Origin: Streptomyces sp. NBS 14/10
Lineage (GTDB): Bacteria; Actinomycetota; Actinomycetes; Streptomycetales; Streptomycetaceae
Assembly: GCF_002224125.1 (NCBI RefSeq)
Contig: NZ_NCSM01000038.1
Location: 20,753-61,261, forward strand
Direction of reading: 5' to 3'
DNA: 40,509 bases
Shown here: positions 1-40,509 of the stretch, one piece after another
Layout of the letters: each line of letters begins with the position of its first letter
Position numbering within the stretch: position 1 is the stretch's first letter
Notes under the pieces: generated by a model
Told to the model about the DNA's origin: nothing
Database searches by the model: none
What the model saw: only the letters and a program-made list of their open reading frames with translations
Made by a program: the position numbers and the translations under genes

Positions 1-136
1 CGGTCTGACGGCGCAGCACTGCATTCTCATGCCGGAGCGCCAACACCTCCGCGTCCTTGGCCACGCGTCTGCGCAGCACGGCGGTGGGCACCATGACCAG
101 GTTCCTGGCCAGCGCGGTGACGATCGACAGCACCAT
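1..136 (-). CDS. IS3-like transposase, N-terminal end, cut by window edge
   Basis: The minus strand opens with an ATG at 136 and reads 45 codons to the window edge. The translation has a hydrophobic, Arg-rich start followed by DAEVLALRHENAVLRRQ, the hallmark N-terminal segment of actinobacterial single-ORF transposases with an integrase (rve) core. The catalytic domain would lie outside the window. The subtype resembles the interrupted transposase at 38571-38992 and 40412-40509, but the segments compared do not overlap, so this is a guess. Too short for the gene's integrity to be judged. Confidence 0.6.
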   Translation of the reverse strand, partial: MVLSIVTALARNLVMVPTAVLRRRVAKDAEVLALRHENAVLRRQT

Positions 137-224
137 CGAAGGATCGTCCCAGATGTGCGGGCTCTGACGGAGAAGCTTGCAGGTCACGTCCAGAATCGTG
201 TTTCCGAGCGGGACAGGCAACCCG

Positions 225-825
225 CAGCTGCGGAGCGCACTGGAAGACCGCCAGGTCGGCTACGTCCTCGCGGTCGCCTGCGATCACCAGATCGCCACCC
301 GGGCGGGCAAGGTGCGGGCCGATGCACTGGCCAAGAAGCTGCCGAAACGAGCCTGGCAGAAGCTCTCCGCAGGCGCCGGCGCCAAGGGGCACCGCTCCTA
401 CGACTGGGCCCTGGCCGACGTTGCCGACGACCAGCCCGGTCACCGCCATCTAGTCGTTCGCCGCAACCGCAACAGCGGCGAACTCGCCTGCTACCGCTGC
501 TACTCGGCCACCCCGGTGCCGCTGGCCACGCTGGTGCGGGTGGCCGGTCGCAGGTGGACCGTCGAGGAGATGCTCCAGCCGGGTCACCCTCGCGATGCTC
601 GCCCATGCCTTCCTGGCCGCAGCCACCGCACACGAACACGACCACCACCCGGCCCCAGGCGAGCTGATTCCGTTGACCTGCAACGAGATCCAGCACCTGT
701 TCGCCGCACTGACCACCACCGCCCGCCCAGCCGCACATCACCTCGCCTGGTCCGTCTGGCGACGACGCCATCAGGCCCGGTCCCGGGGCTGCCACTACCA
801 ACGGCAGGCCGCCCGTCAACCATGA
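225..825 (+). pseudogene. IS701-family transposase remnant
   Basis: This is the C-terminal part of an IS701-family DDE transposase. The first frame (to about 575) contains QVGYVLAVACDHQ, GAGAKGHRSYDWA and VRVAGRRWTVEE, the region around the catalytic Glu. The reading frame then changes: from about 583 a second frame gives VTLAMLAHAFLAAATA, CNEIQHLFAAL and the Arg/His-rich tail WRRRHQARSRGCHYQRQ before a stop at 825. About 20 codons expected between the two blocks are missing, so an internal deletion caused the frameshift. No N-terminal half is visible upstream, where another transposase starts on the opposite strand. Not functional. Confidence 0.8.
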
Positions 826-850
826 AGATCATGATCTACGACTGGAGTAC

Positions 851-1897
851 TCAGGTCACAGGGGCAGGGCCTGTCGAGTCGCGGGCGTTGAGGGTCGTCG
901 CCAACTGGAGGTGGCGGGACGCGGGCTGGACGCCGTCCGCCATGCCGAGGAGGGTCTCGACGGCCATCCGACCCATGCCGACGAGAGGCTGCCCGACGGA
1001 CGTCAGCCGGGGGGTGGTCCACTGAGCCTGCGGCGTGTCGTCGAACCCGGTGACCGACAGGTCGCCCGGGACGGAGATATGGAGCTCGTTGGCCGCTGCG
1101 AGCACCCCGACGGCGATTTCGTCGTTTCCCGCGACGATCGCGGTCGGCGGCTCGTCGAGGGTCAGGACTTCACGTCCATGCCAAAGTCCCGCTTCGACGG
1201 AGAACGCGTCGTGTTGGATGAGCGCGCAGTCCGGCGTGATGCCCGCCGAGTGCAGCGCGGCCTGGTACCCGTGGAAGCGTTCCGCCGAGGGGGCGGAGCC
1301 CAGCGGCCCGCCGATCCAGGCAATCCTGCGGTGGCCGAGCCTGATGACGTGCTCAGTCGCCGAGCGACCGCCCGCCCAGTTGGTGGAGCCGATGCTGACG
1401 ATACGTGAATCGGTGGTGTCGATCGGGTCGATCGCCACCACCGGCAGTTCCGCATCCTCTGCGGCGACGAGCACCGAGTCGGGCAGGGCGACGGCAAGCG
1501 CGATGACGCCACCGACGCCGAACGCCTGCAGTTCCGCGACCCAGGCACGGGCCGCCGCAGGGCTTGTGCCGAGCCAGTCGACGGGCGCGTGGCGCAGGAG
1601 GAGCTCGCCCTGCGCGGCGGTCGCGGCCACGAGGATCCCCTGGAGCACCGTCGCGGCATAGCTGGACTCGACGATGTCGAGCACAGTGACGAGCGTTCGC
1701 TCACGCCGCAGATCCCGTCGCGCCGTCGTCAGCGTGTAGCCGATCTCGGCGACGACGCGGAGGACACGCTCACGTGTGCCCGCCGCCACGTCGCTGCGCC
1801 CGTTGAGGACCTTCGAAGCGGTCGCCGGCGAGACGCCGGCCAACCGGGCGACATCCGCCAAGGTGGCTCGCTCGGAACGAGATCGCCGATTCATCAT
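851..1897 (-). CDS. LacI-family transcriptional repressor of the sugar locus
   Basis: A 348-aa DNA-binding regulator that probably represses the adjacent transport and glycosidase genes until an imported sugar releases it. The N-terminus has a LacI helix-turn-helix (TLADVARLAGVSPATASKVL, about residues 12-31) followed by the hinge region. The rest is a periplasmic-binding-protein-like sensor, with typical blocks such as RLGHRRIAWIGG, AIVAGNDEIAVGVLAA and LSVTGFDDTP. Length is normal for the family. It is transcribed divergently from the sugar-binding protein gene. Two matching palindromes lie between them, one only 17 bp upstream of its start codon, which suggests autoregulation. The neighbouring GH39/GH51/GH3 genes suggest a xylo- or arabino-oligosaccharide effector, but the ligand cannot be read from the sequence. 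Confidence 0.93.
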   Translation of the reverse strand: MMNRRSRSERATLADVARLAGVSPATASKVLNGRSDVAAGTRERVLRVVAEIGYTLTTARRDLRRERTLVTVLDIVESSYAATVLQGILVAATAAQGELLLRHAPVDWLGTSPAAARAWVAELQAFGVGGVIALAVALPDSVLVAAEDAELPVVAIDPIDTTDSRIVSIGSTNWAGGRSATEHVIRLGHRRIAWIGGPLGSAPSAERFHGYQAALHSAGITPDCALIQHDAFSVEAGLWHGREVLTLDEPPTAIVAGNDEIAVGVLAAANELHISVPGDLSVTGFDDTPQAQWTTPRLTSVGQPLVGMGRMAVETLLGMADGVQPASRHLQLATTLNARDSTGPAPVT

Positions 1898-1913
1898 GAC
1901 TCCGCTCGTGTAG

Positions 1914-1926
1914 CGAAAACTTTTCG
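1914..1926. promoter_or_regulatory. LacI-type operator, lacI-proximal
   Basis: CGAAAACTTTTCG is an inverted repeat with 6-bp arms around one central base. It lies 17 bp upstream of the lacI start and closely matches the second site at 2037-2049 (shared pattern CGAAAAC-W-TTTCG). Odd-centred CGAAA/TTTCG palindromes are typical of actinobacterial LacI-family operators. Binding by the adjacent regulator is inferred. Confidence 0.7.
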
Positions 1927-1984
1927 AACCTGCCGTCTCACATTACACCTGTCGTGCTCGCACAGATCTCCCTGGTGCAAGCCC

Positions 1985-2013
1985 TTGACGCAATAGGACG
2001 CCCTGAGTACTTT
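1985..2013 (+). promoter_or_regulatory. Promoter of the sugar transporter operon
   Basis: TTGACG at 1985-1990 is followed after 17 bp by TACTTT at 2008-2013, a good match to the housekeeping sigma-factor consensus of actinomycetes. Transcription would start near 2020, just upstream of the operator at 2037-2049. A bound repressor would therefore sit over the early transcribed region. Confidence 0.65.
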
Positions 2014-2036
2014 GCCTGAGCACATCAGGAATGTTT

Positions 2037-2049
2037 CGAAAACATTTCG
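2037..2049. promoter_or_regulatory. LacI-type operator, transporter-proximal
   Basis: CGAAAACATTTCG has 5-bp arms around ACA and overlaps a perfect TTTCGAAA palindrome at 2034-2041. It lies downstream of the predicted start of transcription and 26 bp before the start codon of the binding-protein gene. It matches the site at 1914-1926 at 12 of 13 positions. Confidence 0.7.
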
Positions 2050-2074
2050 AGTCACCCCAAGGAGGAGGCGGCTC

Positions 2075-3385
2075 ATGAGGCTCCACAAGAAAACAAGACT
2101 CCTCTCCGCAATGCTCGGGCCGATACTCGTCCTGGCCGCCTGTGTGGGCTGCTCGGGCGGGTCAGCAGATGGCGGCGGCGACCAGCAGACGCACCTTACG
2201 GTCTGGAGTTGGGACGGCACTGTCGCCAAGGCCGTGCCCGGCTTCGAGGCGGAAAACCCGAACATCAAGGTCAAGGTTGTCAACGCGGGTTCGTCAAGCG
2301 ACGAGTACACCGCGCTCGACAATGCGATCCAGGCTGATTCCGGCGTGCCGGACCTTGCGATGTTCGAGTACTTCGCGCTGCCCTACTTCGCTATTCCCGG
2401 CAAGCTCGACGATCTCGGCGGATACGGCGCCGAGAGTCTCCGGAAGGACTACGTCGCGGCCGCGTGGAACGACGTGACAGTGAACGGCAAGGTCTACGGC
2501 CTGCCGTCCGACTACGGTCCGTCGGCGATGTTCTACAACGAGGCCACTCTCAAGAAGGCCGGCGTGAACAAGCCCCCGGCCACGTGGGACGAGTACTACC
2601 AGGACGCCAAGAAGGTTCGTGCACTCGGCGGCAATTACTACATCGCTCAGGACACCGGGGACCCCTTCTTCCTGCTCTCGCTCATCTGGCAGGCCGGCGG
2701 GCGCCCGTTCAAGGTGAGCGGCTACACGGTGCACATCGACTTCACGGATCCGGGCACGACCAAGGCCGTGGCGTTCTGGCAGAAGATGCTCGACGAGGGC
2801 CTGGTCAACACCAAGGTGACCGCGTGGTCCGACGACTGGAACCGCACGCTCAACGACGGAACGCTCGCCTCGCAGACCATGGGCGGCTGGCTGACCTCGA
2901 CGCTGCCGGAGCGGGCACCTCGTGCCGCCGGTGACTTCAGGGTTGCCCCGATGCCGCAGTGGGCGCAGGGGGACGAGGTCGGCTCCGAGAACGGCGGAAG
3001 CTCCTTCGGTATCCCGGCCGCTGCCCAGAACAAGGCCGCGGCGTACAAGTTCCTCAAGTACTTCACGCACGACGCCGGTCTGACGCCCCGTGTCGCAGCG
3101 GGTGCCTTCGTGCCGGACACGTCGGTACTGGAGAGCAAGGACGCCCAAAGCAAGGCCAATACGTACTTCGGTGGCCAGAAGGTCGGCGCCGTGCTGGCCA
3201 AAGCCTCGAAGAACGTCGCCACCGGTTGGCAGTACCCCCCGTTCTTCGAGTGGGCCCGAGTGACCTACGGCGACCTCGTATCGAAGTTCTACACCACAGG
3301 AAAAGGCTCACTCGCCCAAATCCTCGAGGAGTGGAAGCAGCGCATGACCAAGTACGGCAACGATCAGGGTTTCAAGGTGAACTAG
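2075..3385 (+). CDS. Sugar ABC transporter substrate-binding lipoprotein
   Basis: A 436-aa extracellular solute-binding protein of the type that feeds carbohydrate (CUT1) ABC transporters. The ATG at 2075 is chosen because AAGGAGGAG lies 7 bp upstream; an earlier in-frame TTG at 2012 would overlap the promoter and operator. The N-terminus is a lipoprotein signal: basic residues, a hydrophobic stretch, then LAAC with the lipidated Cys at about residue 23. The mature part has the family's opening pattern (LTVWSWDGT) and later aromatic-rich sugar-site segments (WQAGG, MGGWLTS, WQYPPFFEWA). It is the first gene of an operon with the two permeases. No ATPase gene is nearby, as is common in Streptomyces, where a shared ATPase (MsiK) serves many sugar importers. 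Confidence 0.93.
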   Translation: MRLHKKTRLLSAMLGPILVLAACVGCSGGSADGGGDQQTHLTVWSWDGTVAKAVPGFEAENPNIKVKVVNAGSSSDEYTALDNAIQADSGVPDLAMFEYFALPYFAIPGKLDDLGGYGAESLRKDYVAAAWNDVTVNGKVYGLPSDYGPSAMFYNEATLKKAGVNKPPATWDEYYQDAKKVRALGGNYYIAQDTGDPFFLLSLIWQAGGRPFKVSGYTVHIDFTDPGTTKAVAFWQKMLDEGLVNTKVTAWSDDWNRTLNDGTLASQTMGGWLTSTLPERAPRAAGDFRVAPMPQWAQGDEVGSENGGSSFGIPAAAQNKAAAYKFLKYFTHDAGLTPRVAAGAFVPDTSVLESKDAQSKANTYFGGQKVGAVLAKASKNVATGWQYPPFFEWARVTYGDLVSKFYTTGKGSLAQILEEWKQRMTKYGNDQGFKVN

Positions 3386-3455
3386 CGGTTCCCACCAGGG
3401 CAGTGCCGGGAAGCGGGCCTTGGCAATACATCGGACCGAAAGGAACACCACAGAC

Positions 3456-4409
3456 ATGGGCCAGGCAGGTCGGCTCGACGACGTCACCCCGGTCGTGGCG
3501 TCGTCAGACACAAGACAGTACAGGGCACGGGCCGGCAAGCGCAGCAAGAAGCAGATCGGACTGGCGTTCATCGCGCCCTTCGGATTGCTGTTCGCGCTCG
3601 TCTACATCGTGCCGATCATCTACGCTGCCTACCTCAGCCTCTTTCGGCAGCAACTCGTCGGTGGAAACAGGTTCATCGGGCTCGCCAACTACCGCGAGCT
3701 GTTCCACGATCCGCAGTTCTGGGACAGCGTGGGCCGCGTCTTCTGGTTCACGCTCGTCCAGGTGCCGATCATGCTGATCCTGGCCATGGCCCTGGCGCTG
3801 GCCCTGGACTCCAGGCGCCTGCACGGCACCAGGTTCATGCGGGTGTCGATCTTCCTCCCCTACGCGGTGCCGGCGGTCGTGTCGACGCTCATGTGGGGCT
3901 TCATGCTGGGCGTCAAATACGGACTGTTCGGCAGCGTCAACAACGCCCTGGGCACGGACCTCAACCCCTTCGCTCCCGGTACCACGCTCATCTCCATCGG
4001 GGTGATGGTGACCTGGGCGTTCACCGGGTTCAACATGCTCATCTTCTACGCCGTGCTCAAGGCCGTTCCTCGCGAACTGTACGAGGCGGCCGCGCTCGAC
4101 GGGGCGAATGAATTCCAAGTGGTCCGCAGAATCAAGCTGCCGGCGCTTCGAAGGTCCCTGATCATCGCGATCATTTTTTCGATCATCGGGACGTTCCAGA
4201 TATTCAACGAGCCGCTGATCCTGCCGTCGATGGTGGCCAGTAGCGGCATCACCACCCACTACACGCCCAACCTTTACGCGTACAAGCTGGCGTTCACCGG
4301 ATCTCAGCAGGGCTATGCGGCAGCCCTCGCGCTCGTCATGGCGGCGATCACGATCGCGGTCGCCTACGCCGTCCAGATCAGGGGGTTGAGGAATGCCTTT
4401 GACAGGTAG
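3456..4409 (+). CDS. Sugar ABC transporter permease 1
   Basis: A 317-aa inner-membrane permease of the MalF/UgpA type with about six membrane segments, the first at IGLAFIAPFGLLFALVYIVP. The ABC-docking EAA loop is visible as EAAALDGANEF followed by IKLP. The start at 3456 is supported by GAAAGGA 12 bp upstream; longer in-frame starts are weaker. It lies 70 bp after the binding-protein gene, and its 3' end overlaps the next permease by 17 bp, indicating translational coupling and a heterodimeric channel. Confidence 0.93.
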   Translation: MGQAGRLDDVTPVVASSDTRQYRARAGKRSKKQIGLAFIAPFGLLFALVYIVPIIYAAYLSLFRQQLVGGNRFIGLANYRELFHDPQFWDSVGRVFWFTLVQVPIMLILAMALALALDSRRLHGTRFMRVSIFLPYAVPAVVSTLMWGFMLGVKYGLFGSVNNALGTDLNPFAPGTTLISIGVMVTWAFTGFNMLIFYAVLKAVPRELYEAAALDGANEFQVVRRIKLPALRRSLIIAIIFSIIGTFQIFNEPLILPSMVASSGITTHYTPNLYAYKLAFTGSQQGYAAALALVMAAITIAVAYAVQIRGLRNAFDR

Positions 4410-5346
4410 CCGACAAGACACATCGGGGAAAGCCGGCAGCGCAACCTCCGGCGCGTCGACCCGTCGTTCCGGTAACCCCCGCCGCCTGTACACGGTGGAA
4501 AATCCCAGGAAGAGCGTAACCCTCACGGTGATGACAGGGCTGTTCACCCTGTACTGCCTGCTGCCGCTCGTCTGGCTGGTCATCAACGCAACCAAGTCAC
4601 AGTCTGACTTCGCTTCCTCGTTCGGACTCGCCGCCGGTCACAGGTTCGCCCTGTGGGACAACATCGTGGAGGTGTTCAGATACCAGGACGGGATCTTCTC
4701 CCGGTGGCTTCTCAATACCGTCGTCTACGTCGTCGTGGGCGCGACCGTGTCGACTTTTCTGGCAGCCCTCGGCGGGTATGCCCTGGCAAAACTCGACTTT
4801 ACCGGCAAGCGCGTGTTCTTCTTCGTCGTTCTGGGTGCGATCGCGGTCCCCGGCATCGCCCTGGCGCTCCCGCAGTTCCTGCTGTTCACACGGCTCGGCA
4901 TCACCAACACCCCGTGGGCCGTCCTCATACCGAGCTTCATCAACCCGTTCGGGTTGTACCTGATGTGGGTGTTCGCGGCGGAAGCCATTCCGACGGACCT
5001 GCTCGATGCCGCAAAGGTGGACGGCGCCGGGGAGTTCAGGACGTTTCTCCGGATCGGGCTGCCGCTGCTCGCACCGGCAAGCGTAACGGTCCTGCTCTTC
5101 TCGTTCGTATCCATCTGGAACAACTACTTCCTGCCGTTGATCATGCTCAAGGACCCGAAGTGGTACCCGCTGACCATCGGACTCAACCAATGGAACAAGC
5201 TGGGCTCGTCAGCCGGGAACGGTGCGCTCATCCAGAATCTCGTGATCACGGCCTCGCTGCTGACGATCATCCCGCTGATCATCGCGTTCGTCAGCCTGCA
5301 GCGGTACTGGCAGTCCGGCCTGTCGCTCGGCGCGGTCAAGGGCTAG
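4393..5346 (+). CDS. Sugar ABC transporter permease 2
   Basis: A 317-aa MalG/UgpE-type permease that pairs with the preceding one. Membrane segments are clear (for example VMTGLFTLYCLLPLVWLVI near the start). The EAA-like loop reads LDAAKVDGAGEF, with the expected LP after it (IGLPLL). The start ATG lies inside the end of the preceding gene. The N-terminus has an unusually long Ser/Thr/Arg-rich tail before the first membrane helix. No dedicated ATPase gene follows. Confidence 0.93.
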   Translation: MPLTGSRQDTSGKAGSATSGASTRRSGNPRRLYTVENPRKSVTLTVMTGLFTLYCLLPLVWLVINATKSQSDFASSFGLAAGHRFALWDNIVEVFRYQDGIFSRWLLNTVVYVVVGATVSTFLAALGGYALAKLDFTGKRVFFFVVLGAIAVPGIALALPQFLLFTRLGITNTPWAVLIPSFINPFGLYLMWVFAAEAIPTDLLDAAKVDGAGEFRTFLRIGLPLLAPASVTVLLFSFVSIWNNYFLPLIMLKDPKWYPLTIGLNQWNKLGSSAGNGALIQNLVITASLLTIIPLIIAFVSLQRYWQSGLSLGAVKG

Positions 5347-5490
5347 GGAAAACTCCGCACGGTCAGATATCTCCCTGGAACAAGCGCTGACGACTCGGCC
5401 GGCCGGCGGTTCCGGCACTCAGGCCGGCGAAGTCGGCCGCATTGTTCCGCAATTCATCTGATGAGCAACTCTTCAAAGGAAATTGAGGTC

Positions 5491-7128
5491 ATGTCGAACG
5501 ACATTGTGCTCGAATCTTCGCTTCGGATCGACGGTGAGCTGTGCTCCGAGAGTGCGCTCCCGCACATCTGGGCGGAGTGTGTCGGCGCCGGCCGGGCGAA
5601 TGAGGCATTGCGTGCGGACTGGCAGCAGCAGTTTCGCGAGGTTGTTGACGCCTGCGGTTTCCGTTACATTCGCTTCCACGGTGTCTTTCACGACGACATG
5701 TTCGTGTACCGGGAGAGTTATGGCTCCGGGTTCGGCCCGAACGTGAACCTTCCCTCGCCGGTGTTCACCTTCAGCTACGTGGACAAGGTGTTCGACCACA
5801 TCCTGGAGTGCGGCGCCCGTCCCTTCGTCGAGTTGGGCTTCATGCCGCGTGAGTTGGCGACGGAACATGAGACCGTGTTCTGGTGGGGTGCGCACGCCAG
5901 CCCGCCCAAGGACATGGCGCGCTGGGTCGAGTTGGTCACACGTTCGATCGAGCACTGGATCGGCCGGTACGGTCTCGCGGAAGTACGTGAATGGCGGTTC
6001 GAGCTGTGGAATGAACCGAACCTGATGCCCCATTTCTGGACGGGGACGAAAACGGAGTACTTCGAACTCTACGAGCACACCGTCAGGGCGATCAAGAAGA
6101 TCGATTCCGAATTGAAGGTGGGCGGGCCCGCCACGAGTGTCTTCGTGCCCGACGATCGGTACAAGGGCGAAGTCGAGGACCGCTCGGCGACGCTTGAGAC
6201 GTCCACTGCGCCCGACGTGGATGCGCTCGACTGGCGCCCGGTGTGGATCGAGGACTTCATCGCCTGGTGCGCGGAGCGCGAACTCCCGGTCGACTTCATA
6301 TCGACTCACCTGTACCCGACCGACTACGCCTACGGTGCCGACGGCCAGGGGGTCCACATCACCCGGTACGCCGACGCGACCTACGACGACCTGGTCCTCC
6401 TTCGCGATCTTGTGGCGAACAGCGCCTATCCGGACGCGGAGATCCACATCACAGAATGGTCGACGTCGCCGTCGTCCCGCGACTTCATCCATGACACGCT
6501 GTTCGCGGCAACCTCCATCATCCGGTCCTACCTGAAGTGCGCCACCCTCGCCGACTCGATCTCCTACTGGACCTTCACGGACGTGTTCGAAGAGGGAGGA
6601 GCCGGAATCGGACCGTTCCACGGCGGGTTCGGCATGGTGAACGAGGCGGGCATGCACAAGCCCACGTTCCACGCATTCGCCATGCTCCATCGGCTCGGTG
6701 ACCGGCTGCTCCTCGCGACATCCGACGGCGTCGTAACCCGTGACAGCCGGACATCGGCCGTGTCCGCGCTCTTCTTCAACTATCCCGAAGAGATGGCCCG
6801 GAGGGCTGTCGGCTCGGCGAACTCGTATCCGGCGACGCGCGCGCTGGCCAAGGTGGGGTCGAGCCGAAGGGTCCGCCACTCGATAGGTCAGCTCAAGCCG
6901 GGCACCACATTCCTGGTCGAAATCATGGACTGGGAGCACGGGAACGTCGCCGAAGCATGGCACCGGCTCGGATCCCCCATCAACCTGTCCCGGGCCGACA
7001 GCAAGTACTTGAGCGTAGTCGCCGACTCGCTCCGCAGGTTCACGTTGACCGTGACCGACAACGGCACGCTGGAGATCGATGTCGACCTCCCGCCGTGGGC
7101 GGTGCTGTCGCTGAGGCAGGCCGCGTGA
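5491..7128 (+). CDS. GH39-family glycosidase, probable beta-xylosidase
   Basis: A 545-aa glycoside hydrolase of clan A (family 39), expected to release xylose or a related sugar from oligosaccharides with retention. The general acid/base lies in WNEPN (Glu at about residue 175) and the nucleophile in ITEWS (Glu at about residue 322), the spacing expected for the family barrel. The C-terminal 150 residues would form the usual beta-sandwich. There is no signal peptide, so it is cytoplasmic and acts on imported sugar. The ATG at 5491 is preferred over 5461 because AAAGGA and GAGG lie upstream at suitable spacing. The 5' third uses more A/T-ending codons than its neighbours. Alternative: another GH39 activity such as alpha-L-iduronidase-like, less likely here. 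Confidence 0.85.
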   Translation: MSNDIVLESSLRIDGELCSESALPHIWAECVGAGRANEALRADWQQQFREVVDACGFRYIRFHGVFHDDMFVYRESYGSGFGPNVNLPSPVFTFSYVDKVFDHILECGARPFVELGFMPRELATEHETVFWWGAHASPPKDMARWVELVTRSIEHWIGRYGLAEVREWRFELWNEPNLMPHFWTGTKTEYFELYEHTVRAIKKIDSELKVGGPATSVFVPDDRYKGEVEDRSATLETSTAPDVDALDWRPVWIEDFIAWCAERELPVDFISTHLYPTDYAYGADGQGVHITRYADATYDDLVLLRDLVANSAYPDAEIHITEWSTSPSSRDFIHDTLFAATSIIRSYLKCATLADSISYWTFTDVFEEGGAGIGPFHGGFGMVNEAGMHKPTFHAFAMLHRLGDRLLLATSDGVVTRDSRTSAVSALFFNYPEEMARRAVGSANSYPATRALAKVGSSRRVRHSIGQLKPGTTFLVEIMDWEHGNVAEAWHRLGSPINLSRADSKYLSVVADSLRRFTLTVTDNGTLEIDVDLPPWAVLSLRQAA

Positions 7129-7218
7129 AGTGGCTCGCCGTTCAGCTCGCGCCCCGAACAAGGCGACCTCACCACTGCGCTTCGCCGTCACAAGCGGTTG
7201 CCCTCGAAAGGAGACCGG

Positions 7219-8706
7219 ATGCCGCCCGCCCGTATCACCTTCGATCCCACCTTCGTTGTCGGTGAAGTCGACCCACGACTGTACGGGTCGTTCGTCGAGC
7301 ACCTCGGCCGATGTGTCTACACCGGCATCTACGAGCCGGAGCACCCGACCGCCGACGAGCACGGTTTTCGCGCCGACGTGGCAGAGCTCGTCACCGAGCT
7401 CGGGGTGCCGATCCTGCGGTACCCGGGTGGGAACTTCGTGTCGGGTTACCGCTGGGAGGATGGCGTCGGCCCGCGGGAGTCTCGTCCGACCCGGCTCGAT
7501 CTTGCGTGGAGATCGATCGAGACCAATGCCGTCGGCACCGATGAGTTCTGTACCTGGACCCGGCGCGTCGGCTCGGAGCCGATGCTGGCGGTGAACCTCG
7601 GCACCCGCGGAGCCGACGCGGCCGCCGGCCTCGTCGAATACTGCAACCATCCCGGCGGGACGTATTGGTCGGACCTGCGGCGCAAGAACGGTGTGTCCGA
7701 CCCGCATGCGGTGAAGGTGTGGTGCCTGGGCAACGAGATGGACGGTCGGTGGCAAGTGGGCCACAAGTCCGCCGACGAGTACGGTCGGCTGGCCTCCCAG
7801 ACGGCGCAGGCGATGCGTCTGGTGGACCCGGGGATCGAACTCGTCGCGTGCGGATCGTCCGGTCCGCGGATGCCGACGTTCCCCGAGTGGGACGCCACAG
7901 TGCTCGAACACTGCTACGAGCACGTCGATTACATCTCGCTTCACTCCTACCACCAGGAGCGGAAGGGGGATCGCGCAAGCTTCCTGGCATGCGCGGTCGA
8001 CATGGACCGGCACATCGAGGCCGTCGTCGCCACCGCGGACTACGTACGGGCAAAGGGTCGCCATACCAAACGCATCAACCTGTCATTCGATGAGTGGAAC
8101 GTGTGGTACTCGCAAGGGACGACCGTCGAACGCGACTGGGAGCAGGCGCCGCGGTTGCTCGAAGACCAGTACAACGTGGTCGACGCCGTCGTCGTCGGCA
8201 ACATGCTGATCAGCCTCCTGCGGCATGCCGACCGGGTCCGCATCGCCTGCCTGGCACAGCTGGTCAACGCGATTGGTGCGGTCCGCACCGAACCGGGCGG
8301 CCCTGCCTGGCGGCAGACGATCTTCCATCCGTTCGCGCTGACAAGTCGCTACGGGCGCGGCGTCGTGCTGCAGACGACGATCACGTCTCCGCACTACGAG
8401 ACCGACTGGTTCGGTGAGGTGCCCGTGCTGGACGCCGTGGTGCTGCGCGCCGACGACGGCGTCACGGTCTTCGCGGTCAACCGCCACCAGCACGAATCCC
8501 TGCCGCTGACGGTCGATCTACGCGCCGTCCCGGGGCTCCGCCGGGCCAGCCATACCTATATCGGCGGCGAAGATCCCGCGGCGGCGAATACCGGCGCCGA
8601 GCCCGGGCGGGTGGTTCCCCTCACGGGCGAGGGTCTCGCGGTGGACGCCGGCGAGCTGGCCGTAGCACTGCCACCTATGTCATGGAACATGATCCGGATC
8701 AGCTGA
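7219..8706 (+). CDS. GH51 alpha-L-arabinofuranosidase
   Basis: A 495-aa family 51 enzyme that removes arabinofuranosyl side chains from arabinoxylan- or arabinan-derived oligosaccharides. The N-terminus has the family signature around LYGSFVEHLGRCVYTGIY, followed by the substrate-site segment RYPGGNFVSGYRWEDG. The acid/base is in GNEMDG (Glu173) and the nucleophile in FDEWNVWY (Glu292). The C-terminal beta-sandwich is complete. Length is typical. No signal peptide is present. GAAAGGAG lies 6 bp upstream of the ATG. It follows the GH39 gene by 90 bp and is probably co-transcribed with it. Confidence 0.93.
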   Translation: MPPARITFDPTFVVGEVDPRLYGSFVEHLGRCVYTGIYEPEHPTADEHGFRADVAELVTELGVPILRYPGGNFVSGYRWEDGVGPRESRPTRLDLAWRSIETNAVGTDEFCTWTRRVGSEPMLAVNLGTRGADAAAGLVEYCNHPGGTYWSDLRRKNGVSDPHAVKVWCLGNEMDGRWQVGHKSADEYGRLASQTAQAMRLVDPGIELVACGSSGPRMPTFPEWDATVLEHCYEHVDYISLHSYHQERKGDRASFLACAVDMDRHIEAVVATADYVRAKGRHTKRINLSFDEWNVWYSQGTTVERDWEQAPRLLEDQYNVVDAVVVGNMLISLLRHADRVRIACLAQLVNAIGAVRTEPGGPAWRQTIFHPFALTSRYGRGVVLQTTITSPHYETDWFGEVPVLDAVVLRADDGVTVFAVNRHQHESLPLTVDLRAVPGLRRASHTYIGGEDPAAANTGAEPGRVVPLTGEGLAVDAGELAVALPPMSWNMIRIS

Positions 8707-8708
8707 GC

Positions 8709-8891
8709 ATGTCGACCATCGTCGGCGTCTCCCACCCCTCCCGCATCGCCGCCACCGTCGAACTCGCCACGGCGTCCGTCCCGGACGAGCTCTGGGACGC
8801 GGTCGAGCCGCTCGTCCCGCCTCCGCGCCGACCGGCTCAACTGACCGTGGCCTACGCCGCCTTGAGCAATGGAGTGCCGCCATGTCCCTGA
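8709..8891 (+). pseudogene. IS5-like transposase N-terminal relic
   Basis: A 60-codon reading frame starts 2 bp after the GH51 stop. It contains VPDELWDAVEPLVPPPRR, the characteristic opening of IS5-family transposases (usually LWxxxEPLLPPP). Homology ends right after this motif and the frame overlaps the start of the GH3 gene by 10 bp. It is most simply read as a scar of an insertion sequence at the junction of the GH51 and GH3 genes. It could be translated as a short peptide, but no function is expected. Confidence 0.55.
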
Positions 8892-11209
8892 ACACCCCTG
8901 CCGCCGCGCCCTGGCGTGACCCCGGCCTTTCCGACGACGCCAGACTCGACGCCTTGCTGGCGACGATGACGGTGCGGGAGAAGGTGGCCCAGCTGTTCGG
9001 CGTCTGGGTCGGCGTGTCCCCCGACGACGGGGAGGTCGCTCCGCACCAGCACGACTTCGCCACCCTGCCCGTGCCCTGGGACGAGTTGATCGGGGACGGC
9101 ATAGGCCAGCTGACCCGCCCCTTTGGCACCGCGCCCGTCGACCCGGTCGCCGGCGCCACCAGCGTCGCCAGGGCCCAGCGCGCCATCTTGGCCGCCAGCC
9201 GCCTGGGCATCCCGGCGCTGGTGCACGAGGAGTGCCTGACCGGGCTCGCCGCGTGGACCGCGGCTGTCTATCCGAACCCGCTGTGCTGGGGGGCGAGTTT
9301 CGATCCCGATCTGGTTGAGAGGATGGGCGCGCAGATCGGCGCCACCATGCGCCGCATGGGCATCCACCAGGGTCTGGCGCCGGTCCTCGACGTCGCCCGC
9401 GACCTGCGCTGGGGCCGCGTGGAGGAGACCATCGGCGAGGACCCGCTGCTCGTCGGCACCATCGGCAGCGCTTACGTGCGCGGTCTGCAGTCCGCCGGTG
9501 TGGTGGCCACTCTCAAGCACTTCACGGGCTACTCGGCCTCCCGCGGCGGCCGCAACCTCGCCCCGGTGCCCGCCGGACGGCGGGAGATCGCCGACGTGCT
9601 TCTCCCGCCGTTCGAGATGGCCCTGCGGGCCGGCGCGGACTCGGTGATGAACAGCTACGCCGACATCGACGGCGTCCCCGTCGCCGCCGATGCTGCGCTC
9701 CTGACCGGCCTGCTGCGGGATACCTACGGCTTCACCGGCACGGTCGTCGCGGACTACTTCTCCGTCGCCTTCCTGCAGTCGCTGCACCATGTGGCGGGCT
9801 CGCGGGTCGAGGCCGCGCACCTCGCGCTGCGCGCGGGCATCGACGTCGAGCTGCCCACCGTGCACTGCTACGGCGAGGAACTGGTCGCCGCGCTGGAGGC
9901 GGGGGAGATCGACGAGGGGCTGGTGGACCGGGCGGCGCGCCGGGTCATCGCCCAGAAGATCCGCTTGGGCCTGCTGGACCAGGACTGGAACCCCGAGGCC
10001 CCGGTGCTGGACGAGCGGGGCGAGGTGGCCCTCGACGACGCGGAGACGCGCTCGCTCGCCCGCGACCTGGCCCGGCGCTCGGTGGTGCTGCTGCAGAACT
10101 CCGGCACACTGCCGCTGCCGGCCGGCGGCAGGATCGCCGTGGTCGGGCCGCGCGCCGACACCGGTCAGGCGATGATGGGCTGTTACTCCTTCCCGATGCA
10201 CGTCGGCGTCCACCACCCGGACGTGCCCATGGGGGTCGACGTGCCGGGTCTGCTTCAGGTGCTGCGGGGCGACCCGGCGGGCTACGACATCACCTACGCC
10301 GAGGGTTGCCCGGTCCTCGGCGGTGACGACGCGGGCATCGAGGCGGCGGCACGGACGGCGGTCGCGGCGGACATCTGCGTGGCGGTGCTCGGCGACCAGG
10401 CCGGGCTGTTCGGCCGCGGCACCTCGGGCGAGGGCTGTGACGCGGCCAGCCTGCGCCTGCCAGGACGCCAGGAGGAACTCCTGGAAGCGGTCCTGGCCAC
10501 GGGCACCCCGGTGGTGCTGGTGCTTCTCGTGGGCCGGCCGTACGAGCTGGGCCGGCAGACCGATCGTCTGGCGGCCGCGATCTGCGGTTTCTTCCCCGGT
10601 GAGGAGGGCGCGGCGGCACTGGCCGACGTGCTGGCGGGCCGCGTCGACCCCACGGGCCGTCTGCCGGTCAGCTTCCCCCGCGACGGCGGCAACCAGCCGT
10701 CCACGTACCTGGCGGCGCCGCTCGGCCGGCGCACCGAGGTCAGCAACATCGACCCCACGCCGCTGTTTCCTTTCGGGCACGGTCTGTCGTACCACCCCGC
10801 CACCTGGTCGGTGGCCGAGGACGGCCCCGCCACCTGGGCGACCGACGGGACGTATGACGTCACCGTGACCGTCCGCAACGACAGCGCGGTGGCCGTCTCC
10901 GAGGTGGTGCAGGTCTACCTGCACGACCCGGTGGCCCGCGTCGCCCGGCCCGAGCACCTGCTGGTCGCGGCGGTGCGGGTGGACCTCGCCGCGGGCGAGG
11001 CGAAGACGGTCGTGATCACCCTGCACGCGGACCAGGCCTCGTACACCCATCCGGACGGCCGGCGTCGGGTCGACGACGGCGAGGTGGAGCTGAGGGTCGG
11101 CGCCTCCAGCGCCGACGTCCGGGCGCGCCTGCGGGTGACGATGGCCGGGCCGGTCCGCGAGGTGGGCTTTGAACGCGTCATGGAGGCGGCGGTCGCCGTC
11201 ACGTCCTGA
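8882..11209 (+). CDS. GH3-family beta-glycosidase (beta-xylosidase or beta-glucosidase)
   Basis: A 775-aa family 3 enzyme of standard three-domain size. The (beta/alpha)8 domain contains LKHFTGYSASRGGRN and the nucleophile region VVADYFSV (Asp291). The second domain follows from about residue 380 (ARRSVVLLQNSGTLPL), with GFFPGEEGAAALADVL and GRLPVSFPR. The C-terminal fibronectin-III-like domain includes FPFGHGLSY and TVTVRNDSAVAVSEVVQVYL. No signal peptide is seen, so the protein is probably cytoplasmic and completes oligosaccharide breakdown. GGAG lies 6 bp upstream of the ATG. GC at third positions is higher than in the GH39 gene and an IS5 relic precedes it, so it may have joined the locus separately. 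Substrate cannot be told from sequence alone. Confidence 0.93.
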   Translation: MSLNTPAAAPWRDPGLSDDARLDALLATMTVREKVAQLFGVWVGVSPDDGEVAPHQHDFATLPVPWDELIGDGIGQLTRPFGTAPVDPVAGATSVARAQRAILAASRLGIPALVHEECLTGLAAWTAAVYPNPLCWGASFDPDLVERMGAQIGATMRRMGIHQGLAPVLDVARDLRWGRVEETIGEDPLLVGTIGSAYVRGLQSAGVVATLKHFTGYSASRGGRNLAPVPAGRREIADVLLPPFEMALRAGADSVMNSYADIDGVPVAADAALLTGLLRDTYGFTGTVVADYFSVAFLQSLHHVAGSRVEAAHLALRAGIDVELPTVHCYGEELVAALEAGEIDEGLVDRAARRVIAQKIRLGLLDQDWNPEAPVLDERGEVALDDAETRSLARDLARRSVVLLQNSGTLPLPAGGRIAVVGPRADTGQAMMGCYSFPMHVGVHHPDVPMGVDVPGLLQVLRGDPAGYDITYAEGCPVLGGDDAGIEAAARTAVAADICVAVLGDQAGLFGRGTSGEGCDAASLRLPGRQEELLEAVLATGTPVVLVLLVGRPYELGRQTDRLAAAICGFFPGEEGAAALADVLAGRVDPTGRLPVSFPRDGGNQPSTYLAAPLGRRTEVSNIDPTPLFPFGHGLSYHPATWSVAEDGPATWATDGTYDVTVTVRNDSAVAVSEVVQVYLHDPVARVARPEHLLVAAVRVDLAAGEAKTVVITLHADQASYTHPDGRRRVDDGEVELRVGASSADVRARLRVTMAGPVREVGFERVMEAAVAVTS

Positions 11210-11286
11210 CGCGTCCGGTCCGTGGATGGCGGATCACCCTCACGAGGTGGGGCATCGAGGCCCCCAATCACAGGAAGCGATCGAAC

Positions 11287-13401
11287 ATGACAAGGACGTC
11301 AGACTCGACACGCTCGGTGAGTAGACGATGGAGGCGCAGGGCGGGCACCCTTGCGGCGCTCGGCGCCTGCGCCGTCATCGCATCAGCGCTCATTCCCCTC
11401 CAGGCGCAGGCCGCGCATCGGACGGTGTACTTCGCAGCGCCGGACGGTAAGGACTCCGGACACTGCGGCCAGTCGCAACCGTGCTCGCTCGAGCGGGCTC
11501 AGCATGTTGTCCGCCCGGCCGCCAAGCAAGGTGACGTGACCGTTCAGCTTGCCGACGGCACCTACCGGCTTTCCGAGCCACTCCGGTTCGGACCCGGCGA
11601 TGACGGCGGCGACCACACCATCCACTGGACCGCCGCCCCGGGTGCTCACCCCGTCATCACAGGCGCCTCGAAGGTCACCGGCTGGTCCAAGTCCCAGGCA
11701 GGGTCAGGCATCTGGGAGGCGAAGACCCCCAGCGGCCTCGACACCCGCCAGCTCTACGTGGACGGCGTGATCGCCCCTCGCGCCGCCATCCGCCTGGCCA
11801 ACGCGGACGTCACTCCCACCGCAACGGGTCTCACCATCAAGAACCCGACCCTGAGCTACCTCGCCACGCTCCCCGACCAGGGACGCATCGAGTTCGAGTC
11901 CCTCGGCGACTTCACGAACCGCTACTCGCCGGTCCAGAGCATCAGTGCCACCAAGATCACGATGGCGCAGCCGGCGTGGGACAACAACACATGGGGCTGG
12001 GACACCGTCCAGAACTCATTCCTGGCCGGTCCGAGCTGGTACCTCGACAACTCACTGAGCTTCCTCACCCAGGTCGGCCAGTGGTACATCGATCCGGGCG
12101 CCGGGAAGCTCTACTACAAGCCGGCGAACGGGGTCGACCCCAACCAGCTCGACATCGAGCTGCCCCGCCTGGAGACACTGATCAGCATCGGCGGGACCTA
12201 CGACGAGCCGGTGACCGGTCTTGCCTTCGAAGGCATCCAGCTCTCCGGAACCTCCTGGCTCGGCCCCTCGACCGACGGGTACGCGGATCAGCAGAACGGC
12301 CTCTTCATCAAGGGCGCCTACGACTACCGCCCCGCAGACGCCTTCACCAGTTGCTCGCGCGGCTGCGAGATGTTCGAACGAGCGCGCACCAACTGGTACC
12401 AGGAGCCCGCCGCCGTGCAGGTCTCCGCCGCCAGCCGCATCTCGTTCACCGGCAACACGTTCACCAACCTCGGCCAGTCGGCGCTGGGCGTCGGAAACGA
12501 CGCCAACGCCACGACGACCGGCGTCGGGCTGGGCGCCAGCGACATCGACGTGGTCGGCAACCGGTTCATGGAGGACAGTGGGCACGGCGTCGTGGTCGGC
12601 GGCGTACTGCCTGACGCGCACCACCCCAGCGACCCGAGGATGACCAACCAGAACATCCTGATCGCCAACAACACGATCAATCGCGTGGCGGTGGACTACA
12701 AGGACAACAGCGGCATCCTCAGCACCTATGTCACAGGCGCCCGCATCCTGCACAACGAGGTCGCCAACGTCCCCTATGACGGCATCGACACCGGCTACGG
12801 TTGGGGCATCAACGACGCCGGGGGGTCGAACGACTACGTCGACCGCGGCTACTACAAGTGGAACAGGCTCTACACGACGCCGACCACGCTCAAGGACAAC
12901 CGCGTCGAGGGCAACCTCGTGCACCACACGAAGGCACGCTTCGCCGACGGCGGATCGGTCTACAACCTCTCCGCCAGCCCGGGAACCGTGGTCGCCAAGA
13001 ACTACCTGTTCAACATCTCGGGAGTCGGCCTGTACCTCGACGAGGGCTCGCGCTCGATGACGTATGAGAACAACGTGGTCCAGGACGGTTCCTTCGTCTT
13101 CACCAACGCGTACAGCCTCCGCAACAACACCAGCGACAACGTCATCCGGAACAACTGGTACAACTCGGGCGGAGCCTCGACGCCGAACGCCGAGGCGCAC
13201 AACAACAAGCTGATCAACAACGTGAAGGTCACGGGCGCCAACTGGCCCGCGGGCGCACGAGACGTGATCTGCCAGGCGGGTGTCGCGCCGCAGTACCGGA
13301 CCTCGCTCAACGCGAACCAGTTCGGCTTCAGCGGGTGCGCGGTTGATTCACCGGTCGCAGCCGGCCTCGCCACCGCCGGAGATTCGGCCGTCAGCTCGTA
13401 A
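11287..13401 (+). CDS. Secreted right-handed beta-helix protein, ended by an early in-frame stop
   Basis: A 704-aa exported protein. The N-terminus has twin arginines (SRRWRRRAG), a hydrophobic core and a signal cleavage site near AQA-A, compatible with Tat or Sec export. The mature part opens with TVYFAAPDGKDSG, typical of parallel beta-helix enzymes, and contains the Asn-rich coils expected of the fold (SFTGNTFTNLGQSALGVGND, ILIANNTINRV, DNRVEGNLVHHT). It resembles the GH141/beta-helix group acting on pectin, xylan or fucosylated glycans, but catalytic residues cannot be assigned. The start has AGGAAG upstream. The frame ends at TAA (13399-13401), yet coding character continues in the same frame to 13947, so a C-terminal domain appears severed. 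Confidence 0.85.
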   Translation: MTRTSDSTRSVSRRWRRRAGTLAALGACAVIASALIPLQAQAAHRTVYFAAPDGKDSGHCGQSQPCSLERAQHVVRPAAKQGDVTVQLADGTYRLSEPLRFGPGDDGGDHTIHWTAAPGAHPVITGASKVTGWSKSQAGSGIWEAKTPSGLDTRQLYVDGVIAPRAAIRLANADVTPTATGLTIKNPTLSYLATLPDQGRIEFESLGDFTNRYSPVQSISATKITMAQPAWDNNTWGWDTVQNSFLAGPSWYLDNSLSFLTQVGQWYIDPGAGKLYYKPANGVDPNQLDIELPRLETLISIGGTYDEPVTGLAFEGIQLSGTSWLGPSTDGYADQQNGLFIKGAYDYRPADAFTSCSRGCEMFERARTNWYQEPAAVQVSAASRISFTGNTFTNLGQSALGVGNDANATTTGVGLGASDIDVVGNRFMEDSGHGVVVGGVLPDAHHPSDPRMTNQNILIANNTINRVAVDYKDNSGILSTYVTGARILHNEVANVPYDGIDTGYGWGINDAGGSNDYVDRGYYKWNRLYTTPTTLKDNRVEGNLVHHTKARFADGGSVYNLSASPGTVVAKNYLFNISGVGLYLDEGSRSMTYENNVVQDGSFVFTNAYSLRNNTSDNVIRNNWYNSGGASTPNAEAHNNKLINNVKVTGANWPAGARDVICQAGVAPQYRTSLNANQFGFSGCAVDSPVAAGLATAGDSAVSS

Positions 13402-13947
13402 TTCGGCCAGAGCGACAACGGATTCGGGATCGCGGCCGCCGGCGCCGACGTGTGGGGCGCCGGCGGCCAACACGACGACCAGTTCGGCTCGATCTACCAG
13501 GCCGGCTCGTTCAACGCCGACTCGAGCGTGTCCACCCGGGTCGTGTCCGTCAACGACGCCAACGCCTGGGCCAAGTCCGGGGTCATGGTCCGCAACGACA
13601 TGACCAAGGCGGGAGGGTCGGCCGGGTACGCCGTCGTCGCGGTCACCGCCCGCAACGGCGTCGTGTTCGAGTGGGACGCAAACGGCGACGGGTACCTGGA
13701 CACCGACGCCCGCGCCACCGTCGACTTCTACCGTCCCATCTGGGTGAAGCTCACCCGATCGGGCACTTCGTTCAACGCCTCGTACTCCTACGACGGTGCC
13801 AACCACGTCCCGATCGGACAGCCCGTGACGTTGGCCTCGGCCGCAGCCAAGCAGGACGCGGGCATCTTCTCCACCTCCCACGACGCCGCCCAGTCAGCGA
13901 TCAACCAGTTTGACTCCGGCGCCGTCACGACCGTGACGATGCCGTAG
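13402..13947 (+). pseudogene. Severed C-terminal domain of the beta-helix protein
   Basis: Directly after the TAA at 13399-13401 the same frame stays open for 181 codons to a TAG at 13945-13947. The translation (FGQSDNGFGIAAAGADVWG, then DQFGSIYQAGSF, VRNDMTKAGGSAGYAVVAV, WVKLTRSGTSFNASYSYDG) has high GC at third positions and looks like a DUF1349- or laminin-G-like carbohydrate-binding domain. Such domains often end secreted glycosidases. There is no ribosome binding site or start codon with a signal peptide, so independent secretion is unlikely. Either the TAA is a recent nonsense mutation or it is read through at low level. Sequencing error is the third possibility. Confidence 0.7.
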
Positions 13948-13962
13948 GCGCCGTTCACGGTG

Positions 13963-14083
13963 GGTCGACGACAGGCGCGGCGAGGTGCTCTGGAGCGCGC
14001 CGCAGACTGACAGTTCAGGTTCACGGACTCTGGCGGCGGGCGCATGAGAGGACCAGAGCACCAAGCGTGACCTGTCGTCGACC
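13963..14083. repeat. 121-bp element with 31-bp inverted ends (MITE-like)
   Basis: Two 31-bp arms (13963-13993 and 14053-14083) are inverted copies: the outer 13 bp (GGTCGACGACAGG) and inner 10 bp (GGTGCTCTGG) are identical, and the 8 bp between them differ. The arms are 59 bp apart and the element codes for nothing. The form fits a non-autonomous mini-element (MITE). No target duplication is obvious. A long hairpin ending transcription of the beta-helix gene is the alternative. Confidence 0.55.
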
Positions 14084-14190
14084 ATCCGGCCGTGCGGGGC
14101 GGGCGTTGCGGGTGCCGATACATCATCCGCGCAGCTCAGGCTGCTCTACCTTCTTGATCGGGCTGGTCCTCCCATTCGTAGGGTGAGGGC

Positions 14191-15400
<1,210 letters not shown>

Positions 15401-16384
15401 GGCATGGGGCGGCTTGTTCCAGGGCTCTGTGCGGGCGGTGCTCGTTGTAGAAGGATTCGTACTCGCGCAGGGCGTGGAGAAGATGGCTCTGGTTCCAGAT
15501 CAAGGTCCGGTCCAGGAGTTCCCTGCGGCAGGTCTGTATCCAGCGCTCCATGACCGAGTTCATCCGTGGTATCCGAATGCCGGTGGTGACGACCTTGAGA
15601 CCGGCATCGGTCATCAGGGCATCGAAGGGGGCTGTGAACTTGGAATCGCGGTCGCGGATGAGGAACTTCGCCTTGCTGTCCGCGTCCTCGAGGTCCATGA
15701 GGAGATTGCGTCCGAGCTGCACGATCCACTCCGCAGTGGGGTGTGCCGTGGCGCCGAGGACCCGGGTGCGGCGGGTGGCGTGCTCGATGACAGCGAAGAC
15801 GTACAGGCGCGCCCCCGTCAGCGTGCGGACTTCGAACAGATCGCAGGCCAGAAGAGCCTCGGCTTGGCTGCGGAGGAAGTCGGCCCAGGTGGTGCTCTGC
15901 CGTTCGGGTGCGGGTGGGATGCCGTTCTCGCGGAGGATCTCCCAGACCGTGGAAGCGGCGACCTTGATCCCCAGCACCGCGAGTTCGCCGTGGATCCGGC
16001 GATACCCCCACGAGGCATTCTCCCTGGCCAGCCGCAGGACCAGGGCACGGATCGACCGGATGGTGCGTGGGCGTCCACGTCGCCTGGGTACGCAGGTCAC
16101 GGCATGGCGCCGCCGTAGCAGCTCGCGATGCCAGCGCAACACCGTCTCGGGCGGACCAGCAGCAGAAGGTGCCGCAGTCTGTCTTTGGGGAGGTGGTGGA
16201 GCAGGCCGGCGAGGACGGCACGGTCGCTGTCGGTGAAGCTCGGCTTGCCGACCTGACGCTGCAGGACCAGCAGCTGGTGCCGGAGGACGAGGATCTCGAT
16301 GTCCTTGTCTCCGTCGCTCATCGGCAGGAGGCGTAGGAACGCCAGGGCGTTCGTCGTGGCGAGGTAGGCCAGGCGCAGGAGCAC
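15401..16384 (-). pseudogene. IS3-like transposase, frameshifted and truncated
   Basis: The N-terminus reads LLRLAYLATTNALAFLRLLP and then DIEILVLRHQLLVLQRQVGK from an ATG at 16384. Near 16150, within VRP-ETVLRWH, one base is missing and the sequence continues in another frame through a normal helix-turn-helix (ENASWGYRRIHGEL), AASTVWEILRENG and the DDE segments [17 protein letters not shown] and RMNSVMERW. The C-terminus after RALEQAAP is cut by copy 1 of the 1210-bp IS. Its VWEIL codons contain an intact, unoccupied target of the IS110 element. A relic of a related gene lies at 25211-25318. Confidence 0.8.
15933..15946. other. Unoccupied target site of the IS110 element
   Basis: GAGGATCTCCCAGA matches all 14 positions shared with the target reconstructed from the flanks of the IS110 element (38985-38992 joined to 40412-40419). 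On the gene strand it codes for Val-Trp-Glu-Ile-Leu of the transposase at 15401-16384. It is an independent example of the sequence the bridge RNA is predicted to recognise. Confidence 0.7.
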
Positions 16385-16615
16385 GACAGATCATGATGCC
16401 GCCGGGGCCCCGGCGGGTGAAGCACTTGGAGCGAATGACAAGGAGAGCCGAAGATCCGTGATCAGGCTCCCGACCTGCGTGGATGATTTATCGGCACCCG
16501 CAGGGCCGTGGAGATTCTGTGGAATCTGATTTGTCAAGTAGTTCAGTCTTTGCCCTGGTCGAGTGAGCAATAGTCGTTGAGTTCCCGTCCTCGTTCACGA
16601 CCGACCGGCATGTGG

Positions 16616-16632
16616 CTGAGCGTGACGCTCAG
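16616..16632. repeat. 17-bp palindrome upstream of the STAS gene
   Basis: CTGAGCGTGACGCTCAG has 8-bp perfect arms around a central G, about 100 bp before the STAS gene start. It could be an operator or a small hairpin. Apart from the terminal repeat of the older IS (to 16502), I see nothing else in 16385-16735. Confidence 0.35.
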
Positions 16633-16735
16633 GCGGAGCCGTGGCCAGGCGGATGAAGGGTGGACGGGACCGCCAGCCTGGAGTTTCCTCGGATGCAAGC
16701 CCTTGGCGGCTGCCTCGCGCCAAGGGGGCTCACGG

Positions 16736-17136
16736 GTGCAGGAGACGATCAGAGTGGACCGGAAGGCCACCGGACCCGACAACTGCCAGGTCGCGGTGTC
16801 GGGGGAGCTTGACCTTGTGACCGCCGCCGAGGTGCGCGAAGCACTCCAGGGGGCCGTCGGCGAGAACCGTGTCGTGGTCATCGACCTCGGTGGGTTGACG
16901 TTCTGCGACTGCACGGGGCTGAGCGCGCTGCCGGCAGCTGCCCGCACCGCTCAAGCCGGTGACGTCGAGCTGCGGCTCTGTGCCGTCTCGCATTTCCTCG
17001 CCGCATCCTGCGGCTGTCTGGCACACACAGTGCGTTCAGCATCAGAGGCACGGCCAGACATAGAGCGTGGCCTGGACCAGCACTACCGCCATCCGCTGCC
17101 CCGTCGGTCCCCACGGCCGGGCCTCCAGGTTGGTGA
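16736..17136 (+). pseudogene. STAS-domain anti-sigma factor antagonist, frameshifted
   Basis: A small STAS protein that would release a sigma factor by binding an RsbW-type kinase. The GTG at 16736 opens VQETIRVDRKATG, followed by VAVSGELDLVTAAEVREAL and VVIDLGGLTFCDCTGLSAL. This last block holds the phosphorylation-site region: the usual pattern is D-S-S/T-G, and here it reads DCTG. Near 16995 one base is missing: the annotated frame turns into an unlikely Arg-rich tail, while the +1 frame gives the expected ending HFLRRILRLSGTHSAFSI and stops at 17136. The gene is therefore broken, or the base was lost in sequencing. The opposing RsbW-like gene ends 27 bp away, the natural partner. Confidence 0.7.
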
Positions 17137-17162
17137 GCGCAGTCGGTACCGCCGCCTTGGCG

Positions 17163-17564
17163 CTACCGGGCGAGAAGGGCGCTTACGGTCTTGCCGCCGG
17201 ACGGCTGGCGGGTCACTGCGGTGGCACGGGCGAGGCGGTTGACCATGGGCCAGCCGAAGCCTCCGGTGCCGCCGTTGAGGTCGGGGGTGCGCATGCGCGG
17301 AGCCTGCGAGCTGGGGTCGTCGACAGCCACCTCGATGGTGTCGGGGTGGGCGGCCAGGCGGAGGGTATAGGTGCCGCCGCCGTGGCGTAGGGCGTTGGTG
17401 ACGAGTTCGGAGACGACCAGGACGGCGGTGTCGGCCGCTTCTGGGTCGACGGTCGGCTGCCGGAGGGCTTCGAGGAAGGCCCGGGCGGTCTCGCGCGCGT
17501 CGGCGACGGCGGTCGGGGAGCGGATGGTCGTGGCGCCGACGCACATCGTGTTCATCAGGTTCAC
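17163..17564 (-). CDS. RsbW-like ATP-binding protein (serine kinase anti-sigma type)
   Basis: A 133-aa single-domain GHKL ATPase (HATPase_c_2), the type that acts as an anti-sigma factor or phosphorylates STAS antagonists. The N box is ELVTNALRHGGG (about residues 53-64), followed by the ATP-lid region around DDPSSQAPR and the glycine motif GGFGWPMVNRL. Length is typical for the large Streptomyces family of stand-alone members. It converges with the frameshifted STAS gene on the opposite strand, and the two could be functional partners. Confidence 0.85.
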   Translation of the reverse strand: MNLMNTMCVGATTIRSPTAVADARETARAFLEALRQPTVDPEAADTAVLVVSELVTNALRHGGGTYTLRLAAHPDTIEVAVDDPSSQAPRMRTPDLNGGTGGFGWPMVNRLARATAVTRQPSGGKTVSALLAR

Positions 17565-17810
17565 CCTGGCCTCTGGCTCGTCAATGCCCGGTCCTGCCTA
17601 CCCGTCCCTCGTGCCCCGCCCAGCGCCCCTTAACCCGGCAGGGCCTGATTACCTCACCGTCGAACACGCGGAAATCTATGTCGGCCGGAGTAGACATTGG
17701 GTGGTGGTGTGGTTATGGTTTCTCTCGTAGCCGAGATCAGCAAGGCCCGGCAGAAATGAACTGCCGGGCAGCAGTACACGCAGTTGCAGTGCGCAGGACG
17801 GTGCGGTGGT

Positions 17811-17852
17811 GGAGTTCCGAAGCCAGAGCGGTTGCAGGACGGCGACGGGACT
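17811..17852 (+). repeat. 42-bp direct repeat, unit 1
   Basis: This unit (core TTCCGAAGCCAGAGC, then GCAGGACGG) recurs at 17977-18018 with about 36 of 42 positions matching once single-base gaps are allowed. The units are 166 bp apart in a non-coding region. Confidence 0.55.
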
Positions 17853-17976
17853 GACGACCGGACCGGGTGGCCCGCAGTGATCAGGGGCCGCCGTGAGCAG
17901 TACCCAGCAGTGAAGAGTGAGCAGCACCTCGGTGAAGGCGTCGGCTGCGGACGCGCGCACCGGGAAGTTCGGCAGT

Positions 17977-18018
17977 GGGGTTCCAAGCCAGAGCAGACGC
18001 AGGACGGGCGACGGGGCT
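17977..18018 (+). repeat. 42-bp direct repeat, unit 2
   Basis: This is the second copy (core TTCCAAGCCAGAGC, then GCAGGACGGGCGACGGGG). The mismatches are mostly single-base indels and transitions, as expected for an old duplication or two related RNA structures. Confidence 0.55.
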
Positions 18019-18295
18019 GGCTGCCGAAGAGTGGCGCTCTCACAGGCCACAGAGCAGTTCGCATCACCAGCAGTAGGTAAGTGATTGATCCCAGAGGGAA
18101 GAAACGGAGGAGCCAGGCGCCATCAGGATCGCCCGGGCGGAATCACTGAGCTCGGGTACCGCAGGACATCGATAGTGAGGTGGTCTCCGGTCAAGCAACC
18201 GCGATCCCCGCACCCCCGACAGCATTCAGGTCGGGTCTGCGGAAACAGAAGGCCGGCGCAGCACCAAGGTCGGCAGATGGTGTAGCAGTTCCTTC

Positions 18296-18327
18296 GGGGC
18301 CCTGGTGCCATATGGCACCAGGGCCCC
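18296..18327. promoter_or_regulatory. Perfect 32-bp palindrome before the MerR gene
   Basis: The 32 bases at 18296-18327 are identical to their reverse complement; the centre reads TGGTGCCATATGGCACCA. It ends 25 bp before the MerR start codon. With no loop it is a strong cruciform or dimer-protein operator. It could also act as a hairpin at the 5' end of the messenger or as a terminator of transcription from the long region upstream. Confidence 0.7.
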
Positions 18328-18352
18328 TCCAAGCGTTCCGCAGAGAGGTGCA

Positions 18353-18676
18353 ATGACAGCAGACGACTCGTACGACCGTCTCGATGACGACGACTACCCC
18401 GCCTACACCATGGGCCGGGCCGCCGACATGCTCGGCACCACCCAGGGCTTCCTCCGCGCCATCGGCGAGGCCCGCCTCATCACCCCGCTTCGCTCCGAGG
18501 GCGGACACCGCCGCTACTCCCGCTACCAGCTGCGCATCGCGGCCCGCGCCCGTGAACTCGTCGACCAGGGCACCCCCATCGAGGCCGCCTGCCGCATCAT
18601 CATCCTCGAAGACCAGCTCGAAGAAGCCCAGCGCATCAACGCCGAATACCGCCGGGCCGCCGAATCGGCGAATTGA
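18353..18676 (+). CDS. Small MerR/BldC-like DNA-binding protein
   Basis: A 107-aa MerR-superfamily protein. After an acidic N-terminus (DRLDDDDYPAY), a winged helix-turn-helix reads YTMGRAADMLGTTQGFLRAI, then LITPLRSEGGHRRYSRYQL. A short helical tail (IILEDQLEEAQRINAEYRRA) would mediate dimerisation. There is no effector domain. GAGAGG lies 5 bp before the ATG. Close relatives usually extend a few residues beyond AESAN, and IS sequence begins soon after the stop, so the last residues may have been changed by an insertion. The palindrome just upstream is a candidate binding site for the protein itself. Confidence 0.88.
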   Translation: MTADDSYDRLDDDDYPAYTMGRAADMLGTTQGFLRAIGEARLITPLRSEGGHRRYSRYQLRIAARARELVDQGTPIEAACRIIILEDQLEEAQRINAEYRRAAESAN

Positions 18677-18731
18677 GCGCGTAGCGCTTCAAAAAGTGTT
18701 CATAGCTGTGAGCTGGGGTGTCGTCGGGTCG

Positions 18732-19195
18732 TCAGGCTGTTCGGTGGTACTCGTTGATGAGTCCGGCCACGGCTTGGCGACGTTCGATCCGGGCTGTCGG
18801 CAGTGGGATGATGTTCGGGTCGTCGAGGGGCGCGAGCTGGTTGCGGGCTTGGTGGGGCCGATGGGTGTTGAAGTGGTGGGCGTACTCTTGGAGGATCTTC
18901 TCCGCGTGGCCTTTGTCGAAGATCAGCACTCGGTTTGTACATTCCTCGCGGACCGGGCGTATGAATCGTTCCGCGTGCGGGTTGCGGTTGGGGCTCCGGG
19001 GCGGGATCTTCGTGACGGTGATGCCTTCGTCGGCGAACACGGCGTCGAAGGCGGCGCTGAACTTCGCATCGCGGTCGCGGATCAGGTGGGTGAAGTCGGC
19101 CGTGCGGTCACCGAGCTGACACAGCAACTGCCGGGCCTGCTGTGTGGCCCAGGCTGCTGTGGGACGGGCGGTGACACCGAGGATGCGCACGCTCG
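18732..19195 (-). pseudogene. IS3-like transposase, C-terminal remnant
   Basis: This is the second half of an rve-type transposase: VRILGVTARPTAAWATQQ, THLIRDRDAKFSAAFDAVF, then RSPNRNPHAERFIRPVREE with the final catalytic Glu, and a normal C-terminus ending GLINEYHRTA. The N-terminal half and first catalytic Asp are absent; homology stops near 19195, where the flank of the IS701-family element begins. Probably cut by that insertion. Confidence 0.8.
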
Positions 19196-19299
19196 TGTTT
19201 CGCACTTTTGGGATCACCGGGTCGGTGAACGAGTGTGCGTTGATGCGCTCGTTCGGGTGACGCGAGACCGTACTGCTCAGGAAATATGACGGGAAGGCA

Positions 19300-19352
19300 G
19301 AAGCATCGGCGATGTCTGTTGCACCCAGTTGAGAGTGATCCGCCGATGCTTC
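19300..19352 (+). promoter_or_regulatory. Inverted repeat covering the IS701 transposase start codon
   Basis: GAAGCATCGGCG (19300-19311) and CGCCGATGCTTC (19341-19352) form a perfect 12-bp stem with a 29-base loop. The transposase ATG (19346-19348) lies in the second arm. A transcript entering from outside would fold and hide the start codon, while one starting inside the loop would not. Several transposons limit transposase production this way. Confidence 0.55.
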
Positions 19353-20674
19353 CAGTGGGCACGATACCGCCGTCCTTATCCGCTTTACTGGCTGTCTGTC
19401 GTTCCTGCTTCACCGCTCCGACATTCCGCACGTTCTGTGTTCTGCTGACCGGGCTGATCGCGCAGACGCGCCGCCGCACGGTGTGCGGGATGCTGCTGGG
19501 CACGGGGCTGGAGCGGGTGTGGCACCACGCCCGGTGTCACCGACTGTTCTCCACCGCCCGCTGGTCGGCCGACGAGGTCGGCCTGGCCCTGGCAGGTTTG
19601 GTCGTGGCACGTCTTCTCCCGGACGGTGCACCACTGCAGGTCGCGGTCGATGACACCCTGTTCAAACGGTCGGGGAAGAAGGTGTTCGGCGCTGCCTGGC
19701 AGCACGACGGCGCCGCAAGGGGGCCGCGCCCGGCCGGCTTCGGGAACTGCTGGGTCATCGCCGGGATCGTGGTGAGCGTGCCGTTCCTGACCAGGCCGGT
19801 GTGCCTGCCGGCCCTGGCCCGCCTATGGCGCCCCAGGCACCCCGAAAAGATCGCCCTGGCCCGCGAGATGACCGAACTGCTCGCCGCCCACTTCCCCGAC
19901 CGCACCCTGCACACAGTCTCGGATGCCGCCTACGCCGGCGAGCACCTGCGCGGCCTCCACCCGCAGATCACCTGGACCAGCCGCCTGAAGGTCACCTCCG
20001 TGCTGCACGAGCTCCCGCCCCCACGCACGGGCAAGAAGGGACGCCCGCGCACCCGGGGCCCACGCCTGGGGACACCCACCGATCTCTCCCAGCTGCTGGA
20101 CTGGCACCGAACCAAGGTCCGCCGCTACGGACGTATCGACACCGTTTTCCTGGCCGAACGGACCTGCCTGTGGTACGGCTCCTTCCACACCCAGCCCGTC
20201 AGAGTTGTCCTGGTCCGGGACAGCAACTGCGGGCCCGGCACGAGCCGGAACCGCGGCTACGGTGCCGCCCTGGTCACCACCGACCTCACCACACCGGCCG
20301 AACGGATCGTGGAACGCTACGCGGCCCGCTGGGCGATCGAGACCGCCTTCTTCGACGCCCGCCAGACCCTCGGCGTCGGCGAGGCCCGCAACCGCACCCG
20401 CCACGCAGTCGAACGCACCATCCCCTTCGGTCTCCTCGCCTGCACCGCGGTCACCACCTGGCACGCGCTGGCCGGCCACCAGCCCGCCGACACCGACGAA
20501 CACCGCGCCAGAGCCCGCTGGTACACCACCAAGACCCAGCCCTCCTTCGAGGACATGACAGCCAAGCTCCGCCGCACGATCATCGCCCACCGTTTTCGCG
20601 GCCCACACCCCCACCAGGCACAACCCGAAGAAATCCAGGCCGTCCTCACAGCCTGGGCTACCGCCGGAACCTGA
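19346..20674 (+). CDS. IS701-family transposase, apparently intact
   Basis: A 442-aa DDE transposase. Catalytic segments are VAVDDTLFKRSGKKV (first Asp), TVSDAAYAGEHL (second Asp) and RWAIETAFFDARQTLG (Glu). The C-terminus has the usual ARARWYTTKTQPSFEDMTAKL. The ATG at 19346 (MLPVGTIPPSL) is preferred; an in-frame ATG at 19286 would add 20 atypical residues. A start-codon-covering inverted repeat precedes it. Terminal repeats were not resolved. It abuts a cut IS3-like gene on each side, so it is probably a recent arrival. Relics of the same family lie at 225-825 and 22233-22312. Confidence 0.88.
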   Translation: MLPVGTIPPSLSALLAVCRSCFTAPTFRTFCVLLTGLIAQTRRRTVCGMLLGTGLERVWHHARCHRLFSTARWSADEVGLALAGLVVARLLPDGAPLQVAVDDTLFKRSGKKVFGAAWQHDGAARGPRPAGFGNCWVIAGIVVSVPFLTRPVCLPALARLWRPRHPEKIALAREMTELLAAHFPDRTLHTVSDAAYAGEHLRGLHPQITWTSRLKVTSVLHELPPPRTGKKGRPRTRGPRLGTPTDLSQLLDWHRTKVRRYGRIDTVFLAERTCLWYGSFHTQPVRVVLVRDSNCGPGTSRNRGYGAALVTTDLTTPAERIVERYAARWAIETAFFDARQTLGVGEARNRTRHAVERTIPFGLLACTAVTTWHALAGHQPADTDEHRARARWYTTKTQPSFEDMTAKLRRTIIAHRFRGPHPHQAQPEEIQAVLTAWATAGT

Positions 20675-20677
20675 TCA

Positions 20678-21099
<422 letters not shown>

Positions 21100-21640
21100 G
21101 GCTCAGGCTCAGCGGACCGCGCTTCCTGGTGAGGATGTCGCCGGCCAGATCGTTGCCGATCTGGCCGCGCAGATCCTGGCCTTGGAGGACCGGCTCAAGC
21201 GGATCGACCGGCAGATCTGCGAGGCGTTCCGCTGCCATCCGCAGGCGGAGATCATCGAGTCCCTGCCCGGCATGGGCCCGATACTGGGGGCCGAGTTCGT
21301 TGTCGCGGCTGGTGACTTGTCCGCATATGCGGACGCGGGCCGTCTCGCTTCGGCGGCCGGGCTGGTGCCGGTCCCGCGTGACTCGGGACGCCGGAGTGGC
21401 AACATGCACCGGCCCAAGCGCTACAGCCGACGCCTGCGACGGGTGTTCTACATGTCCGCGCAGGTCAGCATCACCCGCGAGGGGCCGAACCGGGACTTCT
21501 ACCTCAAAAAGCGAGGTGAGGGCTGCAAACACGTCCAGGCCGTCATCGCCCTGGCCCGCCGACGAGCAAGCGTGCTGTGGGCGCTCCTACGCGACAACCG
21601 CGTCTTCACCCCTGCCCCGCCGATCGCGCAAGCGGCTTGA
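21100..21640 (+). pseudogene. IS110-family transposase, truncated copy
   Basis: The last 180 codons of an IS110 recombinase, almost identical to the C-terminal part of the intact gene at 39195-40397 (from [17 protein letters not shown] on). It keeps the transposase_20 domain, including [19 protein letters not shown] and the segment [16 protein letters not shown] that bears the catalytic Ser. The N-terminal RuvC-like domain and the whole left end with the bridge RNA were removed by the 1210-bp IS ending at 21099. The right end is intact: after the stop comes the terminus GGCATTGAGA, the CT core (21655-21656) and the target half CCCAGAC. Confidence 0.88.
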
Positions 21641-21656
21641 CTCCGGCATTGAGACT

Positions 21657-22095
21657 CCCAGACGGTTGAGGCGCCGACTTTGCGTCCCAGGCCGAGCAGT
21701 TCTCCGTGGATCCGTCGATGTCCCCACCCCGGGTTCTCCCGTGCGAGGCGCAGGACCAGCTGCCGTAGTGCTTCCGGCGTCGGCGGTCGGCCGGGACGGC
21801 GGTGTGGATAGGTCCACTTCTGGGCGACGAGGCGTGCGTGCCAGCGCCGGACCGACCGTGGAGTGACCAGCAACGCCAGCCGTGCACGCTGGTGCTTGTT
21901 CACCATCCGGAGCAGCGCTGCCATGACAGCCCGATCGCTCCAGGAAAATTGAGGTCGCGGCTGGACGCGTTGCGCAACAGTGAGCTGGTGCCGGAGCATC
22001 AAGATCTCGACGTCTTTCGCCGCACTCGACCGGGTCGGCAGCGCAAGCCATCGGTAGGGCTGACACGCGAGCTGATAGATCAGACGTATCGCCAC
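21657..22095 (-). pseudogene. IS3-like transposase 5' half, interrupted by IS110
   Basis: A GTG at 22095 opens VAIRLIYQLACQPYRWLALP, then AAKDVEILMLRHQLTVAQR, the helix-turn-helix stretch ARENPGWGHRRIHGELLGLG and VGASTVWE. At exactly this VWE the IS110 right end starts. The catalytic half of the gene is not found nearby. With the target at 38571-40509 this gives two different transposase genes hit at the same codons. Confidence 0.82.
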
Positions 22096-22232
22096 GATCC
22101 AGCATGATGCCGTACAGCGCTCGCTGGCTTCCTGTGCTCTGGCAGATCCGAGCCCGCAGGTCACCTCGGGTGACACAGTTTCTGGCACCCACACCCCGCG
22201 CTTCGTAGTTCTGAGTGATCAGCTCGAGGTTG

Positions 22233-22312
22233 AGCCGTGTCGTCGTTGGACAGTTCGGCCTTGGTGGTGCACCACCGTGCACGGGCCCGGCATTCGGCGG
22301 CGTCAGCGGGCG
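22233..22312 (-). pseudogene. IS701-family transposase C-terminal relic
   Basis: On the minus strand about 26 codons read PADAAECRARARWCTTKAEL. This mirrors the PADTDEHRARARWYTTKTQP of the intact IS701-family gene at 19346-20674. Nothing before or after it aligns, so this is a small scar. I see no other gene in 22096-22698. Confidence 0.5.
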
Positions 22313-22698
22313 TGTCCGTGCAGCGTGCACCAGAGGGCGACCGAGCTGCAGCAGATCAGCCCGGAAGGGAACGGTGCGCTGGGCTGCTCGGGGCAAGGTC
22401 GGTCGCCGACTTCACCAACACCGAGGAGGCGGTGGGTTCGGCAAAGGCCTACTGCAAACACAGGAATGGCCCTTTGAGGCCCTGATATTCGTCGCAGCTG
22501 GTCAGAACACCGTGGCCCGCTGCGCAACTTGCGCCCCACGCTTGCCGTCCGCCGATGGACTCCCCTCGACGACACGGTCCCGGACGCTCTACAAGTGCCG
22601 AGACAGCCATCCGCTCAAATCAGGTGCCTGGCCGTGCTGTCTGCCCTCCCTAGCCACCCGGACATCGACACCGACACGTCGTCCGCTTCGGAGACACC

Positions 22699-22903
22699 AT
22701 GCCCCTTGACGCAGGCCTCGGCCTCGATCACCACACCTGGCCCATGCACCATCGCCGCGCCCCCCACCCGCTTGGCACACTTTTTCTTACCGCAGGGCCT
22801 CTGCGAACTGTCTCTCTACGGCGCCACAGAGCCGGATACGGCGCTCACGCCCTGGGAGTGCCCCATCTGCCGGCGGACGACAAGGGGCTTTGCCCTGCCT
22901 TGA
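22699..22903 (+). pseudogene. Small CxxC protein gene with a one-base frameshift
   Basis: An ATG at 22699 with GGAG 8 bp upstream opens MPLDAGLGLDHHTWPMHHR followed by HPLGTLFLT, rich in G/C at third positions. Near 22795 one extra base appears: the next frame gives QGLCELSLYGATEPDTALT, then PWECPICRRTTRGFALP and a stop at 22903. Joined, this is a coherent protein of about 68 residues. Its C-terminal CPIC could be half of a metal site. Function unknown. It lies next to the tRNA-derived attachment site and may be cargo of an integrated element. The frameshift could be a sequencing error. Confidence 0.5.
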
Positions 22904-22946
22904 CGCGGGCGCACCCCGGCAGGCAGGAACCCCACGTACGAGCTGC

Positions 22947-23156
22947 CTACGAAAACCGGCCCGGCGAGATCACCAGCGGTCCGCCCTCCCCCTGTCGCAT
23001 GGGGAGCAGGACCTCGTGCTCCCACCGCGAAAGGTGCTCGAGAGCCGACAAGGGGTCCTTATGCCTCTCGATGCAGAAGACATCCGGATCGATCGGGTGA
23101 CGTCGGGGGCCTGTGGTTGACGACGGCGCGTGGGGGCGCGGTACGGCGCTGTAGGT
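22947..23156 (-). pseudogene. Unrecognised gene fragment with strong coding bias
   Basis: A minus-strand frame without a usable ATG or GTG start ends at 22947. Its last 45 codons (DPDVFCIERHKDPLSALEHL, then SRWEHEVLLPMRQGEGGPLV, then ISPGRFS) have a G or C in nearly every third position, so they were or are translated. Upstream of about 23090 the bias fades. It is probably the truncated end of a gene belonging to the integrated element, convergent with the small CxxC gene; CCTGCCT/AGGCAGG between them could form a shared terminator hairpin. No family was recognised. Confidence 0.45.
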
Positions 23157-23247
23157 CTACCGGATCGGGTGACGGACGAATCGGACACCGTTGACACGTC
23201 TGCGAGTTGGGAGCACGAGGGCTCCCAAAGGGCTCCCACTTGCTCCC
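23091..23247. repeat. Short direct repeats beside the tRNA fragment (possible integrase arm sites)
   Basis: GATCGGGTGACG occurs at 23091-23102 and 23163-23174. Four copies of the hexamer GGGAGC/GCTCCC follow at 23209-23214 (opposite orientation), 23221, 23232 and 23242, spaced about one helical turn apart. Such arrays next to a tRNA-derived core are typical of arm-type integrase binding sites. No integrase gene is in the window. Confidence 0.45.
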
Positions 23248-23311
23248 AGCCTGGAAACGGCTAAGGCCGCCTCCGCTACCCGCGGAAACGGCCTCCGACC
23301 TGCGAAAACGC

Positions 23312-23356
23312 TGGTCGGGACGACAGGATTTGAACCTGCGACCCCTTGACCCCCAG
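23312..23356 (-). other. 3' half of tRNA-Pro (GGG): attachment site
   Basis: Read on the minus strand, these 45 bases run from the anticodon loop (CTGGGGGTCAAG) through the T arm (GGTTCAAATCC) and acceptor strand to a complete CCA end. The upstream half of the tRNA (acceptor 5' strand, D arm) is absent. A precise 3' half is the usual scar of an integrative element that uses the tRNA gene as its site. Streptomyces elements such as pSAM2 use a tRNA-Pro gene. Confidence 0.75.
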
Positions 23357-23503
23357 CCGCGCTCAGGGCCGTATACCCCCATACGGAGCCAGACGAGGCT
23401 CTGCCTGGTCACCTCAGCTCCGTGGGCTCCCCGTGCGGTTCGGAAAGGTTCGGAAACTCGTCGCAGCTGGGCAAGGCAGACCGTACGCGTCGCCACACGC
23501 ATG

Positions 23504-25018
23504 TCATCGCAGGCCGCGGACCGGCCCGTCCCCGTACAAGGCGCTGACATCAACGAGAAGGACATCGCGGCGGCGTGCAGCGGCGTCAATGACGTCCTGG
23601 CGGAAACCGTGCAAGGAGAAGAGAGCCAAGGCCGCGTCATCGGGCCGATGCCCCTGCGCGGCCAGAAGGGTCCGGATATGTTCCAGGCGCTCAAGGTCCT
23701 TCAGTCCGCGGGGCTGGATGGTGGCCTTGGCCTCGCCGATCAGGGCGATTACCGCTCGAGGGCTCTGCGGGCGCTCGCCGGGGGCCATGGCCAGCACGTC
23801 GATCTCGTGCTTGGTCCGGGCGGCCGGGTCAGCGATCTCCGCCGTACCGACCGCACCGAGAGACAGACCCGTCTCGTCGATCGCAAAGGAGCGGGCCCAG
23901 TCGCGCGCGGTCTCCTCAAAGTGCGGGCCAAGGATCTTTGAATGATATGTCGGCCGGGATGACTGCCACACCTGGCCTCCGCGCCGCCGCTCCACCAGGT
24001 CCACCATGGGCAACGTGATCAGCTGATTGAACCGGATCACCGGGTCCACCACGCTGATAACCGGATGGCGCGCCTTGAGGAGATCCTGCTCCTTACGGAT
24101 GTATCCGGTGGATTCGAGTACCTCCAGCGGGGCGACCATGGCCGATCGGGACCGCTCCAGCATCGACCCGACCTTCGCAGGCGTCGAAGCCCCCCGGGCC
24201 ACCGCGGACAGCACGTCGTAGTACAGCGTGCGATGAGTGATCCGCGGATCCTCGCGCAGGAGGAACTCGGCCTCCACCCGCGAGTACAACGCCCGCCCCG
24301 GATCCAGCAGAGTGCGTTCCACCCAGGGGCCGAACTCCGCCTCGCTCTGCGGCGCCGGCCCCGCGGCCAGCGGCCGGTAGCCGGGGGCACCGCCCAGCAC
24401 AGCGTCGACCTGCAGCGCCACGCCCGGGTCTCCCACCCCCCAATGAGTGCGGGCGGTGCGGTAGTCGAAGGCGGGTAGGCGCAGGTCCAGCACGGCCCGG
24501 CCGCGCAGCGGCTTGGTGCCGGACAGCAGCTCGGACATCACGCTCATCGCGGAGCCGCACAGTACGATCCGGCCGCCGGGCGCCCTGCCGGACTGCGACT
24601 GGTCGTAGAGCAGTTGCAGAAAGCCGGGGATCTCCGGGGAGTGCTGTAGCAGATACGGCAGCTCATCGATCACGATCAGTGACGCCCCGGCCGCTCGGTT
24701 CACCACTTCCAGCGCGGCGGTGAGTACATCGCTCCAGTCGTCCAACCGCATCGCGCCAGGCCGCACCCCCGCGTGCGCGGCGATCGCCTCTGTGAACCGG
24801 CGAAGCGCGGGCACTCGACCCTCCTCCTGCACTGCGGTCAGATACAGCCCGCCCACTGCCTCCGTGAGCGCCTCCAGCAGGAACGACTTCCCGTTCCGCC
24901 GCCGTCCCGAGACAACGGCGAGCCGCAGCTCAGAGGCGGGATCTGCGAGAAAGCCGTTCAGTAGCCGCCACTCATGATCACGGTCCAACAGCCGCCCCGG
25001 CTTGCCGATCTCTCCCAT
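23504..25018 (-). CDS. AAA ATPase with C-terminal nuclease-like domain (archaeal ATPase/DUF234 type)
   Basis: A 504-aa protein. Walker A is GRRRNGKS (residues 38-45) and Walker B is LIVIDELPYLL (Asp118-Glu119), followed by an Arg-sensor-like stretch. The middle has a winged-helix-like part (STPAKVGSMLERSRSAMVAP) and the C-terminus carries KHEIDVLAMAP, then ALIGEAKAT, the E/D-(x)-ExK arrangement of a PD-(D/E)xK nuclease fold. Proteins of this build are scattered through mobile DNA and are suspected defence or conflict factors; their biochemical role is not established. It has its own palindromic operator at 25052-25080 and no obvious operon partner. The start follows a GGAGGG-like sequence. 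Confidence 0.82.
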   Translation of the reverse strand: MGEIGKPGRLLDRDHEWRLLNGFLADPASELRLAVVSGRRRNGKSFLLEALTEAVGGLYLTAVQEEGRVPALRRFTEAIAAHAGVRPGAMRLDDWSDVLTAALEVVNRAAGASLIVIDELPYLLQHSPEIPGFLQLLYDQSQSGRAPGGRIVLCGSAMSVMSELLSGTKPLRGRAVLDLRLPAFDYRTARTHWGVGDPGVALQVDAVLGGAPGYRPLAAGPAPQSEAEFGPWVERTLLDPGRALYSRVEAEFLLREDPRITHRTLYYDVLSAVARGASTPAKVGSMLERSRSAMVAPLEVLESTGYIRKEQDLLKARHPVISVVDPVIRFNQLITLPMVDLVERRRGGQVWQSSRPTYHSKILGPHFEETARDWARSFAIDETGLSLGAVGTAEIADPAARTKHEIDVLAMAPGERPQSPRAVIALIGEAKATIQPRGLKDLERLEHIRTLLAAQGHRPDDAALALFSLHGFRQDVIDAAARRRDVLLVDVSALYGDGPVRGLR

Positions 25019-25051
25019 CCAACGACCCTCCGACCTAGTTAAGTTCTATCC

Positions 25052-25080
25052 TAACGAATTTCGTTAAGGTCAACCTTAAC
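25052..25080. promoter_or_regulatory. Overlapping palindromes upstream of the ATPase gene
   Basis: TAACGAATTTCGTTA (25052-25066, 7-bp arms) and GTTAAGGTCAACCTTAAC (25063-25080, 8-bp arms) overlap in an AT-rich patch about 35 bp before the ATPase start. A further GTTAAG lies at 25038. They look like a tandem operator for a dimeric repressor, and the AT-rich patch may contain the promoter. The binding protein is unknown. Confidence 0.6.
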
Positions 25081-25210
25081 CATTCAAGGAAAGGCGTGCC
25101 AGCACACAAACCTGGCTGTACGGATCCGTGCCGTACAGCCAAGTGGTCGGTCGAGTCGGCCCTCTCACGCAGCCGGAGTCGCGGAGTCACGATGATCGCT
25201 CGCAATGCCG

Positions 25211-25318
25211 CCACTGGCTTATCCGACTACGACGAACGCGCTCGGAATGCCGCGCCTGCCCACGATGAGCGACCGGGACAAGGACGCGGAGGTCCTTGCC
25301 CTGCACCATCAGCCGACG
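25211..25318 (+). pseudogene. Relic of an IS3-like transposase N-terminus
   Basis: About 36 codons read PLAYPTTTNALG, then MSDRDKDAEVLALHHQPT, matching the start of the transposase at 15401-16384 (LAYLATTNALAF, MSDGDKDIEILVLRHQ). The rest is gone. It lies in the otherwise empty stretch between the operator and the SUKH gene. Confidence 0.6.
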
Positions 25319-25435
25319 CTGACCAGCATGGACGTAAGATTCGGCACCCACAATGTCATCCACGGCCTGGCCACCCGCCTGTCAGCCCTGCTCGAGAGGG
25401 TCCGCATCCGCAGCCAGTCCCGGAAGGACTCTCAC

Positions 25436-25978
25436 ATGACGACGTATGAAGCGCTCACCGCCTGGGCCGGTGCCGGGAACGTTACAAGAGCAGACCCGGC
25501 GGTCGTGTCGGGCTGGCGGATCCCCGAGGAGCAGAAGGCACTACTGGTCGATGTCGGGGTCCCTATCGTTGATCAGTTGATCGAATACGTACCGTTCCAG
25601 GTGGAGGCGGGCCCCATGCTTCAGACGTCAGCCGACGGGTGGCTCTGCCGCCTCACCCAGAATCACCATGGCGACCTCGTGCCCGGACTGCAATGGTCGT
25701 TCGGCGTCCAACCCGGCACAGGGACGGTCTACTACGTTCTCCCCGAAGGCGAGGCATGGTTCGCCAACTCCTCCATCGACCTGTGGCTGCGGACCCTGCA
25801 CCACTACGGCTTGCACGTCAGCGAGTCCGAGATCCTCAGCGATCCGGATGACCGTGAGGACGAAGCCCTGGCTGAGCTCGGTGTGCTGGCTGACGAACTC
25901 AAGAAGATCGATCCCCCTGCCTTCGACGGCTGCATCGGGTTCATTTGGGCCGAGTTCCTCGATCGCTGGCTCTGGTAG
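25436..25978 (+). CDS. SUKH-like immunity protein
   Basis: A 180-aa soluble protein resembling the SUKH-4 group of toxin-immunity proteins. Typical features are the opening TYEALTAWAGAG, the central IPEEQKALLVDVGVPI, the segment GTVYYVLPEGEAWFANSS and the tail around IDPPAFDGCIGFIWAEFLDR. In that family members bind and neutralise polymorphic toxins. No toxin gene is adjacent; upstream is a transposase relic and downstream an unrelated oxidase-fold gene. The ATG at 25436 has GGAAGGA 8 bp before it; the longer frame upstream belongs to the relic. It may be an orphan guarding against toxins of other strains. Confidence 0.72.
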   Translation: MTTYEALTAWAGAGNVTRADPAVVSGWRIPEEQKALLVDVGVPIVDQLIEYVPFQVEAGPMLQTSADGWLCRLTQNHHGDLVPGLQWSFGVQPGTGTVYYVLPEGEAWFANSSIDLWLRTLHHYGLHVSESEILSDPDDREDEALAELGVLADELKKIDPPAFDGCIGFIWAEFLDRWLW

Positions 25979-26292
25979 TTGCTCACCGCCGCCACGTTGC
26001 CCGAATCGATCACTCACCGTGTCCGAGGCGTCCAGCGGCCGCGAATACGCGACACCCCAACATGCGAGCTCACCGGTCCCGGGGCCGGTGCCCGCGTCCT
26101 GCAGCGCCCAGGAGCGGCCCCGCAGGTGCGGGCGTAGGGTCGCGGCGTGCGCAGCCGGTCGTCGCCTGGCGGCGGGGGGCAGAGGACACCGCAAGAAATA
26201 TGACAGAGGGTGTCGGTTTTTGTGGAGACAGTGGGGGCGCCGGTCGGTGTCGTGGTGACGCGGGCCGGGACAACGGACAGACAAGGACCCTC

Positions 26293-26826
26293 ATGCGCGA
26301 AACACCCGACGACCTCCACCGGCTCCAAGCCCTCCTTGACGCCTCGCTCTCCCGCTCCACGGCGCATCTGCGGTCGATCATCAGCAGCGAGCGCACACTC
26401 ACCGCCGAGCAGCTCACTCGCGTGCTCACCGGCATGTGCACGCTCGCGCTGTCCACCGTGACGGCGAAGGGCGAGCCGCGGATCAGCGGCGTGGACGGGC
26501 ACTTCCTGCACGGAAAATGGCACTTCGGCACCGCGCGCGGCGCCGCCAAGGCCCGGCACCTCGCCGCCCGGCCCGCCGTCAGCGCCGCGCACATGCGCGG
26601 GGAGGACCTGGGCGTGTTCACACACGGCACCGTGGAGACCCTCAACCCCCACCGCGGCGAACCGGCTGCCGACTGGCCGGACCTGCTCGCGTACTTCCGG
26701 GACTTCTACGGCGACGACGCCTTCGACTGGGACAACGACGTGGTCTTCTACCGGCTGCATCCGCAGTGGATGGCCGTGTTCGCCCCCGACCTCGCCAAGC
26801 TCGGCGGGAAGGCGGACGAGGCGTGA
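26293..26826 (+). CDS. Pyridoxamine 5'-phosphate oxidase-fold (flavin-binding split barrel) protein
   Basis: A 177-aa protein of the PPOX/split-barrel superfamily. After an N-terminal helix, MCTLALSTVTAKGEPRISGV and GKWHFGTARGAAKARHLAA follow the typical flavin-barrel pattern, with further strands at VSAAHMRGEDLGVFTHGTVE. Members bind FMN or F420 and reduce small molecules; the substrate cannot be inferred. AAGGA precedes the ATG. Its stop overlaps the GTG of a UvrA-like reading frame (GTGA at 26823-26826), so the two were an operon before the second decayed. I see nothing gene-like in 25979-26292 upstream. Confidence 0.78.
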   Translation: MRETPDDLHRLQALLDASLSRSTAHLRSIISSERTLTAEQLTRVLTGMCTLALSTVTAKGEPRISGVDGHFLHGKWHFGTARGAAKARHLAARPAVSAAHMRGEDLGVFTHGTVETLNPHRGEPAADWPDLLAYFRDFYGDDAFDWDNDVVFYRLHPQWMAVFAPDLAKLGGKADEA

Positions 26827-27240
26827 CACCGGACACGCGCTTGCCGGCCCCACACGCCGCCGGAGCCGGCAAGACCCGCGACACCATCGACGTCGTGGGT
26901 GCCCGCACCAACAACCTGCGCGACGTGTCCGTCAGCATCCCCAAAGGCCGGCTCGTCGCCTTTACCGGCGTCAGCGGCAGCGGCAAAACCTCACTCGCCA
27001 TCGACACCCTGCGCAGCGAGGCCCAACTGCGGTACCCGGAGGGCCTTTCGCCCTTTCGTACGCCAGTACATCACCCAGCGCAACCGCCCCAAGGTCGACC
27101 GCATCCTCGGCCTCGGCGCCACACTCGCGGTCGACCAGCGCCGCCTGAACCGCAACCCCGCTCCACTGTCGCCACCATCACAGGGATCGACGGGCACCTC
27201 GGCCTGCTCTACTCGCGCCTCCCGCGGATCGGCCCGACGG
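26823..27240 (+). pseudogene. UvrA-like ABC ATPase, truncated and frameshifted
   Basis: From a GTG at 26823 the first frame reads IDVVGARTNNLRDVSVSIPK, then GRLVAFTGVSGSGKTSLAID with the Walker A motif. Near 27046 it shifts: RQYITQRNRPKVDRILGLGA, then LAVDQRRLNRNP appears in another frame, and near 27150 the first frame resumes with RSTVATITGIDGHLGLLYSR. These are consecutive parts of UvrA or its drug-resistance-type paralogues, of which more than 80 percent is missing. Two frameshifts plus truncation make it non-functional. It was translationally coupled to the PPOX-fold gene. Confidence 0.8.
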
Positions 27241-27345
27241 GCCTGGCGGAGGCGCCATACGGGAGGGGCCGCCCGATAGTCGGGGGTGCGTAGTTGCAGT
27301 ACCGGAAGTGCCGCCGAATTGAATGGCCGTTGAGGCCGGGCGGGG

Positions 27346-27870
27346 TCAGTGCCCCAGAGCGGCCTTGGCGGCCACGATGACGAGACCGAGTAGCAGGTTG
27401 ACGACGCCCTCGCCGACCGCCATCCGGCGGGACGCGCCCGCGTTGATCGCGCCGAGGGTCGCCCAGGCCACCTGCTGGGCGATCGCGACGGCGAGCACCA
27501 GCCAGGCCGTGCCGGACAGGCCCAGGCCGAGCACCGGACTGAGCGCCGCCGCCACCGCAGGCAGCACCGCGGCCTCCACGACGGGCCACTCGCGCCGGGC
27601 CACGCTCCGCACCTCCCGGCGGCTGATCGGCCTGCCGACGATCCGTTCACCGGCTACGTGCGCGTACACGTGCGCTGCCCAGAAGACCACGCCCGTCACC
27701 AGCAGCAGCACGATCAGCTGAAGCCGCGGGAAGTCGCCGGCCGCACCGGCGGTGGCCACCACCGATGCCGCGAGCAGCGAACCATAGACCGCACCCGCAT
27801 AGTCCGTCCGACGAGTGCGGACCCGCTCCTTGGGCGCGGGTCGCCCCGCCGGGGCCGGAGAACTGCTCAT
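27346..27870 (-). CDS. Integral membrane protein of unknown function
   Basis: A 174-aa protein with a short Pro/Arg-rich cytoplasmic start (SSSPAPAGRPAPKERVRTRR) and about four to five membrane helices (for example LQLIVLLLVTGVVFWAAHVY, AWLVLAVAIAQQVAWATLGA). Between helices 2 and 3 lies a conserved-looking segment ERIVGRPISRREVRSVARRE. The ATG at 27870 is chosen because coding character starts there; the longer upstream frame is Arg/Pro-rich noise. No family name is offered. I see no gene in 27871-28165. Confidence 0.7.
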   Translation of the reverse strand: MSSSPAPAGRPAPKERVRTRRTDYAGAVYGSLLAASVVATAGAAGDFPRLQLIVLLLVTGVVFWAAHVYAHVAGERIVGRPISRREVRSVARREWPVVEAAVLPAVAAALSPVLGLGLSGTAWLVLAVAIAQQVAWATLGAINAGASRRMAVGEGVVNLLLGLVIVAAKAALGH

Positions 27871-28165
27871 CGACCCAACATAGGCGCCGGTACCGGATAC
27901 TCCGGTGAACGGCGCCATCCGCTCGGGCCGCGTCCGCGGACACTTGAGCACGTACACCGCGAGACAGTCCACGTCCCCTGCGCTTGCCTGACCGCGGAGG
28001 AGGAGGACGGGCCTGAGCCGGAAAGCGACGTCAGCGCAGTCCCTTGGAGTGGGGGCTGCGCTGTGCGAAGTGATGGAGCGGGATGGCGCCACTCCGCTGA
28101 ATGTCAGTGGAGCGCGGACGGATGCTGGGCGAGCGGCGTGACGGTGATGTCCACGTACGGGAAAA

Positions 28166-28909
28166 GTGGCAGTCCCCACAGGATCCGTCTACCTCGCCTC
28201 GGCGTCGCTCACCGCCCTGCTCGCCCTGGTCCTGTACCGGGTGCTGCCGCGCCACAGTGACGCTCCACCGACACCCCTGCGCTACGGACAGCTCCTGCGC
28301 TCCACGATCACCCTGTTCGCACGGGAACGACTGCTGCGGCTCCGGGCCCTGTTCGGCCTGCTGATCTTCGCCGCCTTCAGCACCCTGTGGAGCAGCGTCG
28401 CCCTGCCGCTCAGCGAGGCCCCGTACTTCCTGCCCCACAGCGCGATCGGGGCGCTGGGGCTGATCGGTGTCGCCGGCACCCTGGCCGCGACCGTGGCGGG
28501 CCGCCTCAACGACCGCGGACTCTCCCGGCGGACCACCGGCATCGCCCTGGCACTGCTCGCCGCCTCATGGTTGCCCCTGGCCTTCACCCGCAGCTCGCTC
28601 TGGGCCCTGGTCGTCGGGGTGATCCTCCTCGACCTCGCCGTGCAGGCGGTCCACGTCACCAACCAGACCCTGATCTACGCGCTGCACCCGGACGCGGGCA
28701 GCCGGCTGATCGGCGGATACATGGTCTTCTACTCGATCGGCAGCGCCACCGGCGCCATCGCCACGACCTCCCTCTACACAGTGGCCGGCTGGGGCGCCGT
28801 ATGCGCACTGGGCGCCGCGTTCAGCTGCCTCGGGCTCGCGCTGTGGGCGTTCACTCGACACAACACCCCGGACCCCGCCGCCAAGGTGACCTCTCCCAGC
28901 GAAGCCTGA
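28166..28909 (+). pseudogene. MFS transporter, C-terminal half only
   Basis: The 247 codons encode about seven hydrophobic segments, starting with VYLASASLTALLALVLYRVL and ending in VCALGAAFSCLGLALWAFTR. This corresponds to the last helix of the first half and the whole second half of a 12-helix major facilitator exporter (DHA1/EmrB-like proteins of about 400 residues). The N-terminal half, including the conserved loop 2-3 motif, is absent; upstream sequence is non-coding. It is almost certainly a remnant after deletion. I see nothing gene-like in 28910-29128. Confidence 0.75.
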
Positions 28910-29128
28910 GCGTTCTCGCCGAACGTCGAGTGACGGGCGCGCCACAGGTCAGAGGAGTGTGCGGCCCCTTCAGAGAGTGGCGACACAGTTGGCGCATGGT
29001 GCTGGAGCCGTAACGGCTGCCTCGTCACGGCGTTCGACACAACGCTCTGACCTGCGCGCCCAACCATCGGTGAGAAGAACTGCCGTCCCCGCCTGCGATG
29101 AGGAACGCTCAACCTTCACAGCGAGAGG

Positions 29129-29986
29129 TCACAACAGCGTGGCCGCGCCGGTCACGACCGCCGCTATTCCGGTGAGCAGCAGGATGATGATGAAACCGGT
29201 GCTCTCCTCGCCGGAGCGGCGGTCGGCTGCGAGGTCGGGCGTGAAGACAGCCGGGTCGGCGGGGGCATAGTGGATGGTGAGGTCGCGGTCGAGGGACAGA
29301 CCCGGGTCGGCGATGCCGTCGAGGCACAGGGCGGTGACGTGGGTGCCCTCGTGGGTGGTGAAGGCCACGACGGGAGCGTGGCTGACGATGTCGTCGCCCT
29401 CCGCGTCGGTGTAGACGTCCTTGGTGACGGCCACGACACGCGCCGGGACGGCGAGGGCCGAGGCCAGCAGGGCGTCGCGGGCGCGCGCCAGGCGGATGTC
29501 GGGGCTGACCGCCGCGAGGGCGGTCAGCAGGCTGCCGAAGCCGAGCAGCGCCCACGGATAGCCCCAGGCAACGGTCGCATGGATCACCAGCCCCACGAGC
29601 AGCAGGAAGACCGCGCAGTTCGGGCCGATCCGTCCGCTCTTCTCGCCCACGGTGTCCATCACGATGCGGAACCGGTGCGGCTGTCCGGGCGGGTAGCGCA
29701 CCTCAAGCTCCCGGCCCACCCAGGCTTCGCGGACCGCGTCACCGTGCTTGCCCGCGTTCGGCAGGGCGAACTCCTGCCCGGTGGCCGGGTCCTGGAAGGC
29801 GACCGTCACCGGTATCCCGCGCCTCTTGGAGTCGCCGTGGGCCGGCTGCTCCACCCGCACGATCCGCGCCGTCACCCATACCGCCCGCTGGGCCCGGGTC
29901 AGCCCGGCGAGGGAGAGCCCGTACCCGAGCAGCGCCAGCCCTGTGGGCACCACCCACCACAGACCCAGTACCTCATGACCGCGCAT
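29129..29986 (-). CDS. DUF3592-like membrane protein
   Basis: A 285-aa protein with two similar halves. Each has a soluble beta-rich segment: TARIVRVEQPAHGDSKRRG and VTVAFQDPATGQEFALP, then VPARVVAVTKDVYTDAEGDD and APVVAFTTHEGTHVTAL. These match the pattern of DUF3592 domains, flanked by membrane helices (FLLLVGLVIHATVAWGYPWA near the middle, FIIILLLTGIAAVVTGAAT at the end). The role of the family is unknown. It is the last gene of a minus-strand set starting at 31273, 8 bp after the 88-aa gene. Confidence 0.72.
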   Translation of the reverse strand: MRGHEVLGLWWVVPTGLALLGYGLSLAGLTRAQRAVWVTARIVRVEQPAHGDSKRRGIPVTVAFQDPATGQEFALPNAGKHGDAVREAWVGRELEVRYPPGQPHRFRIVMDTVGEKSGRIGPNCAVFLLLVGLVIHATVAWGYPWALLGFGSLLTALAAVSPDIRLARARDALLASALAVPARVVAVTKDVYTDAEGDDIVSHAPVVAFTTHEGTHVTALCLDGIADPGLSLDRDLTIHYAPADPAVFTPDLAADRRSGEESTGFIIILLLTGIAAVVTGAATLL

Positions 29987-29994
29987 CCGAATCC

Positions 29995-30261
29995 CTATCT
30001 CTCAGGCCGGCTTCGCGCCAGCCGGTCCGCCAGGGCCCGCAGGCCGTCGAGCCGGTGCGGGTCGTAGCCAAAGGAGTGGCATCCGCCCTGCCCCAGGACG
30101 ATCGTCAGCCAGGGGTGTCGGCCGTGGCTGAACTCCAGATGGGGTTCCTGCCAGATGTGGTAGCGGTGGGTGTCGGTGAGGCCGAACACCTCCAGCACCC
30201 GGCCGTCGAAGGTGAGCAGCACGGAATCGGTGGCGGGCGCTTCGTGTAACGGTGTCGTCAC
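29995..30261 (-). CDS. Small conserved-looking protein of unknown function
   Basis: 88 aa, soluble, with VLLTFDGRVLEVFGLTDTHR, then YHIWQEPHLEFSHGRHPWLT and a C-terminal helix (RLDGLRALADRLARS). The pattern suggests a small PH-like or beta-sandwich domain, but I do not recognise a family. Its start overlaps the stop of the preceding 141-aa gene by 4 bp, so the two are translationally coupled. Confidence 0.65.
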   Translation of the reverse strand: MTTPLHEAPATDSVLLTFDGRVLEVFGLTDTHRYHIWQEPHLEFSHGRHPWLTIVLGQGGCHSFGYDPHRLDGLRALADRLARSRPER

Positions 30262-30683
30262 GGCGTCACGCCGTCCCCGGCGTAGAGGTAGCCGCCGGGC
30301 CGGGCAGGGTCGGAGAGCAGCAGCACCTCGTCGCCAGTGCGGGGGATCCGCAGTTTGGAGACGATGCTTTGGAGGGCGATCCGCTCGGTGGTTCCGGACG
30401 GCTGGAGGACCAGGTCGACGACCGGGTCGAAGTTGACCAGTTTGCCGGTGTCGCTGATCGATACCACGACGGCGGATATGGTCGGTGCTCCCATGGCGAG
30501 CAGCTGCTGGACGCCGAGGCCGGAGCTGTACGCGCCGATCGACTGCTGCACCCTGGCGAAGTCCTCGCCGCCGAGGAACGCGCGCGTGATGCGGCCGTAG
30601 AAACCCTTGCCGCCGGCCACCTTGCCGACGATCTCGGCGGCCCGCTCTTCGCGGCTCTTGCGGCGCTTCCCGAAGATTCCCAT
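30258..30683 (-). CDS. Unknown 141-aa protein, coupled to its neighbours
   Basis: A soluble protein with a basic start (MGIFGKRRKSREERAAEIVG), a Gly-rich segment (GGKGFYGRITRAFLGGEDFA) and a beta-rich C-terminal half (ISAVVVSISDTGKLVNFDPV, VLLLSDPARPGGYLYAG). No known family recognised. It sits between the frameshifted gene at 30718-31273 and the 88-aa gene and shares a 4-bp overlap with the latter, so all are probably one transcript. GGGATAACC upstream of the start is a modest ribosome-binding site. Confidence 0.68.
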   Translation of the reverse strand: MGIFGKRRKSREERAAEIVGKVAGGKGFYGRITRAFLGGEDFARVQQSIGAYSSGLGVQQLLAMGAPTISAVVVSISDTGKLVNFDPVVDLVLQPSGTTERIALQSIVSKLRIPRTGDEVLLLSDPARPGGYLYAGDGVTP

Positions 30684-30717
30684 AACGGTTATCCCTTCTG
30701 TTGATGTCCGGCGCGAT

Positions 30718-31273
30718 TCAGGTACGGAGGTTTGGCGGGCAGCCGGGGACGACCTCGTTCCCGGCGTCCGGCAGGGACGAGACCGTGACGAGCGGTCGGC
30801 TCTGGAGACAGCCGATCAGGCGGGCGGGGAAGAGCCGTTGGACGGCTACCTCGTACGCCTCGTACGACGATCCGCCGGGGCGGCTGACGAGGAGCGAGAC
30901 CGGCAGCTCGGGGTTGCCGTCGGGGATCCGTCCGGTCGGACGGACGGAGGCGATCGCGGCCGCGGCCCGCAGGCCGTGGGCGGCGATGTCGAGATCGCGA
31001 CGGTTGCTGAGCCCCCGTCGGCCCGCACCTCGTCGTGCACGGCCGACAAACACGTCCCGGTCGGTGCCGTGCAGAGGTCGAGTGCGACCTGCCCGGTGCG
31101 CCCGTCCGGTACCGCACCGGCGGAACGGCACCGGGTACGACGGCGGCCAGTTCGATAAGGCGGCCGACCACGGACTGGCGTGCCCGGCAGCGGTTGAGTG
31201 AAGCCGAGGCGTACTGGCCGAGCGCGCCGGACAGACCCGCGGGCAGTATCGCCCGGTTGATCGTCTTGGCCAT
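30718..31273 (-). pseudogene. Unknown gene with two one-base frameshifts
   Basis: Frame 1 starts at 31273 with GAGGAGGGG upstream and reads MAKTINRAILPAGLSGALGQ, then VVGRLIELAAVVPGAVPPVR. Near 31105 a base is missing and frame 2 gives GQVALDLCTAPTGTCLSAVH, then DEVRADGGSATVAIS. Near 30985 another base is missing and frame 3 gives DLDIAAHGLRAAAAIASVRP, then EAYEVAVQRLFPARLIGCLQ and a stop at 30718. Joined, it is a smooth protein of about 185 residues with high coding bias throughout. Function unknown. Both shifts fall in G/C-rich runs, so sequencing error is a serious alternative. It is divergent from the CHAT operon, with 109 bp between starts. Confidence 0.6.
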
Positions 31274-31370
31274 GGATCCCCTCCTCGCCGTCGGCCCTGC
31301 CTGACGGTGTGGACGGTAGGCGGCCGGGTGCGCCTACCGATCCCAGGTTTCCTGCCGTTCCCGGACGACG

Positions 31371-31376
31371 TAATCT
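31371..31376 (+). promoter_or_regulatory. -10 element of a probably leaderless promoter
   Basis: TAATCT at 31371-31376 is close to the TANNNT consensus and its end lies 6 bp before the ATG at 31383. Transcription would begin at or next to the A of the start codon. No Shine-Dalgarno sequence is present there. Leaderless messengers are common in actinomycetes. A clear -35 box is not visible (TTTCCTG lies near the expected place). Confidence 0.5.
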
Positions 31377-31382
31377 CGTGGC

Positions 31383-32753
31383 ATGCCGCCCTCGAGCCAG
31401 CCGACCGGCGAGCGCCGCCCGCGCGCCATGGTCATCGACAGAGCCTGGCGCGGCCTTGGGCCGGGGCTGGAATCACTGAGCGGCCCCGGTGGCGCGCCGT
31501 TGACCCGGACGGTCAAGCTGATCGTGCTGCCACTGATCGTCAGGCCGGTGCTGCATCCGGAACTCGCGGCCGATTTCCTCACATCGCGGGAGGCCGCGCG
31601 CATCGACGCGCTGATCCGGGAGTCGCGTGCGCGTCTTGAGGCGACGGCACAGTGGTTCACGCTGCTCAAGAAGAGTCGCCGGGCTCTGGGCATCGTGGCG
31701 GGCAACCCCCAGGATCTTTACTTCCAGCGCTGCTTCGAGCTGGCCACCGAACACGGAGCGCCCTCGGCCGGTGCGGACGCGGTGGCCAGGGCCGTACTTG
31801 CGGACATCGCGGGCGCGGCCGGCGAACGCACGGTGGAGGCGTTGAAGGACCACCTGGCGGACGCCGCCCGGCGCTCCCGGCTCGACGGGGAGCTGGCCAC
31901 CGCGTGGGAGAACCGCCGGCAGGCCCCGGCCGCCGACGCGGCCGCGGCAGCCGCGTTGGCGGCCGAGGTCCTGGAAGCCTGTGGCGCGCCGGGTCCGGCG
32001 AGGAATTTCCCGCAATACACGTCCATGGTCAAGGACGGATACGGAAGCCTGCTCGGCCAGGCCCTGTGGGCGGACACGAGCGGTGTCTGGGGGCGCGACG
32101 ATCTGCCGACGCATCTGGGGCTGACCGCGCGGCAGGTGCCGCCGCGTCCGGAGGTCGGCCGGGGCGCCTCGACCGCCACGCTTCCTGCGCCGCTCGACCG
32201 CACGCTCTTCGAGCGGCTCTTCGTCGTGCTGCAATCGTCGGCCCGGCGCGAGGAACTGCCGATGGTGCCGGAACTTGTCCGACGGGAGATCGGCCGTAGT
32301 TGCGCTCCGCTCGGCCTGCACGACGAGAGCCTGCGCGTCGCCGCGGTCCTCGGCGGCCGGCTCGCGGTCGGGCTCGACCCGCTGGGCAGCGGTGTCTCCG
32401 TGCTGGGGCGGACAGCGGCGCATCGCGCCGTCAACAGCCGCTGGCAACGGGAGGCTTCGGCACTTCGCGCCCGCAGAATGACGGTTTCTCCCCACCCCGA
32501 CCCGGACGGCGGCGTGCTGGACGCACTCGCCCAGGACCTCCGCACCCCATGGACCGCCTATATGCGGCGGCTCTGGGTGCGGCTGCACGGGCGGGATGTC
32601 CGCGAGGCACCGTTGGACGACATCGTGTCGGCCTGGGCAGTGCTCGAGGGGGTCGCCCGCTCAGTGATGATGGACCACCGTGCCAGGGTCCGGTCGGCAC
32701 TTCGCACGCTGTCGACGACCGCCGCGGATGCGGCCGAGCCGAGGAGCGCGTGA
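31383..32753 (+). CDS. Unknown helical protein, first gene of the CHAT/TPR operon
   Basis: A 456-aa soluble, mostly alpha-helical protein. Recognisable stretches include RTVKLIVLPLIVRPVLHPEL, DALIRESRARLEATAQWFTL, NPQDLYFQRCFELATEHGAP and an Ala-rich linker (PAADAAAAAALAAEVLEACG). The second half has LFERLFVVLQSSARREELPM and a final helical region. I do not recognise a family; its position before TPR and CHAT genes makes it a candidate adaptor or effector of a conflict system such as the one named CATRA (CASPASE and TPR Repeat-Associated). The start ATG is likely leaderless; an internal ATG at 31428 is possible. Its stop overlaps the next start (TGATG). Confidence 0.75.
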   Translation: MPPSSQPTGERRPRAMVIDRAWRGLGPGLESLSGPGGAPLTRTVKLIVLPLIVRPVLHPELAADFLTSREAARIDALIRESRARLEATAQWFTLLKKSRRALGIVAGNPQDLYFQRCFELATEHGAPSAGADAVARAVLADIAGAAGERTVEALKDHLADAARRSRLDGELATAWENRRQAPAADAAAAAALAAEVLEACGAPGPARNFPQYTSMVKDGYGSLLGQALWADTSGVWGRDDLPTHLGLTARQVPPRPEVGRGASTATLPAPLDRTLFERLFVVLQSSARREELPMVPELVRREIGRSCAPLGLHDESLRVAAVLGGRLAVGLDPLGSGVSVLGRTAAHRAVNSRWQREASALRARRMTVSPHPDPDGGVLDALAQDLRTPWTAYMRRLWVRLHGRDVREAPLDDIVSAWAVLEGVARSVMMDHRARVRSALRTLSTTAADAAEPRSA

Positions 32754-33985
32754 TGACGGAGGCCGATGTGGACGTCCATGTGGCTCAGGACGGCACGATC
32801 CGGGTCGCCGCCGGCCCCCTCGGCCCCGTCTTCACCCGGGCCGTTCTCGACGTCGCGGGCGCGGTTCTGGCCTGGCCTGTCCTCGGCGATCCGAGCTTGC
32901 CGGTGGCGGAGGTCCATGACGCGGGGCGGGCGCAGCAGTGGCTGTGGGCGGTCTACGGCGAGCGCACCGCTGCCGCCGTGCATGCCTGCGCGGCGGGGGA
33001 GCCGGTCGGCGTACGGGTGAGGGCGGACATGACCGCTCTCGCGGGCAGCGTCGCCCGGCTCGGCTTCGGACACTGGGCGTTCCGGTGGTGGCCAGCGTCG
33101 CACTTGGACGGGATCCCGGCGCTCCAACCGGACGTGCTCGGCCTGGAGCTGGCCGCGCTCACCCACCGGTGCCAGCAGTTGTTCGACGACTTCGGCGATC
33201 AACCCGATGACTGCGTGGCCGAACTGATCGAGGAGCATCAGGCGGCGCTCGACCCGCTGATCCAGTGGTGGCGCGCGACATCGCAGCCGGCGGATACCGC
33301 GCGCCACCTGGAGAGCGTTCTGCGGCTGATCGACGAAGCGGCGGACAGCGCCGGGCTGGACGGGCAGGCTCTGCGTCGCCTCCGGTCGTCCCTGGACCAG
33401 CGCCGTCCGGTTGGCATGCCGGTCGACCTCGGCGCGCTGTTCGCACGGCACGGCGACTACGCCCTCGCGGCAGGCGATCCGATCGTCGCGGGCGGCCGGG
33501 TGATTGCGCGGGGCTCGGGGACCAACGACTGGCGCCGCTACCCGCCCGGCTTCGTCGACGCGGCCGAGAACGCGGTGTCCTGGACCGCTCGTGCGCTTGG
33601 CGCGCGACGGCAGATCGAGGTCGAGGTCGTCGCGGACGTCGCGGCACCCGCCGCCGGTGTGCCCCTCGTCGCGGAGGTCCGCGTGGACGGTGGCCAGGCG
33701 AACCGGGTGCCCCTCTCCCGGCGGGACGACATGTGGACCGGCCGGGCGGACCTGGACGTACCGGCTGCGGCGATGCCGCCGCGTATCGAGGTCGGTGTCC
33801 TGCTGCCCGGCTTCGACCCGGGCCCCGGCGCCTTTGACGAAGTCGAAGGCCGCGCCGACCGCGACGCGATCCGTGACTTGGCCCGGCGGCGGCTGGCGGC
33901 CGTGGCACAGCCTCTGCCGCATGATGCGTTCGCGGGGCCGTTCCTTGCCGAGATCGCCGCCGCTTCCACCGATGAGGATTTCTAG
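32753..33985 (+). CDS. Unknown protein, second gene of the CHAT/TPR operon
   Basis: A 410-aa protein whose ATG overlaps the preceding stop (TGATG), the mark of coupled translation; a GTG one codon earlier is equally possible. The N-terminal part is alpha/beta (TIRVAAGPLGPVFTRAVLDV), the middle helical and acidic (LTHRCQQLFDDFGDQPDDCV), and the C-terminal third beta-rich (IEVEVVADVAAPAAGVPLVA, then PPRIEVGVLLPGFDPGPGAF). It may contain an Ig-like or C2-like domain near residues 270-370. No membrane helices or catalytic motifs were recognised. It probably acts with the TPR and CHAT proteins. Confidence 0.75.
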   Translation: MTEADVDVHVAQDGTIRVAAGPLGPVFTRAVLDVAGAVLAWPVLGDPSLPVAEVHDAGRAQQWLWAVYGERTAAAVHACAAGEPVGVRVRADMTALAGSVARLGFGHWAFRWWPASHLDGIPALQPDVLGLELAALTHRCQQLFDDFGDQPDDCVAELIEEHQAALDPLIQWWRATSQPADTARHLESVLRLIDEAADSAGLDGQALRRLRSSLDQRRPVGMPVDLGALFARHGDYALAAGDPIVAGGRVIARGSGTNDWRRYPPGFVDAAENAVSWTARALGARRQIEVEVVADVAAPAAGVPLVAEVRVDGGQANRVPLSRRDDMWTGRADLDVPAAAMPPRIEVGVLLPGFDPGPGAFDEVEGRADRDAIRDLARRRLAAVAQPLPHDAFAGPFLAEIAAASTDEDF

Positions 33986-33988
33986 CGG

Positions 33989-35641
33989 ATGCCGGACGAG
34001 GAGGCGGTGGTTCCGCTGTACGGAGAGCCGTTCGACAGCGGCCTCGCCCTGGCCGAGCGCCATCAGCTGACCCCGGATCTTGCCGCCGCGCGCACCGTCT
34101 ACGAGGAGTTGCTCACCGCGGCCGAGTCCATCGAGGACTCTCCCGACGTGCGATTCCTGCGGGCGCACCTGCTGTCCAACATCGGGACGGTCCAGCTCAC
34201 CGCCACGGACCTGGCCGGGGCGGCAGCCGTCATCGAGCGGGCCCTCGGCCTGCTGCGCGGCATCGAGTCCGTGCCGATGGGACCGCTCGGCCGGCAACTG
34301 TGGCTGGAAGTCCTGCTGAAGACGCTGCTCGGCAAGGCCGACCTGCTGCGCAGGACCGGGCGTCTGGACGAGTCGCTGGCATGTCTCGACGAGGCGGCGG
34401 CCCGGCTGCCTGAGTTCGACGATCCCGAGGGCATGCGCACCGCCGAAGTCGGCCTGAACCGGGTGCATCTGCTGATGGAACGGGGAGAGTGGGGCGCGGC
34501 CGAAGAACAGGCCTCGGCGATGCTGCCCACCACGCCCCCGACCGTTGTGCCGACCACGCCGCGGCTGCTGACCAGCCTCGGGCTCATCTGTGCCTCGACC
34601 GGACGGTTCGACCTCGCCGAGGACTACTTCGCCCGCGCGGAGGACGGCTTCCGGGCTGCGGGCGATATCGGTGAACAGCAGCAGTTGATCGCACACCGGG
34701 CATACGCCGCGATGCGCCGGGGTGACCTCGACCGCGCGGAGCGGCTGTACGACGAGGCGTCCGCGATCTTCGAACGACAGCGGCAGTTCGGCGACCTGGC
34801 GGTCTGCGAACAGGCCCGTGCCTTTCTCACCGGCCTGCGTGGCGAGGCCACCGGCGCCGACGCCCTGATGACATCGAGCCTGGCCCGCTTCGAGCGGCTC
34901 GGTGCCGAGATCGCCGCCGCCGACACCGTGCTGCTCGCCGCCCAACAGGCTTACCGCCGCGGCGACATCACGGAGATGAAACGCCTGGTCCAGGGAGCGC
35001 GGGATGTGTACGAGGCGCGGGGGGTGTACGAGCGGTGCGCACAGGTGGATCTGATGCTCGCGGAGACCCTTGAGGACAACCTGAACCGGACGGACCACGG
35101 AGACCACGAGAAGGCGTCCATCAGTACCGCGCTCTCCCTCGCTCTGCCCGCCGCACTGGCCCTGGAGGCGGCGCGCTACGACTTCGTCACGGCCCACGCG
35201 CGCAGCCAGTGGCTGGAACTGGCGGATGACGCCATGCGGCTGGTCTTCCGCCTCGCCGTACGCCGTCAGGATCAGGGACTGCTCTTCGAACTGGTGGAAC
35301 ACCGCTGCGCGGGCGCCTCGCTGGCGCTGAACCGTACGCCGCCGTCGGCGCGGCGTGCCCTGTCCTCGGTGGCCTCCGGGTCCTCCGAGGACGCGGCGAC
35401 GGTCTTCCCGAGTGCCGCCATGAAGGCGTACGGGCACATCGGCGGCCCGATGATGCTCGGGGGTGTGGCGGCGGAGGCCGCCGCCTCCGTCGGCCTGCGC
35501 GTCGCGCCGCCGCCCAAGGTGCGGATGTCGCCGGAATCCGGCCGCACCGCGCTGCAGGAGTACATCGCGGCGGCCGAATTCCGCTATCGCCGACGGATCG
35601 TGAGCGAGGAAGAGGTGCCGTTCTGGTCGCCGACGACCTGA
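33989..35641 (+). CDS. TPR-repeat protein of the CHAT operon
   Basis: A 550-aa protein built of tetratricopeptide-like helix pairs from about residue 25 to 400. Examples are LLGKADLLRRTGRLDESLAC, LGLICASTGRFDLAEDYFAR and HRAYAAMRRGDLDRAERLYD, each with the small/aromatic spacing of TPRs. The C-terminal 130 residues are more variable and Ala/Ser-rich. In CHAT systems the TPR scaffold commonly senses a trigger or holds the protease inactive. It begins 3 bp after the previous stop and ends 12 bp before the CHAT start, so the gene order is tightly kept. No enzymatic motif is visible. Confidence 0.85.
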   Translation: MPDEEAVVPLYGEPFDSGLALAERHQLTPDLAAARTVYEELLTAAESIEDSPDVRFLRAHLLSNIGTVQLTATDLAGAAAVIERALGLLRGIESVPMGPLGRQLWLEVLLKTLLGKADLLRRTGRLDESLACLDEAAARLPEFDDPEGMRTAEVGLNRVHLLMERGEWGAAEEQASAMLPTTPPTVVPTTPRLLTSLGLICASTGRFDLAEDYFARAEDGFRAAGDIGEQQQLIAHRAYAAMRRGDLDRAERLYDEASAIFERQRQFGDLAVCEQARAFLTGLRGEATGADALMTSSLARFERLGAEIAAADTVLLAAQQAYRRGDITEMKRLVQGARDVYEARGVYERCAQVDLMLAETLEDNLNRTDHGDHEKASISTALSLALPAALALEAARYDFVTAHARSQWLELADDAMRLVFRLAVRRQDQGLLFELVEHRCAGASLALNRTPPSARRALSSVASGSSEDAATVFPSAAMKAYGHIGGPMMLGGVAAEAAASVGLRVAPPPKVRMSPESGRTALQEYIAAAEFRYRRRIVSEEEVPFWSPTT

Positions 35642-35652
35642 CAAACCGCCCG

Positions 35653-36888
35653 GTGGTCCAGGTCCGGCTGGCCGACGCCGGCGACCTGTTCATGACGTGG
35701 ACGTGGACGAGCGGGGCCCGGGGGTTCGGCACCGGGCACGCGCCCAGTGACGAGGTCGACCAGGCGGTCCGTGCGCTGGCCGCCGCGCTGCCGGGCGCGG
35801 GCGAGGGGATGCGGCGCGCGTTCGGCTCGGGAGCGATGGCCGATCACCGGACCGAGCACCGCCTCGCGCGCGTGCTGGCCGAGGCGCTGTGGCCGGTGGG
35901 GCTGACAGCACAGATACGCCACGTGTCGGCGGACGGCGCCCGCCCGCTGGTCCGGATCCAGCCGTCGCCCCGGGTCGCCCAGGTCCCCTGGGAACTGCTC
36001 GCCGTCGACGACGACGTCCGGATCATCGAACTCGCGGACGTCGTGACCACCACGCCGGTGTCGTTGCGTCCGCCAGGTCCCGCCGCGCGTCCGGCGCCGG
36101 ACGCCGACGCGGACGCCGTCGTTCTCATCCTCGACCCCCGGGTGCCCGGATTCCGGGCCGACTCCCCGCTCGGTTCGGTTCTGGGACCGCCCGGCTCGGA
36201 CCCGGAGTTGCTGTCGCTCGTCCAGAGCCGTCTCGACGCAGGCGCCGTCGAGCCGCCCCTCGCCACCCCGACGGAGGCATTCCGCCGCACCGACCTGGAC
36301 CGGGACTGGCTGAGTGACGTGCTGCGCAAGGGGCCGCGCAGGCTGATGTACGTCGGGCACGTGAGCGGTGCGCCGGTCGAGGGCGGGCAGAGCGAGGACA
36401 TAACTCTCCATCTGTGCTGCGGTCCACGGACCGTCGGCCTGGCCGAAATGGTCCGCACCCATCGGCCGCTGTCGGCCAAGGACCTCCTTCTGGGCACTCT
36501 CCCCCTGCGGGCGGACGGGGCGCCGGGGGCGCGGATCTGGCCCGCGCCGCCGCGCGTTGCACTGATCGCCTGCGAGAGCGGCGGCGATCTGCGGTTCGCC
36601 GAGTCGTTCGGCCTGGCGACGGCGATGATCCATAACGGTGCGGAGCTGGTCACCGCTACCCGCTGGGCGCTGCCGACCAGCTTCGCGTTCCATCGGCTGG
36701 CCGGCCTGGCCGAGCCCGTACGCCCGCTGTCGGAGGCGATCACCGCCGTCGACGCCGCCCACGAGCACCGCGACCCCGTCCACCGGCTCGGCGTCTGGCA
36801 GCGGGAGCAGCTGGACCGCTGGCGCACCGGCAACCGGATCGAGCACTCGCCCCTGTTGTGGGCGGCCATGACCTGCATCGTCAGGTGA
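35653..36888 (+). CDS. CHAT-domain (caspase-like) protease
   Basis: A 411-aa protein ending in a CHAT domain, the caspase-like cysteine peptidase fold. The catalytic His is in MYVGHVSGAP (His236) and the catalytic Cys in VALIACESGGD (Cys307), followed by the expected hydrophobic segment around GLATAMIHNGAELVTATRWA. The N-terminal 110 residues form a separate domain ending at VAQVPWELLAVDD, the usual lead-in to CHAT. Such proteases cut target proteins, sometimes the cell's own, once a partner signals invasion. The GTG at 35653 is assumed; no good ribosome binding site precedes it, so translation probably re-initiates after the TPR gene. A strong terminator follows at 36962. Confidence 0.9.
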   Translation: MVQVRLADAGDLFMTWTWTSGARGFGTGHAPSDEVDQAVRALAAALPGAGEGMRRAFGSGAMADHRTEHRLARVLAEALWPVGLTAQIRHVSADGARPLVRIQPSPRVAQVPWELLAVDDDVRIIELADVVTTTPVSLRPPGPAARPAPDADADAVVLILDPRVPGFRADSPLGSVLGPPGSDPELLSLVQSRLDAGAVEPPLATPTEAFRRTDLDRDWLSDVLRKGPRRLMYVGHVSGAPVEGGQSEDITLHLCCGPRTVGLAEMVRTHRPLSAKDLLLGTLPLRADGAPGARIWPAPPRVALIACESGGDLRFAESFGLATAMIHNGAELVTATRWALPTSFAFHRLAGLAEPVRPLSEAITAVDAAHEHRDPVHRLGVWQREQLDRWRTGNRIEHSPLLWAAMTCIVR

Positions 36889-36961
36889 CCGGCGTGCAGG
36901 TCCCGCGGCGGGCATGGGTCCAGCAGTACCACCGGGGCGGTGAGCACGGTGAGGGGCTGCG

Positions 36962-36990
36962 CCGGCGGGAGGGCAAAGACCTCCCGCCGG
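36962..36990 (+). terminator. Terminator of the CHAT operon
   Basis: CCGGCGGGAGG and CCTCCCGCCGG form a perfect 11-bp, very GC-rich stem with a 7-base loop, 73 bp after the CHAT stop. There is no U-tract, which is normal for Streptomyces terminators. The remainder of 36889-37122 holds no gene. Confidence 0.75.
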
Positions 36991-37122
36991 GCAGACTCCG
37001 GCTGTGCCCGATCCTGTTGCCCATTTGCTGTTTGGGTTGGTCAGGGTGTTGATCGTTGCGGCAGGCTGGTCTGGTGGCCGGTCCTTCTCGTTCCCGGTCG
37101 CGGGTGGGAGGGGCTGGTGTCG

Positions 37123-37359
37123 ATGGAGCCGCGGTCGTGGCCGGAGCCAGCGCCGGAGGTGGCGCGGGCGGTGAGGGCCAAATACCGGGGCCGTCAGGTG
37201 CCGTTGCCGGTCGCGGTACGTGACCGGCTCGGTGAGTTGTTCGCGGACGCCGAGTTCGCCGAAGCGTTCGCGGTTACTGGGCCGCGTGGCTGGTCACCGG
37301 GCCGCTTGGCCCTGGTCACGGTGGTGCAGATGGCCGAGAATCTGACCGACCGGCAGGCT
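37123..37359 (+). pseudogene. IS1182-like transposase, N-terminal fragment
   Basis: The frame reads MEPRSWPEPAPEVARAVRAK, then LPVAVRDRLGELFADAEFAE and WSPGRLALVTVVQMAENLTD, the well-conserved opening of actinobacterial IS1182-family transposases. It stops after about 79 codons where copy 2 of the 1210-bp IS begins at 37360. The catalytic part is missing and is not found on the far side of that IS. GGGAGGGG lies upstream of the start. Confidence 0.82.
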
Positions 37360-38570
<1,211 letters not shown>

Positions 38571-38992
38571 CTCGCGGCGCAGGGTGCCGATGACACGTTC
38601 GCAGTGCGCGTTCATCCGTGGGGACCGTGGCGCGGTCCTCACGACCTGGATGTCGTCGGCTTTGAAGACCGCGTCGAAGGACTCGGTGTACTTCGCGTCC
38701 CGGTCACGGAGCAGGAAACGCAGCGAGTCCACCCGAACACCCAGCTCGACGACTAGGTTTCTCGCTTGCTGCACCGTCCAGGGCCCGGTGGGATGGGCGG
38801 TCACTCCCGCGATGTGCAGCCGGCGTGTGCCGTGCTCGAGGAACACCAGCGCGTACACCCGGCGCGGATCTACCAGGTCGATGTGGACGAAGTCGCAGGC
38901 GATGATGGATTGGGCTTGCGCCGTCAGGAAATCGTGCCATGTCGGACGGCTGCGGCGTGGGGCTGGATCGATGCCCGCCGCCGTGAGGATCT
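38571..38992 (-). pseudogene. IS3-like transposase 3' half, cut on both sides
   Basis: The minus-strand frame reads EILTAAGIDPAPRRSRPTWH, then IIACDFVHIDLVDPRRVYAL, LLRDRDAKYTESFDAVFKAD and RSPRMNAHCERVIGTLRRE, so all three DDE residues are present. The N-terminal part was separated by the IS110 insertion (it continues at 40412-40509) and the C-terminal end after TLRRE was removed by copy 2 of the 1210-bp IS. The codons at the IS110 junction are Glu-Ile-Leu of the conserved VWEIL stretch. Confidence 0.82.
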
Positions 38993-38994
38993 CC

Positions 38995-39190
38995 GTAAGT
39001 TGTTTGGTGGCCCGGGAGGGCCGGATGTGGCTGATGAGGATCTTGCCTTGAGCGTGGCTCTCTGGGAGTGGCCGTCCGGTTCTCCGGGGCGCCCTGACTG
39101 CTGATTGAGATATGCGTTTCGGTCGCTGATTACGGAGATGACAGCGGGGTGTTCCTCCGGCCGACAGAAGTCGTGTTGGGAACGAGGAGG
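38995..39190 (+). ncRNA. Predicted IS110 bridge RNA with four readable guides
   Basis: The left non-coding end holds two loops in the order known for IS110 bridge RNAs. Target loop: TGAGGATCT (39035-39043) equals the left target plus core (38984-38992), and TCTGGGAG (39061-39068) is the reverse complement of core plus right target (40412-40419). Donor loop: ATTGAGA (39104-39110) equals the element's right end (40405-40411), and TTACGGAG (39130-39137) is the reverse complement of its left end (38991-38998). Stems enclose each loop: CCGGA/TCCGG (39021-39025 with 39075-39079) and CTGCTG/CAGCGG (39098-39103 with 39142-39147). Exact RNA ends are unknown. Confidence 0.8.
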
Positions 39191-39194
39191 GCAC

Positions 39195-40397
39195 ATGAGC
39201 AAGGGGCGGGCTCGGGTGTGGGCCGGTGTCGACGCGGGCAAGGGACATCACTGGGTGGCGGTGGTCGACGAGACCGGCGCGACGGCGTGGTCCAGGAAGG
39301 TCGACAACGACGAGTTGGCGATCCTCGGTGCGCTCGGCGAGATCCTGGAGCTGGCCGACGTGGTCCACTGGGCCGTGGACATCTCCGGCACCGCTTCGGC
39401 GTTGCTGCTGGCTCTGCTCGCAGCTCATGGACAGCACGCTGTCTATGTACCCGGCCGCACGGTCAACCGGATGTCCGCAGCTTACCGGGGCGAGGCCAAG
39501 ACCGACTCCCGCGACGCCTACGTCATCGCCGAGACCGCCCGGCACCGACGGGACTTCGCCCCGATCGACGTGCCCGCGCAGCTGGCCGCTGACCTCGCGC
39601 TGCTGACCGGCCATCGCACTGACCTCGTGGCTGACCGGATACGGATGATCAATCGTCTGCGCGATGTGCTGACCGGTGTCTTCCCCGCGCTGGAGCGGGC
39701 CTTCGACTACTCGGCGCACAAGGGCGCGCTGGTCCTGCTGACCGGCTACCAGATACCAGCTGCTATCCGGCGCCGCGGGCGGGCCCGTCTTACGGCGTGG
39801 CTCGCCCATCGCGGTGTCCGGGGTGCCGACGTGGTGGCTGCCGCTGCTCTGGAGGCGGCTCAGGCTCAGCGGACCGCGCTTCCTGGTGAGGATGTCGCCG
39901 GCCAGATCGTTGCCGAGCTGGCCGCGCAGATCTTGGCTTTGGACGACCGGCTCAAGCGGATCGACCGGCAGATCCGCGACACGTTCCGCTGCCATCCGCA
40001 GGCGGAGATCATCGAGTCCCTGCCCGGCATGGGCCCGATACTGGGGGCGGAGTTCGTGGTCGCGGCCGGTGACTTGTCCGCATACGCGGATGCGGGCCGT
40101 CTCGCCTCGGCGGCCGGGCTGGTGCCGGTCCCTCGTGACTCGGGACGCCGGAGTGGCAACATGCACCGGCCCAAGCGTTACAGCCGACGCCTGCGGCGGG
40201 TGTTCTACATGTCCGCGCAGGTCAGCATCACCCGCGAGGGGCCGAACCGGGACTTCTACCTCAAAAAGCGAGGTGAGGGCTGCAAACACGTCCAGGCCGT
40301 CATCGCCCTGGCCCGCCGACGAGCAAGCGTGTTGTGGGCGCTCCTACGCGACAACCGCGTCTTCACCCCTGCCCCGCCGATCGCGCAAGCGGCTTGA
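39195..40397 (+). CDS. IS110-family RNA-guided recombinase (transposase)
   Basis: A 400-aa DEDD/serine recombinase. The N-terminal RuvC-like domain starts [20 protein letters not shown] (first Asp at residue 13), with further acidic residues at [19 protein letters not shown]. The middle is a coiled coil, and the C-terminal transposase_20 domain contains [19 protein letters not shown] and [16 protein letters not shown], which bears the catalytic Ser. GAGGAGGG lies 4 bp before the ATG. In this family the protein works with a bridge RNA that pairs with target and donor DNA, and the guide-bearing left end is intact here. Length and motifs are complete, so the element is probably active. Confidence 0.92.
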
Positions 40398-40411
40398 CTC
40401 CGGCATTGAGA

Positions 40412-40509
40412 CTCCCAGACCGTCGTCGAGCCGACCGGGTGTCCGAGCCGGACCAGTTCGCCCTGAATCCGTCGACAGCCCCAACGCGGATTCTCCCTGG
40501 CGAGCCGCA
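40412..40509 (-). pseudogene. IS3-like transposase 5' part, interrupted by IS110, cut by window edge
   Basis: The frame reads [20 protein letters not shown], then [12 protein letters not shown] and runs straight into the IS110 right end. It is the missing upstream part of the transposase half at 38571-38992: joining the two across one copy of GGAG restores GSTTVWEILTAAGIDPAP. The gene start lies outside the window. Confidence 0.8.

Follow-up and report, generated by a model that had tools for sequence, protein, structure and literature searches.

An IS110-family insertion sequence of Streptomyces whose predicted bridge RNA fits a conserved transposase motif, in a clade that mostly fits translation start sites

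Here, we analysed a stretch of 40,509 nucleotides from Streptomyces sp. NBS 14/10 (contig NZ_NCSM01000038.1; the whole stretch is referred to as the window), close to the right edge of which an IS3/IS481-like transposase gene is interrupted by another mobile element (Table 1). Sequence evidence confirms that positions 38991-40413 are an insertion sequence of the IS110 family, the left end of which encodes a predicted bridge RNA. The element consists of a 204-base non-coding left end, a gene for a 400-aa recombinase and a 14-base right end ahead of the core. The recombinase that a previous sequence-only reading had proposed proved to be full-length, with the DEDD RuvC-like and Transposase_20 domains of the family, a length within its 300-460 aa range, and scores above the curated cut-offs (PF01548, 157 bits, and PF02371, 71 bits, each above the gathering score; NF033542, 241.5 bits against a cut-off of 140). 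The long, RNA-bearing left end ahead of the gene is that of the IS110 group; the IS1111 group carries its RNA in the right end, according to the part of PMC11208160 consulted, and membership of that group does not apply because the right end of the window element is too short. The nearest named relatives are Streptomyces elements, with protein identity of up to 89%; in an alignment of 393 columns with relatives, the best identity is 90%. Both the family and the bridge RNA mechanism, which was published in 2024, are already known, and the window element is a new member.

The boundaries were read from a site elsewhere in the genome, at C66:66556-66793, where the target is uninterrupted, so that the target reconstructed in the sequence-only reading is real. 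Of the aligned bases, 139 of 141 in the left flank of the element and 97 of 98 in its right flank agree with this empty site. Four bases, CTCC, belong to both matches and are all that the junctions share, as expected of scarless insertion at a short core with no further target duplication. Because of this overlap, the inserted piece and the site TGAGGAT-CT-CCCAGA are certain except for the exchange point within CTCC. The previously proposed CT core does lie within both junctions; its exact placement, given that CTCC is common to the two, follows from analogy with IS621, the core of which is CT.

Table 1. Features of the insertion, its predicted bridge RNA and the interrupted gene (window coordinates)
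Feature	Position (strand)	Description
Second, truncated copy	21098..21656 (+)	Recombinase residues 221-400 and right end; at STVWE motif
Target gene, downstream part	38571..38990 (-)	IS3/IS481-like (rve) transposase, EILTAAGIDPAPRR..., cut at 38571 by the end of another element
IS110-family insertion sequence	38991..40413 (+)	About 1.42 kb; core CT at both ends (38991-38992, 40412-40413); from empty site
Left tip CTCCGTAAG	38991..38999 (+)	Right donor (RD) in the circle; reverse complement ends GGAG
-10-like box TAAGTT	38996..39001 (+)	Joined to right-end -35 box in the circle, 17-base spacer; putative promoter
Predicted bridge RNA	39008..39190 (+)	Start about 7 bases past -10 box, predicted from junction and stems; end nominal
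Target-loop stem, 5' arm	39015..39031 (+)	Pairs with 39071-39085
Left target guide (LTG) TGAGGATCT	39035..39043 (+)	9 bases, core CT included
Right target guide (RTG) TCTGGGAG	39061..39068 (+)	8 bases, reverse complement of CTCCCAGA
Target-loop stem, 3' arm	39071..39085 (+)	Stem conserved in alignment
Donor-loop stem, 5' arm	39086..39099 (+)	Pairs with 39143-39155
Left donor guide (LDG) ATTGAGA	39104..39110 (+)	7 bases, matches right end, core not included
Right donor guide (RDG) TTACGGAG	39130..39137 (+)	8 bases, reverse complement of left tip CTCCGTAA
Donor-loop stem, 3' arm	39143..39155 (+)	Stem conserved in alignment
IS110 DEDD recombinase	39195..40397 (+)	400 aa, no internal stops
-35-like box TTGACT	40394..40399 (+)	Overlaps recombinase stop codon
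Right tip CATTGAGA	40404..40411 (+)	Left donor (LD); contains antisense ATG
Donor, joined RE-LE ends		CATTGAGACTCCGTAAG
Target gene, upstream part	40412..40509 (-)	...VGSTTVWE, runs beyond the window

The interrupted gene encodes HTH and rve domains, with Pfam scores below the gathering thresholds for this partial piece, and its minus strand reads STTVWE-ILTAAG across the insertion. The window lineage sits at the conserved STVWEIL motif of IS3/IS481-like transposase genes, and the window copy, lying inside an open reading frame, does not show the start-codon specificity of IS900. Two other copies in the genome are truncated, one in the window and one on contig C66, and both, as read by eye, end at STVWE in other transposase genes. 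Over the last 258 bases of the element, the three copies are 96.9-98.8% alike, against 74-78% for their right flanks, so that they look like separate insertions at one motif; the guides of the two truncated copies are unreadable because their left ends are gone. A further truncated relative from another species, L113, which lacks the right end, has the same target-loop guides and lies at the corresponding transposase site, ILHAAGVDPAPRR; compared with the window, its left flank is 73% and its left end 92% alike, and the transposase has diverged. The 15-base target occurs in the genome in 3 exact and 12 one-mismatch copies, and 74 places lie within two mismatches, compared to 10 for a backward control. 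Across the genus, 9 of 101 genomes contain an exact copy, and none contains one of the control. When the longest frames at 12 exact 15-mer sites were inspected, five showed STVWEIL directly, one (L191) belonged to another gene, and one (L193) was the empty-site copy itself, read in another frame. As a side observation, one sequence, ...AATAAAGACACCCTTCA, cuts both the truncated copy, at about 21098, and the target transposase, at 38571; it is apparently the terminus of a further repeated element, the IS481/IS3-like transposase of which lies at 37381-38499.

All four guide matches that had been read by eye (9, 8, 7 and 8 bases) are present at their places in the left end, in the order LTG, RTG, LDG, RDG. 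The pairing of the left guide TGATGAGGATCT with the target GCCGTGAGGATCT ends at nine bases with an A/G mismatch. Among 100,000 first-order Markov sequences of the same composition, the guide strings appeared with frequencies of 0.41% (LTG), 2.0% (RTG), 2.2% (LDG) and 0.12% (RDG), and 63 random left ends contained two of them, with none containing three or four. The strings were picked after the sequence had been viewed, so that the comparative test carries more weight than this estimate.

For that comparison, loci were drawn from named genomes (80), from the matches listed for 392 genus genomes (30 among them) and for 394 family genomes (a further 30 among them, some genomes being shared with the genus search), and from 4 plasmid regions. 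The resulting set of pattern-matching loci comprised 101 distinct left-flank/target-loop pairs, window and L113 included. Left guides matched their own flanks at 7.90 of 10 positions, compared to 4.97 for permuted pairs (z 20.5; 61 distinct guides, a one-base shift being allowed in own and permuted pairs alike), and right guides at 7.24 of 9, compared to 5.03 (z 11.8; 37 distinct guides). On either side, 0 of 20,000 permutations, in which kinship was handled solely by collapsing identical guides, scored as high. With 46 of 61 left and 25 of 37 right flanks, the own guide ranked among the best of the whole set, the poorest right guide being that of L055, with 4 of 9 positions matched. An earlier run with a fixed left register gave the same picture (5.45 of 10, permuted 4.07, z 8.1); it used the first set of 73 rows, 8 of 81 (80 loci and the window) having been dropped for want of a recognisable target loop. 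On the donor side, left tips CCGTAAG, CCCTAAG and CCTTAAG go with RDG variants TTACGG, TTAGGG and TTAAGG, respectively, a comparison of three variants made without a permutation test. The best match lies outside the RDG in L037, which has none, and in L075, the RDG of which is visible in the alignment; L042, L043 and L064, among others, score 7 of 9. Thus, in the alignment of related elements by which the sequence-only reading was to stand or fall, both target guides covary with their own targets and the donor guides fit the element's own ends, as expected of a bridge RNA.

The guide pairs were also read as being enclosed by stems, and compensatory changes in relatives support each stem. The target-loop helix is paired in 99.3% of cells across 40 left ends, with two-sided changes at 5 of 15 pairs, one of which switches from G-C to A-U in 17 of the 40 sequences; the donor-loop helix is paired in 100% of cells across 22 sequences, with two-sided changes at 3 of 13 pairs. 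The first alignment (A1) holds 40 of the 41 picked sequences, L037 being left out owing to deletion of its donor loop, and the second (A2) holds 22. Three helices together contain 35 cells with two-sided changes, against a mean of 11.8 in shuffled and 0-3 in slid controls, a comparison that favours the tested pairs because these were drawn from consensus folds of the same alignments. One of five measures for the donor stem, further pair types, did not exceed the shuffles (455 of 500). The two internal loops in conserved stems come from the alignments and differ from the minimum free energy fold of the window sequence: the single-sequence fold is branched, does not contain the two-loop layout and pairs the left tip with the RDG (z -2.3). 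An Rfam search of 38900-40509 returned no family at threshold, the single match below it being malK-III (19.6 bits against 50).

Joining of the right and left ends in a circle would create a promoter-like sequence. All 58 distinct RE-LE junctions contain TTGACT (42), TTGACA (15) or TTGATT (1), a spacer of 17 bases and TAAGTT or a close variant with a TAAG or TGAG box; in L024, for which the script scored an earlier TAAG, the 17-base spacing was taken by eye, and in three of the 58 (L034, L035 and L162), a second element adjoins the right tip, so that the two letters at the core position are foreign to the first. Given the predicted start near 39008 and the target stem at 39015, a 5' stem-loop like that of IS621 and the left tip would both fall outside the RNA. 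In L034, L035, L162 and L187, foreign sequence begins at the right tip, CATTGAG, in all four cases. In L034 and L035, it is a second IS110-type element of about 1.5 kb with a 438-codon open frame (MDVVHERCAGIDIGKADVK...), beyond which the interrupted sequence resumes with ACTCC; the left end of the foreign element contains, in all four loci, CATTGAGTAGGAC, a guide-like copy of the tip CATTGAG. The arrangement suggests that one bridge-RNA element uses another as its target.

The sequence-only reading, the guide layout of which is supported, had missed both the transposase-gene target and the sites used by the rest of the clade. A start codon reading away from the element lies 4-7 bases past the CT core in 84 of the 101 distinct flank/loop pairs, and in 79 of the 101 a frame of 60 codons or more begins there. 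By comparison, 20,166 points picked at random in the same flanks give 4.5% and 2.5%, respectively, and 1,256 CTCC points there give 5.1% and 3.3%. Most right targets read CTCC, complementary to the Shine-Dalgarno core, and 54 of 73 right flanks begin with it. Guide and target agree at the start-codon position, which in the guide is the AT of CAT: 47 pairs show it on both sides, 2 in the guide only (the window and L102), 1 in the target only (L043) and 11 on neither. Of the four plasmid regions, two have the start codon of an annotated CDS five bases from the element, one (L203) has its nearest annotated CDS start 61 bases off and a 48-codon frame at the ATG, and one (L204) is without annotation. 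Five distant plasmid copies (51-75% identity) show the same tendency: in four (L205, L207, L208 and L209), the start codon of an annotated CDS lies 5-6 bases away from the left tip, and in L206, from Mycobacterium, it lies further off. Collectively, these observations indicate that the RNA of the clade spells a Shine-Dalgarno/start-codon site. The donor and most targets are alike in build (CAT-spacer-CT-CC), and because the left tip in the window's subgroup is itself CTCC, the host gene would retain GGAG at the old distance from its start codon.

Most likely, the window lineage arose from relatives with guides spelling the start codon (AT of CAT) on the left and the Shine-Dalgarno sequence (GGAG) on the right. 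The sister of the window element in a 68-row protein tree, in which support near the window is weak, is L039 (SH-aLRT 89), a start-codon inserter with the guide TTATGAGGTCT against TGATGAGGATCT in the window. Relative to L039, the window guides have an additional A in the LTG and two substitutions in the RTG, each of these three differences fitting the motif, as well as one change outside the match. Target type would need at least six changes on the tree, the starred branches forcing two. Start codons are taken as the earlier target because they prevail in the clade; the tree itself cannot tell gain from loss, so that the direction of change is a probable one. Other targets include a DDE_3 transposase gene of the IS630 type, which is hit by L060, with L106 and L108 at the same site, and a DUF317 gene, hit by L019 and its kin; the guides of both groups fit their own sites without the start-codon letters. 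Non-start-codon targets were also found at L021, L036, L044, L092 and other loci. It is conceivable, and we propose it tentatively, that the bridge RNAs of the clade represent a general gene address, start codon plus Shine-Dalgarno sequence, from which lineages were re-aimed, probably several times and by few guide-base changes, at multi-copy genes of mobile elements (IS3/IS481-like, and DDE_3 in L060, L106 and L108) and at others, such as DUF317; together with the second IS110-type element at the right tip, this would amount to RNA-guided hyperparasitism among transposons.

The explanation that we consider highly probable is RNA-guided IS110 insertion, involving a circle, a junction promoter, a bridge RNA, exchange at CT and a target in a transposase motif. 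We rate it so because the comparative tests matched the predictions of the model, the single-sequence fold being the one that did not. Under this explanation, the element would excise as a circle in which the right-end -35 box joins the left-end -10 box, and the resulting promoter would start the bridge RNA at about 39008. The RNA would fold into two stem-loops, the first of which would pair with the target TGAGGATCTCCCAGA, the LTG with the bottom and the RTG with the top strand, and the second, through the LDG and RDG, with the joined ends of the element, CATTGAGA-CT-CCGTAA. The recombinase would then exchange strands at the CT core, as for IS621. The target of the window lineage would be DNA coding for an (A/S)STVWEIL-like motif of IS3/IS481-like transposases, a multi-copy site.

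Several other readings deserve consideration. The window copy could be an ordinary start-codon seeker, its guide unchanged, that landed on a look-alike site, GGGAGATCCTCAC, combining a Shine-Dalgarno sequence, a spacer and a near-start codon. The guide indeed keeps AT at the start-codon place of its relatives, where the target has GT, so that the window is listed as discordant, and relatives sharing one guide fit sites with 2-4 mismatches of 10. However, nine contiguous bases on the left and eight on the right match, the motif is occupied by three copies here and by L113 elsewhere, all three guide changes relative to L039 within the match fit it, and further target copies are still present in the genome (3 exact, 12 with one mismatch), all of which makes the look-alike site an unlikely explanation.

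Accidental landing aside, the copies at STVWE motifs might owe their spread to gene conversion or to duplication of a nested unit. The target family is certainly large, the two flanking pieces giving 27 and 21 matches in the genome, including those of the window itself, but right flanks that are 74-78% alike, against 97-99% within the element, and the position of L113 in another species, in a transposase that has diverged (73% alike in the left flank, 92% in the left end), render such spread improbable. Least credible, and in our view close to untenable, is the possibility that the matches are by-products of short constant strings, with the recombinase reading DNA directly and the RNA having no role. 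Most guides and targets do share the constant strings GGAG and AT, but the variable positions covary on their own (z 5.2 for spacer positions 3-6, z 9.6 for right positions 5-9), and guides whose targets have no start codon at that place fit their own targets well (8.46 of 10, compared to 4.73, z 8.7; 13 distinct guides). Furthermore, IS621 depends on its RNA, as described in the part of PMC11208160 consulted.

The proposed RNA-guided insertion resembles that of IS621 from Escherichia coli in its CT core. Further shared features, described for IS621 in the part of PMC11208160 consulted, are the order of the guides, LTG, RTG, LDG, RDG, the logic of top and bottom strands, the RNA in the left end and the promoter across the RE-LE core. 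In the consensus of IS621, a 5' stem-loop precedes the two loops (same source), for which the predicted start of the window RNA would leave no room; REP elements are named in that paper as targets of IS110 elements such as IS621. Also comparable is IS116 of Streptomyces clavuligerus, the left end of which has the same RNA layout, with a recombinase 65% identical to that of the window (L205, annotated as IS116 family). Its guide fits a start-codon target (LTG ATGGTGGTT against the flank CATGGTGGTT), at which an annotated NTF2-like CDS starts; unlike the window element, IS116 has the donor tip TCCCTAAG and another core. Other transposons also serve as landing sites for IS4321/IS5075 of the IS1111 group, another case from the RNA-guided class, which land in the terminal inverted repeats of Tn21-family elements (title cited in PMC11187229, consulted in part); unlike the window element, those target repeat ends, not a transposase coding motif.

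IS900 of Mycobacterium avium subsp. paratuberculosis targets translation initiation signals, according to the title of Doran et al. 1997, as cited in the part of PMC8141618 consulted. Like IS900 by its published description, most relatives of the window element lie at start codons and most have an antisense frame, hed of IS900 spanning the whole element; unlike IS900, the window copy lies inside a coding sequence. An antisense ATG is located at 40404-40406, five bases inside the right tip, and a frame of at least 100 aa opens in 62 of 69 distinct elements, compared to 20 aa in the window. We considered this frame as a hed-like gene and set it aside, codon use being sufficient to explain its openness: the three sense codons able to stop it are not rarer than in host genes, and there is accordingly no evidence that it codes.

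Taken alone, the guide reading is a clean new example of a known mechanism; the class of target and the natural retargeting series are the newer part. In the literature searched, which was mainly open and is weak evidence of absence, we found no description of start-codon-directed bridge guides, or of guides redirected or aimed at transposases; likewise, no paper in the mainly open literature searched treats a bridge RNA together with IS900, and the main texts of PMC11208160 and PMC11187229 make no mention of IS900. We offer guide pairing as an explanation for the IS900-type preference for translation start sites. The value of the present case lies in a natural series of close relatives with readable targets, among which the window lineage and its sister L039, a few guide bases apart, use different classes of site, a probable instance of guide change in nature; such a series makes it testable how bridge RNAs gain new targets.

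Two further IS110 elements, L003 and L002, are located in the same genome on contigs C58 and C61, with a protein identity of 54%. Their left ends have a similar general layout (GTGTGGCTATCAGG...TGGCTGA...), differing in guides and ends, and the gene of L002 contains one internal stop codon.
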